DNA of 64,000 nt from Hyphomicrobium sp. (lineage in GTDB: Bacteria > Pseudomonadota > Alphaproteobacteria > Rhizobiales > Hyphomicrobiaceae): contig NZ_RXIZ01000004.1 in assembly GCF_003987855.1 (NCBI RefSeq), forward strand, positions 8,220 to 72,219, in the 5' to 3' direction. Positions 1 through 64,000 of the stretch are shown here, in pieces; the first letter of the stretch is position 1; every line of letters starts with the position of its first letter. Both the position numbers and the translations under genes were made by a program. The notes under the pieces are model-generated. The model was not told the origin of the DNA. It worked only from the letters and a program-made list of their open reading frames with translations, and searched no databases.

Positions 1-1
1 C

Positions 2-622
2 GAGCGCAAACCGATTTGGGTGATCGTCGCGTTCGCCGTAGCTTGGAATGCCATTGTGCAGACGCTTCCGCCTCCCTTCCCAAATCTTTGGAAGGTCTTG
101 CTGGGAGACATTCCGGCGCATCTCCTCTACGCCCCCGCCTTCTTCGTGGGATTTCTGATCGCAGGCAGCGAGCGCTTCTGGAACGGACTCACCGATGCGC
201 GCCGATCTCTCGGCCTCTTGGCTCTCGCTGCGATGTTGCTGAACTTGACGTTGCTTCGCTTTTCACAGGTCCATCCCTCAGTAGAGGCGAACTTGGTCGC
301 CAACATTTCGAAGGGCGTCTTTGGCGGCGCGATGGTCTTCGCCGTTTTTGCCTGGGGGCGATGGGCACTGTGCGAGCCGATTCCAGGCTTGGCATATGCG
401 ACCGACGCTATTCTTCCCGTCTATTTGTTGCATCAGACCGTGCTCGTCGTCGTCGCCTACGCATCCGGCGCAATTCATTGGCCCGTCATCCTCGCAATGC
501 CATTTCTCGCGCTGACGTCATTTGCCCTGCCCCTGCTCGTTTATCATCTCCTCATCCGCAACGTGTCCTGGCTGCGTTTTCTTTTCGGCTTGAAGGCTCA
601 CCCCGCCAAAGCCGCCGCGTAG
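2..622 (+). CDS. Acyltransferase 3 family membrane protein, C-terminal part
   Basis: The reading frame is open to the left edge, so only the last ~207 codons are present. The visible protein is a run of hydrophobic helices separated by short loops, for example around ALAAMLLNLTLL and ILPVYLLHQTVLVVVAY. The phrase with YLLHQTV near the end is typical of the last helices of acyltransferase-3 proteins, which O-acylate glycans or other envelope polymers in the inner membrane. The substrate cannot be told from this fragment. A short loop and the NIPSNAP gene follow, so it probably ends its own transcript. The family call is moderate because the catalytic N-terminal half lies outside the window. 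Confidence 0.7.
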   Translation, partial: ERKPIWVIVAFAVAWNAIVQTLPPPFPNLWKVLLGDIPAHLLYAPAFFVGFLIAGSERFWNGLTDARRSLGLLALAAMLLNLTLLRFSQVHPSVEANLVANISKGVFGGAMVFAVFAWGRWALCEPIPGLAYATDAILPVYLLHQTVLVVVAYASGAIHWPVILAMPFLALTSFALPLLVYHLLIRNVSWLRFLFGLKAHPAKAAA

Positions 623-696
623 CTAAGAATTCGCCTCGCCTGTTCGATGTCTGCTACACGTCTCCCGATCGTTTAAGCACTGTCGGAGATTGAGCG

Positions 697-1023
697 ATGA
701 TTTACGAGCTGCGCGTCTATCATGCGGTCGCCGGGCAGATGCCCAAGCTCCTCGCGCGGTTCAAGGACAAGACCATCCCGATCTGGGAGACACACGGCAT
801 TCGGCCCATCGGCTTCTGGACGACGCTGATCGGCGAGTCGAACCACGAGCTGACCTACATCCTGCAATGGGACTCGCTTGCCGACCGCGAGCAGAAGTGG
901 GCCGCCTTCCAGAACGATCCGGTCTGGCATCAGGCGCGCGATGAGAGCGAGCGCAACGGCCCGATCGTCGCCTCGATCGCCAACCAGATCCTCACGCCCA
1001 CCGCATTCTCGGCGCTGAAGTGA
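697..1023 (+). CDS. NIPSNAP family protein
   Basis: A 108-residue protein starting MIYELRVYHAVAGQMP, the classic opening of NIPSNAP (dimeric alpha-beta barrel-like) proteins. The later part around WDSLADREQKWAAFQ also fits the family, where a Trp-containing helix packs on the sheet. The length is normal for a single-domain member. Its biochemical role is not established. The stop codon TGA is followed at once by the GTG start of the glycosylase gene, so the two are probably co-translated. A GGAG sequence lies just ahead of the ATG. Confidence 0.85.
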   Translation: MIYELRVYHAVAGQMPKLLARFKDKTIPIWETHGIRPIGFWTTLIGESNHELTYILQWDSLADREQKWAAFQNDPVWHQARDESERNGPIVASIANQILTPTAFSALK

Positions 1024-1647
1024 GTGGCGCCGCCTGTGGACCTTCCCCTAACGGTCAAGCCGCTTCCCCGCGAGCATCTGCCGAGTGCGACGCTCGCAAT
1101 GGCGCGATTTCTCATCGGCAAGACGCTGGTCCATGAGTCGCCGGAAGGGATGCTCAGCGGCCGCATCGTCGAGACGGAAGGATATCCGCCGGGCGACGCC
1201 GCCAGCCACGCCTTTCGCGGCAAGACGAACCGCAATCAGACTTTGTTTCTCGGCCCCGGCCATTGCTACGTCTATTTCACCTACGGCTCGTCCTTCATGG
1301 TCAATGTCAGCAGCGAGGAAGCCGGCATCGGCGCAGGCGTTCTTCTGCGCGCGCTCGAACCCCTCGAAGGAATCGAGATCATGCAGCGCAACCGCAAGAA
1401 CGCCTCCGTCCGCGATCTGACGCGCGGGCCCGGACGCCTTGCCCAAGCCCTGCAGATCGACAAGCGATATGATGGCGTCGATCTCTTTGCGAAGGGCACG
1501 CTCTGGCTCGGCACCCCCGCGCGCCGCACCGGTCGCATCGCCACCAGCATCCGCATCGGCATCACGCGCGAGGTCGATCGCAAGCGCCGCTTCTTCGAGG
1601 TTGGCAATCCGAATGTCAGCGGCCCGCGTGCCCTGTCGTTGTCCTGA
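1024..1647 (+). CDS. mpg: DNA-3-methyladenine glycosylase (AAG/MPG family)
   Basis: A 207-residue protein of the alkyladenine glycosylase fold, which flips out and excises alkylated or deaminated purines in base excision repair. Visible family signatures are the catalytic-site region RIVETEGYPPGDAASHAF (Glu as general base), the strand GHCYVYFTYG whose Tyr residues face the flipped base, VLLRALEP, and the DLTRGPGRLAQAL helix. It starts at GTG directly after the NIPSNAP stop; no better ATG exists before the conserved N-terminal LARFLIG-like helix. The length is standard for bacterial members. Confidence in the family is high. Confidence 0.93.
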   Translation: MAPPVDLPLTVKPLPREHLPSATLAMARFLIGKTLVHESPEGMLSGRIVETEGYPPGDAASHAFRGKTNRNQTLFLGPGHCYVYFTYGSSFMVNVSSEEAGIGAGVLLRALEPLEGIEIMQRNRKNASVRDLTRGPGRLAQALQIDKRYDGVDLFAKGTLWLGTPARRTGRIATSIRIGITREVDRKRRFFEVGNPNVSGPRALSLS

Positions 1648-1796
1648 CACGGGCGAGTGAGAGATCGATGAAGTTTTATGCGACCTCGTTTAATACGACA
1701 CGCTCGGCGTTAATGCAGGCTTCAGGATATCGAGTGAAACTGCGCGCCGCGTAACCGAACCGGTCTATATCGCGCCGTCCCCAAGGAGATGCTTAC

Positions 1797-2021
1797 ATGA
1801 ACAAACTTTTCGCACCCCTCTTCGCTCTCGCTCTCATCTCGATCGATATGTCGGCTGCTGTCACGCCGGCTTCGGCTCTTGGCGGCTGCGGCCCGAACCG
1901 CCATCGCAGCAGCGTCACCGGCCGTTGCATCTGGGGCGGCCAGAACCAGTCTTGGTGTGTTCGCCACACCGGCCATCGCGCCGTCCGCACGCCGAGCGGC
2001 CGCCTCGTCTGCGTTCGCTAA
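1797..2021 (+). CDS. Small secreted Cys-containing protein
   Basis: A 74-residue protein with a clear signal peptide (MNKLF, then a hydrophobic core, cleavage likely after ASA near residue 26). The mature part starts LGGCGPNRHRSSVTGRC and carries four Cys, so two disulfides in the periplasm are possible. It resembles the small GCG-type exported proteins common in Hyphomicrobiales, of unknown role. A strong ribosome-binding site (AAGGAG) lies 7 bases before the ATG. A strong terminator follows, so it is a single-gene unit. Function not known. Confidence 0.75.
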   Translation: MNKLFAPLFALALISIDMSAAVTPASALGGCGPNRHRSSVTGRCIWGGQNQSWCVRHTGHRAVRTPSGRLVCVR

Positions 2022-2046
2022 ACGCGCAATCCCAAAGACGACACCC

Positions 2047-2082
2047 GGACGCGATGCACCCGCATCGCGTCCTTTTCTTTTT
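2047..2082 (+). terminator. Rho-independent terminator
   Basis: An 11-bp perfect stem (GGACGCGATGC / GCATCGCGTCC) with a 4-base loop is followed by TTTTCTTTTT. It lies 26 bases after the small Cys-protein gene and reads in its direction. Confidence 0.9.
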
Positions 2083-2308
2083 CCGGCGCGCTCGATCGAG
2101 CAACGCTCAATCATACAGTCTCGTGACGAGACCGCCGCAATTTCGCCCGGGACGAACTCGCGCATCGCTGTCTGAGATAGATCCGTGAACGGCCTATGAA
2201 TGCCTTGTTCAGACGCTCGCTCTGGCCGCAGCGGTAGATTGAAATCGTTCGACCGACATCGGTTGAACGATTTGAGGAGCGATCCGGCAAATCAAGGAGC
2301 ATGGTCAA

Positions 2309-2689
2309 ATGTCTCGAAAGGTCACCGGCATTGTCGGTACCGTTGCGGCCGTCGTCATGTGCGACGCCTCGGCGGCAGTTGTGCAAGCTCAACCCAATCC
2401 GGGAGATGCATTGCGCGCTGAATCTTACGCCGATCTGCTTACACCGATACCCAATGCGCTCGCAGTCCTGAAGGCTGTCGATCGAAGTGACGACGCTCAA
2501 GCGCCGCGCGTGCAGCTCGCTGATTACTATCATCACCACCACCATCATCACCGCTATTGGCAGCGGTGGTACGGTGAGCCCTACTATTATCACCACCATC
2601 ACCATCATCATCACGGCTATTGGCGCTGGAGATACCATCACCACCATCATCATCACCACCGTTACTACCGTGACTGGGACGACAGATAG
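2309..2689 (+). CDS. Histidine-rich small exported protein
   Basis: A 126-residue protein starting MSRKVTGIVGTVAAVVM, a short hydrophobic N-terminus that could be a signal peptide (AQA-like site near residue 28). The C-terminal third holds three blocks of 7-8 His each, separated by short Tyr/Trp/Arg-rich spacers, ending RYYRDWDDR. Such tracts bind Ni, Cu or Zn in other proteins, so metal buffering is a fair guess but not shown. An AAGGAG site lies ~10 bases before the ATG. The His codons alternate CAT and CAC, so the tract is not a simple one-codon slippage run. No recognised family. Confidence 0.7.
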   Translation: MSRKVTGIVGTVAAVVMCDASAAVVQAQPNPGDALRAESYADLLTPIPNALAVLKAVDRSDDAQAPRVQLADYYHHHHHHHRYWQRWYGEPYYYHHHHHHHHGYWRWRYHHHHHHHHRYYRDWDDR

Positions 2690-2770
2690 CCTGAGCGTCT
2701 TGAGAGCGTCGTCCATGCGGGCGACGCTCGCTTCTCCAACTGCAGTCTCGCCCGAAGCAGAGAAACTTTC

Positions 2771-3505
2771 ATGCAAACCATCCGATTTCGCGCCTTTCAA
2801 TCCGGCCTCAATCCGCGCCGAACGAAGCTTGAGGTGCCCGGATGGGGCGGCCCCGCTGAGCCCCGCCGAGACGGATCGCACGAGCAGGCCTGGCACTGCA
2901 CGCCCTTCACCGAAGGCGCACAGTATGGGATCGAGGTCTTCTATCCTTACGCAAACGAACTGCGCGTTACGAAAGTCGGTGGCAAAGTCCATCTCGATGG
3001 AGATTTCGGTCCTCCGCCCGATGACGATCTACAGTGGCCGCCGTTTCGCGCTTTCGGCGACAACTACTATACCTATCAGCTGCTGTTGGATCTGAAAGTC
3101 TCTGACGACTTTGCGGTGCGTGCCGAACCGCATCCACGATTCTATACGTCCACGAGCGATGACGTGCCTCTCGCCGTGCCTGCGCTGGTCCGCACGAGTT
3201 GGTGGCCGATGTTATCGTTCGTCGTCTTCAAGGCGCCGCCGGCGGGCGTAACGCACATCTTCCGTCCCGGCGAGCCGTTCATGCAATTTCTCGTCATTCC
3301 GGCCGACTCGTCTTTCGAACTCAAGGAGATGGACATCGAGGAATCGGCCGAGCGCGAATTGCGCGGTCGCCGCATTCATGCTTCGCGCGAAACGCTCGGC
3401 AAGGATTCGACCTGGGTGTCGGCGACGAACACGGTATTTGACGGCACCTACCGGCGACTGCATCGCGCAGCGAAGGACCAGGCGCGTTCCGCCAAAGCGA
3501 AGTAG
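2771..3505 (+). CDS. DUF6065-like protein
   Basis: A soluble 244-residue protein without signal peptide or membrane helix. The layout (an early HCTPFTEGAQYGIEVFYPY stretch, then a central YYTYQLLLDLKV and a later IFRPGEPFMQFLVIP segment) recalls the DUF6065 family, whose members have no assigned activity. I am not certain of this assignment. It reads in the same direction as the His-rich gene but 81 bases away, with only a weak AGAGA site. The C-terminus is basic (KDQARSAKAK). No catalytic motif was recognised. Confidence 0.7.
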   Translation: MQTIRFRAFQSGLNPRRTKLEVPGWGGPAEPRRDGSHEQAWHCTPFTEGAQYGIEVFYPYANELRVTKVGGKVHLDGDFGPPPDDDLQWPPFRAFGDNYYTYQLLLDLKVSDDFAVRAEPHPRFYTSTSDDVPLAVPALVRTSWWPMLSFVVFKAPPAGVTHIFRPGEPFMQFLVIPADSSFELKEMDIEESAERELRGRRIHASRETLGKDSTWVSATNTVFDGTYRRLHRAAKDQARSAKAK

Positions 3506-3615
3506 CCTGCCCACATCCTCTCGCAATTCAGCCAACGCGATCGCCGGCCGGCGATCCTTTAGCGGAACACGGATCTCCCTCCGCGGCCATGACGTTTTGT
3601 CGAAGAACTCTTGCG

Positions 3616-4995
3616 TCAGCCCAGCGCCCGAACGCTCGCGAGCGGCGCTGCGAAGCGCCAGAAAAATCCTTCGCGCGGGAAGCCGAGTTCGACCTCAGCA
3701 TTCAGTGACATCTTCGGGCTGCGGCCGATCATGACTGTGCCAAAACCGGTGCGCAGCGGCGCAATAACCGGCGGCCCGCCCGACTCCATCCACTCGATCA
3801 GCAATCTGCCTTGCTCTCTATCGCCCTGGACGGAGCAGGTTATACGCACTTCGCCATTCTCATTAGAAAGGGCGCCATACTTCGTTGCGTTCGTGGCCAG
3901 CTCATGGATGGCGAGCCCAATCGTTTCTGCAGCGGAGGGCGAAAGGGTGAAGTCCAGCTGCCCGCTCACACGCACCCGGCTGCCCACGAGATCCGAAACC
4001 GAAGCGAGTTGAGACTCGATCAGGTCGCCAAGGGAGGCCCCTCCCCAGTTTCGACTGACGAGCAGATCCTGGTTCCGGCCCACGGCTCGTAGCCGCGCCG
4101 CTAGGCTTTCTCCGAAGTCCCTGCCGGCCGTACGCGAGACCAGCGCCTGAATGACGGAGATCATGTTCTTCGCGCGGTGGTTGACCTCTTCCATCAGCAT
4201 TTCGATCTGCTGCTGATTGCGACGCTGATCAGTGATGTCGGTATTAGTGCCGAACCAGCGAGATACACGACCGTCACGCCCGCGCAGAGGCATGGCTCGT
4301 GATAAAAACCAGCGATATTCACCGTCGCGGCCGCGCAGTGGGAAAGTGTCTTCCCACTCCTCGCCGGTGTCCCAGCTGCGCTGAATGCGGATTTTCACTC
4401 TCTCGACGTGATCGGGGTGGTGGACACGCGTCCATCCCCACCCCTGCATGTCCTCGATGGTCGATCCGGTATACTCAAACCAGCGGTCATTGTACCAAAA
4501 GATCGAGCCTTCATTGTCCGCCATCCATGCGAGTTGCGGAATGCTGTTCGCCAGCAGCCGGAACTGATCGTCGCTTTCGCTCAACCGGTTGCGGGCTTCC
4601 ACTAAGTACGTAATATCGTGCGCGATCTTAGAGGCGCCCACCACGACTCCAGCCGCGTTGACCACCGGCGAGACGGTGATCTGAACCGGCACAAGAGATC
4701 CTCGTTTGTGGACACGCACCGTCTCGAATTTGGAGACGACCTCTCCTGCTCGAATACGCTCGCGAATGCTGGCTTCTTCTCTCGCGCGATCTTCCGGTAT
4801 GATGATGTCAATAGGCCGGCCGATGACTTCCGCCGCCGACCACCCGAAGACCCTTTCAGCCGCAGGGTTCCAGCTGTGAATGTTTCCGGACAGATCCTTC
4901 GATACGATGGCATCGAAGGAGTGAGCTAAGATTGCTGAGAAATGAGCACTCCAAAGGTCCGGCTCTAGGATCTTTGGGTTCGCTTCGTCCGACAT
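3616..4995 (-). CDS. PAS-PAS sensor histidine kinase, HWE family
   Basis: A 459-residue cytoplasmic kinase. Two PAS domains come first: residues ~15-130 (FDAIVSKDLSGNIHSWNPAA, then RVHKRGSLVPVQITVSP) and ~140-265 (IPQLAWMADNEGSIFWYNDRW). The transmitter follows, with the phosphoacceptor His in EVNHRAKNMISVIQAL, the N-box variant AIHELATNATKYGALS, and the W-x-E feature in LLIEWMESGGPP that defines HWE kinases. There is no membrane segment, so it senses a cytoplasmic cue, possibly redox or light through a PAS ligand. No response regulator lies next to it. In this order such kinases often feed the PhyR/general stress pathway, but that is inference. Confidence 0.92.
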   Translation of the reverse strand: MSDEANPKILEPDLWSAHFSAILAHSFDAIVSKDLSGNIHSWNPAAERVFGWSAAEVIGRPIDIIIPEDRAREEASIRERIRAGEVVSKFETVRVHKRGSLVPVQITVSPVVNAAGVVVGASKIAHDITYLVEARNRLSESDDQFRLLANSIPQLAWMADNEGSIFWYNDRWFEYTGSTIEDMQGWGWTRVHHPDHVERVKIRIQRSWDTGEEWEDTFPLRGRDGEYRWFLSRAMPLRGRDGRVSRWFGTNTDITDQRRNQQQIEMLMEEVNHRAKNMISVIQALVSRTAGRDFGESLAARLRAVGRNQDLLVSRNWGGASLGDLIESQLASVSDLVGSRVRVSGQLDFTLSPSAAETIGLAIHELATNATKYGALSNENGEVRITCSVQGDREQGRLLIEWMESGGPPVIAPLRTGFGTVMIGRSPKMSLNAEVELGFPREGFFWRFAAPLASVRALG

Positions 4996-5197
4996 ACGCC
5001 CAGCCCCTGATCTCCGTCAGAGAGATGACAGCACACTGATGAAAATTCCATAAGTGGCGATTTAGCACGCAGTAAATTTTTTCAAAGGGGCGTGGTCTAT
5101 GTCGATTTATGGCAGACATGCCAAAATTATTGAACCACGATAATGTCATACAACATCTTTATTTTGGCCGACGAGACGCAGGCGGGGCGAATAAGGA
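4996..5197. other. Gap between kinase gene and palindrome cluster
   Basis: This stretch holds the upstream region of the kinase gene and is AT-richer than its surroundings. I see no gene, no clear sigma-70 promoter and no RNA-like structure in it. With the repeats after it, the gene-free interval spans about 480 bases. Confidence 0.5.
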
Positions 5198-5330
5198 GCC
5201 TCCCCTTCGCCTCTCCCATTGGGAGAGGCCGACGCGACAGCGTCGGGTGAGGAGGGCGTCGATGGCGCACGAAAAATACGCGCCCCTCACCCTGACCCTC
5301 TCCCCAAGGGGAGAGAGAAAAGGTGCCAAG
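5198..5330. repeat. Composite intergenic palindromic element
   Basis: Three close hairpins: GCCTCTCCC/GGGAGAGGC at 5209-5229, GACGC/GCGTC at 5231-5244, and CTCTCCCC/GGGGAGAG at 5298-5315. In addition GGGTGAGGAGGGCG at 5245-5258 can pair with CGCCCCTCACCC at 5281-5292, so the whole element can fold into one branched structure. Elements with the CTCTCCC...GGGAGAG and GGGTGAGG signature are scattered through many Hyphomicrobiales genomes between genes. It lies downstream of clpB and upstream of the kinase gene. Confidence 0.75.
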
Positions 5331-5359
5331 CTCGAAGCGAACAAAGACTCCGCAAGCCC

Positions 5360-5393
5360 GTCCCCGGGGGCCGGCTGCGCGGTCGCCGGGGAC
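5360..5393. repeat. Intergenic hairpin, family member 1
   Basis: Outer stem GTCCCCGG/CCGGGGAC encloses GGCCGGCT...GTCGCC. The inner phrases are shared with the hairpins at 5428 and 9071, so it is probably a divergent copy of the same small repeat. Confidence 0.5.
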
Positions 5394-5427
5394 AACTAAT
5401 GCGTCCGAAGAAAGAATCACCGAGCCC

Positions 5428-5467
5428 GCGCGGGCGGCCGGCTCCCCGTTAGGGGAGTCGCCCGCGC
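5428..5467. repeat. Intergenic hairpin, family member 2 (clpB 3' end)
   Basis: Outer stem GCGCGGGCG/CGCCCGCGC and inner stem CTCCCC/GGGGAG with loop GTTA. It starts right after the clpB stop codon (reading on the minus strand), so it may end or protect the clpB transcript although no T-run follows. It shares GGCGGCCGGCTCC and GGAGTCGCC with the copy at 9071. Confidence 0.7.
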
Positions 5468-5473
5468 CAAAGA

Positions 5474-8065
5474 TCAAGCCGCAGCTTTGATCGGCCAGCC
5501 GTTGATCGTCAGCGAGCCATCGCGCACCGACACGCGCACCGTATCGCCATCCTTCACGCCGCCCGCGAGGATCTGCTCGGCGAGCGGGTCCTGCACGTTG
5601 CGCTGGATGACGCGCTTCAACGGCCGCGCACCGTACGCGGGATCGTAACCGCGATTGGCGAGCCAGCTCTTCGCCTGCTCATCAAGCTCGATCGTGATCT
5701 TGCGATCGGCCAGAAGCTTTTGCAGGCGCGCCATCTGGATATCGACGATCTTCGTCATGTCCGCGCGCTGCAAGCGGTGGAACAGGATGATGTCGTCGAG
5801 ACGGTTGAGGAACTCCGGCCGGAAGCGTGAGCGCACTTCCGCCATGACTTCCTCGCGCACGGCTTCCGTTTCCTCGCCTTCCTTCTGCTCGACGAGGTAC
5901 TGCGCACCGATGTTCGACGTCAGCACGATCAGCGTGTTCTTGAAGTCGACGGTGCGGCCCTGGCCGTCGGTCAGGCGACCGTCGTCCAAGACTTGCAGCA
6001 ACACGTTGAACACGTCCGGATGCGCCTTCTCGATCTCATCGAACAGGATGATCTGATACGGACGACGACGCACAGCTTCCGTCAGCACGCCGCCTTCCTC
6101 ATAGCCGACGTAGCCCGGAGGCGCGCCGATGAGACGAGCGACCGAGTGCTTCTCCATGAACTCCGACATGTCGATGCGCACGAGCGCGGTGTCGTCGTCG
6201 AAGAGATAGCCCGCGAGCGCCTTCGTCAGCTCGGTCTTGCCGACGCCGGTGGGCCCTAAGAACATGAACGAGCCGATCGGCCGGTTCGGGTCCTGCAGGC
6301 CGGCGCGCGCGCGGCGGACGGCCGTCGAGACTGCGATGACCGCCTCCTTCTGACCGATGACGCGCTTGCCCAGCGCATCCTCCATCTTGAGAAGCTTGTC
6401 GCGCTCGCCCTCGAGCATCTTGTCGACGGGAACGCCCGTCCAGCGCGACACGACGGCCGCGATCTGATCCGGCGTCACCGCTTCCTCGACGAGAGCGCCC
6501 TTGCCCTCCTGGGCTTCGACGTCGGCGAGCTTCTTCTCGAGTTCGGGGATCTTGCCGTAGCGGAGTTCGCCCGCGCGTGCGAGATCGCCCCGGCGCTGCG
6601 CCTGTTCGAGCGCGTTGCGCAGGTTGTCGAGCTCTTCCTTGATCTTCTGCGCCGACCCGAGCTTTTCCTTCTCGGCCTGCCAGCGCGCCGTCATCGCCTC
6701 GGACTTCTCTTGCAAGTCCGCGATCGATTTCTCGAGCCGCGCCAGGCGATCCTTGGAGGCCGCGTCGGTTTCCTTCTTCAGGGCTTCGCGCTCGATCATC
6801 ATCTGCATGAGATCGCGATCGATGGCATCGAGCTCTTCGGGCTTGGAATCGACCTGCATGCGCAGCCGCGATGCCGCCTCGTCGACGAGGTCGATCGCCT
6901 TGTCGGGGAGGAAGCGATCCGTGATGTAGCGGTTCGAAAGCGTCGCCGCGGACACGAGCGCGCTGTCGGTGATGCGCACGCCGTGATGCAGCTCATACTT
7001 CTCTTTCAAGCCGCGCAGGATCGAAATGGTATCTTCGACGTTCGGCTCGTTGACGAAGATCGGCTGGAACCGGCGAGCGAGCGCCGCATCCTTCTCGATG
7101 TGCTTGCGATACTCATCGAGCGTGGTTGCGCCGACGCAGTGCAGCTCGCCGCGCGCGAGCGCCGGCTTCAACAGGTTGCCCGCATCCATCGAACCTTCGG
7201 TCTTGCCCGCGCCGACGATCGTGTGCAGCTCGTCAATGAAAAGGATGATGTCGCCCTCGGCTTCGACCTCGGACAACACGGCCTTCAGACGCTCTTCGAA
7301 CTCGCCGCGATACTTCGCGCCCGCAATGAGTGCACCCATGTCGAGCGACAGCAGCTTCTTGTGCTTCAGGCTTTCCGGCACGTCGCCCTTGACGATGCGC
7401 AAGGCGAGGCCTTCCGCGATCGCCGTCTTGCCGACGCCCGGTTCACCGATCAGCACGGGATTGTTCTTCGTCCGCCGCGACAGCACCTGGATGGTGCGGC
7501 GGATCTCTTCATCGCGGCCGATGACCGGATCGAGCTTGCCGCTGCCAGCCGCTTCCGTGAGGTCACGCGCATAGCGCTTCAGCGCGTCATACGCCTGCTC
7601 GGCGTTGGCGTTGTCGGCGGTACGGCCCTTGCGGATGTCGTTGATGGCGGCGTTGATCTTGTCCGGCGTCACGCCCGCATCGCGCAAGATCTTGCCCGCG
7701 TCCGTCGCGGTGTCGAGCGCCAGAGCAAGCAGCAGCCGCTCGGCGGTGACGAACTTGTCGCTCGCCTTGTCGGCGAGCTTCTCGACGGAATCGAACAGGC
7801 GCGCCAGTTCGGGCGAGACGTAGACCTGCCCCGATCCTCCGGTAACCTTCGGCTTCTTGGCTAGGTTCGCCTCGACCGCCTTCAGGGCCGCGCGGGAATC
7901 CCCGCCGGCCTTCTGGATCAGGCCGCTCGCGAGCCCTTCCGGGTCGTCGAGCAGGATCTTTAAAAGGTGCTCAGGCGTGACCTGTTGATTGTTTTCGCGG
8001 AGCGCCAGCGATTGGGCCGATTGAATGAAGCCCTTGGCGCGGTCCGTGTAGCGTTCGAAATTCAT
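5474..8065 (-). CDS. clpB: ATP-dependent chaperone ClpB
   Basis: An 863-residue Hsp100 disaggregase that threads aggregated proteins together with DnaK. All domains are visible: N-domain (residues 1-145), first ATPase domain with Walker A GEPGVGKT near 205 and Walker [10 protein letters not shown], the coiled M-domain (~410-520, charged Glu/Lys/Arg repeats), and the second ATPase domain with GPTGVGKT near 605 and [14 protein letters not shown]. The start [13 protein letters not shown] is preferred to an upstream in-frame ATG because GGAGAA lies just before it and it matches the family N-terminus. A sigma-32-like promoter lies ~130 bases upstream, fitting heat induction. The length is normal and the ATPase motifs are intact. 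Confidence 0.98.
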
Positions 8066-8193
8066 GTCGCGTTCTCCAGCACATTCGCTCCGCCCCATGA
8101 GGCTCGGAAAGAATGCCATGCGATTTGATATTTATCACCCGAGCGCGGCCAAAGACCCGATGTTCGGCATCCCCACCCGCCCGTAGACTGCTT

Positions 8194-8224
8194 CCGATAT
8201 AGGATGGGGCAGCGCCCGAAAAAG
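8194..8224 (-). promoter_or_regulatory. Sigma-32-like heat-shock promoter of clpB
   Basis: On the minus strand a CCTATATCGG -10 element (fits the alphaproteobacterial RpoH pattern CYTATNTNNG) is preceded by CTTT (consensus CTTG) with a 17-base spacer. It would give a clpB leader of about 120 bases. Its position overlapping the first possible start of the MOSC gene argues for a later start of that gene. Confidence 0.6.
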
Positions 8225-8251
8225 AGGCACTGGCAACAAAATCTGAGGGAT

Positions 8252-9034
8252 ATGCGCAGCATGGCTACGTCCGGGACAGGCACGATCGAAGCCCTTTATC
8301 GCTATCCGGTTAAGGGTTTGACGCCGGAACCGCTCGAAAGCGTCGAATTGGTACCGATGGGCACCCTTCCCTTCGACCGTGCCTATGCAATCGAGAACGG
8401 GCCGGGGCCCTTCGACCCCGCCAACCCGCAGCACCTGCAGAAAATTCACTTCGTCATGCTGATGCGGAACGAGGAGCTGGCAACCGTCCGTTCGGCCTTC
8501 GACGACGAGACCGAGACGCTGGTCATCAGCAAGGCCGGCGCCGAAATCGCCCGAGGCGACCTGCGGACGGAAGCGGGACGCGCCGCCATCGAGGACGCCA
8601 TCATCCGGATCGTGACGTCAGGTCTTCGCGGCAGGCCACGGGTCGTTGTCAGCCCCGGCCATAGCTTTTCCGACGTCAAGGACAAGTGCGTGCACATCGT
8701 CAACCGGCAAAGCCTGGCCTCGCTCGAAGGCATGCTCGGAACCCCTCTCGATGCCCGCCGCTTCCGCCCCAACCTCGTCGTCGACAACATCGCTGCCTGG
8801 AGCGAACTCGACCTCGTCGGCAAGAAGCTGCGGGTTAACGGCACGACGCTCGAAATCTTCAAGCGCACCGAGCGCTGCGCCGCCACCAACGTCGATCCCG
8901 AGACCGGCGCGCGCGACCAGAAGATCCCCTCGTTCCTGTCGAAGACGCTCGGCCATACCGACTTCGGCGTCTACGCCCGCGTGCTCGACGGCGGGCGCCT
9001 CACTGTAGGCGACAGCTTCGAAGTGACCGACTGA
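8252..9034 (+). CDS. MOSC domain-containing protein
   Basis: About 260 residues. The N-terminus IEALYRYPVKGLTPEPLESVELVPMG is the MOSC_N beta-barrel opening, and the C-terminal half has the MOSC core: VHIVNRQSLASLEG, DARRFRPNLVVD and a single Cys in FKRTERCAATNVDPETG, the expected sulfur-carrying Cys. MOSC proteins handle molybdenum cofactor or reduce N-hydroxylated compounds, as in MOCS3/mARC relatives. No partner domain (ferredoxin) is fused. The start is chosen at the ATG after CTGAGGGAT; an earlier ATG at 8204 would overlap the clpB promoter. It diverges from clpB. Confidence 0.88.
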   Translation: MRSMATSGTGTIEALYRYPVKGLTPEPLESVELVPMGTLPFDRAYAIENGPGPFDPANPQHLQKIHFVMLMRNEELATVRSAFDDETETLVISKAGAEIARGDLRTEAGRAAIEDAIIRIVTSGLRGRPRVVVSPGHSFSDVKDKCVHIVNRQSLASLEGMLGTPLDARRFRPNLVVDNIAAWSELDLVGKKLRVNGTTLEIFKRTERCAATNVDPETGARDQKIPSFLSKTLGHTDFGVYARVLDGGRLTVGDSFEVTD

Positions 9035-9070
9035 GCAATGTAGGTCGATAGCACCTTCGGTTCACCGTCT

Positions 9071-9103
9071 CTGGCGGCCGGCTCCGCGCAGCGGAGTCGC
9101 CAG
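9071..9103. repeat. Intergenic hairpin, family member 3
   Basis: Outer stem CTGGCG/CGCCAG, inner stem CTCCGC/GCGGAG, loop GCA. It shares the phrases GGCGGCCGGCTCC and GGAGTCGCC with the hairpin after clpB, while the stem-closing bases differ but still pair, a compensatory pattern. Confidence 0.7.
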
Positions 9104-9111
9104 GTCCAAAA

Positions 9112-9135
9112 AAAAGAGCCCGAACCGGGCTCTTT
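9112..9135. terminator. Bidirectional terminator between MOSC gene and DUF4167 gene
   Basis: Stem AGAGCCCG/CGGGCTCT with loop AAC, with an A-run on one side and TTT on the other, so it can serve both converging genes. Confidence 0.85.
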
Positions 9136-9139
9136 CTGA

Positions 9140-10159
9140 TTACTCGCTGTCTTCGTTTGCTGCCGGCGGCACGGCCGGAGCTTCAGCTGGTTCCTCCCGG
9201 CGCGGTCGGCGAACCGGACGGCGCAGGAAGGCCGGTTGCTCCTGCTCAACCGCCGCCGGAGCTACCGCTTGCGGAGCGGCGCGCTCGGCCACAGCCGGCT
9301 GCGGCGGGGCTGCCGGTTGGAAGCTGCCGCCATTGGCGTGCTCGCGATCGGCGCCGTTGCCATTGCCGCTGTTCGGACCCTGATAGCGTTCGCGCCGGCG
9401 GAAGCCGCCCTCGCCTTGCGAACCTTCACCGCCATTGTTGTGCGGCCTGCGATCGTCGCGATCCCTGAAGCGGCCCTCGCCGCCACTCGAGCCGTTGCGC
9501 GGCTCGTAACGGTCACCGCGATCACCACGATCTCCGCGGTAATCCTGCCGGTCGCCACGGTCGTTCCTGTCGAAGCGCTGACCATCCCCACGGTCGCCCC
9601 GATCGCGATCACCGCGATCTCCACGATCGTGCCGGTTGTTGTTGTTGAACCGGTCGTGGCGCTGCGGACGATTGTCGTAGCGGTTCTGGTTATCGTAATT
9701 GCGCGGCTGTTGTTGCTGCGGGAATGCCTGACCCATATCCGGCTGGCCGCCCTGACCAGCGGTTTGCGGCTGCTGGCCGGCGCCGAACTCGTCGCCCTCG
9801 TCGTCGCCGAACTCATCGCCGTCAGCGCCTTCCGGCCCTGCAAGCGAATGCGTGCGCGCGGCGCCATTCCCCATCGGGTCCATGCCGCCCTGTTGCGCCA
9901 TCTGCTCGCGATAGCCAAGGATGATCCGATTGTAATGCTCAGCGTGCTGCAGATAGTTCTCAGCAAGCACCGGATCGCCCGACGACAACGCATCGCGCGC
10001 CAAGCTGATGTACTTCTCGGCAATATGCGAGGGCGTACCGCGGATCTTTACGTCCGGCCCCGAGCTTTCAAAGCTGCGCATCAGGGGATTTTGCGATTTG
10101 CGGTTATTGTTATTGTTGTTGCGTCCGCGACCGCGACGGTTCTGTTGACCTTGCCTCAT
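9140..10159 (-). CDS. DUF4167 protein with Arg/Asp/Gly-rich tail
   Basis: A 339-residue protein. It opens MRQGQQNRRGRGRNNNNNNR, then the conserved DUF4167 core (residues ~20-90: MRSFESSGPDVKIRGTPSHI, AEKYISLARDALSSGD, AENYLQHAEHYNRII), followed by a long low-complexity region rich in DRGDR repeats, Asn and Gln, and a Pro/Ala-rich end. The core is nearly universal in Hyphomicrobiales and its role is not settled. The RG-rich tail resembles RNA-binding disordered regions. It lies in the conserved prmC/prfA neighbourhood. No transmembrane segment. Confidence 0.93.
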   Translation of the reverse strand: MRQGQQNRRGRGRNNNNNNRKSQNPLMRSFESSGPDVKIRGTPSHIAEKYISLARDALSSGDPVLAENYLQHAEHYNRIILGYREQMAQQGGMDPMGNGAARTHSLAGPEGADGDEFGDDEGDEFGAGQQPQTAGQGGQPDMGQAFPQQQQPRNYDNQNRYDNRPQRHDRFNNNNRHDRGDRGDRDRGDRGDGQRFDRNDRGDRQDYRGDRGDRGDRYEPRNGSSGGEGRFRDRDDRRPHNNGGEGSQGEGGFRRRERYQGPNSGNGNGADREHANGGSFQPAAPPQPAVAERAAPQAVAPAAVEQEQPAFLRRPVRRPRREEPAEAPAVPPAANEDSE

Positions 10160-10592
10160 GGGCTCCCGTTCATGCTCGTTGGTATTAATCTCGGCGCCGC
10201 CCGGCTTCCTGCCCAGCTGTGCCTTTGGATCTTCCGATCCAATTCAAAAATTCGGTTCTAATGTCGCCAAGAGACGTGTCCCATGGATCGCAGCCCAGGC
10301 TCCCGCTCTGCGGCCTCGGGCAAAATCGCACTAATCCCAGTCATCACGCCTGCTAAGATACTAGAGCCGTCCTCAAAGGAGCTGTCTCAGCACGCGCGCC
10401 GGAATACTTAGGCCCGGCACTCCCCGTCAGCGGACTGATTGCCCGCGAAAGCTTGTGCTGATGATCTTGAGATGGGAAGGCAGGCTCGGTCGCCGCTTCA
10501 GCGGCATCATTGGCCACGCACATCCGATCAAACTCTTCATCCAGATATTACCCCGGAAACGTATTTCCGCAAATAAGAAATGAGCGGCCGGT
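10160..10592. other. Gene-free interval between DUF4167 and prmC genes
   Basis: About 430 bases without a convincing ORF. It must hold the DUF4167 promoter (minus strand), but I cannot pick out a clear -35/-10 pair. A short minus-strand ORF at its prmC end overlaps prmC out of frame and has no family look. Confidence 0.5.
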
Positions 10593-11468
10593 TCAAGGAT
10601 GTATCTCCAGCGCCACAGCCCGAATGTGACCACCGAGATCCTTGCGCTGGCCCACCGGCCGCGCCCCGACATCTGTAAACAATCGCTCAACTTGCCCGGC
10701 CTGGGTCGCGCCCACTTCAAGCACCACCAGCAAAGGCCGGATCAAACTCGCGGAATCACGGGCGATCTTACGGTAAACGTCCAGGCCGTCACCGCCGCCG
10801 TCGAGCGCCAGGAGGGGGTCATAATCCCTAACGGCGCGCTCAAGTCCGCCGATCTCTTCTGTGGATATATAGGGCGGATTGGAGACTACAAGGTCGAAAG
10901 GGCCCTGACAGCCTTCGAGACTTGATGTCGCAACAAAACGCACCCGGTCAGTCACCCCATGGATCTCGGCGTTTCGGCGGGCGACGCTGAGCGCCGCCTC
11001 GCTGAGATCGGTCGCCACACCCTGCGCCTGAGGAAGCTCCGCCAGCAGCGTAACCATGAGAACACCGGAGCCTGTTCCAATATCGGCGATCGAAAACGGC
11101 CGCTCCAATAGGCCCCGCGCCTTGAGCAGGTCCATCGCCAATTCCACCACCGCCTCGGTGTCTGGGCGCGGATCGAGGACGTCCGGAGTCACGATGAACT
11201 CGCGCCCATAGAACGCGCGCTGGCCGAGGATCCGTGACACGGGCTCATGCGCCATGCGGCGCCGGGCGGCATCTTCGACTCGTGCCGCGTCGGCCCCGAG
11301 TAAGCGGGTGCCCCCGCTGATGAGTAGCGCGCCGCCAATTTTAAGAAGTCCCTGCAGCAGGAAACGCGCATCGCGCTGTGGCGCATCGATTCCGGCTTCG
11401 ACCAGGAGACGCGTGAGCTCGGCATGCGCATCTGCCAGGGATTGATCGGGACGAAAACGCATCGGCAA
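10593..11468 (-). CDS. prmC: Release factor glutamine N5-methyltransferase PrmC
   Basis: A 291-residue SAM enzyme that methylates the GGQ glutamine of RF1 and RF2. The N-terminal helical domain (~1-90) contains RDARFLLQGLLKI and the substrate-contact VTPDVLDPRPDTE. The Rossmann domain shows motif I (IADIGTGSGVLMVTLL) and the catalytic NPPY in VVSNPPYISTEE. It lies 25 bases after prfA on the same strand, the usual operon with its substrate. Length and motifs are normal. Confidence 0.97.
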   Translation of the reverse strand: MPMRFRPDQSLADAHAELTRLLVEAGIDAPQRDARFLLQGLLKIGGALLISGGTRLLGADAARVEDAARRRMAHEPVSRILGQRAFYGREFIVTPDVLDPRPDTEAVVELAMDLLKARGLLERPFSIADIGTGSGVLMVTLLAELPQAQGVATDLSEAALSVARRNAEIHGVTDRVRFVATSSLEGCQGPFDLVVSNPPYISTEEIGGLERAVRDYDPLLALDGGGDGLDVYRKIARDSASLIRPLLVVLEVGATQAGQVERLFTDVGARPVGQRKDLGGHIRAVALEIHP

Positions 11469-11493
11469 GACCTGTCGGCGCTAAGCGCGAGCG

Positions 11494-12573
11494 CTAGGCT
11501 GCGCTCAGCTCGGCGAGCATCGTCGCCTGATGATCCGTGATCAACGCATCGACGAGCGCATCAAGACCGTTTCCAGCCATGACCTCTTCGAGGTTGTAAA
11601 GCGTGAGATTGATGCGATGATCGGTAACGCGCCCCTGCGGAAAATTGTAAGTCCGGATGCGCTGCGAACGATCGCCCGAACCGACCTGCAATTTGCGCGC
11701 GTCCGATCGCTCCGTCGCCGCCCGCTCGCGCTCCAGTTCGTAGATGCGCGATTTGAGAACCGCCATCGCCAGACGCCGATTTTGATGTTGCGATTTTTCC
11801 GCCGAAACGACGACGATTCCGGTCGGCAGATGCGTCATGCGCACGGCGCTGTCCGTCTTGTTGACGTGCTGTCCGCCCGCGCCGCCTGCACGCATCGTAT
11901 CGATGCGGATGTCTTCCGGCCGGATGTCGATATCGATGTCTTCGGCCTCCGGCAGCACGGCCACCGTCGCCGCCGAAGTATGGATGCGTCCGCTCGCTTC
12001 CGTCGCTGGCACCCGCTGTACGCGATGCACGCCGGACTCAAATTTCAGCCGCGCGAACACGCCTGATCCCGTGATCGACGCAATGATTTCCTTGTAGCCG
12101 CCGAGGTCATTTTCAGAAATGGAAATGATCTCCGTCTTCCAGCCTTTGAGATCGGCGTAACGCGAATACATGCGAAAGAGATCGGCCGCGAACAGCGCTG
12201 CTTCATCGCCGCCGGTTCCGGCCCGGACTTCAAGGATCGCGCTCTTCTCGTCAGCCGCATCCTTCGGCAGAAGCGCGATACGCAGCTGCTGCTCGAGTTC
12301 CGTGATCCGCTCCGCCAGCGAGGAACGTTCGGCATAAGCGAGATCGACCATCTCCTTGTCGGCCGACGGATCGCGGATCATCTGTTCGAGGTCGGCACTC
12401 TCCGCTTCCGCCTTCCGAAGCGCATCGATTTGCGCCACCACCGGATGGAGTTCCGCCAGCTCCTTCGAAAGCTTGACGAACTCCGCCTGCGGCACGCCGT
12501 GGTTCAGCAGGTCCTGAATGGCCAAGAAGCGTTCAGATAAACGTTGGAGTTTCTCGCGGGGTAGGGCTGACAT
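11494..12573 (-). CDS. prfA: Peptide chain release factor 1
   Basis: A 359-residue translation termination factor for UAA/UAG. The codon-recognition PAT tripeptide is in [14 protein letters not shown], and the peptidyl-tRNA hydrolysis GGQ is in [18 protein letters not shown]. The N-terminal coiled-coil domain I (~1-100) and the C-terminal domain with [19 protein letters not shown] are complete. The PAT motif separates it from RF2 (SPF). The prmC gene follows in the same operon. Confidence 0.98.
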
Positions 12574-12654
12574 GTATCCGATGAGGTTCAGGGCGGCGGA
12601 TGAACTCCGGCCGCAAAAGAAATAGCGCGCGCCTAAGGCGCTCGGCGGCGGTAT

Positions 12655-13512
12655 CTAATACGAACCGCCCGTAATCTGCAATTTATCACCCCGCCGGGTG
12701 CGCGGGTCGTCAACTTCTATATAGCGCAAACCGTCCCGGACCGGGCCGTAATGCTCTTGCATGTAAGTGCTGACCCACTGCACGCCCAGGCTGAACGGCT
12801 TGGAAATCGTCGCGAAAATCGACGAATGCATCAAAATGAAGAGCAGTCCGAGCGGCAGAGACAGCGCGTAGAGCGCCCGTTGCGGCCGCGCCCGCACACT
12901 GTCGATCGCCTCCTGGGGCAGCCGCCGCGCACCGCTCGCGATCGCTGACCCGGCCCTTAGAAGATTTCTGCTGGAATTTGCGAGCCGCGACTGGGCGGCA
13001 TCGGCCTCGGCCACCTGGGTCGGCCTGGAAATCTGACGCGCTGGCAACTGCGCCCGTGGCTGCGGCTGAGGCGGGTACGGCTGCCGCACGAGAGGATGCG
13101 GCTCCTCGTAAAACTGAGGTGCGGCGGGGCGGTATTCGAGCTGTGGCAGCGCGGCCGGTGCTGCAGGAACGGATATATGCGTCAGCAGCGCGCCGACAGC
13201 GTTGAGCACCGGTCGGCCGTTGACCCCGGCCATGGACGTGTAGGTCATGATGATCGCGGACGTCTCGGACCAAGCCGGCAGATATTCGACCTGGCCCGTC
13301 TCGAGCGCTTCGACGAATTCCGGCCGAACCGCGAGATAATGAGCAGCCTGCGGCACCGTCAGCCGGAGCGCCTGCCTCAAATCGATAAAGAAACGCGCGA
13401 TTAGTGCTCGGCTTTCCGTCTGCGCCTGTAAAGACGCGTCGTAGCGGCCCTGAATGGCCGGCCCACGCTCATGACTTCCAACCGAAACGTTCCGCCCAAC
13501 GCCCCGACGCAT
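12655..13512 (-). CDS. RodZ-like membrane protein with N-terminal helix-turn-helix
   Basis: A 285-residue protein. Residues ~35-95 form an XRE-like HTH domain (QALRLTVPQAAHYLAVRPEFVEALETG), followed by a Pro/Gln-rich linker, one transmembrane helix (ALSLPLGLLFILMHSSIFATI, ~225-245) and a short C-terminal periplasmic tail. This HTH-linker-TM layout is that of RodZ-type cell-shape proteins that anchor MreB, but the periplasmic part is much shorter than in E. coli RodZ. It sits between prfA and ptsP on the same strand. The family call is moderate; a membrane-bound regulator is the alternative. Confidence 0.75.
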   Translation of the reverse strand: MRRGVGRNVSVGSHERGPAIQGRYDASLQAQTESRALIARFFIDLRQALRLTVPQAAHYLAVRPEFVEALETGQVEYLPAWSETSAIIMTYTSMAGVNGRPVLNAVGALLTHISVPAAPAALPQLEYRPAAPQFYEEPHPLVRQPYPPQPQPRAQLPARQISRPTQVAEADAAQSRLANSSRNLLRAGSAIASGARRLPQEAIDSVRARPQRALYALSLPLGLLFILMHSSIFATISKPFSLGVQWVSTYMQEHYGPVRDGLRYIEVDDPRTRRGDKLQITGGSY

Positions 13513-13614
13513 ACCCTCTTCCCGGCTAATACCCAGCCGAGCCCCTGTTAAGGATATCCTTGGCGAAAAAACGCTTGTTTGTCAAAGCCCAAAGCAAAAA
13601 CGGGCTCGCGCGCG

Positions 13615-15906
13615 TTAACCGTCGATCGCGACGCGTTCATTTTCTGCAAACTGCTGCAAGGACATGCGCACGTCCTTCGCACCCTCTTTCAAAAGATTGT
13701 CGACGAGCGCGGTCACCTTCGCCGCGTCGAGCGTCAGCACCATGGATTTTATCGGACCGATCGAAGCCGGGGCCATCGACAGAGAACGGAAGCCCAATGC
13801 GATGAGCGTCATCGCCTCGAGCGGGCTCCCCGCCATCTCGCCGCACAACGTCACCGGCACGCCGTGGACGTTCGCCGTTTGAACAAGCGAACGAAGCGCC
13901 CGCAACGGCGCCGGCGCCAGCACGTCGAAGCGGCTGGCGACTCGAGCATTCGTCCGGTCGGCAGCGAAGAGGAATTGCATCAGATCGTTGGAGCCGACGG
14001 ACACGAAATCGACGCGCGACAGGAAGGCGTCGAGCTCGAACAGCAGCGCTGGAACTTCAAACATCGCGCCGATGAGGATCGTGTCGGGTAGCTCGTGGCC
14101 ATGTTCGGTGAGGAACGCTTTCTCCCGCTCGATCAGTGCGCGGATCGCACCGAGTTCGTAGCCAGCCGACACCATCGGAATCATCATGCGCAGCTCTCGC
14201 CCCGCCGCTGCCTTGAGCAGCGCGCGCACCTGCAAGCGGAACAGCTCCGGCCGATCGAGCGCCATGCGAATGGCCCGCCAGCCCATCGCCGGGTTCTCTT
14301 CCTTCGGCTGGCGCAGATAAGGAAGAACCTTGTCGCCACCGATGTCCAGCGTACGGAAAACGACGGGTTTGCCCCGCGCCTCGTCGATCACGGACTTGTA
14401 GAGCTGCGTCTGCCGGTCCAGACGCGGGAACGCTTCCGACAGCATGAACTGCAATTCGGTGCGATAGAGCCCGATGCCGTCCGCGCCCGATTCCTCAAGA
14501 TGCGGAAGATCGACCAGCAAACCCGCGTTCATCATCAGCGCGATGTTGACGCCGTCCTTGGTGACCGCCGGCCGGTCGCGCAGCGATTGATAGCGCCTTT
14601 GCCGTCGAGCGCGAAACCGCACCTTGTCCGAGTAGGCCGAGATCAACTCGGCCGTCGGCCGCAAATGCACTTCACCCGTTACCGCATCGATGATCGCGGC
14701 ATCGCCTGCCGAGACGCGATCGACGATGCCGGTCGCTTGTCCGACCGCAGCTATGCCCAGCGCTTTGGCGACGACCGCAACATGGCTCTGGCTCGAACCG
14801 TCCTCGACGACGAGACCGCGCAAGCGGCTACGATCATAATCGAGGAGTTCCGCCGGCCCCATCGTCCGCGCGACTAGAATGGTGTCAGGCGGCAGCCCGC
14901 CATCGTCCTCGGAACTCTTGAGGCGCCCGGCAAGCACCCGCAACAAGCGATCCGACAAATCGTCGAGGTCCCGCTGCCGCTCGCGCCAATAAGTGTCGTG
15001 CTGGCGGAGCATGCGCGTGCGCATGGCGTTTTGAACGCGGTCGACGGCGGCTTCCGCGGTCAAGCCGCCCTCGACGGCCTCACGCAGCCGCCGGTGCCAG
15101 CCCTTGTCGTGCGCGAACATGCGATAGGCTTCGAGCACGTCGCGATGCTCGCCGACGTTCGACAAATGCTCCTGCTCGAACATCTCGTCGATGTTCGCCT
15201 GGAGCTTATCGAGCGCGATCGCCAGGCGCTCCAGTTCGAGCGCGGGATTTTCCGACAGCAGCTGCGTGACGACGATGCGCGGCTCGTGCAGCACCACATG
15301 TCCGAGCGCGATACCCTCGGACAGCGGCTCGCCTTCGACGAGCAGCGGCTGCGATCGTGATGCCTCGACGGCCGCGACCGTGCCGGCGACCGCACCCGAG
15401 ACAAGGTTCTCCGCGATCACCATCGCGGTCGCCTGCATCACCTCGACGTCCTCGTCGGAATACTCCCTCGGCGTACGATTCTGAATGACGAGCACGCCGA
15501 GCACCTGCCCTGAGCGCGCAATCGGAACGGCCAGCAGTGAGTGATAGATTTCCTCGCCCGTCTCCGGACGATACGAGAAGGCCGGATGGCTCGAGGCTTC
15601 CGGCTCGTTGACGGTGACCCCCAGCTCGGACGCCCGGCCGACGAGGCCCTCGCCGCGCTTCAGCCGCGTGGAGTGGACGGCAGTGGGATTGAGCCCTTCG
15701 GATGCGAACAGCTCCAAGGACCCGTCCTGCCGCTTCAGATAGATCGAGCAGACCTCGGCGACCATGACGCCGGATATCTGCCGCACGATGCGATCGAGCT
15801 TATCCTGCCCGTCGCCCTCGTCGGACATGATTTCCCGCAGATGGCGCATGATGACCCGGAGCGAGGTTTCGCTCGGAAGGGGTCTCGGATCGTCGCGCCG
15901 TACCAT
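13615..15906 (-). CDS. ptsP: PTS-Ntr enzyme I (PtsP) with GAF domain
   Basis: About 763 residues. A GAF domain (~20-165) precedes the enzyme I module: the phospho-His swivel domain with VVEDGSSQSHVAVVAKALG, and the PEP-binding TIM barrel with GIGLYRTELQFMLSEAFP and the catalytic Cys in PVTLCGEMAGSP. It passes phosphate from PEP to NPr and EIIA-Ntr, linking nitrogen and potassium status to regulation. An ATG at 15906 after GGCAGG is chosen; a GTG 27 bases earlier is possible. It lies 88 bases after lysC on the same strand, a pairing conserved in this order. Confidence 0.96.
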   Translation of the reverse strand: MVRRDDPRPLPSETSLRVIMRHLREIMSDEGDGQDKLDRIVRQISGVMVAEVCSIYLKRQDGSLELFASEGLNPTAVHSTRLKRGEGLVGRASELGVTVNEPEASSHPAFSYRPETGEEIYHSLLAVPIARSGQVLGVLVIQNRTPREYSDEDVEVMQATAMVIAENLVSGAVAGTVAAVEASRSQPLLVEGEPLSEGIALGHVVLHEPRIVVTQLLSENPALELERLAIALDKLQANIDEMFEQEHLSNVGEHRDVLEAYRMFAHDKGWHRRLREAVEGGLTAEAAVDRVQNAMRTRMLRQHDTYWRERQRDLDDLSDRLLRVLAGRLKSSEDDGGLPPDTILVARTMGPAELLDYDRSRLRGLVVEDGSSQSHVAVVAKALGIAAVGQATGIVDRVSAGDAAIIDAVTGEVHLRPTAELISAYSDKVRFRARRQRRYQSLRDRPAVTKDGVNIALMMNAGLLVDLPHLEESGADGIGLYRTELQFMLSEAFPRLDRQTQLYKSVIDEARGKPVVFRTLDIGGDKVLPYLRQPKEENPAMGWRAIRMALDRPELFRLQVRALLKAAAGRELRMMIPMVSAGYELGAIRALIEREKAFLTEHGHELPDTILIGAMFEVPALLFELDAFLSRVDFVSVGSNDLMQFLFAADRTNARVASRFDVLAPAPLRALRSLVQTANVHGVPVTLCGEMAGSPLEAMTLIALGFRSLSMAPASIGPIKSMVLTLDAAKVTALVDNLLKEGAKDVRMSLQQFAENERVAIDG

Positions 15907-15994
15907 CTTGCCTGCCCATCGTCCCGCCGGCACGAGCTGTCCGGCAATGCTACTTAGTCACAAAGAGACGAGGCTGGTAAAGAGCGCTGCGTCT

Positions 15995-17257
15995 CTAGTC
16001 GTTGTCGAGGCCGTAAGCCGAGTGCAACGCGCGAACCGCGAGTTCAGCGTAGGCGGCGTCGATCAGCACGCTCACCTTGATCTCCGACGTCGAGATGGCG
16101 TGGATGTTGATGCCTTTTTCCGAAAGCGTCTTGAACATTTGCGCCGCAACACCCGCGTGGCTGCGCATGCCCACGCCGATAACCGAAATCTTGACGACGT
16201 CCGCCGAGCTTTTCACGTCGACGTGGCCGATTTCGCTTTTCGCTTTCTTGAGAACGTCGAGCGTGCGCGGCAGCTCGGCGGCCTGGACGGTAAAGGTCAT
16301 GTCGGTATGCTTGCCGTCCGCTGATATGTTCTGGACGATCATGTCGACGTTGATGTTCGCATCCGCGAGCGGCCCGAAGATGCGCGCCGCGATGCCGGGT
16401 TTGTCGGCAACATTGAGAAGCGTGATCTTCGCTTCGTCCTTCGCATACGCGATACCGCTTACGACCTGCTGTTCCACGATCTCATCCTCGTCGCATACGA
16501 TAGTGCCGATGTTTTCCATGTTGTCGGCATTGAAAGGTTGCATGGCGTCCGGAGCCACGAAACTCGAGAGAACCCGGGTTTTGACTTTGTAGACCATGGC
16601 AAGTTCGACAGAGCGCGTCTGCAGGACCTTCGATCCCAGCGACGCCATCTCCAGCATCTCTTCGTAGGAAATCTTCGACAGACGTTTCGCCTTCGAGACG
16701 ATCCGCGGGTCGGTGGTATAGACGCCATCGACATCGGTGTAGATGTCGCAGACGTCGGCCTCTAGCGCGACGGCAACCGCAACCGCGCTGGTGTCAGACC
16801 CTCCCCGCCCCAGCGTCGAAATGCGGTTCTCGATCGGCTCGATCCCCTGGAAGCCGGTGACGACCGCGACCTCGCCGCCCTCGATCTGCTTACGGATGTT
16901 CTCTCCCGGAATATCGAGAATGCGGGCGGAGCCGTGCGCGCCGTCCGTCTTGACGGGCACCTGCCAGCCTGTCCACGACCGGGCGCGAAGCCCCATCGCC
17001 TGCAACGTGATCGCAAGGAGGCCGGCTGTCACCTGCTCGCCCGTTGCGACGACACTGTCATATTCCCGTGCGTCGTACAGCGGTGAGGCTTCCTTCACCC
17101 ACGCAACGAGCTGATTGGTCACCCCGGCCATAGCCGAGACGACAACCGCGACTTTGTTGCCGGCGTCCACCTCACGCTTCACGTGACGTGCGACGTTCTG
17201 GATGCGCTCGATGTTGGCGACCGACGTGCCGCCAAATTTCATGACTACGGTCGCCAT
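15995..17257 (-). CDS. lysC: Aspartate kinase
   Basis: A 420-residue enzyme phosphorylating aspartate, first step to Lys, Thr, Met and diaminopimelate. It starts MATVVMKFGGTSVANIERI with the nucleotide-binding KFGGTS. The kinase core includes VVTGFQGIEPIENRISTLGRG and GGSDTSAVAVAVALEADVC. Two ACT domains (~265-420; ITLLNVADKPGIAARIFG, then ISVIGVGMRSHAGVAAQMF) are the feedback-control module. The length is normal for a single, non-fused alphaproteobacterial enzyme. Confidence 0.98.
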   Translation of the reverse strand: MATVVMKFGGTSVANIERIQNVARHVKREVDAGNKVAVVVSAMAGVTNQLVAWVKEASPLYDAREYDSVVATGEQVTAGLLAITLQAMGLRARSWTGWQVPVKTDGAHGSARILDIPGENIRKQIEGGEVAVVTGFQGIEPIENRISTLGRGGSDTSAVAVAVALEADVCDIYTDVDGVYTTDPRIVSKAKRLSKISYEEMLEMASLGSKVLQTRSVELAMVYKVKTRVLSSFVAPDAMQPFNADNMENIGTIVCDEDEIVEQQVVSGIAYAKDEAKITLLNVADKPGIAARIFGPLADANINVDMIVQNISADGKHTDMTFTVQAAELPRTLDVLKKAKSEIGHVDVKSSADVVKISVIGVGMRSHAGVAAQMFKTLSEKGINIHAISTSEIKVSVLIDAAYAELAVRALHSAYGLDND

Positions 17258-17459
17258 TCCCGAAAACGCTTCCTATGGCTATGCGCACCCGCTCGGTCCC
17301 AACTCAATGAGCCCGATGAGCGTTAAGATTTGGATTGAGTCCGGCGCTTATTAGCGGCTCGCGAGCCCCCCGGCAACAGCCGAAAGTCGGCCTTGCCAGG
17401 ACAATCACTTGACAAGATGAGCGACCGGTTGACGTGTAGAACCGACGACGGAGACGCAA

Positions 17460-18227
17460 ATGACGGCAACGCAGCAATCAGGCGCCGGAAAAAGCACGCT
17501 CGACCGCGAAGAGGTCGAGCGCTTTTCGCGCCTTGCCTCCGAATGGTGGAACCCGAAAGGCAAGTTTCGACCACTGCATCAAATCGGCCCGCCCCGGCTG
17601 TCGTTCATCCGCGACAATGCGGTCGAACGGTTCGGACGCGACCCTAAAGGACTGCGGCCCTTAACTGGCCTCTCGGCCGTCGATATCGGCTGCGGAGGCG
17701 GCCTCGTCTCTGAGCCGCTCGCCAGGATGGGAGCCACGGTCACCGCAATTGACCCGTCGGAAAAAAACATCGCTATCGCGAAATCGCACGCTGACGGTCA
17801 AGGCCTGACCATCGACTATCGCCCGGCCCGCGTCGAGGATCTCGTTGCCGAAGGCCGGACGTTCGACATCGTCGCCTGTCTCGAAGTTGTCGAGCACGTT
17901 CCCGACCCGGCGAAGTTCGTCGGCGAGTGCGCGGCTCTCGTTTCCCCGGGCGGCATCGCGGTGTTCTCCACTTTGAACCGCACCTTCAAAGCCTGGGCGC
18001 TCGCCATCATTGGCGCCGAATACGTGCTTGGCTGGTTACCACGCGGCACGCATCAGTGGGATCGGTTCATCAAACCCGACGAACTCGCGGGCTATGCGAA
18101 GGCGGCCGGCTTGGACGACATTCGTTTCGAGGGCATCACGTACAATCCGCTGCAGGATGTCTGGTCGCGCAATCCGGATACGGACGTGAACTATCTGATG
18201 TCGGCACGCCGGCCAAAAGCGCCGTAA
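17460..18227 (+). CDS. ubiG: Ubiquinone O-methyltransferase UbiG
   Basis: A 255-residue SAM methyltransferase that makes both O-methylations in ubiquinone synthesis. The N-terminal ERFSRLASEWWNPKGKFRPLH is a UbiG hallmark, motif I is AVDIGCGGGLVSEPLARMG, and the C-terminus has GTHQWDRFIKPDEL and DVNYLMSARRP. It is divergent from lysC, as is common in this order, with about 200 bases between the two starts. Family assignment is firm. Confidence 0.97.
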   Translation: MTATQQSGAGKSTLDREEVERFSRLASEWWNPKGKFRPLHQIGPPRLSFIRDNAVERFGRDPKGLRPLTGLSAVDIGCGGGLVSEPLARMGATVTAIDPSEKNIAIAKSHADGQGLTIDYRPARVEDLVAEGRTFDIVACLEVVEHVPDPAKFVGECAALVSPGGIAVFSTLNRTFKAWALAIIGAEYVLGWLPRGTHQWDRFIKPDELAGYAKAAGLDDIRFEGITYNPLQDVWSRNPDTDVNYLMSARRPKAP

Positions 18228-18272
18228 AAACGTTCATTGGTTGCGTTGGGGCTTTAAGAGGGGAAGAGCACC

Positions 18273-18932
18273 ATGTTTCCTATTGGCGACGATGACTCGC
18301 AGGTTCGAACATCGCCGATCATCACCACTGGATTGATCGTTGCCAACGTCCTCCTTTTTCTCGTTGAGCTGAACGGTGGCGACGCGTTCATTCAACGCTG
18401 GTCTTTCATTCCGAGCCACTTTGCTGCCGATCCCGCTTCGAACTGGCCGACGATATTCTCGGCGATGTTCATGCATGGCGGCTGGATGCATCTGTTCGGC
18501 AACATGCTTTATCTCTACATCTTCGGCGACAACGTCGAAGAGAGCTTCGGGCATGTGAAGTTCCTCGCCTTCTATCTGATCGCTGGAATCGCGGCGACGT
18601 TCGCGCAATTCTACTTCAATCCCCATTCCAACATTCCCAACGTCGGCGCATCCGGGGCGATCGCCGGCGTGCTCGGCGCCTACATTCTGCTGTTCCCACA
18701 GGCGCGCGTCGACGTGCTGGTCGGCCGGATGGTCTCTTCGATGCCCGCGCTCGTGGTCATCGGCTTCTGGTTCGTGCTCCAGCTGTTCAGCGGCGTGGGC
18801 TCGGTCGCGCGCACGGATGAGACTGCCGATACGGGAGGGGTCGCCTATATGGCGCACGTCGGCGGCTTCGTGGCCGGCCTCGCCATAGCGCTGCTGTTCA
18901 GAGGTCGCGGCGGCCCATCGCGGATCGCTTAA
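18273..18932 (+). CDS. Rhomboid family intramembrane serine protease
   Basis: A 219-residue, six-helix membrane protein. The catalytic Ser is in GASGAIAGVLGAYILLF (fourth helix) and the His in YMAHVGGFVAGLAIALLF (last helix); the oxyanion region MFMHGGWMHLFGNMLYLYIF is present. All residues expected of an active rhomboid are there. Substrates are unknown. GAGGGG precedes the ATG. A bidirectional terminator follows. Confidence 0.95.
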   Translation: MFPIGDDDSQVRTSPIITTGLIVANVLLFLVELNGGDAFIQRWSFIPSHFAADPASNWPTIFSAMFMHGGWMHLFGNMLYLYIFGDNVEESFGHVKFLAFYLIAGIAATFAQFYFNPHSNIPNVGASGAIAGVLGAYILLFPQARVDVLVGRMVSSMPALVVIGFWFVLQLFSGVGSVARTDETADTGGVAYMAHVGGFVAGLAIALLFRGRGGPSRIA

Positions 18933-18946
18933 AGCTGAAGAAACAA

Positions 18947-18974
18947 AAAGAGCCGGAACAAGGTCCGGCTCTTT
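18947..18974. terminator. Bidirectional terminator, rhomboid / OxlT-like genes
   Basis: Perfect 11-bp stem AAAGAGCCGGA/TCCGGCTCTTT with a 6-base loop, A-rich on one side and T-rich on the other, between two converging genes. Confidence 0.9.
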
Positions 18975-18998
18975 GCGATTTCAAGGCACTTCGCAAAT

Positions 18999-20273
18999 TT
19001 AAACCCGCTGAGCCATCCGTCTGCGCAGTGGCCCCAGCACGAGGATGGCAAGCACCGCCGCGAGAATGTTCATCGCCGCCGCCGTATAAAACACTGCATG
19101 CCAGCTCCCCGTCGCCTTCGTCAGCAGGCTTGAGAAGGGTACGAGCAGAGACGCCGTGCCCTTCGCGGTATAAAGCAAACCCGCGTTGGTCGTGGCGAAC
19201 TTCGATCCGAAGGTGTCGCCGCACGTCGCCGGGAAAAGGCTGTAGATCTCGCCCCAAGCGAAAAATACGAGGCCCGTCAGCAGAACGAAGAGAACGGGAT
19301 CGTGTCCCAGATGCGCCAGCGACAACAGCCCGAGACCTTCGATACCGAAAGCTATGAACATCGTCGTCTCTCGCCCGATCTTATCGGACACCCAACCGAA
19401 GAACGGCCGCGTGATACCGTTGAGAACGCGATCGAGGGAAAGCGCAAACGTCAGCGCTGGCAGGGTAATGCCGACGAGCGACACCGGGATATCCGCGACT
19501 TTGAAATCCTTCGCGATCGGCGCGAGCTGCGCGGTTGCCATTAGGCCGCCGGCCGCCATCATCACGAACATGAGATACATGACCCAGAAGACGGGTGTCT
19601 TCAGCATCTCGAAGGGAGCGAACGAGCGTTTCGCCGACACGAGCACCGCTCGCGACTCCAGCGCTTCTTTCGACGGCGAGCGCAACAGGAACGAGGCAAT
19701 GACGATGACGACGCCCTGCAGCACCCCAAAGTAGAGGAAGGCAGTCTCATATCCGCGCGATGCGATGAGCATCGAGATCGGAATGATCGTCAGCGCTGAA
19801 CCCATGCCGAAACCGGCTGCGGTAATACCGGCTGCAAGTCCGCGACGATCCGGAAACCACTTGAGCGCATTGCCGACACATGTGCCGTAGACAGCCCCAG
19901 CACCGATGCCGCCGATCGCCTGCGCGACATAGAGCAGCGTGAGCGAATCGGCGAAGGAATTGAGAATCCAGGACAGCCCAACCATGATGCCGCCGAACAG
20001 CACGAGCGGCCGCGGCCCCAAGCGATCTTCCAGATACCCTTCGAACGGGATGAGCCACGTCTCAGTTAGAATGAAGATCGTAAATGCCCACTGGATAGCG
20101 GCCATTTCCCAACCGAACTTGGAGGCGATCGGATTAACAAAGAGCGTCCATCCATATTGCAGGTTGGCGATCATCGTCATGCACAAGACGCCGAGGGCAA
20201 GCTGCAGCCAACGGCTGGTCGCTGACGTCGCAATGCTTGATGCCGGGGCACGTGACCCCGCGTCGATAGTCAT
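18999..20273 (-). CDS. Oxalate/formate antiporter-type MFS transporter (OxlT-like)
   Basis: About 424 residues with 12 predicted membrane helices. The opening after a short polar N-terminus (LQLALGVLCMTMIANLQYGWTLFVNPI) and the segments GGIGAGAVYGTCVGNALKWFPDRRG and WGEIYSLFPATCGDTFG match the oxalate/formate antiporter branch of the MFS. It would take up oxalate in exchange for formate or act as an uptake carrier. The ATG at 20273 after GAGGGGG is preferred to a TTG nine bases earlier. It is divergent from a PanE-type gene and an oxalate-CoA ligase gene, which supports an oxalate role. Confidence 0.88.
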   Translation of the reverse strand: MTIDAGSRAPASSIATSATSRWLQLALGVLCMTMIANLQYGWTLFVNPIASKFGWEMAAIQWAFTIFILTETWLIPFEGYLEDRLGPRPLVLFGGIMVGLSWILNSFADSLTLLYVAQAIGGIGAGAVYGTCVGNALKWFPDRRGLAAGITAAGFGMGSALTIIPISMLIASRGYETAFLYFGVLQGVVIVIASFLLRSPSKEALESRAVLVSAKRSFAPFEMLKTPVFWVMYLMFVMMAAGGLMATAQLAPIAKDFKVADIPVSLVGITLPALTFALSLDRVLNGITRPFFGWVSDKIGRETTMFIAFGIEGLGLLSLAHLGHDPVLFVLLTGLVFFAWGEIYSLFPATCGDTFGSKFATTNAGLLYTAKGTASLLVPFSSLLTKATGSWHAVFYTAAAMNILAAVLAILVLGPLRRRMAQRV

Positions 20274-20434
20274 CCTTGGCAACCCCCTCGGACTTGTATT
20301 TGTTTTTCATTTCGCACTAAAAGCGCTGCGCACATAAAACGTGAAAAAACACATTCGACAAGTGCAGCGATAAAGCGAAGCGCCAACAAAGTTTTCTTGC
20401 TGCAACGCCACATGAAATCGAGGGACGAAACTAA

Positions 20435-21439
20435 ATGAAAATTTGCGTCGTTGGCGCGGGCGGAATTGGCGGCCTGCTTGCCGCGCGCCTTGCGCAATCC
20501 GGCGAAGATGTCACCGTCATTGCGCGCGGTCCCCACCTTGCGGCGATCCGTGCCAATGGTTTGAAGCTCATCGAAGAGGACCGCACCGAGAACGTGTCGA
20601 AGATCGCCGCGACCGACAAGATCGGCGAGGTGTCGGAGCAAGATCTCGTTATTCTCGGAATGAAAGCGCACCAGGTTGCAGCGGTCGTCCGTGAGCTTCC
20701 CGCGATGTATGGTCGCGAGACGGCTGTGCTCACGGCTCAGAACGGAATCCCGTGGTGGTACTTCATGCGCGTCGGCGGCCCTCATGAGAACCGCCGTCTC
20801 GAAAGCGTCGATCCCGGTGGCGTCATCGCTGACAACTTGCCTGCCGAACGGGTGCTTGGCAGCGTGGTGTATCCGGCAGCCGAAATTACCGAGCCGGGCG
20901 TTATTAAGCATATCGAGGGAAATCGGTTTTCGATTGCCGAGATCGATAACTCCAAATCGGAACGCGTTACGCGCGTGTCGGATGCGTTGCAAAAAGCCGG
21001 GTTCAAAGCGCCAGTGGTCTCCGATATTCGCGCCGAAATCTGGACCAAGCTCTGGGGCAACTTGAGCTTCAATCCGATCAGCGCACTGACACATGCAACG
21101 CTGGAGGACATCTGCAGGTTTCAACCCACCCGCGACGCCGCCGCCCGCATGATGCGCGAAGCCCAGGCCGTGGGCGAGGCGCTCGGCATCCGCTTCCGCA
21201 TACCGCTCGAAAAGCGCATCGCCGGCGCTGAAGCCGTTGGCCCGCACAAGACTTCGATGCTCCAGGATATCGAAGCCGGACGCGGCATCGAAGCCGACGC
21301 GCTGATCGGCTCGGTCATCGAACTGGGACAAGTCGCAAACGTACCGACACCTCAGATCGAAACGGTTTACGCCTGCGTGAAATTGCTTGCCGCGACCCTG
21401 GCGCGCGAGGGCGGACGTTTGAAAGTCGAAAAAGCTTGA
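20435..21439 (+). CDS. panE: PanE-family reductase, probable oxalyl-CoA reductase
   Basis: A 334-residue ketopantoate-reductase-fold enzyme: NADP-binding MKICVVGAGGIGGLLAARLA, the IWTKLWGNLSFNPISAL helix with the conserved Lys, and a complete C-terminal helical domain. By sequence alone it is a 2-dehydropantoate 2-reductase. In Methylobacterium the paralogue PanE2 reduces oxalyl-CoA to glyoxylate, and here the gene sits between an OxlT-type transporter and an oxalate-CoA ligase. I therefore infer the oxalyl-CoA role rather than pantothenate synthesis. It is somewhat longer than typical PanE (~300). GAGGGA lies nine bases before the ATG. Confidence 0.85.
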   Translation: MKICVVGAGGIGGLLAARLAQSGEDVTVIARGPHLAAIRANGLKLIEEDRTENVSKIAATDKIGEVSEQDLVILGMKAHQVAAVVRELPAMYGRETAVLTAQNGIPWWYFMRVGGPHENRRLESVDPGGVIADNLPAERVLGSVVYPAAEITEPGVIKHIEGNRFSIAEIDNSKSERVTRVSDALQKAGFKAPVVSDIRAEIWTKLWGNLSFNPISALTHATLEDICRFQPTRDAAARMMREAQAVGEALGIRFRIPLEKRIAGAEAVGPHKTSMLQDIEAGRGIEADALIGSVIELGQVANVPTPQIETVYACVKLLAATLAREGGRLKVEKA

Positions 21440-21478
21440 AGATGCCGCGAAGGCGCGGGCACGGAGATTGAGAGACCG

Positions 21479-22999
21479 ATGGCAACGACGACGACACTTC
21501 ATCAACTCCTGAACGCCGGGGCCGATGCCGCTCCTGCGATTCGCGCGTCCGGCGTCCCGCCGCTCACCTATGCCGCTTTTCGAAATCTGGTCGCACACAC
21601 GATCGATCAGTTGAACAGCTTTGGCATCGGCCGAGGCGATCGCGTCGCCATCGTTCTTCCGAACGGACCCGAAATGGCGACGTCGTTCGTGGCCGTCGCA
21701 TCGGCCGCGACTGCCGCGCCGCTCAATCCTGCCTACCGCCATGATGAGTTCGACTTCTACATGTCGGATATCAACACCAAGGCTCTGATCGTCGAGGAGG
21801 GCAGCACCTCTCCCGCGGTGCGTGTCGCTGAAGAACGCGGCATCATGTGCATCACGCTGAAGCTCGATTCGCAGAATGGTGCCGGCGCGTTCACGCTCAC
21901 CGCCTCCGGGTCAGGAACGCCCCCGTCTCAAACCGGCGCCGCTGAGAGCGGCGACATCGCGCTGATCCTCCACACGTCAGGCACAACGTCTCGTCCAAAG
22001 ATCGTTCCCCTGAGCCATCGCAACGTGGCGGCATCCGCTGGAAACATCGCGACCGCTTTAGGCCTGACCGCCGACGACCGGGCGCTGAACATTATGCCGC
22101 TCTTTCATATTCATGGATTGATTGCCGGCGTTCTCGCGCCGCTGTCTCGCGGAGGCTCGATCTTCTGCACGCCGGGCTTCAACGCGCTGAAGTTCTTCCA
22201 TGCGATGGATGAAGCCGCACCGACTTGGTACACGGGCGTGCCGACGATGCACCAGGCGATCCTCTCGCGCGCCAGCCACAATCAGGAGATCATCGCCCGT
22301 CACAAGCTGCGGTTCATCCGCTCTTCTTCGTCGTCGTTGCCGCCGCAGGTTTTGAGCGAACTCGAAGCAACCTTCAACGCGCCGGTGGTCGAAGCCTACG
22401 GCATGACGGAAGCAGCCCACCAGATGGCGTCGAACCCGATCGGCGCCAAGCGCAAACCGGGCACGGTCGGCATCGCCGCGGGACCGGAAGTTGCCATCAT
22501 GGATACGGACGGCAATTTGTTGAAGGCTGGAGAGATCGGTGAAATCGTCATTCGCGGTGCCAACGTCACCGGCGGCTACGAGAACAATGCGAAAGCGAAC
22601 GGCGAAGCCTTCACCAATGGTTGGTTCCGCACCGGCGATCAGGGCACCATCGACGCGGATGGCTACATCACGATCACCGGCCGCCTGAAGGAAATCATCA
22701 ATCGCGGCGGCGAGAAAGTTTCACCGCGCGAAGTCGATGAAGTCCTGATGGATCATCCTGCCGTGTTGCAGGTCGTCACGTTTGCCATCCCGCACGACAA
22801 ACTCGGTGAGGACGTCGCCGCAGCCGTCGTCCTTCGCGAAGGCCAGGAGGCGACCGAACGGGAATTGCGCGACTTCGCCAACGAGCACCTCGCGCATTAC
22901 AAGGTCCCGCGCAAAATCCTGTTGTTGCCGGAGATCCCGAAAGGCGCGACGGGCAAGCTGCAGCGCATTGGCCTTGCGCAGAAGCTCGGGCTCGCCTGA
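21479..22999 (+). CDS. Oxalate-CoA ligase (ANL superfamily)
   Basis: A 506-residue adenylate-forming ligase. P-loop: ILHTSGTTSRPKIVPLSH; HGLIAGVLAPL; adenine-site EAYGMTEAAHQMASNPIG; GWFRTGDQGTIDADGY; hinge LKEIINRGGEKVSPREVDEVL; catalytic Lys in PKGATGKLQRIG. The HQMASN and KRKPGTVG phrases closely follow yeast Pcs60 and plant AAE3, which are oxalyl-CoA synthetases, rather than acetyl- or long-chain ligases. It would convert oxalate, ATP and CoA to oxalyl-CoA for the neighbouring reductase. It lies 39 bases after panE on the same strand, probably one operon. Confidence 0.9.
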   Translation: MATTTTLHQLLNAGADAAPAIRASGVPPLTYAAFRNLVAHTIDQLNSFGIGRGDRVAIVLPNGPEMATSFVAVASAATAAPLNPAYRHDEFDFYMSDINTKALIVEEGSTSPAVRVAEERGIMCITLKLDSQNGAGAFTLTASGSGTPPSQTGAAESGDIALILHTSGTTSRPKIVPLSHRNVAASAGNIATALGLTADDRALNIMPLFHIHGLIAGVLAPLSRGGSIFCTPGFNALKFFHAMDEAAPTWYTGVPTMHQAILSRASHNQEIIARHKLRFIRSSSSSLPPQVLSELEATFNAPVVEAYGMTEAAHQMASNPIGAKRKPGTVGIAAGPEVAIMDTDGNLLKAGEIGEIVIRGANVTGGYENNAKANGEAFTNGWFRTGDQGTIDADGYITITGRLKEIINRGGEKVSPREVDEVLMDHPAVLQVVTFAIPHDKLGEDVAAAVVLREGQEATERELRDFANEHLAHYKVPRKILLLPEIPKGATGKLQRIGLAQKLGLA

Positions 23000-23027
23000 G
23001 CTTCCCCCGCATTAAAACCCAAAAACG

Positions 23028-23057
23028 AAAACGCCCGGACAACATGCCGGGCGTTTT
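23028..23057. terminator. Bidirectional terminator, ligase / MHS transporter genes
   Basis: Perfect 11-bp stem AAAACGCCCGG/CCGGGCGTTTT with an 8-base loop between two converging genes. Confidence 0.92.
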
Positions 23058-23081
23058 GTTAAGCGGTGAAAAGCGCCGCCG

Positions 23082-24386
23082 CTACTGAAGTTGGCGGCTG
23101 AGGCCAAGCGCAAGAAGCGTGCAGACGGCGCCCGACAGCAGATAGAGACCCGCAGCCATCAGTCCGAAGTGGCTCGACAGCCAGAGCGCAACGAATGGGG
23201 CGAACCCGGCGCCGAAAAGCCAGGCGAGATCGGCTGTGAAAGCTGAGCCGGTGTAGCGGTAGACCTTCGCAAAATTCTCAGCGAGCGTGCCGGATGATTG
23301 TCCGAACGACAAGCCGAGGAGAATGAAGCCGAGCACCATGAAGGCCACTTCGCCGGCATCTCCGCCGCTGAGGAGCTGAGGCGCGAAGCCGCTGAACACG
23401 GCGATCACGGCAGCGGTCGCAAACAGCAGGTTTCGGCGGCCGACGAGATCGGCGACGTATCCCGACAGCACGATCGTGATGAGACCGACGATGGCGCCGA
23501 TAAGCTCGATGACAAGGAAGCGCGCCGGGCTCTGGTTCGTATAGAGGAACACCCACGACAGCGGAAAAACCGTGACCATGTGGAACAGCGCGAAGCTCGC
23601 CAGCGGCGTGAACGCGCCAAGCACCACATGCAGCCCTTCATGTCTCATCGTCTCGCTGATGGGCTTGGGCTCCAGTTCCCGCTTGCCGAAGTGTTCAACA
23701 TATTCAGGCGTATCGACCATGCGCAGACGGGCGAAGAGAGCGACGACGTTGATCGCGAACGCGACGAAGAACGGATAGCGCCAGCCCCAATCGAGGAAGT
23801 CCTCGCTCGACAGGTTCGAAGCGAAGTAGGCAAAGAGCGCGGCAGCCACCATCAGACCGAGTGGCGCGCCAAGCTGAGGGATCATCGCGTACCAGCCGCG
23901 GCGGTTCGGCGGCGCGTTCATCGCGAGAAGCGACGGCAGGCCGTCCCATTCGCCGCCGAGCGCCAATCCCTGCCCCGTGCGGAAGACCGCGAGCAACAGC
24001 GCCGATACCCATCCGATCTGCTCGTAGCCGGGCAAGAAGGCGATCGCGACGGTACAGGTTCCGAGCAGAAAGAGCGTAATTGTGAGTTTCACGCTGCGGC
24101 CGTAGCTGCGATCGATGGCCATGAAGACGCCGGTGCCGATCGGGCGCGCAATGAAAGCCAGCGCAAAGATCGCGAACGAATAGAGGGTTCCCGTCAGCGG
24201 ATCGAGATGCGGAAACACCAGCTTCGGGAATACGATCACCGAAGCAATTGCGTAGACGAAAAAGTCGAAGAACTCCGACGTACGTCCGATGATGACGCCA
24301 ATCGCGATTTCGCCCGGGCTGACGTCGCCATGTCCGCTATGCGCTGAACGCCCATTCCGTTCGAATGTGGCTGAGGCTCCACTCAT
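23082..24386 (-). CDS. MHS-family MFS transporter (ProP/ShiA-like)
   Basis: A 434-residue 12-helix protein. It has the metabolite:H+ symporter signatures: SEFFDFFVYAIASVIVFPKL in helix 1, FARPIG-like ALAFIARPIGTGVFMAIDR, and RTGQGLALGGEWDGLPSLL. Relatives carry alpha-ketoglutarate, citrate, shikimate or proline/betaine; the substrate cannot be read from the sequence. It converges on the oxalate-CoA ligase gene and might carry a related acid, but that is only proximity. No sign of truncation. Confidence 0.9.
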   Translation of the reverse strand: MSGASATFERNGRSAHSGHGDVSPGEIAIGVIIGRTSEFFDFFVYAIASVIVFPKLVFPHLDPLTGTLYSFAIFALAFIARPIGTGVFMAIDRSYGRSVKLTITLFLLGTCTVAIAFLPGYEQIGWVSALLLAVFRTGQGLALGGEWDGLPSLLAMNAPPNRRGWYAMIPQLGAPLGLMVAAALFAYFASNLSSEDFLDWGWRYPFFVAFAINVVALFARLRMVDTPEYVEHFGKRELEPKPISETMRHEGLHVVLGAFTPLASFALFHMVTVFPLSWVFLYTNQSPARFLVIELIGAIVGLITIVLSGYVADLVGRRNLLFATAAVIAVFSGFAPQLLSGGDAGEVAFMVLGFILLGLSFGQSSGTLAENFAKVYRYTGSAFTADLAWLFGAGFAPFVALWLSSHFGLMAAGLYLLSGAVCTLLALGLSRQLQ

Positions 24387-24919
24387 CGGCCGTTCCGCTC
24401 CTTGAATAGATCAACGGGCAGCGTGCAACGTCTCGCGAGCCCTCTTTTTAGCTTCTTGTCCCGGCATTATCCATGAGGGCATTGGGCAAATTGTCCAACG
24501 TGCCGATGCCGCAGCGCATACGCTCTCGTGCGCCGCGGATCGAAAGCCGGACCCGGACGGCTTTGGCTTATTGGCGATGATCGCCTCAGCAGTCCTGGGA
24601 AGCGCCGCCCGCGAGTGACGAGTTGGCGGCCGCAGGTGCAGCGTCGAGGCCGCGGCGGCGCAGCCATGTCCCGTCCAGCCATCGATGTCGAGGGTGGGAA
24701 AGCTTGTAAATCAACAGCCGTGCACGCTCGGACCAGCTCGGACCGACCTCAATCAATACGCGGCGTCTCTGATAGCGCAGGGGAAGCATCAACTTGTCTC
24801 TCAGACGATGCACCAAATTTAGGAGAGGCGATTTAAAACCCCATTCCGAAGATCGTCGGGATTTTACGCATCGACCGCCTATTCTCCGAGGTGGCACAGA
24901 CTAGACGGCCGCCGGTCGG
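24387..24919. other. Weakly coding interval
   Basis: About 530 bases. A minus-strand frame at 24586-24897 could give a short basic protein (RRVLIEVGPSWSERARLLIY region) but has no clear ribosome-binding site, no signal peptide and overlaps an open frame on the other strand. I do not call a gene here. No hairpin or repeat stands out. Confidence 0.4.
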
Positions 24920-25201
24920 TTAACGGTTGCTGTCGCGCTGCTCGGACGGGGGCTGCGGAGGCGGAACCTGGAGCGGCAGATCGTCGCCGCTCTGTTCATC
25001 TTTCCCGAAGTCGCGGTGGTGTGCGTTGCCCCGCTCGATCGGCCGTACCGGCGCTGTAGCGTAGGCCTTTTCAGCTTGCTCCTGGATTCGGATGCTCTCA
25101 GGAACCGAATCCGCCAACGAAAGCGCGGCCAGGGATGAAATACCCGCTCCGGCCATCGTGATCATAAGACAACCGCGCCAAATGTTGCTGAGACGCCGCA
25201 T
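24920..25201 (-). CDS. Small exported protein of unknown function
   Basis: A 93-residue protein with a signal peptide (MRRLSNIWRGCLMITMAGAG... to about ALSLADS) and a charged, Pro/Gln-rich mature part (PLQVPPPQPPSEQRDSNR at the end). GAGGAG lies eight bases before the ATG, which supports it being real. No domain was recognised. Its start diverges from the small membrane ORF at 25450. Confidence 0.55.
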   Translation of the reverse strand: MRRLSNIWRGCLMITMAGAGISSLAALSLADSVPESIRIQEQAEKAYATAPVRPIERGNAHHRDFGKDEQSGDDLPLQVPPPQPPSEQRDSNR

Positions 25202-25449
25202 CTATGAAGCTCCTCAACCCTCGGAAGACTTCTACCGTCTGCCGCCCAAATTACGCGAAAGAGCTGGATTATTCAAACGGATCGGTCATTTCCGAACGTT
25301 ATTTTGATGTCATTGGTAAGCGCGCCCAGGGGAGATACGAACCTTCACCAAACATCAACGAACTCTCCCTTGAGTTCGCCCGGCCTTTGAAAATGCGACT
25401 AAAGTTTTTTGCATACTGGCTTCAAAACTCTTCCAATTTGAATCGATCG

Positions 25450-25575
25450 ATGTCCAATTTTCCAGATCCTCCAGACAAGCGCCAACGTCCGCCGGCAAGC
25501 AGTCCGGTTTTGCTGGCGCTTCTCTGCGCTGTTCTAGTTGCGCTTGCCACCTGGACGATTTTTCTCGTCCGCTGA
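25450..25575 (+). CDS. Small single-span membrane protein
   Basis: A 41-residue ORF: a Pro-rich polar start (MSNFPDPPDKRQRPPASSP) then one hydrophobic helix (VLLALLCAVLVALATWTIFLV) ending in Arg. A longer in-frame start at 25204 exists, but that N-terminal part has no coding look. The TM design is typical of small inner membrane proteins. No clear ribosome-binding site; modest confidence. Confidence 0.4.
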   Translation: MSNFPDPPDKRQRPPASSPVLLALLCAVLVALATWTIFLVR

Positions 25576-25675
25576 GAGTGCGAGGCCGCACGTTTTTTGC
25601 GGCGCGTTCTCGCTTGCGGCGAACCGGTCAGACCCCATGTACGTTTCAGGTGGCCGATATGAGGAGCGCCGGACC

Positions 25676-25939
25676 ATGAGCCCGATAACGAAAACTGTTT
25701 TGATCTTGGCGGTCACGTGCGCGGCATCGTTCGAGGCACAGGCGCAAACAACTGCAAATCCGCAAACGCAGGGTGGATCGGGTTCGATCATTCGTATGCC
25801 GCCGAGCACGGGTGCAAGCAGCGGCAACTCCGGCAACATTGCACCGGCGACGCCCTACTATCCCCCACCCGTTCGAAACCTCACAAATCCCGCGACTGGC
25901 TATCCTAGGTACGTCGCACCCAACGGGCAGCGGCGTTGA
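25676..25939 (+). CDS. Small periplasmic Pro/Gly/Ser-rich protein
   Basis: An 87-residue protein with a clear signal peptide (MSPITKTVLILAVTCAASFEAQAQ, cleavage after AQA). The mature part is low-complexity (TQGGSGSII, STGASSGNSGN) and ends YPRYVAPNGQRR. GAGGAG lies 9 bases before the ATG. Unknown function; such short disordered exported proteins are common in this order. Confidence 0.65.
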   Translation: MSPITKTVLILAVTCAASFEAQAQTTANPQTQGGSGSIIRMPPSTGASSGNSGNIAPATPYYPPPVRNLTNPATGYPRYVAPNGQRR

Positions 25940-26189
25940 GTTGATCCAGTCGCCTTTCATGCGCCTAGCGCATCGGCCGGCATACGCGAGCACGCATCGC
26001 ATTCTGTAGCGCCTGCTCGCGCGTCTCGCGGTTTGTCTTTCCCGACAACTTCACGATCCACGCGCTGAACTCGTTGAAACACCGGCTTCCTATTGCTCGA
26101 CAACTGGCTCAAAAAGGAGCCGCAGTTTCGCCGCCCTGATTCTCGCAGGGCGACGCGGAGCTGGAGCAACGACCAGGAAGGTGCCAGCA

Positions 26190-27617
26190 GTGAGCGCGCT
26201 CGATCTCGCCCGTATCCAATTCGGGTTCACGGTTTCCTTCCACATCCTTTTCCCGGCGATCACGATCGGGCTTGCGTCCTACCTCGCGGTACTCGAGGGC
26301 CTGTGGTTGGCAACGCGGGACGCGGTGTATCGCGACCTGTATCACTTCTGGTCGAAGGTGTTCGCCATCAACTTCGCGATGGGCGTCGTCTCCGGATTGG
26401 TGATGGCCTACGAGTTCGGCACCAACTGGAGCTACTTCACGGCCTTTGCCGGCGGCGTCACCGGTCCCCTGCTCACGTATGAGGTGCTTACCGCATTCTT
26501 TCTCGAAGCGGGATTTTTGGGCGTCATGCTATTCGGCTGGAACAAGGTGGGCCCTGGGCTGCACTTTTTTGCAACCTTGATGGTGGCGCTCGGCACGCTC
26601 GTTTCCGCTACCTGGATCTTGGCGTCCAACAGCTGGATGCAAACACCTCAAGGGTTCGAGATCGTTAACGGACGGGTCGTTCCTGTCGATTGGTTGAAGG
26701 TCATTTTTAATCCATCCTTCCCATATCGGCTCACCCACATGGTCTTGGCGTCGTTCTTGTCGACCGGCCTATTCGTCGGCGCGTCCGCTGCTTGGCATCT
26801 CCTGCGTGGCCGGTCGTCACCGCCGATCCGAACCATGCTTTCGATGGCGATGTGGTTGGTTGCAGCGCTCGCGCCGCTTCAGATCCTGGTCGGCGATCAA
26901 CATGGTCTCAACACCCTGAAATACCAGCCTGCCAAGATCGCGGCCATGGAAGGCCATTGGCAGAACACTCCGGGCGAAAGCGTGCCTCTCATCTTGTTCG
27001 GATGGCCGGATATGGCCGCCGAGACGACGAGATACGCGCTCGAGATTCCATATCTCGGCAGCCTCATCCTCACGCATAGTCTCGATGGCGTCATTCCTGG
27101 CCTCAAGGAATTCAAGCCCGAGGACCGACCGGATTCGACTGTCGTCTTCTGGACGTTCCGTATCATGGTCGGATTGGGAATGCTGATGCTCGCACTCGGC
27201 GCCTGGAGCCTGTGGCTGCGCTGGAAGAAAGACCTATTCTCCTCCGAGTTGTTCCTTCGCGCGGCACTGGCGATGGGACCTGCCGGACTGATCGCGCTGC
27301 TCGCTGGCTGGGTGACGACGGAGATGGGACGTCAGCCATGGGTCGTCTACGGCATCATGCGGACCAAGGACGCCGTCTCGAACCATTCCGCCCTCGCCAT
27401 TACGATTACGCTGACAGCTTTCATCATTCTCTACTTCGCCGTGTTCGGCATGGGCGTAGCGTACATGATGAAGGTCATCGCCAAGGGACCTGACGATGAT
27501 AGCGGCGGTGGTCAACCCGATCCGGAAACCGATCCGCACGTGCGCCCGGCCCGACCGTTGTCGGCCATCAAGACGCCCATGGATGCGCCGTCCTTTTCAA
27601 ATCTGCGGGGAGAGTGA
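26190..27617 (+). CDS. cydA: Cytochrome bd-type ubiquinol oxidase subunit I (CioA type)
   Basis: A 475-residue membrane subunit carrying haems b558, b595 and d. The N-terminus LARIQFGFTVSFHILFPAIT includes the first haem-ligand His, and GWVTTEMGRQPWVVYGIMRT is the signature before the last helices. The quinol-binding loop is short, as in cyanide-insensitive (CIO) oxidases. A GTG at 26190 is preferred to the GTG at 26181 because AGGAAGG lies at 26175-26181. It heads an operon with subunit II (3 bases apart) and a small DUF2474 subunit, giving a low-proton-yield terminal oxidase. Confidence 0.95.
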   Translation: MSALDLARIQFGFTVSFHILFPAITIGLASYLAVLEGLWLATRDAVYRDLYHFWSKVFAINFAMGVVSGLVMAYEFGTNWSYFTAFAGGVTGPLLTYEVLTAFFLEAGFLGVMLFGWNKVGPGLHFFATLMVALGTLVSATWILASNSWMQTPQGFEIVNGRVVPVDWLKVIFNPSFPYRLTHMVLASFLSTGLFVGASAAWHLLRGRSSPPIRTMLSMAMWLVAALAPLQILVGDQHGLNTLKYQPAKIAAMEGHWQNTPGESVPLILFGWPDMAAETTRYALEIPYLGSLILTHSLDGVIPGLKEFKPEDRPDSTVVFWTFRIMVGLGMLMLALGAWSLWLRWKKDLFSSELFLRAALAMGPAGLIALLAGWVTTEMGRQPWVVYGIMRTKDAVSNHSALAITITLTAFIILYFAVFGMGVAYMMKVIAKGPDDDSGGGQPDPETDPHVRPARPLSAIKTPMDAPSFSNLRGE

Positions 27618-27620
27618 GCC

Positions 27621-28634
27621 ATGGATATGGGTATCGATCTTCCGCTGATCTGGGCCGGCATCATTGGCTTCGGGTTGATGATGTACGTCATCATGGACGG
27701 ATTCGATCTCGGCATCGGGATCCTCTTTCCCTTCGTCCAGGATCCCGGCGACCGCGATACAATGGTGAACACCGTGGCGCCGGTGTGGGATGGCAATGAG
27801 ACCTGGCTCGTGCTCGGCGGCGCCGGTCTCCTCGCCGCATTCCCCATCGCCTACTCGGTCATCCTGTCCGCCGCTTACCTGCCGATCATCGCCATGCTCA
27901 TGGGCCTGATCTGTCGCGGCGTCGCCTTCGAGTTTCGCTTCAAGGCGGACGAAGCGCACAAGCCGATTTGGGACCGCGCCTTTACCGGCGGCTCATACGT
28001 GGCGACGTTCTCGCAAGGCGTCATCCTCGGCTCATTCATCAACGGCTTTTCGGTAACCAACGGCGCTTATTCCGGTAGCCCGCTCGATTGGCTGACGCCC
28101 TTCGGCATCTTCTCTGGTTTCGGCCTGATCATCGCCTACGCGCTGCTGGGTACGACTTGGCTGATCCTCAAGACGGAATCGGACCTGCAAACGCGGATGC
28201 GTTCCCTCGCTCGCCCCATCGCCTTCGCGCTGCTCGCGACGATCGCTGTCGTCAGCCTCTGGACGCCACTCGCGCACCCGGAAATCTCGTCGCGCTGGTT
28301 CTCGTTCCCCAACATCGTGTTCTTCTCACCCGTTCCGATCCTGGTCGTCCTCTCGACCTTCGCGATCCTTTGGGCGGTCGGCCGCGATACGCACGCGCTT
28401 CCGTTCGTTCTCGCGCTGATCCTCATCTTCCTTGGATACACCGGCCTCGCGATCAGTCTTTGGCCGAACATCGTGCCGCCATCGATCTCGATCTGGGAAG
28501 CAGCCTCTCCGCCTCAGAGCCTCGGCTTCACACTCGTGGGGGCGCTCTTCATCATTCCCTTCATTCTCATTTACACGGCGTGGGCCTATCACGTGTTCCG
28601 AGGCAAGGTGAAAGCGGGCGAGGGCTATCATTGA
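27621..28634 (+). CDS. cydB: Cytochrome bd-type ubiquinol oxidase subunit II
   Basis: A 337-residue partner of subunit I with about eight membrane helices. The opening DLPLIWAGIIGFGLMMYVIM and DGFDLGIGILFPF, then VWDGNETWLVLGGAGLLAAFP and LMGLICRGVAFEFR, are classic subunit II motifs. It begins 3 bases after subunit I. Its TGA stop overlaps the TTG start of the small third subunit. Confidence 0.96.
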   Translation: MDMGIDLPLIWAGIIGFGLMMYVIMDGFDLGIGILFPFVQDPGDRDTMVNTVAPVWDGNETWLVLGGAGLLAAFPIAYSVILSAAYLPIIAMLMGLICRGVAFEFRFKADEAHKPIWDRAFTGGSYVATFSQGVILGSFINGFSVTNGAYSGSPLDWLTPFGIFSGFGLIIAYALLGTTWLILKTESDLQTRMRSLARPIAFALLATIAVVSLWTPLAHPEISSRWFSFPNIVFFSPVPILVVLSTFAILWAVGRDTHALPFVLALILIFLGYTGLAISLWPNIVPPSISIWEAASPPQSLGFTLVGALFIIPFILIYTAWAYHVFRGKVKAGEGYH

Positions 28635-28780
28635 AGGCCGATGACCAGGGAACGCACCGGCCGTCGTGGACACGCCGGTTCGGCTGGCTCGTGCTGATCT
28701 GGACCGCGAGCGTGCTCGCCCTCGCCGTGGTCGCGGGAATTATTCGACTTTTGATGTCTTGGGCCGGCCTGACAGTATGA
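28631..28780 (+). CDS. DUF2474 small subunit of the CIO oxidase
   Basis: A 49-residue ORF starting with TTG that overlaps the cydB stop by two bases. GAGGG lies six bases upstream. After a polar start (LKADDQGTHRPSWTRR) a single membrane helix follows (FGWLVLIWTASVLALAVVAG), then LLMSWAGLTV. The RRFGWLVLIW core and its place after cioB are those of DUF2474 proteins, the counterpart of CydX. The only ATG nearby (28641) is out of frame, so the TTG start is needed. Confidence 0.85.
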   Translation: MKADDQGTHRPSWTRRFGWLVLIWTASVLALAVVAGIIRLLMSWAGLTV

Positions 28781-28784
28781 AGAC

Positions 28785-29318
28785 TTAGTCGGCCTTGGGC
28801 CGCGCCAAGTGCGCGAAACCTTGGGTCACTTGCTCGTAGACGCCGCGCTTGAACCGCACGACGAGGTCGGGAACCGTCTCGATTGGCGCCCAGCGCCACG
28901 TGTCGAACTCGGCCTTGGTGCCAACTTTCGGCGAGATGTCGATGTCGCCGTCCTCGCCTAGGAAGCGCATTGCGAACCACTTCTGCCGCTGCCCGCGATA
29001 GCGTCCCTTGAGCGCGACCCCGAGCAGTTCGGGCGGAAGCTCATAGCTCAGCCAAGTCGGGTATTCCTGCAGGACCTCGACCTGGGTGACCCCTGTCTCC
29101 TCACGAAGCTCTCGCAGGGCCGCGATGCGCGGAGCTTCGAACTTCTCGATCCCGCCCTGGGGCATCTGCCAGATATGCGCCTGCTGGTTTCCCGCCCACT
29201 TCGGACGACGACGTCCAACCCAGACCAGACCGTCCCGATTGAGCAGCATGATGCCGACGCAGATGCGGAACGGCAGGCCGTCGTGTGCGAGACTGGAAGG
29301 GTTGGTCAGCAACGTCAT
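28785..29318 (-). CDS. rppH: RNA pyrophosphohydrolase RppH, copy 1
   Basis: A Nudix enzyme of about 177 residues. The Nudix box (GGIEKFEAPRIAALRELREE then TGV) is complete, and the family phrases FRICVGIMLLNRDGLVWVGRR, IWQMPQGGIEKFEAPRIAAL and GRYRGQRQKWFAMRF are present. RppH removes pyrophosphate from mRNA 5' ends (or hydrolyses dinucleoside polyphosphates), triggering decay. Start at 29318 chosen by alignment with the neighbour copy; a longer frame to 29396 lacks a site. It converges with the oxidase operon, 4 bases apart. Confidence 0.92.
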   Translation of the reverse strand: MTLLTNPSSLAHDGLPFRICVGIMLLNRDGLVWVGRRRPKWAGNQQAHIWQMPQGGIEKFEAPRIAALRELREETGVTQVEVLQEYPTWLSYELPPELLGVALKGRYRGQRQKWFAMRFLGEDGDIDISPKVGTKAEFDTWRWAPIETVPDLVVRFKRGVYEQVTQGFAHLARPKAD

Positions 29319-29485
29319 GTCTTCGGAGCACCCGACAGGATTTCGATGCGCAATTTCGTTACGAATCACATCTCCGCAGAAATTCGTAGCAGGCATATGA
29401 CATTAGAGTGTCATATATGGGGGCAAGGCAACTTCAAGCGGCATTTTTAGGCAATACGTGCTGAATTGCAGCCAGTTCCCCGCTC

Positions 29486-30019
29486 CTATCCACCGATTGG
29501 GCGCGCTAGCGGACCAAAATCAGCGAGCACCTGCCGGTAGACCTCCCGTTTGAAGGGGACGATCGAATCGAGAAGTTCGTCCGGCCGTGACCACCGCCAA
29601 GCGATGAACTCGCGCTCGAGACCCGGCCCCGGCTCGATGTTGATCTCGCTCTCGTCGCCGATAAACCGGTACGCGAACCACTTTTGCTTTTGTCCCCGGT
29701 ACCGGCCGCCCCAAGCGATGCCAATCAGCTCCGGCGGGAGGTCGTAGGTCACCCAACCAGACTGCTCCCCGATCTGTTCGACCGACACGATGGCCGTTTC
29801 CTCGAAAAGCTCTCGGCGCGCGGCAGCGGCCGGATCCTCGCCAGGATCTATCCCGCCTTGCGGCATTTGCCACCACGTTCCGCGGCCTTCGGCATCACCT
29901 GGAGTGTCGGCACGGCGCCCAACCCATATGAGCCCCTCGCGATTGATGACCATCTGCCCGACGCAGAGGCGATAAGGCAGATCGTCCGCATTGATCGTTG
30001 GCTTGGGCGTGTCCGTCAT
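29486..30019 (-). CDS. rppH: RNA pyrophosphohydrolase RppH-like, copy 2
   Basis: A 177-residue Nudix protein starting MTDTPKPTINADDLPYRLCV, with the RppH phrases WWQMPQGGIDPGEDPAAA and GRYRGQKQKWFAYRFIGDES. Its Nudix box ends EETAI instead of EETGV/I, so the last Gly is Ala; catalytic Glu residues remain. It sits 167 bases upstream of copy 1 on the same strand. The two are clear paralogues, about equally long; one may be the mRNA decapper and the other the Ap4A hydrolase (IalA-type), but I cannot tell which. Confidence 0.92.
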   Translation of the reverse strand: MTDTPKPTINADDLPYRLCVGQMVINREGLIWVGRRADTPGDAEGRGTWWQMPQGGIDPGEDPAAAARRELFEETAIVSVEQIGEQSGWVTYDLPPELIGIAWGGRYRGQKQKWFAYRFIGDESEINIEPGPGLEREFIAWRWSRPDELLDSIVPFKREVYRQVLADFGPLARPIGG

Positions 30020-30056
30020 GGCGCATTCCTGTGATTGTTGCGCAGGCCAGATAGCA

Positions 30057-30084
30057 CGAAGGGCGCCACAGGGGACGCCCTTCG
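30057..30084 (-). terminator. Hairpin downstream of ctpA
   Basis: Stem CGAAGGGCG/CGCCCTTCG between ctpA and rppH. No T-run follows on the minus strand, so it may slow, protect or only partly terminate the transcript. Confidence 0.5.
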
Positions 30085-30109
30085 CAATTCTCGAAAGTTG
30101 CCGAAGCCG

Positions 30110-31561
30110 TTAGTTCGGAGTGACCTTCTTGTCGTCATCTGACGAAGGCACCGGAACCTTCTTATCCTTATCCGTACCGCTCGAAGGAGCGGCGGCCGGC
30201 GCGGGAGTTTGGCCCGACGGCGTCGCGCTGGACGTCTCCGGTCCCTTCGCCTTGCCGTCGAGGAAGCTGATTGCATACTGCAACTGCGTATCCTTGTCGG
30301 CGTCCTTGGCGACGTAGGACGGCGAGCCTGAAGGTTCGCCCAGATCATCGTCCTTGGTCTGGTCGCTGCCATCGGGGTTCTTCAAGTGGCCGCGAAGGCT
30401 CGCTTCACCGCGCGGCTTCTCCGATGCGATCTTGTCCTTGAGATCATCCGGCACGGCTTCCTCGACCGCGATGTCCGGATCGATGCCCTTGGCCTGAATC
30501 GACCGGTTCGACGGCGTGTAGTAGCGCGCCGTCGTCAGACGGATCGCCCCATTTGCGCCGAGCGGAATGATCGTCTGCACCGAGCCCTTACCGAACGAAC
30601 GCGTGCCGATGACGGTCGCGCGCTTATGATCCTGCAACGCGCCCGCGACAATTTCCGATGCCGAAGCCGAGCCGCCGTTGATCAGGACGACCATCTTCTT
30701 GCCGTCGGTGATGTCACCCGGACGAGCGTTCGCACGCTGCGTCTCCTCGTTGTTGCGGCCCTTCGTCAGAACGATCGCACCCTGCTCGAGGAAGTCGTCG
30801 GAGACGGCGATGGCCTGGTCGAGAAGTCCGCCCGGATTGTTGCGCAGATCGATGATGTAGCCCTTGATGTTCGGGCCGATTTGCTTGTCGAGGCTCTCGA
30901 TCGCCTTCACGAGGTTGGCGTGCGTCTGCTCGTTGAACGTCGAGATCTTCACGTAGCCGATGTCGCCTTCGACACGCGACTTGACCGGGTTGATGCGGAT
31001 GACGTCGCGGGTGACCTTGACGTCGAATGGCTCATCTTTGCCCTTGCGGACGATCGTCAGCGTAATCGGCGTGTTGACCGGGCCGCGCATCTTTTCGACG
31101 GCCTGCTCCAGCGTCAGACCCGAGATCGCTTCGTTGTCGAGATGCGTGATGAGGTCGTTCGCCTGCAGACCGGCCTTGGAGGCGGGCGTATCGTCGATCG
31201 GAGACACGACCTTGATGACGCCGTTCTCCATCGTCACCTCGATGCCAAGCCCGCCGAACTCGCCGCGCGTCTGGACTTGCATATCCCGGAAGTTCTTCGG
31301 GCTCATGTACGAGGAATGCGGATCGAGCGATGACAGCATGCCATTGATCGCCGATTCGATCAGCGCGGTATCGTCCGGCTTGTCGACATAATCGGACCGC
31401 ACGCGCTCGAGCACGTCGCCGAAAAGGTCGAGCTGCTTATAAAGTTCCGAATTCTGCGATGCCGTCGCTGAGTACGTTTGGGTGACGTTGAGGAGCGTCG
31501 TCGCCCCGGCCAAACCCGTCATCAGCAGGAATGTCCAGAATGCATAGTCTGTCTTGCGCAT
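30110..31561 (-). CDS. ctpA: C-terminal processing peptidase (S41 family)
   Basis: About 483 residues. An N-terminal membrane anchor (MRKTDYAFWTFLLMTGLAGATTLL) is followed by a PDZ domain (~90-170, RGEFGGLGIEVTMENG) and the S41 core: IDLRNNPGGLLDQAIAVSDD, the Ser in NGGSASASEIVAGAL and the Lys in GTRSFGKGSVQTI, the Ser-Lys dyad. A disordered Ser/Pro/Asp-rich tail ends the protein. It acts in the periplasm on peptidoglycan hydrolases or other proteins. Its ATG overlaps the envC stop (TAATG), so the two are translationally coupled. Confidence 0.96.
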   Translation of the reverse strand: MRKTDYAFWTFLLMTGLAGATTLLNVTQTYSATASQNSELYKQLDLFGDVLERVRSDYVDKPDDTALIESAINGMLSSLDPHSSYMSPKNFRDMQVQTRGEFGGLGIEVTMENGVIKVVSPIDDTPASKAGLQANDLITHLDNEAISGLTLEQAVEKMRGPVNTPITLTIVRKGKDEPFDVKVTRDVIRINPVKSRVEGDIGYVKISTFNEQTHANLVKAIESLDKQIGPNIKGYIIDLRNNPGGLLDQAIAVSDDFLEQGAIVLTKGRNNEETQRANARPGDITDGKKMVVLINGGSASASEIVAGALQDHKRATVIGTRSFGKGSVQTIIPLGANGAIRLTTARYYTPSNRSIQAKGIDPDIAVEEAVPDDLKDKIASEKPRGEASLRGHLKNPDGSDQTKDDDLGEPSGSPSYVAKDADKDTQLQYAISFLDGKAKGPETSSATPSGQTPAPAAAPSSGTDKDKKVPVPSSDDDKKVTPN

Positions 31562-33162
31562 TAGCCTTGTACCTTCTGCTGACCTGATGCCCACCAGGGA
31601 TCGGGATCGATAGGACGTCCATCTTTACGAAGTTCAACATATAAAACGGGTCCGCTTACTGGTGTCGCGGACGACGAATTCTTTTGACCACCACTCATTG
31701 TACCGACGGGCTCCGCGGTCAGCACGAACTGTCCCGGCTGGACATCGATCTGAGACAATCCCGCGAGAAGGACATGATAGCCGTCGCCCGCGTTGATGAT
31801 CAAGAGTTGCCCATAGCTGCGGAATTCACCCGCATAGACCACCCACCCGTCGCACGGCGAAGTGACCTGCGCGGCCGACCGCGTCTCGATCACGATACCT
31901 TTCGACTGTCCGCCAAATTGTGTTCTTTCGCCGAACGTTAAGGCCCGTCGGCCCTGAGCGGGCAGAGGCAGCTTGCCCCGCGCATCCGAAAAGGGGATCG
32001 CTGGTTTGATTCGCCCAGCGCTGCCGGGGATAAGCGAGGCGCCAGCTGGTGCGAGCTCGACCATAGCGACTTTTTGGCCATCGGCAGTCGGCCTAGTGCT
32101 GCTGGCAGAGGCGGCAGCAATCTGCGGAGCTGCATCGGCGGCAGCGGATTGAGGCGGCGCTGGCGCTTTGGAATTGCCAGCGGCGTTGGATGCGGCCTTT
32201 GCGGCAACGGGCGCCGCTGCTGTCGCCTCAGCCGTCTTGGCAGCAGCATCAACCGGCGGCGGCATGATGATTTGCGGGCCGGACGCCACGGCAGCTGACG
32301 CGGACCGGATACCTTCGGCCTGATGACGCTTCTTCAGCTCTTCGTCGTAAGCGCCGAGACCGGTTTTCTCGGTCACCGCGGCGTCAAGCTTGTCGATGAG
32401 ATCTGACAGACCCGACACGCGTTTGGAGATGTCTGCCGATTCCTGTTTGACGGCAGCCAGCTGCGATTGTCTGTCCGCCAGCGTCAGCTTCTTGGCTTCC
32501 ATCAGACTAGCGAGCCGCGTCCGTGCTTCGTTGAGCCGGTCCGTCTCCGCCTGCAGCCGCGCGCCTTCCGTGCGGATGTTGCCCATCACGCGCTGGAGGT
32601 CCGCGAGTTGCGTTCCAAGGCTCAACGCCTGATCGCGAAGATCCGGAAAGGCCGAAGCAAGCAGCATCGCGCTGCGCACCATCTTGAGAGCATCCTCGCG
32701 CCGGGTCACCAGCACCGGCGGAGGATTGCGGCCCATCTTCTGCAAAGCGCTGAGCAGAGCCGCGATTTCACCGTGACGCTGCGCGAGCGACCCCCGGACA
32801 ATACGTTCCTGCTCTTCGAGTTCGGACAGACGACCCTCGATTGCCGTCATCTGGCCTTCGCTGCGCTGAATGAGACCTGCCGTGTCGATGAGGCGGCTGT
32901 TCAGCCGCTCGCGCTCCGCGCCGAGTTCCATGACGTCCGACTGGATGGTCAACTGCTTCGCGCTGTTGACGTCGAGTTCGTGTTTCTTCTCCTGGAGAAT
33001 GCGCTTTGCCGTTTGCGGATCTGTCGGCATCGCATCTTGGGCGAAGCCCGAATGCGGCAGGAGGAAGAGCGAGGCGGCCATGAACCCGGCGATTCCGGCA
33101 CGCGACGTCGCCTCGCCAAAGCGAGACCGATATGTGCGCGACGCCGGTTGGTTCTTTGACAC
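31561..33162 (-). CDS. envC: EnvC-type murein hydrolase activator (degenerate M23)
   Basis: A 533-residue periplasmic protein: signal segment near residues 20-40, a long coiled coil (~45-280; Glu/Gln/Leu-rich), a Pro/Ala-rich linker, and a C-terminal LytM fold (~400-525). The LytM zinc residues are missing: the usual H-x-G-x-D is GGQSKGIVIE here and the usual HLHFE is PVLYVELR, so it is not a peptidase itself. That is the pattern of EnvC, which activates amidases at the septum. Overlaps ctpA, with which it forms a conserved operon. Confidence 0.92.
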   Translation of the reverse strand: MSKNQPASRTYRSRFGEATSRAGIAGFMAASLFLLPHSGFAQDAMPTDPQTAKRILQEKKHELDVNSAKQLTIQSDVMELGAERERLNSRLIDTAGLIQRSEGQMTAIEGRLSELEEQERIVRGSLAQRHGEIAALLSALQKMGRNPPPVLVTRREDALKMVRSAMLLASAFPDLRDQALSLGTQLADLQRVMGNIRTEGARLQAETDRLNEARTRLASLMEAKKLTLADRQSQLAAVKQESADISKRVSGLSDLIDKLDAAVTEKTGLGAYDEELKKRHQAEGIRSASAAVASGPQIIMPPPVDAAAKTAEATAAAPVAAKAASNAAGNSKAPAPPQSAAADAAPQIAAASASSTRPTADGQKVAMVELAPAGASLIPGSAGRIKPAIPFSDARGKLPLPAQGRRALTFGERTQFGGQSKGIVIETRSAAQVTSPCDGWVVYAGEFRSYGQLLIINAGDGYHVLLAGLSQIDVQPGQFVLTAEPVGTMSGGQKNSSSATPVSGPVLYVELRKDGRPIDPDPWWASGQQKVQG

Positions 33163-33408
33163 GAGGCCTCAGATCTCAGGGTGCTCAGGACCGGGAAGAT
33201 CGGTAGGTGCCCGTCTTGAAGCCGGAAGTGCGGATAATGCCGCCGAAAAATTAAGGCATTTGCGGCCGAGAGCAAATTTCAAATGCGTAATGCTTCGCCG
33301 ACGGACGCTTTTGCGCGTTAACCGCTGAGGACGCCAGCCATATTGAAGATTGCCGGCCTCCCCCTGAAGGCTTAAGCAGCTTGATCGCTCCGATCGCGGA
33401 TACGACAG
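33163..33408. promoter_or_regulatory. Divergent upstream region of envC and the twin-TM gene
   Basis: 246 bases between divergent genes, so it must hold at least two promoters. I see no strong consensus pair and no ORF. AAGCAGCTTGATCG-like AT-richer DNA lies near 33375. Confidence 0.35.
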
Positions 33409-33597
33409 ATGCAAACATTTCTCTACCATGCCACGACGGTTGCCGTTTTCGCCGTCCTCATCGTGTTGCTGCTCGGCCTTTGGAACATGATGAGGGGCGG
33501 TAATCCCAACCTCAGCCAAAAACTGATGCGCCTGCGTGTCGGCCTGCAGTTCGTGGCAATCCTCATTATCATTGCCTACGCCATTGTGACCCACTAA
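33409..33597 (+). CDS. Twin-transmembrane HIG1-like protein
   Basis: A 62-residue protein with two hydrophobic helices (~10-28 and ~45-60) joined by a basic loop containing RGGNPNLSQKLMRLRVGLQ. This layout matches the HIG1/twin-TM proteins of alphaproteobacteria, related to mitochondrial respiratory supercomplex factors. It lies upstream of the cobalamin adenosyltransferase gene, a conserved pairing in this order as I recall. Role in bacteria is not settled. Confidence 0.8.
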   Translation: MQTFLYHATTVAVFAVLIVLLLGLWNMMRGGNPNLSQKLMRLRVGLQFVAILIIIAYAIVTH

Positions 33598-33692
33598 TGG
33601 CCGCTTCCGGTCGCACCGGGGGCAAATCCTAGGGCGCCGGTGTAGTATTCACCGTTTTCTCGGGCAGGTAAGCCAACGCAGGTAAGATACCC

Positions 33693-34274
33693 ATGGTCGT
33701 TCTCAATCGCATCTACACCAAGACCGGCGACGCCGGAACGACGGCCCTCGGCAGCGGCGAGCGCGTTCCAAAGACGTCCCCACGCATCGCCGCCTACGGC
33801 ACCGTCGACGAAACCAACGCCGCAGTGGGCGTCGCTCGCACCCATCTTGCCGGCCGCGAGCCTGAAGTCGATGCGATGCTTCTGCGCATTCAGAACGATC
33901 TGTTCGATCTCGGCGCCGATCTCTGCGTGCCTGACAAGGGCGAGAAGCTTCCCTACGAGCCGCTCCGCGTATCCGAAAGCCAGGTGACGCGGCTCGAGTC
34001 GGAGATCGATCAGATGAATTCCGAACTCGAACCTCTGAGATCCTTCATCCTGCCCGGTGGTACGGCCGCCGGAGCCGCTCTGCACGTCGCCCGCACCGTA
34101 TCCCGCCGGGCCGAGCGCCTGATGGTCGAATTGGCGAACGTTCCAGGCGAGACCGTGAGCGCCCCCGCCCTGAAGTACGTCAACCGCCTCTCCGATTTCC
34201 TTTTCGTCGCCAGCCGCTACGTCAACGACCGCGGCAAGGCGGATATTCTCTGGGTACCAGGGAAAAACCGCTAG
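33693..34274 (+). CDS. Cob(I)yrinic acid a,c-diamide adenosyltransferase, PduO type
   Basis: A 193-residue ATP:corrinoid adenosyltransferase that makes coenzyme B12. The N-terminus has TKTGDAGTTALGSGERVPK (ATP site), then RIAAYGTVDETNAAVGVART and IQNDLFDLGADLC; the helix RTVSRRAERLMVELA carries the conserved Arg residues. These define the PduO rather than the CobA type. B12 would serve methylmalonyl-CoA or ethylmalonyl-CoA mutase, which this kind of organism needs. Confidence 0.95.
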   Translation: MVVLNRIYTKTGDAGTTALGSGERVPKTSPRIAAYGTVDETNAAVGVARTHLAGREPEVDAMLLRIQNDLFDLGADLCVPDKGEKLPYEPLRVSESQVTRLESEIDQMNSELEPLRSFILPGGTAAGAALHVARTVSRRAERLMVELANVPGETVSAPALKYVNRLSDFLFVASRYVNDRGKADILWVPGKNR

Positions 34275-34483
34275 GTATCGCCAAGGCAGTGCCTAAACCG
34301 GAAACACGTAACTTAACTGACTTTTTTGCCCACGCCGCGACGCACGCGACGATTGACTTGAGCAAAACCCACCCGTAGCTTTCGCTCTTCGCAGTTGCGA
34401 GAATTGCCCTTTCAACCAGAATGTGTGTTCCGGCGCGAGGGCATTGATCACACTTAGATTTGTGGACCCGCGCTGCAAAGAAA

Positions 34484-34506
34484 CCCGCGTTCGTCCGAAA
34501 CGCGGG
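34484..34506 (+). promoter_or_regulatory. Hairpin in the etfB leader
   Basis: Stem CCCGCGTT/AACGCGGG, loop of 7 bases, 40 bases before the etfB start. No T-run follows; it could be a small leader structure or part of an older terminator. Low certainty. Confidence 0.35.
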
Positions 34507-34546
34507 AAACAACAAACAGGGGAGCGCCAGCATCCTGGCGAGTGGC

Positions 34547-35302
34547 ATGAAGATCGTTGTGCCGGTCAAACGCGTCGTCGACTATAACGTTAAAATTCGC
34601 GTCAAATCCGACGGCTCGGGCATCGACCTGGCAAACGTCAAGATGTCGATGAACCCGTTCGACGAAATCGCCGTCGAAGAAGCCGTGCGTCTGAAGGAAA
34701 AGAGCGGCGCGCAGGAAGTCATCGCGGTCTCGATCGGCACCACGAAAGCGCAGGAAACACTACGCACTGCCCTGGCCATCGGCGCTGATCGGGCCATTCT
34801 GATCGAAGTTCCCGAAGGCACCACGGTCGAACCGCTCGCAGTCGCCAAGCTTCTGAAGGCCCTCGTCGAAGCCGAAAAACCCGATCTCGTCATTTTGGGC
34901 AAACAGGCGATCGACGACGACAGCAATCAGACAGGCCAGATGCTGGCGAGCCTGCTCGACTGGCCGCAAGGCACGTTCGCGTCCAAAGTCGTGACTGAAG
35001 CTGGATCCGTTTCCGTCACCCGCGAGGTCGATGGCGGCCTCGAGACGATCAAGCTCAAGCTACCGGCAATCGTCACGACGGATCTGCGCTTGAACGAGCC
35101 GCGCTATCCCTCGTTGCCCAACATCATGAAAGCCAAGAAGAAGCCGCTCGATGTCAAGAAGCCGGAAGACTTTGGCGTCGACATCGCCCCGCGGCTGAAA
35201 GTCCTGAAGACTGCCGAACCGGCCACGCGGAAGGCTGGCGTCAAAGTCGGTAGCGTCGCAGAGCTGGTTGAGAAGTTGAAAAGCGAAGCGGGAGTACTTT
35301 AA
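34547..35302 (+). CDS. etfB: Electron transfer flavoprotein subunit beta
   Basis: A 251-residue ETF beta subunit, starting [20 protein letters not shown]. It holds AMP and passes electrons from acyl-CoA and related dehydrogenases to ETF-ubiquinone oxidoreductase. Signatures: [58 protein letters not shown]. The Met at 34547 is chosen by the family N-terminus over an upstream frame. etfA follows 2 bases on, and hbd after that. Confidence 0.97.
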
Positions 35303-35304
35303 TA

Positions 35305-36249
35305 ATGGCGACACTTCTTCTCGCAGAGCTTTCCGGCACGACGCTGGCTCCGGCTACTGCAAAAGCGCTTTCCGCGGCGAAGGACCTTGGCGGCGACGTT
35401 CACATCCTTGTTGCTGGCTCCGACGTTGGTAGCGCCGCCGAGACCGCAGCTAAGCTTGCCGGCGTTTCGAAGGTCCTCGTCGCGGACGCTCCTCAACTGG
35501 CGAACGGTCTCGCCGAGGAGCTGGCAGCGGTTATCCTCTCCGTTGCTAAGGATTATTCCGCCATCGTCGCTCCCGCGACGGCGTTCGGCAAAAACGTTCT
35601 GCCCCGCGTTGCGGCCAAACTCGATGTGATGCAGATCTCCGACATCACCAAGGTTGTCTCACCCGATACCTTCGAGCGGCCGATCTACGCCGGCAACGCC
35701 ATCCAAACGGTCCAATCGCCTGAGGCGACGAAAGTCATCACCGTGCGGACGGCCGCCTTCGCCTCCGCGCCGGAAGGCGGTTCAGCGAGCATCGAGAAGA
35801 TCGCCGCGCCCGGCGCCATTGGTGTCTCGACATTCGAGAAGGCCGAACTGTCGAAATCCGATCGCCCAGAGCTTACATCGGCCAAGATCATCATCTCGGG
35901 CGGCCGCGGCATGGGCAACGGCGAGAACTTCACGAAGTACATCGAGCCGATCGCCGACAAACTCGGCGCCGCGATGGGTGCCTCGCGCGCCGCTGTCGAC
36001 GCCGGCTTCGTTCCCAACGACTGGCAGGTGGGGCAGACCGGCAAGGTCGTCGCCCCCGACTTATACATCGCCGTCGGCATTTCCGGCGCGATCCAGCATC
36101 TTGCTGGCATGAAGGATTCCAAAATCATCGTTGCGATCAACAAGGACGGCGACGCACCGATCTTCCAGGTCGCCGACTATGGGCTCGTAGCTGATCTCTT
36201 CCAGGCGTTGCCCGAGCTTGATGCCGAACTTCAAAAAGCTGGTCGCTGA
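35305..36249 (+). CDS. etfA: Electron transfer flavoprotein subunit alpha
   Basis: A 314-residue FAD-binding ETF alpha subunit. FAD motifs near the C-terminus: [77 protein letters not shown]. The gene begins 2 bases after etfB, so the subunits are made together. Confidence 0.98.
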
Positions 36250-36282
36250 GTGACGACGTAAACCCGCGAGGACACGACTTTC

Positions 36283-37212
36283 ATGCCGCAAGCTCAGAAG
36301 CTGATGGAAAAAGGCAAGGTCGGCGTACAGCCTGCCCGGACGATCAGCAAGGTCGGCGTCATCGGCGCCGGCCAGATGGGCAGCGGCATCGCCCACGTCG
36401 TGGCACTCTCAGGCTACGACGTCGCCATCAACGACCTGAAGAGAGAGTCCTTCGACAAGGGCCTCGAGGCCGTCACGAAGAACATGGCGCGTCAGGTCGC
36501 AAAGGGCCTCATCACCGAAGAGACCCGCAATCAGGCGCTGGAACGCATTTCCTTCGCACCCTCGCTCGAAGCCTTCGGTGATTGCGACCTCGTCATCGAA
36601 GCCGCCACCGAAGACGAGGCGCTGAAACATAAGATTTTCGCTGCCCTTTGCCCGCATTTGAAGCCGACAGCGATGCTGGCTTCGAACACCTCTTCCATTT
36701 CGATTACACGGCTGGCGTCGAACACCGATCGCCCGGAAGACTTCATCGGCATGCACTTCATGAATCCGGTGCCGCTGATGGAACTCGTCGAGCTGATCCG
36801 GGGCATCGCCACGGAAGACGAGACCTTCGCCACCGCCAAGACGTTCGTCGAAAGCCTCGGCAAGACCACCGCAGTTTCCGAGGATTTCCCGGCCTTCATC
36901 GTCAACCGCATCTTGCTGCCGATGATCAATGAGGCCGTCTACACGCTCTACGAAGGCGTCGGCACGGTCGAAGCGATCGACAAGGCGATGAAACTCGGTG
37001 CGCATCATCCGATGGGTCCGCTGGAGCTCGCGGATTTCATTGGCCTCGACACCTGTCTAAGCGTCATGCAGGTGCTCTACGAAGGTTTGTCGGATTCAAA
37101 GTACCGCCCGTGCCCGCTGCTCGTGAAGTATGTCGAAGCAGGTTGGCTCGGCCGCAAAACAAAGCGCGGCTTCTACGATTATCGCGGCGAAAAGCCTGTT
37201 CCGACGCGCTGA
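36283..37212 (+). CDS. hbd: 3-Hydroxybutyryl-CoA dehydrogenase
   Basis: A 309-residue 3-hydroxyacyl-CoA dehydrogenase. NAD site GVIGAGQMGSGIAHVVALSG, Ser/His region ASNTSSISITRLASN and HFMNPVPLMELVELI (catalytic His), C-terminal helical domain ending TKRGFYDYRGEKP. There is a ~22-residue polar leader before the fold. With ETF upstream it points to acyl-CoA or PHB-linked C4 metabolism. Clear family. Confidence 0.95.
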   Translation: MPQAQKLMEKGKVGVQPARTISKVGVIGAGQMGSGIAHVVALSGYDVAINDLKRESFDKGLEAVTKNMARQVAKGLITEETRNQALERISFAPSLEAFGDCDLVIEAATEDEALKHKIFAALCPHLKPTAMLASNTSSISITRLASNTDRPEDFIGMHFMNPVPLMELVELIRGIATEDETFATAKTFVESLGKTTAVSEDFPAFIVNRILLPMINEAVYTLYEGVGTVEAIDKAMKLGAHHPMGPLELADFIGLDTCLSVMQVLYEGLSDSKYRPCPLLVKYVEAGWLGRKTKRGFYDYRGEKPVPTR

Positions 37213-37224
37213 CGCCGCTGAACG

Positions 37225-38058
37225 TTATCCTCCGACCACTCCGCTCAGCACACCGGCGATCCCGCCTCTGGTGATGAGCATCCCCAGTCCCGGATAGACG
37301 ACCAGCCAGGACAACGCTGCGATCAACAGCGTCACGCCGATTGCGATCGGCCAGGACATTCCCCAGAACCGCCGGTGGCTTGCCGTGACAAACACGAGCA
37401 CACCCAGAAGCGTCAGGACCACGAGTCCTTCCCAGAAAGCCTTGAAGTCAAAGTTGATCTGGTTTTTCAGCAGAGCGACGCTGACGACAAAGAAGACCAG
37501 CGATGCCAACATCCAAAGAATGGCGCCATAGCTGACGCTGAGGACGCACAGCTTCACGTATGACATCGGCGTACGCCGCCGCGTTCCAAGCCATCGGCAG
37601 ATATAGAACTGGATCGGCGTCAGGATCGCCATGCCGATGTACTGCACCACCTCGTTGCGGATGACTTCCGAACTGTCGGCGGTGTTCTGCAAATTGAACA
37701 GCGCGGCGTACACCCGCGGCAGAATCACGAACGATAGGGTCAGCTGGGCGCCAACCGTCGCGGTCAAAAATCCCCACTGCGAGCGATACGTCGGATCATC
37801 CGTCAGCCGGATGATGGTATCGACGGGACGCAGAAGGAATGACAGCGCGACCGCGAACACGCCGTTGCTTCCGTGTGAACTCAAGAACTCGGACGTGAGA
37901 CTGCCCCAGCCTTCTGAGACGTGCTCCGCGGAAGATGAGGGGCCGATCGTCCCCGCCGGAGATCCGCATGCACCGCAGAATTTCCCGTGCAAAGCGGCAC
38001 CGCAGTTCGAACAAAAACGAGCGTTCGCCGTCCCCGCCTGCGCCGCCGAATCCGCCAT
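37225..38058 (-). CDS. Zinc-ribbon Yip1-like membrane protein
   Basis: About 277 residues. A short zinc ribbon (ARFCSNCGAALHGKFCGACG; two CxxC pairs) precedes a Ser/Gly-rich linker and five or so hydrophobic helices. The hydrophobic part (FLTATVGAQLTLSFVILPRV, VKLCVLSVSYGAILWMLASL) resembles Yip1-domain bacterial proteins of unknown role. The Met at 38058 is chosen with GGGGG upstream; 38103 is an alternative. A start at 38190 would overlap the divergent SDR gene. Confidence 0.7.
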   Translation of the reverse strand: MADSAAQAGTANARFCSNCGAALHGKFCGACGSPAGTIGPSSSAEHVSEGWGSLTSEFLSSHGSNGVFAVALSFLLRPVDTIIRLTDDPTYRSQWGFLTATVGAQLTLSFVILPRVYAALFNLQNTADSSEVIRNEVVQYIGMAILTPIQFYICRWLGTRRRTPMSYVKLCVLSVSYGAILWMLASLVFFVVSVALLKNQINFDFKAFWEGLVVLTLLGVLVFVTASHRRFWGMSWPIAIGVTLLIAALSWLVVYPGLGMLITRGGIAGVLSGVVGG

Positions 38059-38188
38059 GGCCGTGAACCCCCGTGCCGTCCTATCGGAACGGTCTTCTAA
38101 CATGAGCGTTTGACGCCAGAAACTGGCGCCTGCCGCCGTTCCACGATATGCAGCCCCTTTCTCGATCTTACTGCAGCGGAATGGAAAC

Positions 38189-38947
38189 ATGGTTCAAGCC
38201 AGACGCGTGGCTTTGGTGACGGGCGCGGGCTCAGGCATCGGCAGAGCCGTGGCCATAAAGCTAGCAGGAGCCGGCTTTGACGTGACCCTTCTCGGCAGAC
38301 GCCGCGAAGAGCTCGAAAAGACCGCTGATGCCGTGTCCGCCTCGGGAACGCGCATGCTCATCACCCCAGCCGACGTGAGCGTCGAGGAATCGGTGATCGG
38401 TGCGTTCAATCAATGCCGAGAGGTGTTTGGACGGCTCGATGTGCTTTTCAACAACGCAGGGACGTTCACTGAAGGTCTGCCCATCGACAAACTGCCGTTG
38501 GCCGAGTGGAAGCGTGTTGTCGATGTCAATCTGACGGGCTGCTTCCTGTGCGCGCGGGAAGCCGTTCGGATCATGAAGACGCAAAATCCGAAAGGTGGGC
38601 GGATCATCAACAACGGCTCGATTTCCGCTCAGGTGCCGCGGCCGTTTTCCGTCGCCTATACGGCAACGAAGCATGCGATCACCGGCCTGACCAAATCTCT
38701 GTCGCTCGACGGCCGCTCGGACAACATCGCCTGCTCGCAGATCGACATTGGCAATGCCGCGACCGACCTGACGGCCAAGATGGGAAGCGGCATTCTACAG
38801 GCGAATGGCAACACGATGGTCGAACCGCGCATGGACGTGGCTCACGTCGCCGATGCGGTGCTCTACATCGCCAACCTGCCACTCGACGCGAACGTTCAAT
38901 CGATGACGCTGATGGCGACGGCGATGCCGTTCGTCGGCCGGGGCTGA
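38189..38947 (+). CDS. SDR family oxidoreductase
   Basis: A 252-residue classical short-chain dehydrogenase. Cofactor motif [24 protein letters not shown] in [13 protein letters not shown], catalytic Ser in [16 protein letters not shown] and YxxxK in [12 protein letters not shown]. The catalytic tetrad is complete. An Arg-rich strand-2 end ([10 protein letters not shown]) suggests NADP. Substrate unknown. It starts almost back-to-back with the Yip1-like gene. Confidence 0.92.
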
Positions 38948-38975
38948 CGGGATCGGCGAGTAACAAAAAAGAGAG

Positions 38976-39009
38976 CCGGCCAGAAGAGAGATGCGCTTCT
39001 TCTGGCCGG
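38976..39009 (-). terminator. Terminator of the fasciclin gene
   Basis: Stem CCGGCCAGAAGA/TCTTCTGGCCGG; on the minus strand it is followed by CTCTCTTTTTTG, so it terminates the fasciclin transcript and could also stop the SDR one. Confidence 0.8.
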
Positions 39010-39087
39010 TTCCCCGCTACCCTGCGGCGGCACTCCGGGGGCAAGACATAGCCGTCACGCCGTTCGCAGAGATTTCAAACGGACGGA

Positions 39088-39666
39088 TCAGTTCGGCAAC
39101 AGCACGCCGTCGATCACATGGATCACGCCATTCGACTGATTTACGTCAGCGATCGTAATCTTGGCTTTGTCGCCCTTGCCGTCGACGACCCACCAGCCGC
39201 CCATGTTGTCGCCTTCGATTTTGATGTGCTCGCCCTCGACGGTCTTAAGATCGACCTTGCCGCCATTGGCCTTCGCTTCCTTGGAAAGCTTCGCTGCGGA
39301 ATAGTCGCCAGCGACCACGTGATACGTCAGCACATTCGTGATCTGCGTCTTATTCTCGGGCTTGAGGAGATTAGCGACCGTCCCGTCAGGTAGCTTGTCG
39401 AACGCCGCATTGGTCGGCGCGAACACCGTAAACGGGCCTTTTCCTTCGAGCGTCTTGACGAGACCGGCAGCCTTGACCGCTGCGACGAGAGTCGTGTGAT
39501 CCTTCGAGTTGACGGCGTTTTCAATGATGTTTTTGGAGGGGTACATTGCGGCTCCCCCGACCTCGACGGTCTTTTCCATGGCGAACGAGTTGGCCGCGAT
39601 GCCGGTCGACAAAGACAGGGCAAAAACGGCGGCGCACAACATTTTTGTGCGGTTCAGACTGGGCAT
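39088..39666 (-). CDS. Secreted fasciclin (FAS1) domain protein
   Basis: A 192-residue protein: signal peptide to about residue 28 (SFA|M), then one FAS1 domain with the two conserved boxes FTVFAPTNAAFDKLPDG (H1-like) and ADVNQSNGVIHVIDGVLLP (H2-like). FAS1 proteins mediate adhesion or sit in the cell envelope. GGAGG lies ahead of the start. An ECF sigma / anti-sigma pair lies upstream on the same strand, a pairing often seen with fasciclin genes, so it is a likely regulon member. Confidence 0.95.
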   Translation of the reverse strand: MPSLNRTKMLCAAVFALSLSTGIAANSFAMEKTVEVGGAAMYPSKNIIENAVNSKDHTTLVAAVKAAGLVKTLEGKGPFTVFAPTNAAFDKLPDGTVANLLKPENKTQITNVLTYHVVAGDYSAAKLSKEAKANGGKVDLKTVEGEHIKIEGDNMGGWWVVDGKGDKAKITIADVNQSNGVIHVIDGVLLPN

Positions 39667-39767
39667 TCGAGTTCCTCCGGGTTGCAGCCTCCGTTACTGG
39701 AGGTCCCCGGAGTTACGGATCGATTTTGCGAGAGTTTCAGACGGTGGACTTTTTTTTAATCGCAAAT

Positions 39768-40484
39768 TCAGCGGGTGCTTGGAACAAGCTTGCCTGCAAA
39801 AACGACAGGTCCCGTCGGCTTGCCGGTCGGCGACCCGCCCTCAGGCTCGAGACTGACGGCGTAGGTTGCGCTCGCTATGACGTCAGGCTTGTAAGCCGCG
39901 AGCGTTGGCCGCGTCGCAGCCGTTCCCTGGTCGATCACGCCGAGCGACTTGGGCGCGCCGAGGCTATCCTGCACGATCCAGAGTTCATAACTCTTGCCCT
40001 CCGGATGTTTTGCCGCGATCGGCTGCACGGTCATCAGCCGATCATCGATATTGACGGTGACGAGAAATGCGGGCGATGCCGCATCCTTCTGAAGCACGGC
40101 AACAAGATTTGGCTGCTTTGATCTTGATGCGAACTGACCAACGCCGACAAAAAGAACGAGCCCAGCCGCGATCGCCGATGCGGCGAGTGCCGTTGCGCGC
40201 CAGAATTCAAGCCTTCGACGCAGCTGAACGACCGTCGATCCGTCGAGCGAAGATTCTGATTGCCCGTCAATCCGCCGAAGAAGCTTCGCAAACAACTCAT
40301 CTCGGGGCGGCGTTTCTCCAACGATCTCATTGAGCGGCGATAGCCTGCGCTCCCAAGCAAGAATGGCGCTGTCGAGGTCCGGCTCACGCAAGCGCCGTGC
40401 GGCGACCATTGTTCTCTCTTGAGCATCGAGAGTTCCGATGACGAATTCACCGGCAAGAGCATCGATATCTTCGTTGTCCGTCAT
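39768..40484 (-). CDS. Anti-sigma factor, RskA type
   Basis: A 238-residue membrane protein. The cytoplasmic N-terminal domain (DIDALAGEFVIGTLDAQER, then ERRLSPLNEIVGETPPRDEL) is the RskA-type anti-sigma fold; one membrane helix (~105-125, ALAASAIAAGLVLFVGVGQF) follows, then a periplasmic domain with the family phrase HPEGKSYELWIVQDSLGAPKSLG. Its ATG overlaps the sigma stop (ATGA), so it is made with its partner. It would release the sigma factor upon membrane or redox stress. Confidence 0.93.
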   Translation of the reverse strand: MTDNEDIDALAGEFVIGTLDAQERTMVAARRLREPDLDSAILAWERRLSPLNEIVGETPPRDELFAKLLRRIDGQSESSLDGSTVVQLRRRLEFWRATALAASAIAAGLVLFVGVGQFASRSKQPNLVAVLQKDAASPAFLVTVNIDDRLMTVQPIAAKHPEGKSYELWIVQDSLGAPKSLGVIDQGTAATRPTLAAYKPDVIASATYAVSLEPEGGSPTGKPTGPVVFAGKLVPSTR

Positions 40485-41020
40485 GACAGACAACCTTTCA
40501 GCTGAACAAGCGAACGCCGAAGCCACGTCTTGATCGTGTTCACGGGCTGAGCATATGACGCGGCCAGCTCATCGCGCGTCATTCCTTCGCAATAGGCCTG
40601 AACGATCATGCTGCGGCGATCGGGTTGAAGCCGATCGAGGCACTCCCAAAGCTTTTTGCCGTCTTCGGAGCGCAGCAGAACCGCGAGCCCGGTTTCCTCC
40701 TCTGAAGGCATATCCTGAACTTCCGGATGATCCTCGATCGAGTCGGGTGTTCTTCGACGCACCTCGTCGAGCGCGCGGTTTCGTGCGATCGCCGCCATCC
40801 ACGAGATGGGCGATGCCTTGTCAGCCCTGTAATCCCCCGCGCGTTCCCAAATCCTCACGTAGACCTCTTGAAGTACCTCGTCAGCAAGATCTCTGCGTCG
40901 CAAGATACGAAGTACGATTCCGTAAAGTTTCGCGCTCGTCGCCCGGTAAAGACCAGCAAAGGCTTGCCGATCCTTGCGGGCAACAAGTTGTAGAAGCGCT
41001 GTTATGTCTTCGGCAGCCAT
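40481..41020 (-). CDS. ECF RNA polymerase sigma factor, SigK-like
   Basis: A 179-residue extracytoplasmic function sigma factor. Region 2 (~10-85, AFAGLYRATSAKLYGIVLRI, DLADEVLQEVYVRIWERAGD, WMAAIARNRALDEVR) binds the -10 element; region 4 (~125-175, LDRLQPDRRSMIVQAYCEGM, VNTIKTWLRRSLVQL) binds the -35. A start at MAAEDITALLQLV is favoured over a longer N-terminal frame. It shares an operon with its anti-sigma factor and is likely autoregulated. Confidence 0.95.
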   Translation of the reverse strand: MAAEDITALLQLVARKDRQAFAGLYRATSAKLYGIVLRILRRRDLADEVLQEVYVRIWERAGDYRADKASPISWMAAIARNRALDEVRRRTPDSIEDHPEVQDMPSEEETGLAVLLRSEDGKKLWECLDRLQPDRRSMIVQAYCEGMTRDELAASYAQPVNTIKTWLRRSLVQLKGCLS

Positions 41021-41150
41021 CGTTGTCGATCTTCTATCGCCATGGTCGGGAGGCTGAGTGCTTGGTTTCCTACCAGCTTCCACCTTATGTACGTTAGCCC
41101 GACGTTCCGCGGATGACTCCATGCCGGCGTCCCGAGATGGCGAATGACGT

Positions 41151-41819
41151 TCATCTCCCGTGATTTACGTGCGAACCGGGCTCTGCGGTCGACCACAACA
41201 GCCAAGCGGCGACAAACAATAGACTGACGGCGAGGATACGCCGCGTGATGCGCATTCGGTTCGCGTCTTGCAACGACGGCCGCATTGTCGATGCCAGCAT
41301 AACGATCGTGGCATGAACAAGCGTTGCGACGCCGGCATAAGCTATCGACAATGCCAGCGTCTGCTGCAAGAGATTGCGGCTCGGGTCGACGAATTCGGGC
41401 AGAACCGCAACGTAGAAAACAGCCGCCTTGGGGTTCAAGACATTCGTGATGAACCCACGGCCGAAATACGTGCGGATCGACTGGGACTGGCCATCGTGGT
41501 GAACGCTGGGCTCGCCTCCGCTCCAGATGTCGTAAGCGAGCCAGACCATGTAAAGGACGCCGAACCAGCGCAGCAGCGTAAAGAGGAATTTTGATTCCGC
41601 TACGAAGGCCGCAATTCCGAAGGCTGCCAGGATGCCGATGACGAGGAGGCCCGACGCAATCCCCGCCACCATTGCGAAGCCGGCGCGCCTCCCATCCACC
41701 AGACTGAGCACGGCCAGGTAAGTCATGTTGGGACCAGGCGTCAGCTCGATGATGAACGACACCCAGAGGAAGGCCAACGGCACGAGCGAAGATGATGTCT
41801 CCGAAAGCGCGGGCGACAT
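41151..41819 (-). CDS. LysE family exporter
   Basis: About 222 residues with six hydrophobic helices. Family phrases: FIIELTPGPNMTYLAVLSLV in helix 1, GRRAGFAMVAGIASG and GFITNVLNPKAAVFYVAVLP. It would export an amino acid such as homoserine, threonine or lysine. AGGAAAGG lies ahead of the chosen ATG. It follows the HAD gene by 11 bases, and argB stands upstream, so the three form one operon. Confidence 0.92.
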   Translation of the reverse strand: MSPALSETSSSLVPLAFLWVSFIIELTPGPNMTYLAVLSLVDGRRAGFAMVAGIASGLLVIGILAAFGIAAFVAESKFLFTLLRWFGVLYMVWLAYDIWSGGEPSVHHDGQSQSIRTYFGRGFITNVLNPKAAVFYVAVLPEFVDPSRNLLQQTLALSIAYAGVATLVHATIVMLASTMRPSLQDANRMRITRRILAVSLLFVAAWLLWSTAEPGSHVNHGR

Positions 41820-41830
41820 CCTGGCCTTTC

Positions 41831-42568
41831 CTACCCGGTTTTCAGACCGGTTTCGGTCTTCAGAAACTCTGTGAGATCGCGCGTCATATAATGAACGTGC
41901 TCCGGCAGCTCGCGCCATTCGCGAACTTTGAGTTGTGCGGGATGATCGATGTAATCGGAATGCACAAGAACGGTCGTCATTCCAAGAGATGAGGCTGGCT
42001 CGAGATTGTGCGGCATGTCCTCGAACATCGCTGCCCGCGCCGAAGTCACGGCATGCAGCTTGAGCATGCGGTCGAAAGCTTCGCGCTCAGGCTTCGGAAT
42101 GAACTCGAGTGCCGCGATATCGCAGATGTCTTCGAACAGGTGCAGCACCCCGAGCTTTCGCGCAACGTTCTCCGCGTGACGCCGCGATCCGTTCGTGAAT
42201 ATCAGCCGCCGCCCGGGAAGAGCCTCGATCGCCGCTGCGAGATCCGGCAGCTCGGGCACGACGGAGAGATCGATGTCGTGCACATATTCGAGAAACGGAC
42301 CCGGCGGCAGCTTGTGGACTTTCATCAGTCCAGCAAGCGTTGTACCGAACTGACGATAGTACGCTTTCTGCAGATGACGCGCGTGCTCGCGAGGCACGCC
42401 CAGGGACTTGGCGATATACGCGCTCATCCGCTGGTCGACTTGCGAGAAGAGATCGCAAGACGCGGGGTAGAGCGTGTTGTCGAGGTCGAAGACCCACACC
42501 TCAACCTGACCGAAGCCGCGCCGCGCGGCCGCGCTCGGCAAATTCGCTGCTTTCGCCGCGATCGCCAT
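41831..42568 (-). CDS. Pyrimidine 5'-nucleotidase-like HAD hydrolase
   Basis: A 245-residue HAD phosphatase. Motif I VWVFDLDNTLYP (nucleophile and general acid Asp), motif II LIFTNGSRRHAENVARKLG, motif III Lys in EFIPKPEREAFDRML, motif IV AAMFEDMPHNLEPAS. The Pro-Tyr after LDNTL and the helical cap are those of the SDT1/pyrimidine nucleotidase branch. Its ATG overlaps the argB stop (TGATG). Confidence 0.92.
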   Translation of the reverse strand: MAIAAKAANLPSAAARRGFGQVEVWVFDLDNTLYPASCDLFSQVDQRMSAYIAKSLGVPREHARHLQKAYYRQFGTTLAGLMKVHKLPPGPFLEYVHDIDLSVVPELPDLAAAIEALPGRRLIFTNGSRRHAENVARKLGVLHLFEDICDIAALEFIPKPEREAFDRMLKLHAVTSARAAMFEDMPHNLEPASSLGMTTVLVHSDYIDHPAQLKVREWRELPEHVHYMTRDLTEFLKTETGLKTG

Positions 42569-43521
42569 CAGGTCTTGCCCTTCTTCCGATCCGGCCGTTT
42601 GACCAGCGTGCCGACGCCGTGCTCGGTAAAGAGTTCGAGCAGCACGCAATGGGGCACGCGTCCGTCGATAACGACAACGCCTTCGACGCCCGCCTCAACG
42701 ACTTCAATGCAGCCCTCGATTTTCGGGATCATGCCGCCTGAGATCGCGCCGCTTTTGATCATCGCCCGCGCTTCATCGATCGTAAGGCTCGGAATGAGCT
42801 GTTTGTTGCCATCGAGCACGCCGGTGACATCCGTGAGCAGCAGCAGGCGCTTGGCCTGCATGCGCGCCGCCAGCGCCGAGGCAAAGGTGTCGGCATTGAC
42901 GTTGAGCGTCTCGCCCTCGCGGCTGATCGCGACGGGCGCGATCACCGGAATGAGATCCGATTTGGAAATCACCTCGACAATGTGCGGATTGATCTCGATC
43001 GGATCCCCGACATAGCCAATGTCGACGTTCGTCATGACGTTCGACTGCGGGTCCGGCATCTCCGTGATCTTTTTAGCGATCATGAGATTGGCATCTTTGC
43101 CCGAAATGCCGACCGCCTTGCCGCCCTGCTGGTTGATCGCCGACACGATCTCCTTGTTGATCTTGCCGGCGAGCACCATTTCGACGACCTCGACCGTCGC
43201 CTTGTCGGTCACGCGCAAGCCGTGCACGAAGTCTGATTTGATGGCGAGCTTCTGAAGCATGTTGCCGATCTGCGGTCCCCCGCCGTGCACGACGATCGGA
43301 TTTATGCCCGATTGCTTCAGATAGACGATATCCTGGGCGAAGGCGCGGAACAGAGCTTCATCGCCCATAGCGTTGCCGCCGAATTTGATTACGACGTTCT
43401 TCTCGTCATAATCGATAAGATGCGGGATGGCTTCGGCAAGGATACGCGCCTGCTGATGCGCCGTAAGCGGAGCTTCGACGGGCGCGGCGGCAACTGTTTC
43501 CGAATGGCTTTTTGCTGACAT
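42568..43521 (-). CDS. argB: Acetylglutamate kinase
   Basis: A 317-residue enzyme for the second step of arginine synthesis. Signatures: NVVIKFGGNAMGDE, VVHGGGPQIGNMLQKL, VHGLRVTDKATVEVVEMVLAG, LLLLTDVTGVLDGN, GMIPKIEGCIEVVEAGVEGV. A N-terminal ~40-residue helix, as in the hexameric arginine-sensitive type, is present. Family and role are firm. Confidence 0.98.
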   Translation of the reverse strand: MSAKSHSETVAAAPVEAPLTAHQQARILAEAIPHLIDYDEKNVVIKFGGNAMGDEALFRAFAQDIVYLKQSGINPIVVHGGGPQIGNMLQKLAIKSDFVHGLRVTDKATVEVVEMVLAGKINKEIVSAINQQGGKAVGISGKDANLMIAKKITEMPDPQSNVMTNVDIGYVGDPIEINPHIVEVISKSDLIPVIAPVAISREGETLNVNADTFASALAARMQAKRLLLLTDVTGVLDGNKQLIPSLTIDEARAMIKSGAISGGMIPKIEGCIEVVEAGVEGVVVIDGRVPHCVLLELFTEHGVGTLVKRPDRKKGKT

Positions 43522-43808
43522 CTCGAAGCTCCCCCTATATCACAATTCGGCGCGCCGGCGGGGAGCCGGGCGTCTGGTCGCGGTCTTATAACCTCTCGGT
43601 GGACGGCCTCAATCGATTTAACCGGCGCGATGCCCGGCGGGCGGTCCTGACGCAGGCGTTTGTGGGGCTTCTGGGGACGAAAGACGTTCCCAGCCTGCCA
43701 ACAGCCGTGCCATTGCTATAACCTTGCCATCCGCGCGTGTTTTCGACACGCTATCGCAATGAGTCTTGGCCAGTCTTGCCCGTCTTGGCCTTCGTTTCAG
43801 GAGATCCC

Positions 43809-45947
43809 GTGGGCGTGACGGCAACAGACATTGCGCAGATTCCGATGTCGCCCGAGTTGGCGGGAACATTGGCTCGCGGCGCTGAATTTGCCGGCGAGAC
43901 CGGGAGTTCAGAGGTGTCGCTTGAGCATTTGCTCGCCGCCTTGTGTGACGATCCCGATGCCCTCGCCGTGCTCGATGCGAGCCATATCAGCAGCGAGCGA
44001 ATCAAAGGCGACGCAATTCATCGCGTTCTGCAAACGGCTGAGCAAGACCCGGTCCCACAGGATTCTCTTGGCGTATCGGCTGAGGTGCGTCGCATCCTTG
44101 AAGCGGCGGCAGCGGCGGCGCGGGGCAGCCGCCGGCGCGATATCAACGGCGCAATTGTGCTTGCCGCGATCGTTGGCGACGCCAGAAGCGTCGCGGCCGA
44201 GATCCTGGAAACCCACGGGCTGACATTCGAGAACGCCATCCGCGCCCTGCAGCAAGCCCTCCAGCCGCCACGCGAAGCTGCACCTCCGCAACAGCCGCAG
44301 CCGCCGCTGGCCGACGACGTTCTGGCGCGGGCGCGCGAGCGCGTCCAATCGCGCTCCGCTCCCTCCCTGCGCGATATAATGAAGGATATGCCGCGGCCGG
44401 CGCCAATGATGCCGCCGCACGAGCCAATCCCCGAACCGCCGATGCCACAACCACCGGCAGCGGAGCAATATTCACCTCATGACCAGTCATCCGCCGATCC
44501 ATCGTTCGCCGCTACGGATGCCGAGGATCGCGCGGCGGACCGACACAAGCAGCCCGATCACCAAATTCCGGACATGAACACGGCCCCATCTTTTGAGCCG
44601 ACATTCGGTGGTGGTCCGATCGGTCCGCCTGCGCCCGCCCCCACGTCACTCGACATCGGTGGGACCTCGCGGGAGGAAAACGCCGTCCCATCAAAAGCAG
44701 AACCGCGAACCGAACCCCGGCGATCGCCGTTCGCCGCCAGCCCCGTTCCGGGTTCCCACGACCAATCCCCGCCCCAGCCCGGACCTCATAACCCGAGATC
44801 GCGCGCGCATTCCGGTCCTGCGCCCCGGCCTGATCCGTCCTTCGGCGCTCCGCGTCCAGGACCGAATACGAGCCCAAGCGTCGCGCCTCCTGGGCAGAGT
44901 GGCTATCCGCCCGAGCCTTCGCTGCCGCTTCCGGCGCGTCCCACAAGCCCGCCTCAGGCGGGTCCAGAAGGCGGCCAGGACGGTCCATCTTTCCAGCTGC
45001 CGTTCCCGTCGGCTCCGCATCAAGCCGCCCCGAATCCCGCAGCGGTATCGGCCCCTGCACCGCCGCCGGAAATTTTCAGTCTGCCGCCGCGGCCACAGCC
45101 TTCCCGCGTCCAGCCTCCGCCGATCCCAGCAGGACCGCGACCGGGCGCTTCCTCTCCGGCCCCCGCTCCGCAGGGACAGCCGGGCCGATACCCTCCCCAA
45201 GGGCCAAGCTTTTCGACCGGCGCGCCAGTGCCCGGACCCAACCTCGGGGCGCCGGGCCCGCAGCCGAATCTCGGCCAAGGTACCGTCTTTCGTCCTGATG
45301 CCCTTTCCGGAGCTCCGGCGGGACAGCAGCCCACGGCCAAAGCACCGCCTCAGCCTCAAGCTCAAGGCCAGCCGCGCCGGGCGGCGAAGCGCAGCAAGGG
45401 CGCACACGTCGAAACGGGCCAGCTTGCCGAGAACATCCCGCGCACGATGCGCGTCGGAAAAACCGTGCGCGCCGAGGTACGTATCGCGAAGGCATCGATA
45501 AACGCGCTGACGGAAGGCCTCGATGGCGGCGGTAAAGTCTGGCAGCACGCCGTCGCCGTCACCAAGGCGATGTCGGTCCGCCTGCGCGCGCCCGATGGCG
45601 GCTTCTTCATCGAATCGGCTTCCCCAGAGACGCAATGGATCGAGGGCAATCTCGGTTATGCGAGCGACGACTTCGCGAGTTGGCGGTTCCTGATCACGCC
45701 GCAGGCGCGTGGCTGGTCGGATCTTCAGATCATCGTTTCAGCGCGAACTGTCGGAACAGACGGCGTCGCGGCCGAAACGGCGCTTCCCGATCAGATCGTC
45801 GAGGTCAAAGTCCGCACCAACATCGGCAGGACGGTGGCGCGCATTCTAGGTTGGACCATCGCTGCGGTGATCGGCGGCGCACTCGCAACGTTCGGAGAGA
45901 CGGGAATGACCGTCGGTACGGCACTTCTAAAGAAGTTCGGTCACTAG
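43809..45947 (+). CDS. Clp-N domain / Pro-rich linker / membrane-tail protein
   Basis: About 712 residues and no ATPase motif. Residues ~10-150 form a double Clp N-repeat (ELAGTLARGAEFAGETGSSE, VSLEHLLAALCDDPDALAVL, then SAEVRRILEAAAAAARGSRR and INGAIVLAAIVGD), as in ClpA/B N-domains that bind substrates or adaptors. A ~370-residue Pro/Gly/Gln-rich disordered stretch follows. The C-terminal ~150 residues look beta-rich (RVGKTVRAEVRIAKASINAL, WRFLITPQARGWSDLQIIVS) and end in a helix (AVIGGALATFGETGMTVG) that may enter the membrane. AGGAGA lies ahead of a GTG at 43809. It is the only plus-strand gene between argB and engB. I recognise no named family. Confidence 0.85.
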   Translation: MGVTATDIAQIPMSPELAGTLARGAEFAGETGSSEVSLEHLLAALCDDPDALAVLDASHISSERIKGDAIHRVLQTAEQDPVPQDSLGVSAEVRRILEAAAAAARGSRRRDINGAIVLAAIVGDARSVAAEILETHGLTFENAIRALQQALQPPREAAPPQQPQPPLADDVLARARERVQSRSAPSLRDIMKDMPRPAPMMPPHEPIPEPPMPQPPAAEQYSPHDQSSADPSFAATDAEDRAADRHKQPDHQIPDMNTAPSFEPTFGGGPIGPPAPAPTSLDIGGTSREENAVPSKAEPRTEPRRSPFAASPVPGSHDQSPPQPGPHNPRSRAHSGPAPRPDPSFGAPRPGPNTSPSVAPPGQSGYPPEPSLPLPARPTSPPQAGPEGGQDGPSFQLPFPSAPHQAAPNPAAVSAPAPPPEIFSLPPRPQPSRVQPPPIPAGPRPGASSPAPAPQGQPGRYPPQGPSFSTGAPVPGPNLGAPGPQPNLGQGTVFRPDALSGAPAGQQPTAKAPPQPQAQGQPRRAAKRSKGAHVETGQLAENIPRTMRVGKTVRAEVRIAKASINALTEGLDGGGKVWQHAVAVTKAMSVRLRAPDGGFFIESASPETQWIEGNLGYASDDFASWRFLITPQARGWSDLQIIVSARTVGTDGVAAETALPDQIVEVKVRTNIGRTVARILGWTIAAVIGGALATFGETGMTVGTALLKKFGH

Positions 45948-45958
45948 GCGCGTCAGCC

Positions 45959-46618
45959 TTAGCCGCCGTGCGCTTCGAGAAGCTGTGCGATCGTTCCCCG
46001 CAGCTCTTCAAAGCCCAGCGCCTTCTCCGACGACGTCTGAATGATGTGCGGAAACGCGGCGGGATGTTTCGCGAGCGCCTTCTGCGTGCTGTCCGCGACT
46101 TTCTCAAGATCAGTCTTGCTGATTTTGTCGACCTTGGTCAGGACCACCTGATAAGAGACCGCCGCGCCGTCGAGCAGCGCCATGATCTCGTCGTCGACGG
46201 GCTTCAGCCCATGGCGCGCGTCGACCAGTAGAAACACACGCAACAACGTTCGCCGTCCGGCCAGGTAGGCCCGGAGAACTTTGTTCCACGCGGCAACCTT
46301 GTCCTTCGGCGCCTCGGCAAATCCGTACCCTGGCATGTCGACCAGATAGAGATCGTGATTGGGCTCGGTGAAGAAGTTGAGCTCTTGCGTCCGCCCCGGC
46401 GTATTCGACGCGCGGGCAAGACGCAGCTGTCCTACGAGCGCGTTGATGAGACTTGACTTGCCGACGTTGGAGCGCCCCGCGAACGCAATCTCGGGCCGGT
46501 CGTCGGGAGGCAGATGATCGAGATCCGGCGTGCCGCGCGAAAACGTCCAGGCGCGCGTGAAGAGACGGCGACCGTCCTCGATCTCTTCAGCCGATAGCGT
46601 CCGCTCGTCGCTCGTCAT
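45959..46618 (-). CDS. engB: Ribosome biogenesis GTPase EngB (YihA)
   Basis: A 219-residue GTPase. G1 [19 protein letters not shown]2 RTQELNFF (Thr), G3 [12 protein letters not shown]4 [10 protein letters not shown]. It helps assemble the 50S subunit. It lies 52 bases after yidC with a hairpin between them. It converges with the Clp-N protein gene, 11 bases apart. Confidence 0.97.
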
Positions 46619-46636
46619 GGGCGATGTCCAAAAACG

Positions 46637-46660
46637 AAGGCCTGAGAGAGCTCAGGCCTT
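46637..46660 (-). terminator. Terminator or attenuator between yidC and engB
   Basis: Perfect 10-bp stem AAGGCCTGAG/CTCAGGCCTT with loop of 4; on the minus strand it is followed by CGTTTTTGG. It stands between yidC and engB, so transcription into engB is at least partly separated from yidC. Confidence 0.75.
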
Positions 46661-46669
46661 TCGAATATC

Positions 46670-48565
46670 CTACTTGCCGGAGGTTCCGTCCCCACTCGCT
46701 CCGAATAATCGCAGGAGTGGCGCAAAGGTGCGTCTGAGATTTCCGAATAGATGAATCTCAGCCCCGTTCTTCTTGTTGATCCAGAGCTGCTGCGAGATCG
46801 ACAGCGTGTTGCTCCAAGCCCAGTAGATCACGAGGCCCGCCGGGAAGCTCGCCAGCAGGAATGTGAACATGACCGGCATCCATTGGAAGATCTGCTGCTG
46901 GATCGGATCAGGCTGCGGCGGGTTAAGTTGCATCTGAACCCACATCGTTATGCCCATGATCAGCGGCCATGCTCCCAAATGCAGGAACGTCGGCGCGTCG
47001 AACGGCAATAGTCCGAACAAGTTGAACACGGACGTCGGATCCGGCGCCGAGAGATCGTGGATCCAGCCGAAGAACGGCGCATGCCGCATGTCGATGGTGA
47101 CAAACAGCACCTTATACAGCGCAAAGAAGACGGGGATCTGCAGCAGGATCGGCCAACAGCCAGCCAACGGATTGATCTTCTCCTTGCGATAGAGCTCGAA
47201 GATTTCTTTCTGCTGGCGCTGAGAGTCGTCTTTGTACTGCTCTTTGATCCGCTGCATTTCGGGCTGCATCTTCTTCATGCGCGCCATGCTCTCATACTGC
47301 TTGTTGGCGAGCGGATAGAAGGCAGCCTTCACGATCACCGTCAGGATGAGAATGGTGATGCCGAAATTGTGGACGATGCCGTTGATGAACTCCATCAGGC
47401 GGAAGAGCGGCCGCGTGATGAAATAGAACCAACCCCAATCGATCAAACGATCAAAGCGCAGGATATTGAGCGCCTTTTCATAGCCATCGATCAGCGACGC
47501 TTGCTTGGCCCCGGCGAACAGATGGCCCTCGATGCCTTTGCGCTCTCCCGGAGGCACCGCGAGCGAGCCGCGCAGATAGTCCGTTTGGAACGCATCGCGG
47601 CCCGACGGATCGCGCGCGGGGAGAGCAGAATAGGTGGCACGATATGGCGTCTTCTGATCTGGAACGAGAGCGGTCGCCCAATATTTGTCGGTGATGCCAA
47701 GCCAGCCGCCGACGACATTCTCAAACGTCTTCGGCACGCTTTCCTTCAGCGCATTGGCGTAGGTGTCTTCGACAAGCCCATGGTCGCCCGATACGCCGAC
47801 CAGGCCTTCGTGCAGCACGCTGTAGACTTGCGACGGCGGGTGGCCGCTGCGGTGGACGCGCGCGTAAGGAAGCAGCGTGATCTCGGCGTTCGTCTTGTTC
47901 TCCACCTCGTCGACGACCTTGAACATGTAATCCTGGTCGAGCGAAATCGTGCGATGGAACAGAACGCCCTGGCCGTTGTCCCAGACGAGGGTGATCGGCG
48001 TCTCGGGCGTCAGCGTCGTGCCGCTCTCAACCTTCCAGAGAGCGTCTCGATCCGGCACCTTCAGCGATGAGCCAACCTGCGGCACCCAGCCGAATTCGGC
48101 GAAGTACGGGTCGAACGACCCTGCCGGTGAGAGCAGTGTCACCATGGGGCTGTTGGGGTCCACGGTCTCCCGGTATTTCTTCAGGATGAGGTCGTCGATG
48201 CGCCCGCTTTTGAGATCGATCGACCCTTCGAGCGATGGCGTTGCGATCGCAATGCGAGGTGTCGACTTCAGGATTTCGTCGCGCGTCATCGCCGTCGTCG
48301 GGGCCGGCTGCTGACCAGCACCTGGCACAGCGGTGGACGGGGGCGCGACAGGGTTGGCTGGCGAATTGGCAACGTTCGGCGGGCTCTCCGACGTCGCCTT
48401 CCCCGCGTTCTGCGCATCGAGCTGTTTGTTGAATTCCTGGCGCGCCTGCTCGTGCTTGATCTGAGGGCCCGCGAAAAAGTACTGCCAGCCCATCAGCACG
48501 AGGATCGAAAGCACCACGGCGATGATCAGGTTATTCTGGTCTTTTGGATCGCTAGGAGAGCTCAT
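46670..48565 (-). CDS. yidC: Membrane protein insertase YidC
   Basis: A 631-residue inner membrane insertase (Oxa1 family). First helix IIAVVLSILVLMGWQYFF near the N-terminus, a large periplasmic beta domain (~60-380), then the conserved five-helix core with LANKQYESMARMKKMQPEMQ and INPLAGCWPILLQIPVFFAL. The Gram-negative large P1 domain is complete. It belongs to the rpmH-rnpA-yidC cluster; no yidD is seen. Confidence 0.97.
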   Translation of the reverse strand: MSSPSDPKDQNNLIIAVVLSILVLMGWQYFFAGPQIKHEQARQEFNKQLDAQNAGKATSESPPNVANSPANPVAPPSTAVPGAGQQPAPTTAMTRDEILKSTPRIAIATPSLEGSIDLKSGRIDDLILKKYRETVDPNSPMVTLLSPAGSFDPYFAEFGWVPQVGSSLKVPDRDALWKVESGTTLTPETPITLVWDNGQGVLFHRTISLDQDYMFKVVDEVENKTNAEITLLPYARVHRSGHPPSQVYSVLHEGLVGVSGDHGLVEDTYANALKESVPKTFENVVGGWLGITDKYWATALVPDQKTPYRATYSALPARDPSGRDAFQTDYLRGSLAVPPGERKGIEGHLFAGAKQASLIDGYEKALNILRFDRLIDWGWFYFITRPLFRLMEFINGIVHNFGITILILTVIVKAAFYPLANKQYESMARMKKMQPEMQRIKEQYKDDSQRQQKEIFELYRKEKINPLAGCWPILLQIPVFFALYKVLFVTIDMRHAPFFGWIHDLSAPDPTSVFNLFGLLPFDAPTFLHLGAWPLIMGITMWVQMQLNPPQPDPIQQQIFQWMPVMFTFLLASFPAGLVIYWAWSNTLSISQQLWINKKNGAEIHLFGNLRRTFAPLLRLFGASGDGTSGK

Positions 48566-48655
48566 TCAATCCTCGGGTCAGGCCGGGCTTCTCGGGGCCG
48601 GTTCAGGTCCGGAAGCGATGGGGGAAACTGGTCATAAAAGGAAGGGGACACCCAG

Positions 48656-49051
48656 TCACGCTGCCCCTTTTTTCTTGGGCTGGACGTGCTTGCTGGCGTG
48701 GAGAGCGGAAATCGCTCGGTCGACGTCTTGAAGAAGCAGATCAAAGGGCCGCTCCAGTGCGGCATGCCGCGCAACGACGACGTAATCGCAGGCGCCCAGC
48801 GTCTTATTCTTGATCTCGGATGCGAACGCAGCTTTGAGCCGCCTGCGGATGCGATTCCGCGTGACGGCGTTGCCGATTTTCTTGGTGATTGTGAAGCCGA
48901 ACCGTGGGCCGATGGCGTCGCGGGACCCGCGGGCCGGACCTGCAGCGGAACGTTCCCGCATCTCGATGAGAAACGCCGGCGTAGACTGACGCCGGCCGCC
49001 GCGAACAGCGAGAAATTCGGAACGCGCCTTGAGAGTTGGCAGGATAGGAAT
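48656..49051 (-). CDS. rnpA: Ribonuclease P protein component, probable AUU start
   Basis: The protein part of RNase P, which processes tRNA 5' ends. The only ATG in the frame (48961) would delete the conserved N-terminal strand (KARSEFLAVRGGRRQSTPAF). Upstream the frame stays open to the rpmH stop with no ATG, GTG or TTG. A perfect GGAGG at 49057-49061 lies 5 bases before an ATT codon at 49051, giving a 131-residue protein of usual length with the RNR-type core NAVTRNRIRRRLKAAF intact. An AUU start (as in infC of E. coli) is therefore the best reading; a sequencing error is the alternative. It is in the same frame as rpmH, 18 codons after its stop. Confidence 0.85.
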   Translation of the reverse strand: MPILPTLKARSEFLAVRGGRRQSTPAFLIEMRERSAAGPARGSRDAIGPRFGFTITKKIGNAVTRNRIRRRLKAAFASEIKNKTLGACDYVVVARHAALERPFDLLLQDVDRAISALHASKHVQPKKKGAA

Positions 49052-49105
49052 GACAGCCTCCAGAGCCGCGTACGAGCGACAGCGGGGCCTAAACGCTGGA
49101 CCCGA

Positions 49106-49240
49106 CTAGGCCGAAAGGCGCTTACGGCCCTTAGCGCGACGGCGTGCAAGGACCTTCTGACCACCGGCAGTCAGCATGCGTTTGCGGAATCCGTGGCGGC
49201 GCTTGCGAACAAGGCGGCTCGGTTGATATGTGCGCTTCAC
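49106..49240 (-). CDS. rpmH: 50S ribosomal protein L34
   Basis: A 44-residue very basic protein: [18 protein letters not shown], then [20 protein letters not shown] and KRLSA. It starts at GTG, stops at TAG. It is the textbook L34 sequence and heads the rpmH-rnpA-yidC operon. A strong sigma-70 promoter lies ~140 bases upstream. Confidence 0.97.
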
Positions 49241-49382
49241 GGAAGTCTCCGTCCAAGTCTCTCAGGCCGAAGTCCAAGCGGAAACAACGGCGAAATTGTT
49301 GATATTTTTCCGAACCTTAACAAATACGCATCGCCTGGGCGGAAAACCCCAGCCGATTTCGCATGTCTCCGGAATTCGCGCT

Positions 49383-49411
49383 CTTATAGTGAGCGGTTGA
49401 GGGCAAGTCAA
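49383..49411 (-). promoter_or_regulatory. Sigma-70 promoter of rpmH-rnpA-yidC
   Basis: On the minus strand TTGACT, a 17-base spacer, then TATAAG: near consensus at both boxes, as expected for ribosomal protein expression. The spacing to the rpmH start leaves a ~140-base leader. Confidence 0.85.
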
Positions 49412-49547
49412 CGCACCCGCCCGTCCGATCCAGAAGCGGGTTGCCCCACCGGTACGCTCGCGGCAGGGGATAGCATCCAATCTGCCACGCGAAAAGTTCG
49501 CTGCCGTATTAAGGTGCGCACACTCGCCGCTACTTCTGGACGCCCTC

Positions 49548-51008
49548 ATGCCTAAGGACATGGCCGAAACGGCCTCGCCCCCGCAGACCATCGATGCCGA
49601 CATCTGCGTGATCGGCGCCGGTTCCGGAGGCATCGCGCTGGCAACCGCCGCCGCCGCGTTCGGGCAACGCGTCGTTCTGATCGAAAAACATCGGATGGGC
49701 GGCGACGGCCTGAACTATGGAAGCGTCCCGGCCAATGCACTGCTCGCCGCCGCGCATCGCGCCGAAGATATGCGCCAAGCATCGCTTTTTGGCATCGAAG
49801 CTGTCGAGCCGACGGTCAATCACGCTGCCGTCAATCGCTATATTGCTGGCGTTATTGCCGCGATCGCGCCCAACGTATCGGTCGAACGTTTCGGCGGCAT
49901 GGGTATTCGCGTCATCTCGGCTGCGGCCAAATTCGTGAATCGCAAGACCATCGCGGCCGGTGAATTCCAGATCTCAGCGCGCCGCTTCGTGATCGCGACG
50001 GGCTCGTCGCCGGTCATCCCTCCCATCCCGGGACTGGCGGATGTTCCCTATTTCACCAACGAAACGATCTTCGACAACAAGGCGCCGATCGCGCATTTGA
50101 TTGTCGTCGGTGCCGGCAGAACTGGACTTGAGCTTGCACAAGCCCATCGCCGGTTGGGGTCGCAAGTCACCGTCATCGATCAGGGCCGTGCAATCACCGA
50201 CGAAGATCCAGAACTTTCCGTCATCTTGCTCGCTCGACTAGCCGCGGAAGGCATCGCGCTGCGCGAAGACACCCGCATCAAGCGCATTTCTGGAACTGTC
50301 GGGCGTATGCTCGTGGAAGTCGACGGGGCTGAATCAGGCAACGTCGAAACGATCGAAGGCACCGCCGTGCTCATTGCAGCCGGTCGCAAAGCAAACGTTG
50401 CCGACCTCGGTCTCGACACGGCTGGCATCAAGGTGAATGGCAAAGTCATAAAAACCAACGATGGCCTGAGAACGACGAACAAGCGGGTCTTTGCCATTGG
50501 CGATGCCGCCGGCCGTCAGCGATATGCCCATATCGCGGGCGAGCACGCCGATGTCGTTTTAAGGCGCCTTCTTTTCCGCTCTTCCGCCAAGACGACTGGT
50601 CGCTCCGCCCCCCGCGTCATGTTCACCGAGCCGGCCCTCGCCAGTGTCGGTTTGAGCGAAGCGGAAGCCCGGGACAAGCACGGCCGCGTGAATGTTTTGC
50701 GCTGGCCCTACCACGAAAATGATCGTGCCCAAATCGAGGGCAAGATCGAAGGCCACATTAAGGTCGTCACCACCACGCGCGGCCAAATACTGGGCGCCGC
50801 TATCGTCGGTGCTCACGCCGGCGAACTTATCCAAATGTGGTCGCTCGCGATCTCCCAGCGCCTCAATATTAAGGCAATGACCGAGTGGATTTCGCCCTAT
50901 CCGACTTTTTCCGAGATCAACAAACGCGCCGCTATTCGTTACTTTGCAACACTTCCAAGTAACCCCTTTTTGCGCAAAGTGATCGCCTTGCTGGCGAAGC
51001 TCGGTTAA
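49548..51008 (+). CDS. Pyridine nucleotide-disulfide oxidoreductase fold, redox Cys lost
   Basis: A 486-residue FAD/NAD flavoprotein with the layout of dihydrolipoamide dehydrogenase and MerA. FAD site DADICVIGAGSGGIALATAA, NAD site HLIVVGAGRTGLELAQAHRR, TNKRVFAIGDAAGRQRYAHI and the dimer domain (~345-470). The redox disulfide is absent: the segment reads MGGDGLNYGSVPANALL, where GGxCLNxGCxPSKAL is expected, so both Cys and the Lys are gone. The usual HPTxSE near the C-terminus is SPYPTFSE, so the base His is Tyr. It cannot run a disulfide mechanism. It heads an operon with a sensor kinase. Confidence 0.85.
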   Translation: MPKDMAETASPPQTIDADICVIGAGSGGIALATAAAAFGQRVVLIEKHRMGGDGLNYGSVPANALLAAAHRAEDMRQASLFGIEAVEPTVNHAAVNRYIAGVIAAIAPNVSVERFGGMGIRVISAAAKFVNRKTIAAGEFQISARRFVIATGSSPVIPPIPGLADVPYFTNETIFDNKAPIAHLIVVGAGRTGLELAQAHRRLGSQVTVIDQGRAITDEDPELSVILLARLAAEGIALREDTRIKRISGTVGRMLVEVDGAESGNVETIEGTAVLIAAGRKANVADLGLDTAGIKVNGKVIKTNDGLRTTNKRVFAIGDAAGRQRYAHIAGEHADVVLRRLLFRSSAKTTGRSAPRVMFTEPALASVGLSEAEARDKHGRVNVLRWPYHENDRAQIEGKIEGHIKVVTTTRGQILGAAIVGAHAGELIQMWSLAISQRLNIKAMTEWISPYPTFSEINKRAAIRYFATLPSNPFLRKVIALLAKLG

Positions 51009-51025
51009 TGATCTCCGCCTAGGAG

Positions 51026-52552
51026 ATGCCCGACCCAGTGCAGCGCGCGATAATCAACGGCAACGATCACGATAGCGATGACGGCAAGAAAGGGAGATCT
51101 CTCTTGCTGGCGCCATGGCACGCGATCACGCGCTTCTGGGAAAGCCGTGGCCTTCCGACAAAGCTCATCATTCTGACAGCCGTCTTCGTCTTGGTTGCCG
51201 AAGCACTGATCTTCCTGCCGTCGATCGCCAGCTATCGCGTGACATGGCTGCAGGAGCGATTGACTGCCGCCCAGCTTGCGGCCTTGACGTCGGACGCATT
51301 TCCCGGCGGACAAATTCCATCCGCGCTGCGCGCCGACCTACTCAGAACCGCGCAGGTGAAAGCAATCGCCTCGCGTTCCGCCGGCGAACGTCGCTTGGTG
51401 TTTCCGCCGGAAGGCGATCTCACGATCGATTACGTCTATTATCTTCCACCCGAAGCAGATTCATTCTGGGACAGCCTCTCGACCCGTTTCGAACAAGCGC
51501 GGGACGCGGTCACCACGCTGCTTTCCAATAACCGCACCATTCGCGTGATCGGTCACAGCGGCCCCGACAACAACGCACTCATAGAGATCGTCATCCCCGA
51601 GGCGCCGCTGAAAGCCGCGATGATCCGCTACGGCATGAACATCCTGTGGCTTTCGATCGTACTGTCAGTGCTGACGGCCATTGTCGTCTATTTTGCCTTG
51701 AGCCGCCTGTTCGTAAAGCCGCTGACGCAAATCACCACCAACATGCTGCACTTCGCAGAAAATCCCGAAGACCAAGCGCGCATCATGCCGAACACTGGAC
51801 GGCGCGACGAAATTGGCGTGGCGGAACGAGAACTTGCGAGCATGCAGCGTCAGCTCTCGAGCCTTCTCGCGCAAAAGAACCGTCTCGCTCAGCTCGGAAT
51901 GGCTGTCTCCAAGATCAACCACGATCTTCGCAACATGCTGGCGAACGCGCAGCTCATTTCCGATCGCCTCGTCGCCATTCCCGATCCTACGGTCCAGCGC
52001 TTCGTGCCGAAACTCATCGCGTCTCTCGACCGCGCCATTCAGTTCTGCAATTCCTCCCTGCAGTTTGGCGGCGTCTCGGAAGCCACGCCGCGGCGCGAGC
52101 TCATCCCGCTGAAGCCGTTGGTCGATGAAGTTGCCGACAGCCAAGGCCTTCCGCGTGAGGGCTCCGTGGCTTTCGTCGAGAACGTCGAGCCGGGACTTTT
52201 GATCGATGCCGATCGCGAGCACCTGTTTCGCGCCTTGAGTAACCTCATTCGCAATGCCGTACAGGCGATCGAGAGCATCGAAGGCAAGACCGACGGCGAG
52301 GTCCGCGTCGACGCGCGCCGCGAAGGCCGCCGCGTTTTCATCGACGTCGCGGACAACGGATCTGGCGTTCCCAAGAAGGCGCGCGAAAATCTCTTCAAGG
52401 CCTTCCAGGGATCGACCAAGAAAGGCGGCACCGGCCTCGGCCTTGTGATCGCCGCCGAACTTGTCCAAGCGCACGGCGGCTCTCTTACGCTTCTCGACAG
52501 TCAAAGTGGCGCGCGTTTCCGGATCGAGCTCCCCGACCGCGCGTTCGATTGA
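51026..52552 (+). CDS. Membrane sensor histidine kinase with HAMP domain
   Basis: A 508-residue kinase. Two membrane helices (~48-68 and ~205-228) flank a periplasmic domain of ~135 residues (IPSALRADLLRTAQVKAIAS region); a HAMP follows (SRLFVKPLTQITTNMLHFAE). The phospho-His is in MAVSKINHDLRNMLANAQL, and the ATPase has N box NLIRNAVQAIESI, G1 VADNGSGVPKKAREN and GGTGLGLVIA. No response regulator is adjacent. It begins 17 bases after the flavoprotein gene, so both are probably one transcript and might be linked in sensing redox state (inference). Confidence 0.92.
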   Translation: MPDPVQRAIINGNDHDSDDGKKGRSLLLAPWHAITRFWESRGLPTKLIILTAVFVLVAEALIFLPSIASYRVTWLQERLTAAQLAALTSDAFPGGQIPSALRADLLRTAQVKAIASRSAGERRLVFPPEGDLTIDYVYYLPPEADSFWDSLSTRFEQARDAVTTLLSNNRTIRVIGHSGPDNNALIEIVIPEAPLKAAMIRYGMNILWLSIVLSVLTAIVVYFALSRLFVKPLTQITTNMLHFAENPEDQARIMPNTGRRDEIGVAERELASMQRQLSSLLAQKNRLAQLGMAVSKINHDLRNMLANAQLISDRLVAIPDPTVQRFVPKLIASLDRAIQFCNSSLQFGGVSEATPRRELIPLKPLVDEVADSQGLPREGSVAFVENVEPGLLIDADREHLFRALSNLIRNAVQAIESIEGKTDGEVRVDARREGRRVFIDVADNGSGVPKKARENLFKAFQGSTKKGGTGLGLVIAAELVQAHGGSLTLLDSQSGARFRIELPDRAFD

Positions 52553-52718
52553 ACGCACGCAGGCCCGGAAATTTGGCTGCGAATCGGAAGCGCGGCGACG
52601 CGTCACCGCCCGGATAAAAGAGGGGCCTTGCGCTCGGCGACGCGACCCACTAGAGAGGGTGCCTTCGTCGCCCGGCCCTGCCGCCGGATGGGCTTCCAGC
52701 CCCAACGCAACGAAAAAA

Positions 52719-52795
52719 GCGCCGGTAGCTCAGTTGGATAGAGCACCAGACTACGAATCTGGGGGTCGTGGGTTCGAATCCTTCCCGGCGCGCCA
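52719..52795 (+). tRNA. tRNA-Arg (anticodon ACG)
   Basis: A 77-base cloverleaf with encoded CCA. Acceptor stem GCGCCGG/CCGGCGC, D arm TAGCTCAGTTGGATAGAGCA, anticodon stem CCAGA/TCTGG with loop CTACGAA (anticodon ACG at 52753-52755), T arm GGGTTCGAATCC. ACG is normally deaminated to ICG and reads CGU, CGC and CGA. Confidence 0.97.
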
Positions 52796-52848
52796 TCTAA
52801 TTTCACATCGCCTCGAACATCACTTCGAACCCTTTGCGGTTTCCCCTA

Positions 52849-53034
52849 CTATTGAACCGTGAGCCGCCGCACATCCTCGTACGAGGATATCTTGTACACA
52901 AGATTTCCTTTGATCAGATATAGCCAGTCCAGCTTTTCTGTTTGTGCCAGATCTTCTGGCGTCACCGCGTAGAGTTCATCATTGAGAAGATCTCGGAAAT
53001 TGTCGGAACAATACGCGGGAGATAACCCTACGAG
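52849..53034 (-). pseudogene. Remnant of a protein-coding gene
   Basis: A minus-strand open stretch of 61 codons that reads like real protein (LVGLSPAYCSDNFRDLLNDE, DLAQTEKLDWLYLIKGN) and ends with a normal TAG, but begins right after an in-frame stop with no start codon or ribosome site. It looks like the 3' end of a decayed gene. I do not recognise the family. It lies 53 bases after tRNA-Arg. Confidence 0.45.
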
Positions 53035-53120
53035 TTAGACCTGCCTGCCCTCAAAGCCGCACTGGTTCCGATATCGGCAGGGCGACAGCGGATCGGATGT
53101 CATTTCTCCTTTGACGCAGT
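53035..53120. other. Gap after the gene remnant
   Basis: With the remnant, the interval between tRNA-Arg and the acyltransferase gene is about 320 bases. This last part holds nothing I can name; no terminator hairpin was found for the acyltransferase. Confidence 0.4.
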
Positions 53121-54284
53121 CTAGGTAGGGGAATGATCGGCTCCACGGCTACCGCTAGCAGGAACAAAAAGCTCGCGTATCCAGCGGTCGAGCGCGCGCA
53201 AGTACCGCGCTTCCAATAGTTCCGCCCCGTAAGCGACGAAAACAGTGATGATCACGCTCGTTACAATAACGAGAGGTGCTGACTTCCAGGCCGAGTGCGG
53301 ATGAGCCTGCGAATGAACAAGACACCAAGATGTCCAGCTGGCGATTACCGGAAACTGCATGAAATACAGTGGAAATGAGATCCTCCCAAGAAATTGGGAG
53401 GCGTTGGAGCGCATGAATCCTACACAGTCGCTTGACGCATAAAGAACGAATACGAGAACTGCCGCTTCGACGTATCTGCCTGCATCATTGGGAGTGACAT
53501 AGGGGTTGGTGAATACATTGAAACCGACCAGTCCGACCAAAGATAAGGCGCAAAGCAAGCGACCGAAAGGCAGTTCCTGCAGGTCTACAAAAGTCCCTTT
53601 CGCACGCAAAATACCGAGGCTAATGCCAACGAAAAAAAGTGAGAATACCGACCCAAGGATCATCAGGTAGACCGAAGCGCTCAAGCAGACAGTCAGCGGA
53701 CTCACCAAGCGCCGATAAACCATCCCTACTGAAAACACGATCAGCGACCCAACCAATTCGATCCCCATCGGCCAGAGGAACGGATTGTAGGATTTCTGAA
53801 ACGTGGGATCGGTGAAAACTCCCATCAAGCTGTACCGAAAAACGTCCCCGAGGGAGGGCTTGAAAGGCAAGAACAATCCAAACCAATCCGCTCGTTGCGC
53901 GATAGGAGATGCCTCATGATTGAAAGTTAGCCCCAACTTCATCAGGGCATACACTGTCAGGCTCGAAAACAATATAGGTCCGACAAGACGAAAATAGCGC
54001 TTTACAACAACTCGTTCGTTTAGGCCGCTCCGAGAGGGATCGGTGAACGTCAGCGATAATGCGTCTCCCGATAAAATGAAGAAGACATACACGGCTAGTG
54101 TACCATCGAGCGCCGAATGGATGAGTGGCGACCTGTAGCTAGGGCGGATAACGCCGAATACCTCCCACACCAGATGAAAAAGTAAAACGACGAGGGCCGC
54201 CCAACCGCGTATTCCGTCGATCTCGATCTGTCGGCGTGGTGTCTGAAGCGAACTGCGGCTAGTGACAGAGCGTACCGTTTGCAT
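53121..54284 (-). CDS. Acyltransferase 3 family protein
   Basis: About 387 residues. It opens IEIDGIRGWAALVVLLFHLV, the acyltransferase-3 hallmark (catalytic His in the first helix), followed by ten or so helices and the R/E-rich cytoplasmic loops. The family O-acylates exopolysaccharide or lipopolysaccharide. Base composition is visibly lower in GC than the core genes, and it follows a tRNA and a gene remnant, hinting at transfer. The start is uncertain: ATG at 54284 has no good ribosome site and a TTG lies 39 bases upstream. Confidence 0.88.
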   Translation of the reverse strand: MQTVRSVTSRSSLQTPRRQIEIDGIRGWAALVVLLFHLVWEVFGVIRPSYRSPLIHSALDGTLAVYVFFILSGDALSLTFTDPSRSGLNERVVVKRYFRLVGPILFSSLTVYALMKLGLTFNHEASPIAQRADWFGLFLPFKPSLGDVFRYSLMGVFTDPTFQKSYNPFLWPMGIELVGSLIVFSVGMVYRRLVSPLTVCLSASVYLMILGSVFSLFFVGISLGILRAKGTFVDLQELPFGRLLCALSLVGLVGFNVFTNPYVTPNDAGRYVEAAVLVFVLYASSDCVGFMRSNASQFLGRISFPLYFMQFPVIASWTSWCLVHSQAHPHSAWKSAPLVIVTSVIITVFVAYGAELLEARYLRALDRWIRELFVPASGSRGADHSPT

Positions 54285-54589
54285 GCACACCAGATCGAAA
54301 GGCGAAACTAACCCGCCGCCCAATGCCGTCTTGGCGGGCGCTCATGCTTGTCTATCGCGATGGTATCTACCGCCCAGTACGCCTTTCCAAGGTGTACGAA
54401 GGGAGGTTGAGCAGGCTGGCCTACTGACAGCCCGGCCGCAAAAATTCGCGGAACAAACTGAACATTAATCGCCGAGCTTATAATAGGTGACCGCTTGACG
54501 CCTAAATCGTCGGCGCGAGCGTAATGGAACGGCAAAAAGCGCCAATCGGAATAGGGAAATGCTCGCGCGCGAACGAATGAGCCCGGAAC
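54285..54589. other. Gene-free interval
   Basis: About 300 bases, AT-richer than average. Short open frames on both strands show no coding character. No repeat or RNA structure was recognised. Confidence 0.4.
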
Positions 54590-54808
54590 TTACGCCGCTT
54601 CCCGGGGCTCAGCTGCCGTCTCGGCAGGCGCGGGCAATGCCGCGTTATCAACGATCTTCGCGAACGGATGGGTGAGCTTGTGCAGAGCATCGCGCTCCAA
54701 GGCCCAGGCGAAATTTACAATCGCCTCGGCGAGCGACGGCGCATCGACCTTTGGAGCGACCTTCGGCGCCTTCGTAGATTTTCTGGGTTTTGCCATCGTC
54801 ATGTCCAT
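54590..54808 (-). CDS. Small basic/Ala-rich protein
   Basis: A 72-residue ORF: a Lys/Pro-rich start (KPRKSTKAPKVAPKVDAP), a short amphipathic helix (LAEAIVNFAWALERDALHKL) and an Ala/Pro/Glu tail. The Lys/Ala/Pro N-terminus recalls histone-H1-like or DNA-associated small proteins, but the evidence is thin. Three close in-frame ATGs leave the start open. Confidence 0.4.
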   Translation of the reverse strand: MDMTMAKPRKSTKAPKVAPKVDAPSLAEAIVNFAWALERDALHKLTHPFAKIVDNAALPAPAETAAEPREAA

Positions 54809-54946
54809 TCGAGGAGACGCGGCACTTCGCACAAGTATAGCTGACTCGCGGAGGCCCCTGCTCGCAAATTCTTGCTGGCTCGCTCCTGAAAATGTCGGGC
54901 ACCTAGGGCTTGGTCGAGATTTCGGGGCCCCTCCGGTTTCACCAAA

Positions 54947-54960
54947 AGGTAAGCCCCGCC
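54947..54960 (+). repeat. 14-bp direct repeat, left copy
   Basis: AGGTAAGCCCCGCC, identical to 56250-56263. The pair brackets the ICMT-like and TetR genes. Confidence 0.6.
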
Positions 54961-54991
54961 CAAAGTGCGGAAAGTATCTGATTACATGATC

Positions 54992-55492
54992 TCAGAGGGG
55001 CCCGAGATACCGCGGGACGCGTTGCTGGTAGAGCCTGTACGCCTCGCCGAACCGGCCGGCGAGATAGGATTCTTCGGGTCGCACCACGCCAAAATGCAGG
55101 ATGAGCACGCTCGGAGCCGTAAGGACGACGATCCAGTCCAAGCCGCCCAATAGGGCCAGCCCCAGCATCACCAATGTTCCCCCCGTGTAGATGGGATTGC
55201 GGCTCCATCGAAAGATGCCGCTGGTTACGAGGTTCGTTGTCGGAGCAAAGGGACTGACGTTCGTCTCGTGACGTCGCAAGGAACTCAACGCGACGACGAG
55301 CATGAGAACGCCAATCGGGAGTATCACGCAGCCAACCCACCTCCCCGCTGGCCATGAATTCAAGACATGAAGGGGAACTAACCACTGCAGTCCCATCCCC
55401 AGAAGAATGGCTGCGGCCGGAATGAGCGGTGGAAAGACAATAACCTCAGGATGATCGTTGTTATGAATGTTAGGATGCGCTTTCATGTGCAA
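54992..55492 (-). CDS. Isoprenylcysteine methyltransferase-like membrane protein
   Basis: A 166-residue protein with about four hydrophobic helices. The C-terminal part has the ICMT/PEMT SAM-binding pattern: LVTSGIFRWSRNPIYTGGTL, then RPEESYLAGRFGEAYRLYQQ, with the conserved R-x-P-x-Y and E-E-x-x-L. Bacterial members methylate unknown small or lipid substrates. It diverges from a TetR-family gene that likely controls it, with a palindrome between them. Confidence 0.9.
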   Translation of the reverse strand: MHMKAHPNIHNNDHPEVIVFPPLIPAAAILLGMGLQWLVPLHVLNSWPAGRWVGCVILPIGVLMLVVALSSLRRHETNVSPFAPTTNLVTSGIFRWSRNPIYTGGTLVMLGLALLGGLDWIVVLTAPSVLILHFGVVRPEESYLAGRFGEAYRLYQQRVPRYLGPL

Positions 55493-55504
55493 ATTCCCGC
55501 AAAA

Positions 55505-55519
55505 GTCTCCATCGGAGAC
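55505..55519. promoter_or_regulatory. Candidate TetR-family operator
   Basis: GTCTCC-ATC-GGAGAC, a perfect inverted repeat with a 3-base centre, lies in the ICMT/TetR intergenic gap, 12 bases before the ICMT start. TetR-type regulators usually bind such repeats near their own genes. Confidence 0.5.
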
Positions 55520-55588
55520 ATAAATGTGTGTTATGGCAATTTTTGGCCAGGCACTGCTAGATGTTCAACGACGTGTCTATCGAGACCA

Positions 55589-56188
55589 ATGACCAAGAAC
55601 TGGCGCAATCATCGGGAGAGCTTCCGGCACGGCAATCTACCGGAAGCGCTTATCGCGGCCGCCCTTCAGCGACTGGAAGACGACGGGCAAGAGGCGATCA
55701 GCTTGCGGGAGCTATCGCGAGACGTAGGTGTAAACCATCGCGCGATCTATCGACACTTTCCGGACAGGCTTTCTTTGATGGCGCGCGTGGCCGAAGAGGG
55801 CTGGCGACTGCTCGGCGCCACGATGAGGTCAGCAGCCACTTCGCAAAAGCCGGGCACGCGATCGCTCGTTGCAGCTGGCGTTGCACTCTTCGTGTTTGCG
55901 CGCAACCGTCCGAACCTATTCGCACTAATGGGTGGACCCAATTTCCAGGGCCGAACCAAGTTTCCTGCGCTCGACAGATCGATCGGCCAGACGCTGGAGT
56001 TGCTGAGGCAAGGTTTTTTGGCCGCTGGTACCTCGCAGGACGCGGCGCTGAAACAGGCTCTCATATATGCTTCGGCGCTGCAGGGCGTCGTCGGGCAGAT
56101 ATTGTGGAAGCGCTACCGGGTGCTTCCCAAGAACGCCGAAGGTGAAGTGGGGCGCATCTGCGAGATGCTCATCAAGGGATTGCGTTAG
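55589..56188 (+). CDS. TetR/AcrR family transcriptional regulator
   Basis: A 199-residue regulator. N-terminal HTH (~10-60): LPEALIAAALQRLEDDGQEA, then ISLRELSRDVGVNHRAIYRH with the FPD turn typical of the family. The C-terminal ligand domain has a TetR_C-like pattern (FALMGGPNFQGRT, SALQGVVGQILWKR). Start at MTKNWRNHRESFRHGNLPEA is preferred; a longer frame to 55451 would overlap the ICMT gene. It likely represses the divergent ICMT gene and itself. Confidence 0.9.
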   Translation: MTKNWRNHRESFRHGNLPEALIAAALQRLEDDGQEAISLRELSRDVGVNHRAIYRHFPDRLSLMARVAEEGWRLLGATMRSAATSQKPGTRSLVAAGVALFVFARNRPNLFALMGGPNFQGRTKFPALDRSIGQTLELLRQGFLAAGTSQDAALKQALIYASALQGVVGQILWKRYRVLPKNAEGEVGRICEMLIKGLR

Positions 56189-56249
56189 GGCAGTGACTTC
56201 GTTCGCGACAACCAGAATAGCAGTGAAGCGGCCGTCAGCGCTCTTCAGA

Positions 56250-56277
56250 AGGTAAGCCCCGCCTCAAGGGCGGGGCT
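56250..56277 (+). terminator. Hairpin containing the right 14-bp repeat
   Basis: AGGTAAGCCCCGCC repeats the sequence at 54947, and its GCCCCGCC pairs with GGGCGGGGC after a TCAA-type loop. It sits 62 bases after the TetR stop, so it may terminate that transcript although no T-run follows. Confidence 0.5.
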
Positions 56278-56692
56278 CTGCCGGCTTCTTCGTCGCCAGA
56301 ACGTGTCGCTCGCCACTCGGCTGGTGCCAGCCTGGACCCTGGACGAACCGGGGGACCGGTGAAGCAAACCTCTCGGACAGACGATCATGGTGAGCTGATT
56401 TGATGAGCCTCGAAAGATGCTGGTCTCGCGCTGCGAAGACCGCCGCTCCGCAATATTCAAGCTACTGCGCCACTAATCACATTCGCAAGTTCACGAAGGA
56501 AGAGCGGTCGGGCGTCGGATGGCTGCTGGATGCCGGGCATAGCGGGATACCCGCTTAACAACCTCTAAACTGTCCTGAAGCGGACAGATAAAACGTCTGC
56601 GGCGCGTTATTTTTCTTAGATTATACAGGAACTTTAATCGCGAAGCTGCGTTGGCAGATCGGTTAGGGGAATTCAGCCAACGGTGTAACCAT
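56278..56692. other. Gap before glgA
   Basis: About 415 bases without a convincing gene. The part around 56590-56640 is AT-rich (TTATTTTTCTTAGATTATAC) and probably carries the glgA promoter, but the boxes are not clear. Confidence 0.45.
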
Positions 56693-58132
56693 ATGCGGCG
56701 CTTGCGGGTACTTTTTTGTACGCCGGAGTTTGTTTGTACGCCGGAGTTTGGTGATTACGTCCAGGTTGGGGGGCTAGGCGCCGTTTCTTCTGCGCTTCCG
56801 CGCGCCCTAAGATCCATCGCCGATGTCCGGGTGATCGTGCCGGGATATTCGCAAGTCCTTGCCGCATTCCACACTCTCGAAATCGTGGCCGAATGCCCGC
56901 CCATCGCGGGCATGCCTGCGTGTTCCATCGCCAGATCAGAAACCGCCGATGGCCTTTCGATTTACGTCGTCGTTTGCCCTCAGCTGTTCGAGCGAGACGG
57001 AGGACCTTATGGCGATGTCAATGGTGTCGACTGGCCCGATAACGACGTCCGTTTCGCACGCTATGCCGCCGCGGCCGCCTGGGTCGCCGATGGCGGAATT
57101 CCTGATTGGCGAGCAGATCTCGTTCATGCCAACGATTGGCAGTGCGGGTTGATTCCGGCCTACCTCGCATGGCGTGGATCATCCGTGCAATCGCTCTTCA
57201 CTGTCCACAATCTCGCCTATCAGGGATTGTTTTCGCACGCCTCCGCCGAAAAACTTGGCGTTCCTTCGGCCGCTTTCAACATCCACGGCGTCGAATTCCA
57301 CGGCCAGCTTTCATTTATGAAAAGCGGTCTATTTTACAGCAATCACATCTCGACCGTTAGCACCAACTACGCTCGCGAGATCATAACCAGCGAACATGGA
57401 TGCGGCCTCGACGGCTTGCTTCGCGCGCGCGCCGAACAACGCCGTTTGACCGGAATCTTGAATGGTATCGACGCTTCCTGGGACCCGAGGCGTTGCCCGG
57501 ATTTGATGCCTCAGTTCGGACCGGGAGAATGGAAGGGGCGTCATCTCAACGCCCTCGGTGTCAGGCGCGAGTTCGGACTGGCGCTGACCCGTGGCCCTCT
57601 TTTCGGCCTCGTCGCGAGACTAGTCCACCAGAAGGGCATCGACCTCGTGGTGCAGAGTGCCGAGGCGATAGCCCAAGCAGGCGGACAACTGGTCATCATG
57701 GGATCGGGCGACGCAGAGATCATAAAGGACTTGGAGCAAGTCCAGCGCCGTCATCCCCGCTCGGTGGGTGTGATGACGCAGTTCAAAGATAGCCTTGCTC
57801 GTCGCATTTTCGCAGGCAGCGACTTCACTCTCTTGCCGTCCCGGTTCGAGCCATGCGGACTTAGCCAGATGTACGCGCAGCGCCTCGGCTCTCTCCCCAT
57901 CGCGCACAACACGGGCGGACTGGCCGACACGATCGCCGACGGTAAGACGGGATTGTTGTTCAACCGGGCATCTTCCGATGCATTTCTCGGCGCGATCTGC
58001 CGTGCGTTTGCTCTGTTCGGCCGAAAACGAGAGTTACACGCGATGCGCCGCCGCGCGATGGCCTGCGAGTACGGTTGGAATACGTCGGCTTCCAGGTACG
58101 GATCTTTGTACGAGCGCCTTCAATTGGCGTGA
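56693..58132 (+). CDS. glgA: Glycogen synthase with an internal 6-residue duplication
   Basis: A ~479-residue ADP-glucose glycosyltransferase (GT5). The opening RRLRVLFCTPEF is followed by a second VCTPEF, then GDYVQVGGLGAVSSALPRAL where the KTGGL motif of the family reads VQVGGL; the Lys that holds ADP-glucose is Gln here. The rest is normal: DLVHANDWQCGLIPAYLAWR, LTGILNGIDASWDP, the C-terminal E-x7-E part as PSRFEPCGLSQMYAQRLG. It forms alpha-1,4-glucan. The start at ATG 56693 is chosen over a TTG at 56651. No other glg gene is near. Confidence 0.93.
   Translation: MRRLRVLFCTPEFVCTPEFGDYVQVGGLGAVSSALPRALRSIADVRVIVPGYSQVLAAFHTLEIVAECPPIAGMPACSIARSETADGLSIYVVVCPQLFERDGGPYGDVNGVDWPDNDVRFARYAAAAAWVADGGIPDWRADLVHANDWQCGLIPAYLAWRGSSVQSLFTVHNLAYQGLFSHASAEKLGVPSAAFNIHGVEFHGQLSFMKSGLFYSNHISTVSTNYAREIITSEHGCGLDGLLRARAEQRRLTGILNGIDASWDPRRCPDLMPQFGPGEWKGRHLNALGVRREFGLALTRGPLFGLVARLVHQKGIDLVVQSAEAIAQAGGQLVIMGSGDAEIIKDLEQVQRRHPRSVGVMTQFKDSLARRIFAGSDFTLLPSRFEPCGLSQMYAQRLGSLPIAHNTGGLADTIADGKTGLLFNRASSDAFLGAICRAFALFGRKRELHAMRRRAMACEYGWNTSASRYGSLYERLQLA
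56715..56750 (+). repeat. 18-bp perfect tandem duplication inside glgA
   Basis: TTTGTACGCCGGAGTTTG occurs twice without a gap (56715-56732, 56733-56750). The unit is six codons long, so the frame is kept. Confidence 0.95.
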
Positions 58133-58232
58133 GGGCTTCAACGAATAGCCGATCCATAAACCGTCGGCTCACGTGTTGGCGCTCTATCCGGCACCGCTTC
58201 TTAACACGCGCACAATCGCAGCGTCGAAGACA

Positions 58233-59549
58233 TCATGAGATCGCTTTGATCGTGCGTCCGGTCCAACGACGGTACGCCCATTCGACCAGAAACGACGCGA
58301 CCGCAAGGCCAACGAGCGCTACGATGGCCGCGGGCTGCTGCTCATAGGTATAGACGCTAAGAATGGCGAACATGCCTAAGCACGTGAGCAACGACAACCA
58401 CACGATCACGGCATTGGCACCGGTTTGCTTCAAAACGCGCAGATGTCCTGCGTTCACGGCTGCGTAGATCAGCAAGAAGGCCGCGCTCCCCATCATGGCG
58501 ATGCCGGAAAGATCGAAGCAAAGCATCACCACGACCACGAGTGCCGCGGTGAAAAACAAACCACCGGTCGCCTGCCGCCATTCAGTCCGCGCCAGAGCAA
58601 TCGGCAACTCTCCGTCTCGCGCGATCATGTAGCAAACATTTGCCGACCCAAAGAGCGTCGCGTTTATCGCCGATGCCGTCGAAAACAGGGCGGCAATTGC
58701 AATAAGCCTGAAACCTAATTCACCGAGGAAAGGCTTTGCTGCTTCCGCGAGCGCATAGTCCTTTGCCCGTTCGATCTCCGCGCTCGACAGGTTGCCCGTC
58801 ACCGTGATCGAGACCGCGAGGTAAAGCGCGATCACGAGAACCACGGCGATATAAAGCGAACGAGGAAGCATCGTTCGCGGGTCGCGCATGTCACCGGCGG
58901 CGTTCGTGATGAGGCCGAATCCTTCGTAGCCGATGAAGAGCACGCCCGCGCCGAACAGAATGGATTGAGCCCCCGGCCACAATTCTGGCGACAGATTATC
59001 CGGTTTGACGAACCAAAGCCCGGTGGCGGAGAACATGACGAGAATTGCCACCTTGATGGCAACGATCACCGTCTCTCCTTGGCCCATGATCTTGGCTCCG
59101 AATGCGTTCACCACAGTCACGAGCACCACCGAGCCGATCGCCAGCGATTTGAGGAGCAACCCTGACGGCGTGTCCGTTATGAACGTCGCCGCGTAGCTGC
59201 CGAATGCCGTCGCGTAGAGGGCAAGGGAGATGATGTAGCCCACCCACATGAAGAGGTTGAGACCCCCCGCAAAAACGCCGTCGCCGAAACTCTGAACCAG
59301 GAAGTTCACGGCTCCGCCCGCCGATGGAAACGTGGATCCGAGCTTCGCATACGAGTAGGTGGAAAGGAGCGCGACCATCCCACCGATTGCGAACGCGAGC
59401 CACATGGCGTTTCCGGCAGCCTCGGCGACAACTCCAAGGATCGAGAAGATGCCAGCCCCTACCATGCCGCCAATGCCGATCGACACCGCAGCAGCCAGCC
59501 CAATCTGCCCCGCGGACGATGGTGCGGACTTTGATGCCGGCTGACTCAT
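58233..59549 (-). CDS. APC family amino acid permease
   Basis: About 438 residues, 12-13 helices. Helix 1 has the family substrate-binding break IGIGGMVGAGIFSILGVV, and GYEGFGLITNAAGDMRDPRT is the typical helix-6 region. Amino-acid import or antiport is expected; substrate unknown. An alternative start at 59582 exists and no clear ribosome site decides. It converges with glgA. Confidence 0.9.
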   Translation of the reverse strand: MSQPASKSAPSSAGQIGLAAAVSIGIGGMVGAGIFSILGVVAEAAGNAMWLAFAIGGMVALLSTYSYAKLGSTFPSAGGAVNFLVQSFGDGVFAGGLNLFMWVGYIISLALYATAFGSYAATFITDTPSGLLLKSLAIGSVVLVTVVNAFGAKIMGQGETVIVAIKVAILVMFSATGLWFVKPDNLSPELWPGAQSILFGAGVLFIGYEGFGLITNAAGDMRDPRTMLPRSLYIAVVLVIALYLAVSITVTGNLSSAEIERAKDYALAEAAKPFLGELGFRLIAIAALFSTASAINATLFGSANVCYMIARDGELPIALARTEWRQATGGLFFTAALVVVVMLCFDLSGIAMMGSAAFLLIYAAVNAGHLRVLKQTGANAVIVWLSLLTCLGMFAILSVYTYEQQPAAIVALVGLAVASFLVEWAYRRWTGRTIKAIS

Positions 59550-59845
59550 ATGAGAGCTGCCGAAATCAGGAGAAGCGCACATGGATTGTCCGTCACCCAT
59601 TGCCACGATCGCGATCTCATTCCCGTATCCGCCCGCTGCTGTCCGATTCCCGATTTAGGTTTAACAACGCGAGCTGTTCGCCTTGCAACAATTCGCTTCA
59701 TTTTCCGCAATAAAGATCATCCGCCATGTGAGTTGGCCTAGACGACACCCGGCGGCCTCCCAATGCCCCAACCAAAAGGTGCCGGAACCCAAACAACCAC
59801 GAAGACGTTCCGCGACGTGTTTGGCCTCGGACCGATGCACCGCCC

Positions 59846-60301
59846 ATGAACAACGGCAGCTCTCTTTGGCTCTATCCCCTCATCTTGACCGCCGGCGCAC
59901 TACAGGCGTGGGGACCTCCGATGAACAACACGCTGAGACAAGCGCTGGTCAATCCGTGGCTGGCAAGCTTCGTGTCCTTCATCCCGGTAGCGGCATTCCT
60001 CGGTTGCCTCTTTCTTTGTTTACCCGCGCCGTTACCCGACGCGAAAGATCTGGCGGAGATGCCCTGGTGGGCACCGCTCGGAGGCATCATTGGGGCGTTC
60101 GCCGTTATTGCCGGATTGCTGTTCGTGAAAGATGTCGGGGCTGGAGCATTTGCAGGTCTTACCATCACCGCCAACATTCTGATGTCGCTGATCATCGACA
60201 AATTTGGGATGTTTGGAATGGCTCAGAAAGACTTGAGCGGCGGCCGCATGATCGGCGCCGCCCTGATGGTGGCAGGCATTGGATTGATTTCGAAATTTTA
60301 A
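59846..60301 (+). CDS. DMT family protein, DUF606 (YdcZ) type
   Basis: A 151-residue, five-helix membrane protein. WLYPLILTAGALQAWGPPMN and LRQALVNPWLASFVSFIPVA fit the DUF606 half of the drug/metabolite transporter superfamily, which acts as dimers. The later phrases WWAPLGGIIGAFAVIAGLLF and ILMSLIIDKFGMFG support it. Substrate unknown. Confidence 0.9.
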   Translation: MNNGSSLWLYPLILTAGALQAWGPPMNNTLRQALVNPWLASFVSFIPVAAFLGCLFLCLPAPLPDAKDLAEMPWWAPLGGIIGAFAVIAGLLFVKDVGAGAFAGLTITANILMSLIIDKFGMFGMAQKDLSGGRMIGAALMVAGIGLISKF

Positions 60302-60371
60302 TCGCTGGGGGAGTCGCCGCTCGGATCAACGCTTCCGAAATTCAGATACGAACTTCATTAGAGGAGTGACT

Positions 60372-60788
60372 ATGAAACACGATGATGCGCATGTGCAAAC
60401 GAGCGGAACCGTCACCGACATCTTTGGTCATCGCTTTGTCCTGGAAACCAAAGAAGGCAAAGTCCTCGCCGACATCGGCCCTAAAGCAGTCGACAAAGTT
60501 TCTCTCAAGACTGGGATGAAGGTCGATATTGAGGGCGAGCGCAAGCCGAGCGAGATCAAGGTTGTTCGCATCTCCATCAGCGAGGCGGAGCCGATTTCAA
60601 CCCAACATGACGATAAACATTTCGACACAGAGTGGACTGCGGATCGCGCCAAAGCTCTTGCCGAGGCCGAAGGCTATTCGATCATTGGTGAGATGGAGGC
60701 CAAGAAGAAGCACTTTGAAGCCAAAGCTAATAAGGGTTCGCATAAACTCGAAATCCACATTCACCGGGACGGCGTCCGCGAGCACTGA
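60372..60788 (+). CDS. Small two-part protein, OB-like and PepSY-like
   Basis: About 138 soluble residues, no signal peptide. The N-terminal half (SGTVTDIFGHRFVLETKEGK, IGPKAVDKVSLKTGMKVDIE) has the alternating pattern of small OB-type beta barrels; the C-terminal half (DRAKALAEAEGYSIIGEMEA, SHKLEIHIHRDGVREH) recalls PepSY modules and is rich in His. AGAGGAG lies just ahead of the ATG. The combination is not one I can name. Confidence 0.75.
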   Translation: MKHDDAHVQTSGTVTDIFGHRFVLETKEGKVLADIGPKAVDKVSLKTGMKVDIEGERKPSEIKVVRISISEAEPISTQHDDKHFDTEWTADRAKALAEAEGYSIIGEMEAKKKHFEAKANKGSHKLEIHIHRDGVREH

Positions 60789-60825
60789 AGTCTCGCTTAG
60801 AGAAGGTCCGTGAATGCGGGCTTTC

Positions 60826-62283
60826 TCATTTACCGGCTGCCTCACCTGCGAGTTGGGTGAGCGCGTCCCAAAAGATATCGATATCCTCGATTGTTGTCCG
60901 GTGGTTGACGATTGCGCATCGGACGACACTTTCGCCCTCGAGGGTCGTCCACGACGGCGCCGCGATTCCCGAAAGCTGGAGCTTGGTCACAACCGCACGA
61001 ACCGTCTCCGGGTCCGCATTACGAATACCAAAGCACACGATATTCAACGCCACCGGCGCCTTCAGCACAAACTGATCCGAACTCTCGACAAGGTCTGCGA
61101 GATAGCGCGCCAGTGCGCAATTACCTTCGATGGATGCACCTATGCGATGCGTCCCGAAAGCCGCCAGCGTCAGCCACGTTTTCAGCGCGCGGCATCCGCG
61201 CGATAGATCGACACCGAGGTCGCATGGCCAAGTATCGCCCGCGGCCAAGCCTTCGTTCGAACGCTGAAGATACGCCGCAGGTTGAGCGAAAGCGCGCTTA
61301 TGCGCTTCAGCATCCTTCACCAGCAGGAAACCCGCGTCGTAAGGCACGTGCCCCCACTTGTGAAAGTCGAGAGCGATCGAATCCGATTTTTCGAGCCCAG
61401 AGAAGTTCCGCTTCATTTTGGGCGATAGCATCGCCAGGGCGCCGATAGCGCCATCGACGTGGAACCACAGCCGGTGACGTTCGGCAATCGCCGCGATCTC
61501 CTCCAGCGGATCAATTGCGCCGGTATTGACTGTGCCAGCGGTACCTACGACCAGGAACGGCTGTGCGCCGATCTGCTCGTCGGCGACGATAGCGCGTTCG
61601 AGCTGATCGCCACGCATGCGCCGAAACTCATCGACAGGGATTTGCCTCAGATGAACCGATCCTATGCCCGAGAGTTGCAGCGCCTGAGCAATGCACGAAT
61701 GCGCCTCCGACGAGGCGTAGGCGAGCAGCGGGCGATCAGCATGCACCAAGCCGCGTTCGCGGGACTCGACGCCCAGAGCTTCCGTTTTAGCGATGATGGC
61801 CGCCAGGAAGTTCGCCATGGACGAGCCGGTCACGAAGATCCCGCTGGCGCACGCGGGATAGCCAAATGCTTGCCCCATCCACTTTACGACTTGGCGTTCT
61901 ATCGCGAGCCCGATGTGGTTTCGGCCTCCGCAATTGAGATCGAGCCCCGCCGCGATGAGTTCTCCGATGACGCCGACTGGTGTTCCAGCGCCGTGCACCC
62001 ACCCCATGAAGCGGGGATGCAAATTACCGGTCGCGAATGGGACGACGTAGTCGCGGATGCCCGCCAAGAGTTCGTCGATATCCCCAGCATCAGTCGGCAG
62101 CTCTTGTGTAAAGTAGGAGAGCGCATCTGGGGTCGGCGGCTGCCAAACAGGCTGACCCCGGATCCCCTCGACATGACTCAGGACAAGATCCAAAGCCGCG
62201 TGCGCCTGCTCCCTGAACTGAACCCAATTGGCGGGATCGAGAGACGTTGCCTCGACTGTTTCGCTCGACTCAGCTGGCGTCAC
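60826..62283 (-). CDS. PLP-dependent group II decarboxylase
   Basis: About 485 residues of the aromatic-amino-acid / diaminobutyrate / glutamate decarboxylase clan. The PLP Lys is in SIALDFHKWGHVPYDAGFLL, the stacking His region in YASSEAHSCIAQALQLSG, and the phosphate-binding GFGYPACASGIFVTGSSMAN-like segment precedes it. A GTG at 62283 overlaps the upstream stop by 14 bases and follows AGGGG, so it is preferred to a far upstream ATG inside the next gene. Substrate unknown. Confidence 0.85.
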   Translation of the reverse strand: MTPAESSETVEATSLDPANWVQFREQAHAALDLVLSHVEGIRGQPVWQPPTPDALSYFTQELPTDAGDIDELLAGIRDYVVPFATGNLHPRFMGWVHGAGTPVGVIGELIAAGLDLNCGGRNHIGLAIERQVVKWMGQAFGYPACASGIFVTGSSMANFLAAIIAKTEALGVESRERGLVHADRPLLAYASSEAHSCIAQALQLSGIGSVHLRQIPVDEFRRMRGDQLERAIVADEQIGAQPFLVVGTAGTVNTGAIDPLEEIAAIAERHRLWFHVDGAIGALAMLSPKMKRNFSGLEKSDSIALDFHKWGHVPYDAGFLLVKDAEAHKRAFAQPAAYLQRSNEGLAAGDTWPCDLGVDLSRGCRALKTWLTLAAFGTHRIGASIEGNCALARYLADLVESSDQFVLKAPVALNIVCFGIRNADPETVRAVVTKLQLSGIAAPSWTTLEGESVVRCAIVNHRTTIEDIDIFWDALTQLAGEAAGK

Positions 62284-63793
62284 TGAGTGCAAGCCCCTGG
62301 TGGATTTGTTGCCACTTCTCGAACAAGGTATCGAGTTGGCTGACAAGGGGAGCCATGGCCGCTGGAAGGCCATCCCCAAGCGCGAGACGCTCTGAAACGG
62401 CGATGACGTGCGGAGCGGACAAAGCCACGCGCAAGACAGCCCTATTAGCGACACGCACCGGCTGGCCCACGTGGCAAACGGCTCCGGCAGCCTGACGCAA
62501 TTGCTCCTGCACGGCTTTGGCTCGGACCATTGATGACTGTTCCTCGCTCGTCACGCTCAAATTCACAATGGCGCGACTTTCAAGATGGCACCCATCATCG
62601 TCGGGGTGAATGAAAAATCCATCCTCTCCGAACGCGCGCTTTCGGATGGCATCGACGAATTCGCGTTTGATCTGAGCCGCCATCGTCGGGGGAATCGCGT
62701 TGAACCTCTGGAGATTTGCCAATCCCGCCTGCCAACGAAGGCCAAGACCGATATTCATCTCCGTCGTGAAATCGATCTTCAATTCATCCCGCAGTGATGG
62801 GCACCAGTCCTGGGCCGCGGTGTAATCAAGAAGTCCAGGGGGAAAACTCGCTCCGCGTAATTGCGCGACGATATCGTCTGGAAGCAGCAGCGCGCCTGCG
62901 AAAGGCGGGGCAGCGAAGAACTTCGATACGGTCACAAGAACGATGAAGCCGTTGGCAAGATCGTCACGCAAATCGTCGATCTCACCGCGCAGCTGGCAGG
63001 CATCGATCATAACTCTAACGCGACCCGGCGCGAGTGAAGCGGCGTACTTTGCCGCGTCTCGCGTAACGCCGGTTAAACCCGTCTTCGAGGTGTCGAGCAC
63101 GTGAACGACGACATCGCGCCCCTTTTTGAGTTCGCCTTCGACCGTCGCGATCATATCGGCGTCGATATCGACTGCAGCGCGTTGGCGGCCCGCTTCATCA
63201 CGGATCGCAATCGCGCGCGCTTCGATACGCTCCGCAGCAAGACCTGCAATTTCCTCTCCGGGCTGGACAGCAAGACCAAGCGCAGTGATGTCGGAAAAAT
63301 GCCGGCCTGCGGCTGCCTGGGGAACGCCATTACCTGTTTCGTCGGGAGCGACGAAAACATTCGTCAGCGGTCTCGGCGAAAGAGCCGATACGATTCCAAG
63401 ACCGAGCAACTCCGCGTCCGTTCCCGACGATGCAAGAATCGTCCGCGCGCCTGCGCATCCCAACGCAGCTGCAATATGCTGGTGGAGCTGATTGAACCAG
63501 ACGTCGTAGGTCACGGCACCTGCGGCCGCTGGATTGATCAGCCGCGAAAGCGATTGCGTGGCTGCCGCGAATGCCAAAGCAGACGGACTGCTGGCAGTGG
63601 ATGAGGAAAAGCTGATCTCGTCCTCGGCAGGGCGTGTGAGAGTGCCATAGCGATTTCGGCCACTCACGCTATCGAGCCAGATGCGTTTATCGCCTCCGCT
63701 CGCCATCAGAATGGCGGGAGATGCCGACGCTGCCGCGGCGAGCTTCTGCTGCGATTTCACTGTTGATCGAGCCTTGGCGTCCCGTGTCGGCAT
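62270..63793 (-). CDS. Second PLP-dependent decarboxylase-like protein
   Basis: About 507 residues, the same fold type as its downstream neighbour but a different branch. The PLP Lys is in VLVTVSKFFAAPPFAGALLL; the cofactor-binding LASSGTDAELLGLGIVS and the Asp in VRVMIDACQLRGEIDDLRD are present. The C-terminal domain differs from decarboxylase 1, so substrate or reaction (perhaps a lyase) is open. Start at MPTRDAKARST follows the stop of the next upstream gene by 7 bases. Confidence 0.8.
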   Translation of the reverse strand: MPTRDAKARSTVKSQQKLAAAASASPAILMASGGDKRIWLDSVSGRNRYGTLTRPAEDEISFSSSTASSPSALAFAAATQSLSRLINPAAAGAVTYDVWFNQLHQHIAAALGCAGARTILASSGTDAELLGLGIVSALSPRPLTNVFVAPDETGNGVPQAAAGRHFSDITALGLAVQPGEEIAGLAAERIEARAIAIRDEAGRQRAAVDIDADMIATVEGELKKGRDVVVHVLDTSKTGLTGVTRDAAKYAASLAPGRVRVMIDACQLRGEIDDLRDDLANGFIVLVTVSKFFAAPPFAGALLLPDDIVAQLRGASFPPGLLDYTAAQDWCPSLRDELKIDFTTEMNIGLGLRWQAGLANLQRFNAIPPTMAAQIKREFVDAIRKRAFGEDGFFIHPDDDGCHLESRAIVNLSVTSEEQSSMVRAKAVQEQLRQAAGAVCHVGQPVRVANRAVLRVALSAPHVIAVSERLALGDGLPAAMAPLVSQLDTLFEKWQQIHQGLALSDAS

Positions 63794-63800
63794 GGACTCG

Positions 63801-64000
63801 TCAGCCAAGCTCCCCGGCCATGGCGGCACTGGCGACGTGCCGTTCCTGCGCCATCGAACCGGTGCGAGCTATGCGTTGGCGCAAAGCCTGTTCGAAGCCC
63901 GCGAACAGCCGCGCCATGGCCAGCTTCTTGTAAGGAAATACGATCTCGCTATCCATCGAATGAACGATCATCGCTACGTCTGCCTCGAACAGCAATAGCC
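63801..64000 (-). CDS. C-terminal end of an unidentified gene
   Basis: The frame is open to the window edge and ends in TGA 7 bases before the second decarboxylase start, so it is the upstream member of the same operon. The ~65 visible residues (VAMIVHSMDSEIVFPYKKLA, MARLFAGFEQALRQRIA) give no domain call. Confidence 0.6.
   Translation of the reverse strand, partial: LLLFEADVAMIVHSMDSEIVFPYKKLAMARLFAGFEQALRQRIARTGSMAQERHVASAAMAGELG

Follow-up and report, generated by a model that had tools for sequence, protein, structure and literature searches.

N-terminal Clp_N domains are known from the HSP100/Clp ATPases, and among these the N-domain of ClpA is the closest described relative of the protein presented here, which shows the same double Clp_N fold and is of ClpA type by profile. 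It differs from ClpA in that no AAA+ modules were found in it, its Clp_N head is fused to a linker, a β-sandwich and a tail helix, and a glutamate corresponding to E23 of E. coli ClpA is absent. Judged by their PDB names, stand-alone proteins such as "ClpC2" (8ad9) and "Clp amino terminal domain protein" (8b9o) also have Clp_N without the motor and are found among the relatives. Mycobacterial ClpC2-type Clp_N proteins possess no ATPase and act as decoys. Outside the Clp ATPases ClpN repeats have likewise been described as fused to vWA proteins in FtsH ternary systems (accessible part of PMC7159879); those are multi-gene conflict systems, whereas the protein presented here gave no match in PADLOC at E ≤ 0.1.

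Further similarities lead to PopZ and SpmX. In the accessible parts of two sources (PMC9926476, PMC9512792) the N-terminal helix of PopZ is given as its client-binding part, CpdR, RcdA, ChpT, ZitP and ParB are listed as its partners, and CpdR and RcdA are adaptors of ClpXP. The family protein resembles PopZ by a long Pro-rich, predicted disordered region with a short, putatively helix-1-like helix beside it but differs from it by the Clp_N domain, the β-domain and the tail helix, and DUF2497 (PF10691), the C-terminal self-assembly region of PopZ, was not found in it by Pfam at E ≤ 1. The composition of the linker is 26% Pro but only 8% acidic (and 8% basic) residues, in contrast with a mean of 29% acidic residues in the disordered region of PopZ from Caulobacterales (excerpts of PMC9512792). 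SpmX from Caulobacter, as portrayed in excerpts of PMC5347347, bridges PopZ and DivJ and combines a repurposed lysozyme fold with a Pro-rich arm bearing an isolated predicted helix and with a C-terminal membrane tether. Compared by description, the family protein shares the repurposed N-terminal fold, the Pro-rich arm with an isolated predicted helix and probably the C-terminal tether; SpmX differs in having a lysozyme fold and not Clp_N, two TM helices and a charged arm.

Here, we describe a gene from Hyphomicrobium sp. located in the window, i.e. the whole stretch of 64,000 nucleotides that was analyzed. The open reading frame proposed in a preliminary description of this DNA was confirmed over its full length, and an AGGAG motif is found at 43799-43803, five bases upstream of the GTG start. 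All features are collected in Table 1, in which the bounds of the linker represent our own cut.

Table 1. Features of the locus and of the encoded protein, with positions in the window.
Feature	Position	Strand	Residues or remarks	Basis
Family gene	43809..45947	+	712 aa, GTG start at 43809, stop ending 45947	
argB, divergent neighbour	42568..43521	-		name from the preliminary description
engB, convergent neighbour	45959..46618	-		name from the preliminary description
ClpA-type double Clp_N domain	43839..44261	+	aa 11-151	Pfam PF02861, family profile, AlphaFold, Foldseek
Pro-rich linker, predicted disordered	44262..45416	+	aa 152-536 (385 residues)	composition, pLDDT
Conserved linker helix, PopZ-helix-1-like motif	44310..44351	+	aa 168-181	pattern in relatives, AlphaFold model
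C-terminal Ig-like β-sandwich, predicted	45426..45815	+	aa 540-669	AlphaFold, Foldseek
Predicted C-terminal hydrophobic helix (tail anchor)	45822..45908	+	aa 672-700	AlphaFold, hydropathy

Pfam detects Clp_N in two stretches with 27 bits (gathering cut-off 20.7) and, at E ≤ 1, nothing besides it in the whole protein, including no AAA+ module. With the NCBIfam model for ClpA residues 15-151 alone matched (29.5 bits versus a cut-off of 993 bits), and the Walker pattern GxxxxGK[ST] is absent from the entire protein. A profile of 48 family N-domains found the E. coli ClpA N-domain in the PDB with an E-value of 6e-23, ahead of ClpC (1.8e-12) and ClpB (1.4e-8), so the head has to be considered ClpA-like; the E. 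coli ClpA N-domain was also the top match when PDB sequences were searched with the protein itself. Of the 14 ten-residue blocks that cover aa 11 to 150, 12 have a mean pLDDT of at least 90 in the full-length AlphaFold model. With this model Foldseek returned the N-domains of ClpC, ClpB and ClpA as best matches, with target TM scores of 0.75-0.89 for N-domain-only chains among the best 50 matches listed and 0.88 to ClpA (1r6o). The preliminary description had postulated a double Clp N-repeat with no ATPase or Walker motif, to be checked by an HMM search against Clp_N, and this claim was confirmed. In the alignment of the 48 N-domains the mean column identity amounts to 59%. Besides the 712-aa protein, Clp_N occurs in the genome of this organism at E ≤ 0.001 solely in ClpA and in ClpB, which is encoded inside the window. 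Among the PHROGs the N-domain alone was matched, by an ATP-dependent protease family (E 8.2e-6).

The C-terminal domain was found in 41 of 249 genomes sampled from the order; an N-domain search of the same 249 gave matches in 238, mostly in frames of ClpA length. In at least 28 of the 41 genomes an N-domain match lies in the same open frame as the C-domain (among the matches listed), and beyond those 28 Pfam places Clp_N in the same frame also in G030 and G008. Genome G016 has the two domains split over two contigs, and in G048, where the C-domain frame of 243 aa is located on a contig of 4.7 kb, no N-domain match was obtained. In wider samples the C-domain profile gave matches in 5 of 398 genomes for the phylum (three of the order, our own included, and two weak ones) and in 2 of 385 for the class (our own and one weak). 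The first-look filter used here scored only 8 or 9 candidates per genome and may have missed relatives. A scan of public genome contigs yielded 66 related loci, of which 32 are named Hyphomicrobium, six Filomicrobium, one Rhodomicrobium, one Methyloligella (L103) and one Myxococcales, the rest bearing higher names. N-domain (E ≤ 1e-3) and C-domain are found in one frame in 60 of them. Among the other six, L051, L064, L079 and L090 cross a contig edge at the 5' end, L093 starts 16 bases from such an edge, and L099 has a very divergent N-part with a Pfam score below the Clp_N cut-off. Whether homologues keep the parts together was a check set by the preliminary description; with one frame in these 60 loci and in the order genomes mentioned above they do.

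In comparison with five close relatives dN/dS is 0.06-0.15 for the N-domain, 0.14-0.24 for the linker and 0.05-0.13 for the C-domain, values which are rough because dS approaches or exceeds saturation. Purifying selection acts on both folded domains. A pseudogene or a chance open reading frame was rejected on the basis of these ratios well below 1.

Synteny is conserved as well. Within 2.5 kb upstream of the family gene a relative of argB is found on the opposite strand in 52 of the 55 loci with room for it. A relative of engB lies within the same distance downstream, likewise on the opposite strand, in 51 of 59 loci, and both genes flank the family gene in 41 of 49. Even the divergent members L106, L108, L111, L113 and L114 from other families of the order have kept the place between engB and argB, and no argB was found within the 12 and 9 kb examined around L105 and L109, respectively. 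Pfam analysis of 17 open reading frames adjoining relocated or divergent members, L099 or L112 yielded no functional clue common to them. The preliminary description was thus right in recognizing a single plus-strand gene between argB and engB, but not in regarding it as an insertion into an otherwise conserved block, since in the relatives the gene itself belongs to this block. An anti-phage defence or conflict system was rejected in view of the negative PADLOC search (E ≤ 0.1), of the steady synteny and of the absence of the C-domain from plasmid and phage collections (no match at E ≤ 0.01).

For the C-terminal domain AlphaFold predicts a β-sandwich followed by a C-terminal helix (pLDDT 74.7, pTM 0.63). 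Foldseek retrieved cohesin, complement, Ig-like and macroglobulin-like sandwiches with query TM scores of 0.26-0.42 among the best 50 matches listed, so the predicted fold can at best be assigned to the Ig-like class. In 61 aligned sequences the mean column identity is 64%. Pfam over 27 members gave a best E-value of 0.069 and no named family, and a PDB sequence search with this domain no match at E ≤ 10. DUF7363 (PF24063) was rejected as a name for it (E 0.091 with 13.8 bits and 0.027 with 15.5 bits versus a cut-off of 28.3 bits); this lead pointed to a protein read as CHAT-type, and the hhalign probability was 0.2 versus one DUF7363 sequence. The domain occurs without Clp_N in two other proteins, namely L110, a second protein of genome G192, and L112 from G313, a member of the class outside the order (single-sequence profile comparison, probability 94, E 1.4e-7), and therefore represents a module.

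In the full-length model the tail helix spans residues 672-710. Its best Kyte-Doolittle window of 19 residues reaches 1.61, and in 61 relatives the corresponding values range from 1.03 to 2.31 with a median of 1.45. Trp and Gly positions of the tail helix are nearly invariant in the family alignment (A3). Given this moderate, borderline hydrophobicity the predicted helix likely, but not more than likely, spans the membrane. Structure prediction and fold search, both suggested in the preliminary description, thus lead to a β-sandwich that carries no family name and, in agreement with its claim, to a predicted β-rich domain with a C-terminal helix, which is, however, less hydrophobic than was stated there. 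None of the grounds for refutation named in that description turned up in these searches: Clp_N lies above threshold, the parts form one gene and the C-domain has no family name.

Between the two folded domains the linker appears disordered. In the full-length model, for which AlphaFold used 49 sequences (mean pLDDT 64.7, pTM 0.39), the blocks of the linker have pLDDT values of 40-59, except for aa 151-180 with 59-72. The only sizeable helix predicted there comprises residues 168-181 (pLDDT 72 for block 171-180), besides a helix of three residues at 191-193. Linkers of the relatives are between 139 and 520 residues long with a median of 305 (61 rows, including two unsafe ones) and vary in sequence save for one conserved island, which coincides with this helix. 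In most Hyphomicrobium-type members its consensus reads approximately [ED]-[DE]-[IV]-L-A-x-A-R-E-R-V-Q-S-R. A narrow pattern of the motif occurs in 38 of 60 linkers and was not produced by shuffling (0 of 30,000 shuffled linkers); among divergent members L100, L102, L106, L107, L111, L113 and L114 lack the pattern. When the pattern was widened, after the motif had been seen, it covered 53 of the 60 linkers but still none of the 645 other open reading frames of at least 200 aa from the same loci. L032, L113 and L114 contain faint segments of H1 type, which were discounted as too weak. The long, Pro-rich and disordered linker of the preliminary description is thus confirmed by length, composition and low pLDDT, but it is not featureless. 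The PopZ-helix-1-like motif had been missed there.

Similarity of this island to PopZ helix 1 was first suspected and then tested. The genome of this organism contains two PopZ-like genes reading MEEILASIRKIIA and VEDILASIRTSIA near their starts. A weight matrix was built from 30 unique linker motifs, with L097 and L101 left out, and applied to a background of 920 other open reading frames of at least 100 aa. The two PopZ-like proteins of this genome scored 19.5 and 16.8 versus 15.0 for the best background frame. The held-out L097 (22.1) exceeded all 920 background frames, two of which equalled or surpassed the held-out L101 (14.5), and L105 with merely 9.7 lies within the background range. 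In ungapped BLOSUM comparisons 48 of 68 linkers scored above the 99.9% point of shuffles against PopZ2 and 10 of 68 against PopZ1, and with the reversed motif none did in either case. Versus real open reading frames separation was poor for PopZ1 (score of at least 28 in 6 of 60 linkers and 4 of 645 background frames) and better for PopZ2 (43 of 60 and 5 of 645). The best scores to PopZ1 belong to L105, L101 and L097.

Searches of the PDB gave a mixed picture. With a motif profile of 23 rows Caulobacter PopZ (6xry, residues 8-21) was ranked first of 177,635 PDB sequences with an E-value of 0.51, and without L097 and L101 the profile did not find PopZ in these sequences. The motif of L115 alone, which reads EPTLEDMLATIRDVIDEE against EPTMEEILASIRRIISED in PopZ, had residues 7-24 of Caulobacter PopZ as its sole PDB match (E 0.42), and that of L105 alone had no match there. 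As a positive control, the PopZ stretch of this organism found PopZ in the PDB with an E-value of 0.0021. The likeness thus consists of a match over 13-20 residues in which no single E-value is significant. By eye and by BLOSUM the forms nearest to PopZ are those of a few divergent members (L115, L105, L101 and L097); others lack the pattern. The resemblance is thus moderately supported, with failure of some of the controls, and we consider it somewhat more likely than not to be meaningful.

It is nevertheless a serious possibility that the linker helix is generic and merely resembles helix 1 of PopZ, the remainder representing a membrane-anchored Clp_N adaptor. The weak and inconsistent single E-values, the failure of the weight matrix to lift L105 and L101 out of the background and the lack of the pattern in several divergent members point in this direction, whereas the two PopZ-like proteins outscoring 920 other frames, the rank of L105, L101 and L097 in the comparison with PopZ1 and the reading of L115 argue for a specific similarity. 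A different role would be that of a trap acting as Clp adaptor or anti-adaptor, in which the freed N-domain competes with ClpA at the membrane for ClpS and N-degron cargo, or for ClpA substrates, and so lowers the activity of ClpAP. Such a function, suggested by an N-domain of ClpA and not of ClpB or ClpC type, by clpS adjoining clpA in this genome and by the ClpC2-type entries among the relatives, appears quite improbable, since it leaves linker helix, β-domain and tail unexplained. Moreover, the accessible part of PMC12493166 names E23, E28, T81 and R86 as the ClpS contacts of E. coli ClpA, and the glutamate at the position of E23 is missing in all 48 aligned N-domains. E28 is retained as E in 43 of them, T81 is replaced by S in 40 and R86 is R in 40, but ClpB of this organism also shows E, S and R at these positions, so that the remaining contacts are not specific for ClpA. 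Sequence comparison therefore disfavours a simple ClpS trap and weakens the "decoy" of the preliminary description in this sense.

Hyphomicrobium, Filomicrobium and Rhodomicrobium, to which 39 of the 66 loci are assigned by name, are budding prosthecate bacteria. This and the precedent of SpmX with its lysozyme fold could indicate a structural protein of the cell envelope or of cell shape, in which the Clp_N fold would only mediate contacts between proteins and have nothing to do with proteolysis. The strong similarity to ClpA retained by the N-domain and the occurrence of one member under the name Methyloligella, which is not known to be prosthecate, make this unlikely.

We tentatively favour, as a quite possible function, an inner-membrane, tail-anchored recruitment scaffold that displays a Clp head put to new use together with a client-capture helix. 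Membrane insertion, topology, partner binding, localisation and any link to ClpAP or to PopZ clients we infer as follows. The C-terminal helix would serve as an inner-membrane anchor, leaving almost the whole protein in the cytoplasm and the β-sandwich located at the membrane. The 385-residue Pro-rich arm would carry the ClpA-type N-domain at its distal end, adjoined on the arm by the putative client-capture helix 168-181. Like other Clp N-domains, the head may bind polypeptides or adaptors, which it would be unable to unfold, and the helix may bind partners in the manner of PopZ helix 1; by both activities together the protein would concentrate other proteins at the membrane or the pole, most plausibly Clp substrates or adaptors. 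SpmX provides a precedent for such a layout, and besides the two PopZ-like genes the genome contains clpA, clpS and one gene for DUF1465, the RcdA family. The preliminary description is in this respect partly supported: freed Clp_N, linker and β-rich/hydrophobic tail are kept together, and among its ideas of a decoy, an adaptor or a membrane recruiter the last one would fit best.

A bolder version of this scaffold, which as a whole we consider rather unlikely, would be a membrane-anchored hub wiring Clp proteolysis to the cell pole, in which the ClpA-type head presents substrates or adaptors and the PopZ-type helix 1 captures PopZ clients, including the ClpXP adaptors CpdR and RcdA. Hyphomicrobium-type bacteria would thereby possess a second client hub, fixed to the membrane.

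A search for literature on stand-alone, tail-anchored or alphaproteobacterial Clp_N proteins, on PopZ of Hyphomicrobium and on DUF7363 gave no description of this family in the accessible portions of the sources, and a paper on bactofilin of Rhodomicrobium contains no Clp and mentions PopZ in its reference list only. The family is real, conserved and, as far as this search reaches, undescribed; its modules are known and their combination is new. A substrate-selecting Clp head has here become a conserved, separate protein equipped with an arm and probably with a membrane anchor, and most members of the clade bear the names of budding genera. The fold of its C-terminal domain is conserved and could not be assigned to a named family. 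Provided that the PopZ-like helix is functional, a single polypeptide would connect proteolysis with the organisation of the cell pole. For Hyphomonas neptunium the question has been raised which factors serve as pole markers in budding bacteria with a stalk (accessible part of PMC6650430), and under the same premise the gene presented here would be a concrete candidate for such a factor.

Members of the family to which the 712-aa protein belongs, with a double Clp_N, a Pro-rich linker, a predicted C-terminal beta-domain and a predicted hydrophobic tail helix, extend to a contig labelled Myxococcales. In this representative the predicted Ig-like beta-sandwich shows an identity of 47%, the linker is acidic and the N-terminal part is very divergent. 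None of the family's usual neighbours was found within 18.7 kb of the gene. Its occurrence under this label may reflect either a transfer or a mislabelled bin.

The beta-domain also occurs without Clp_N in two proteins, both of which appear on reading to carry hydrophobic segments close to both ends. The gene of chaperone ClpB lies in the same window as that of the 712-aa protein at a distance of some 36 kb. In the own genome the ORF adjoining the tandem PopZ-like genes (PopZ being a cell-pole organiser) resembles, by reading, a valyl-tRNA synthetase.

Features located in the window and in the loci fetched for comparison (L-numbers)
Feature	Position	Strand
ORFs that read like an ECF sigma factor and its anti-sigma partner	window 39768-41122	-
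Clp_N pair of ClpB, within 885-aa frame	window about 7631-8017	-
Family member, Myxococcales label	L099:6291-8717	+
Beta-domain protein without Clp_N, 317 aa	L110:5311-6261	+
Beta-domain protein without Clp_N, 316 aa	L112:5925-6872	-
Two PopZ-like genes in tandem, own genome	L119 (G000:C1, about 370567-371743)	
Second Clp_N protein of its genome, immediately 3' of family member	L107:6626-8659	+
440-aa ORF with Glyoxalase_8-type segment, Lon substrate-binding domain and Clp_N (Pfam)	L104:5369-6688	-

Clp_N is found in other apparently motorless proteins as well. The second Clp_N protein beside a family member gave no Pfam match to an ATPase; to judge from its sequence, it ends in a long stretch resembling a coiled coil, with no sign of the beta-domain. 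Pfam (E<=1) detected no ATPase domain in the 440-aa ORF either, a further motorless fusion of protease recognition domains.
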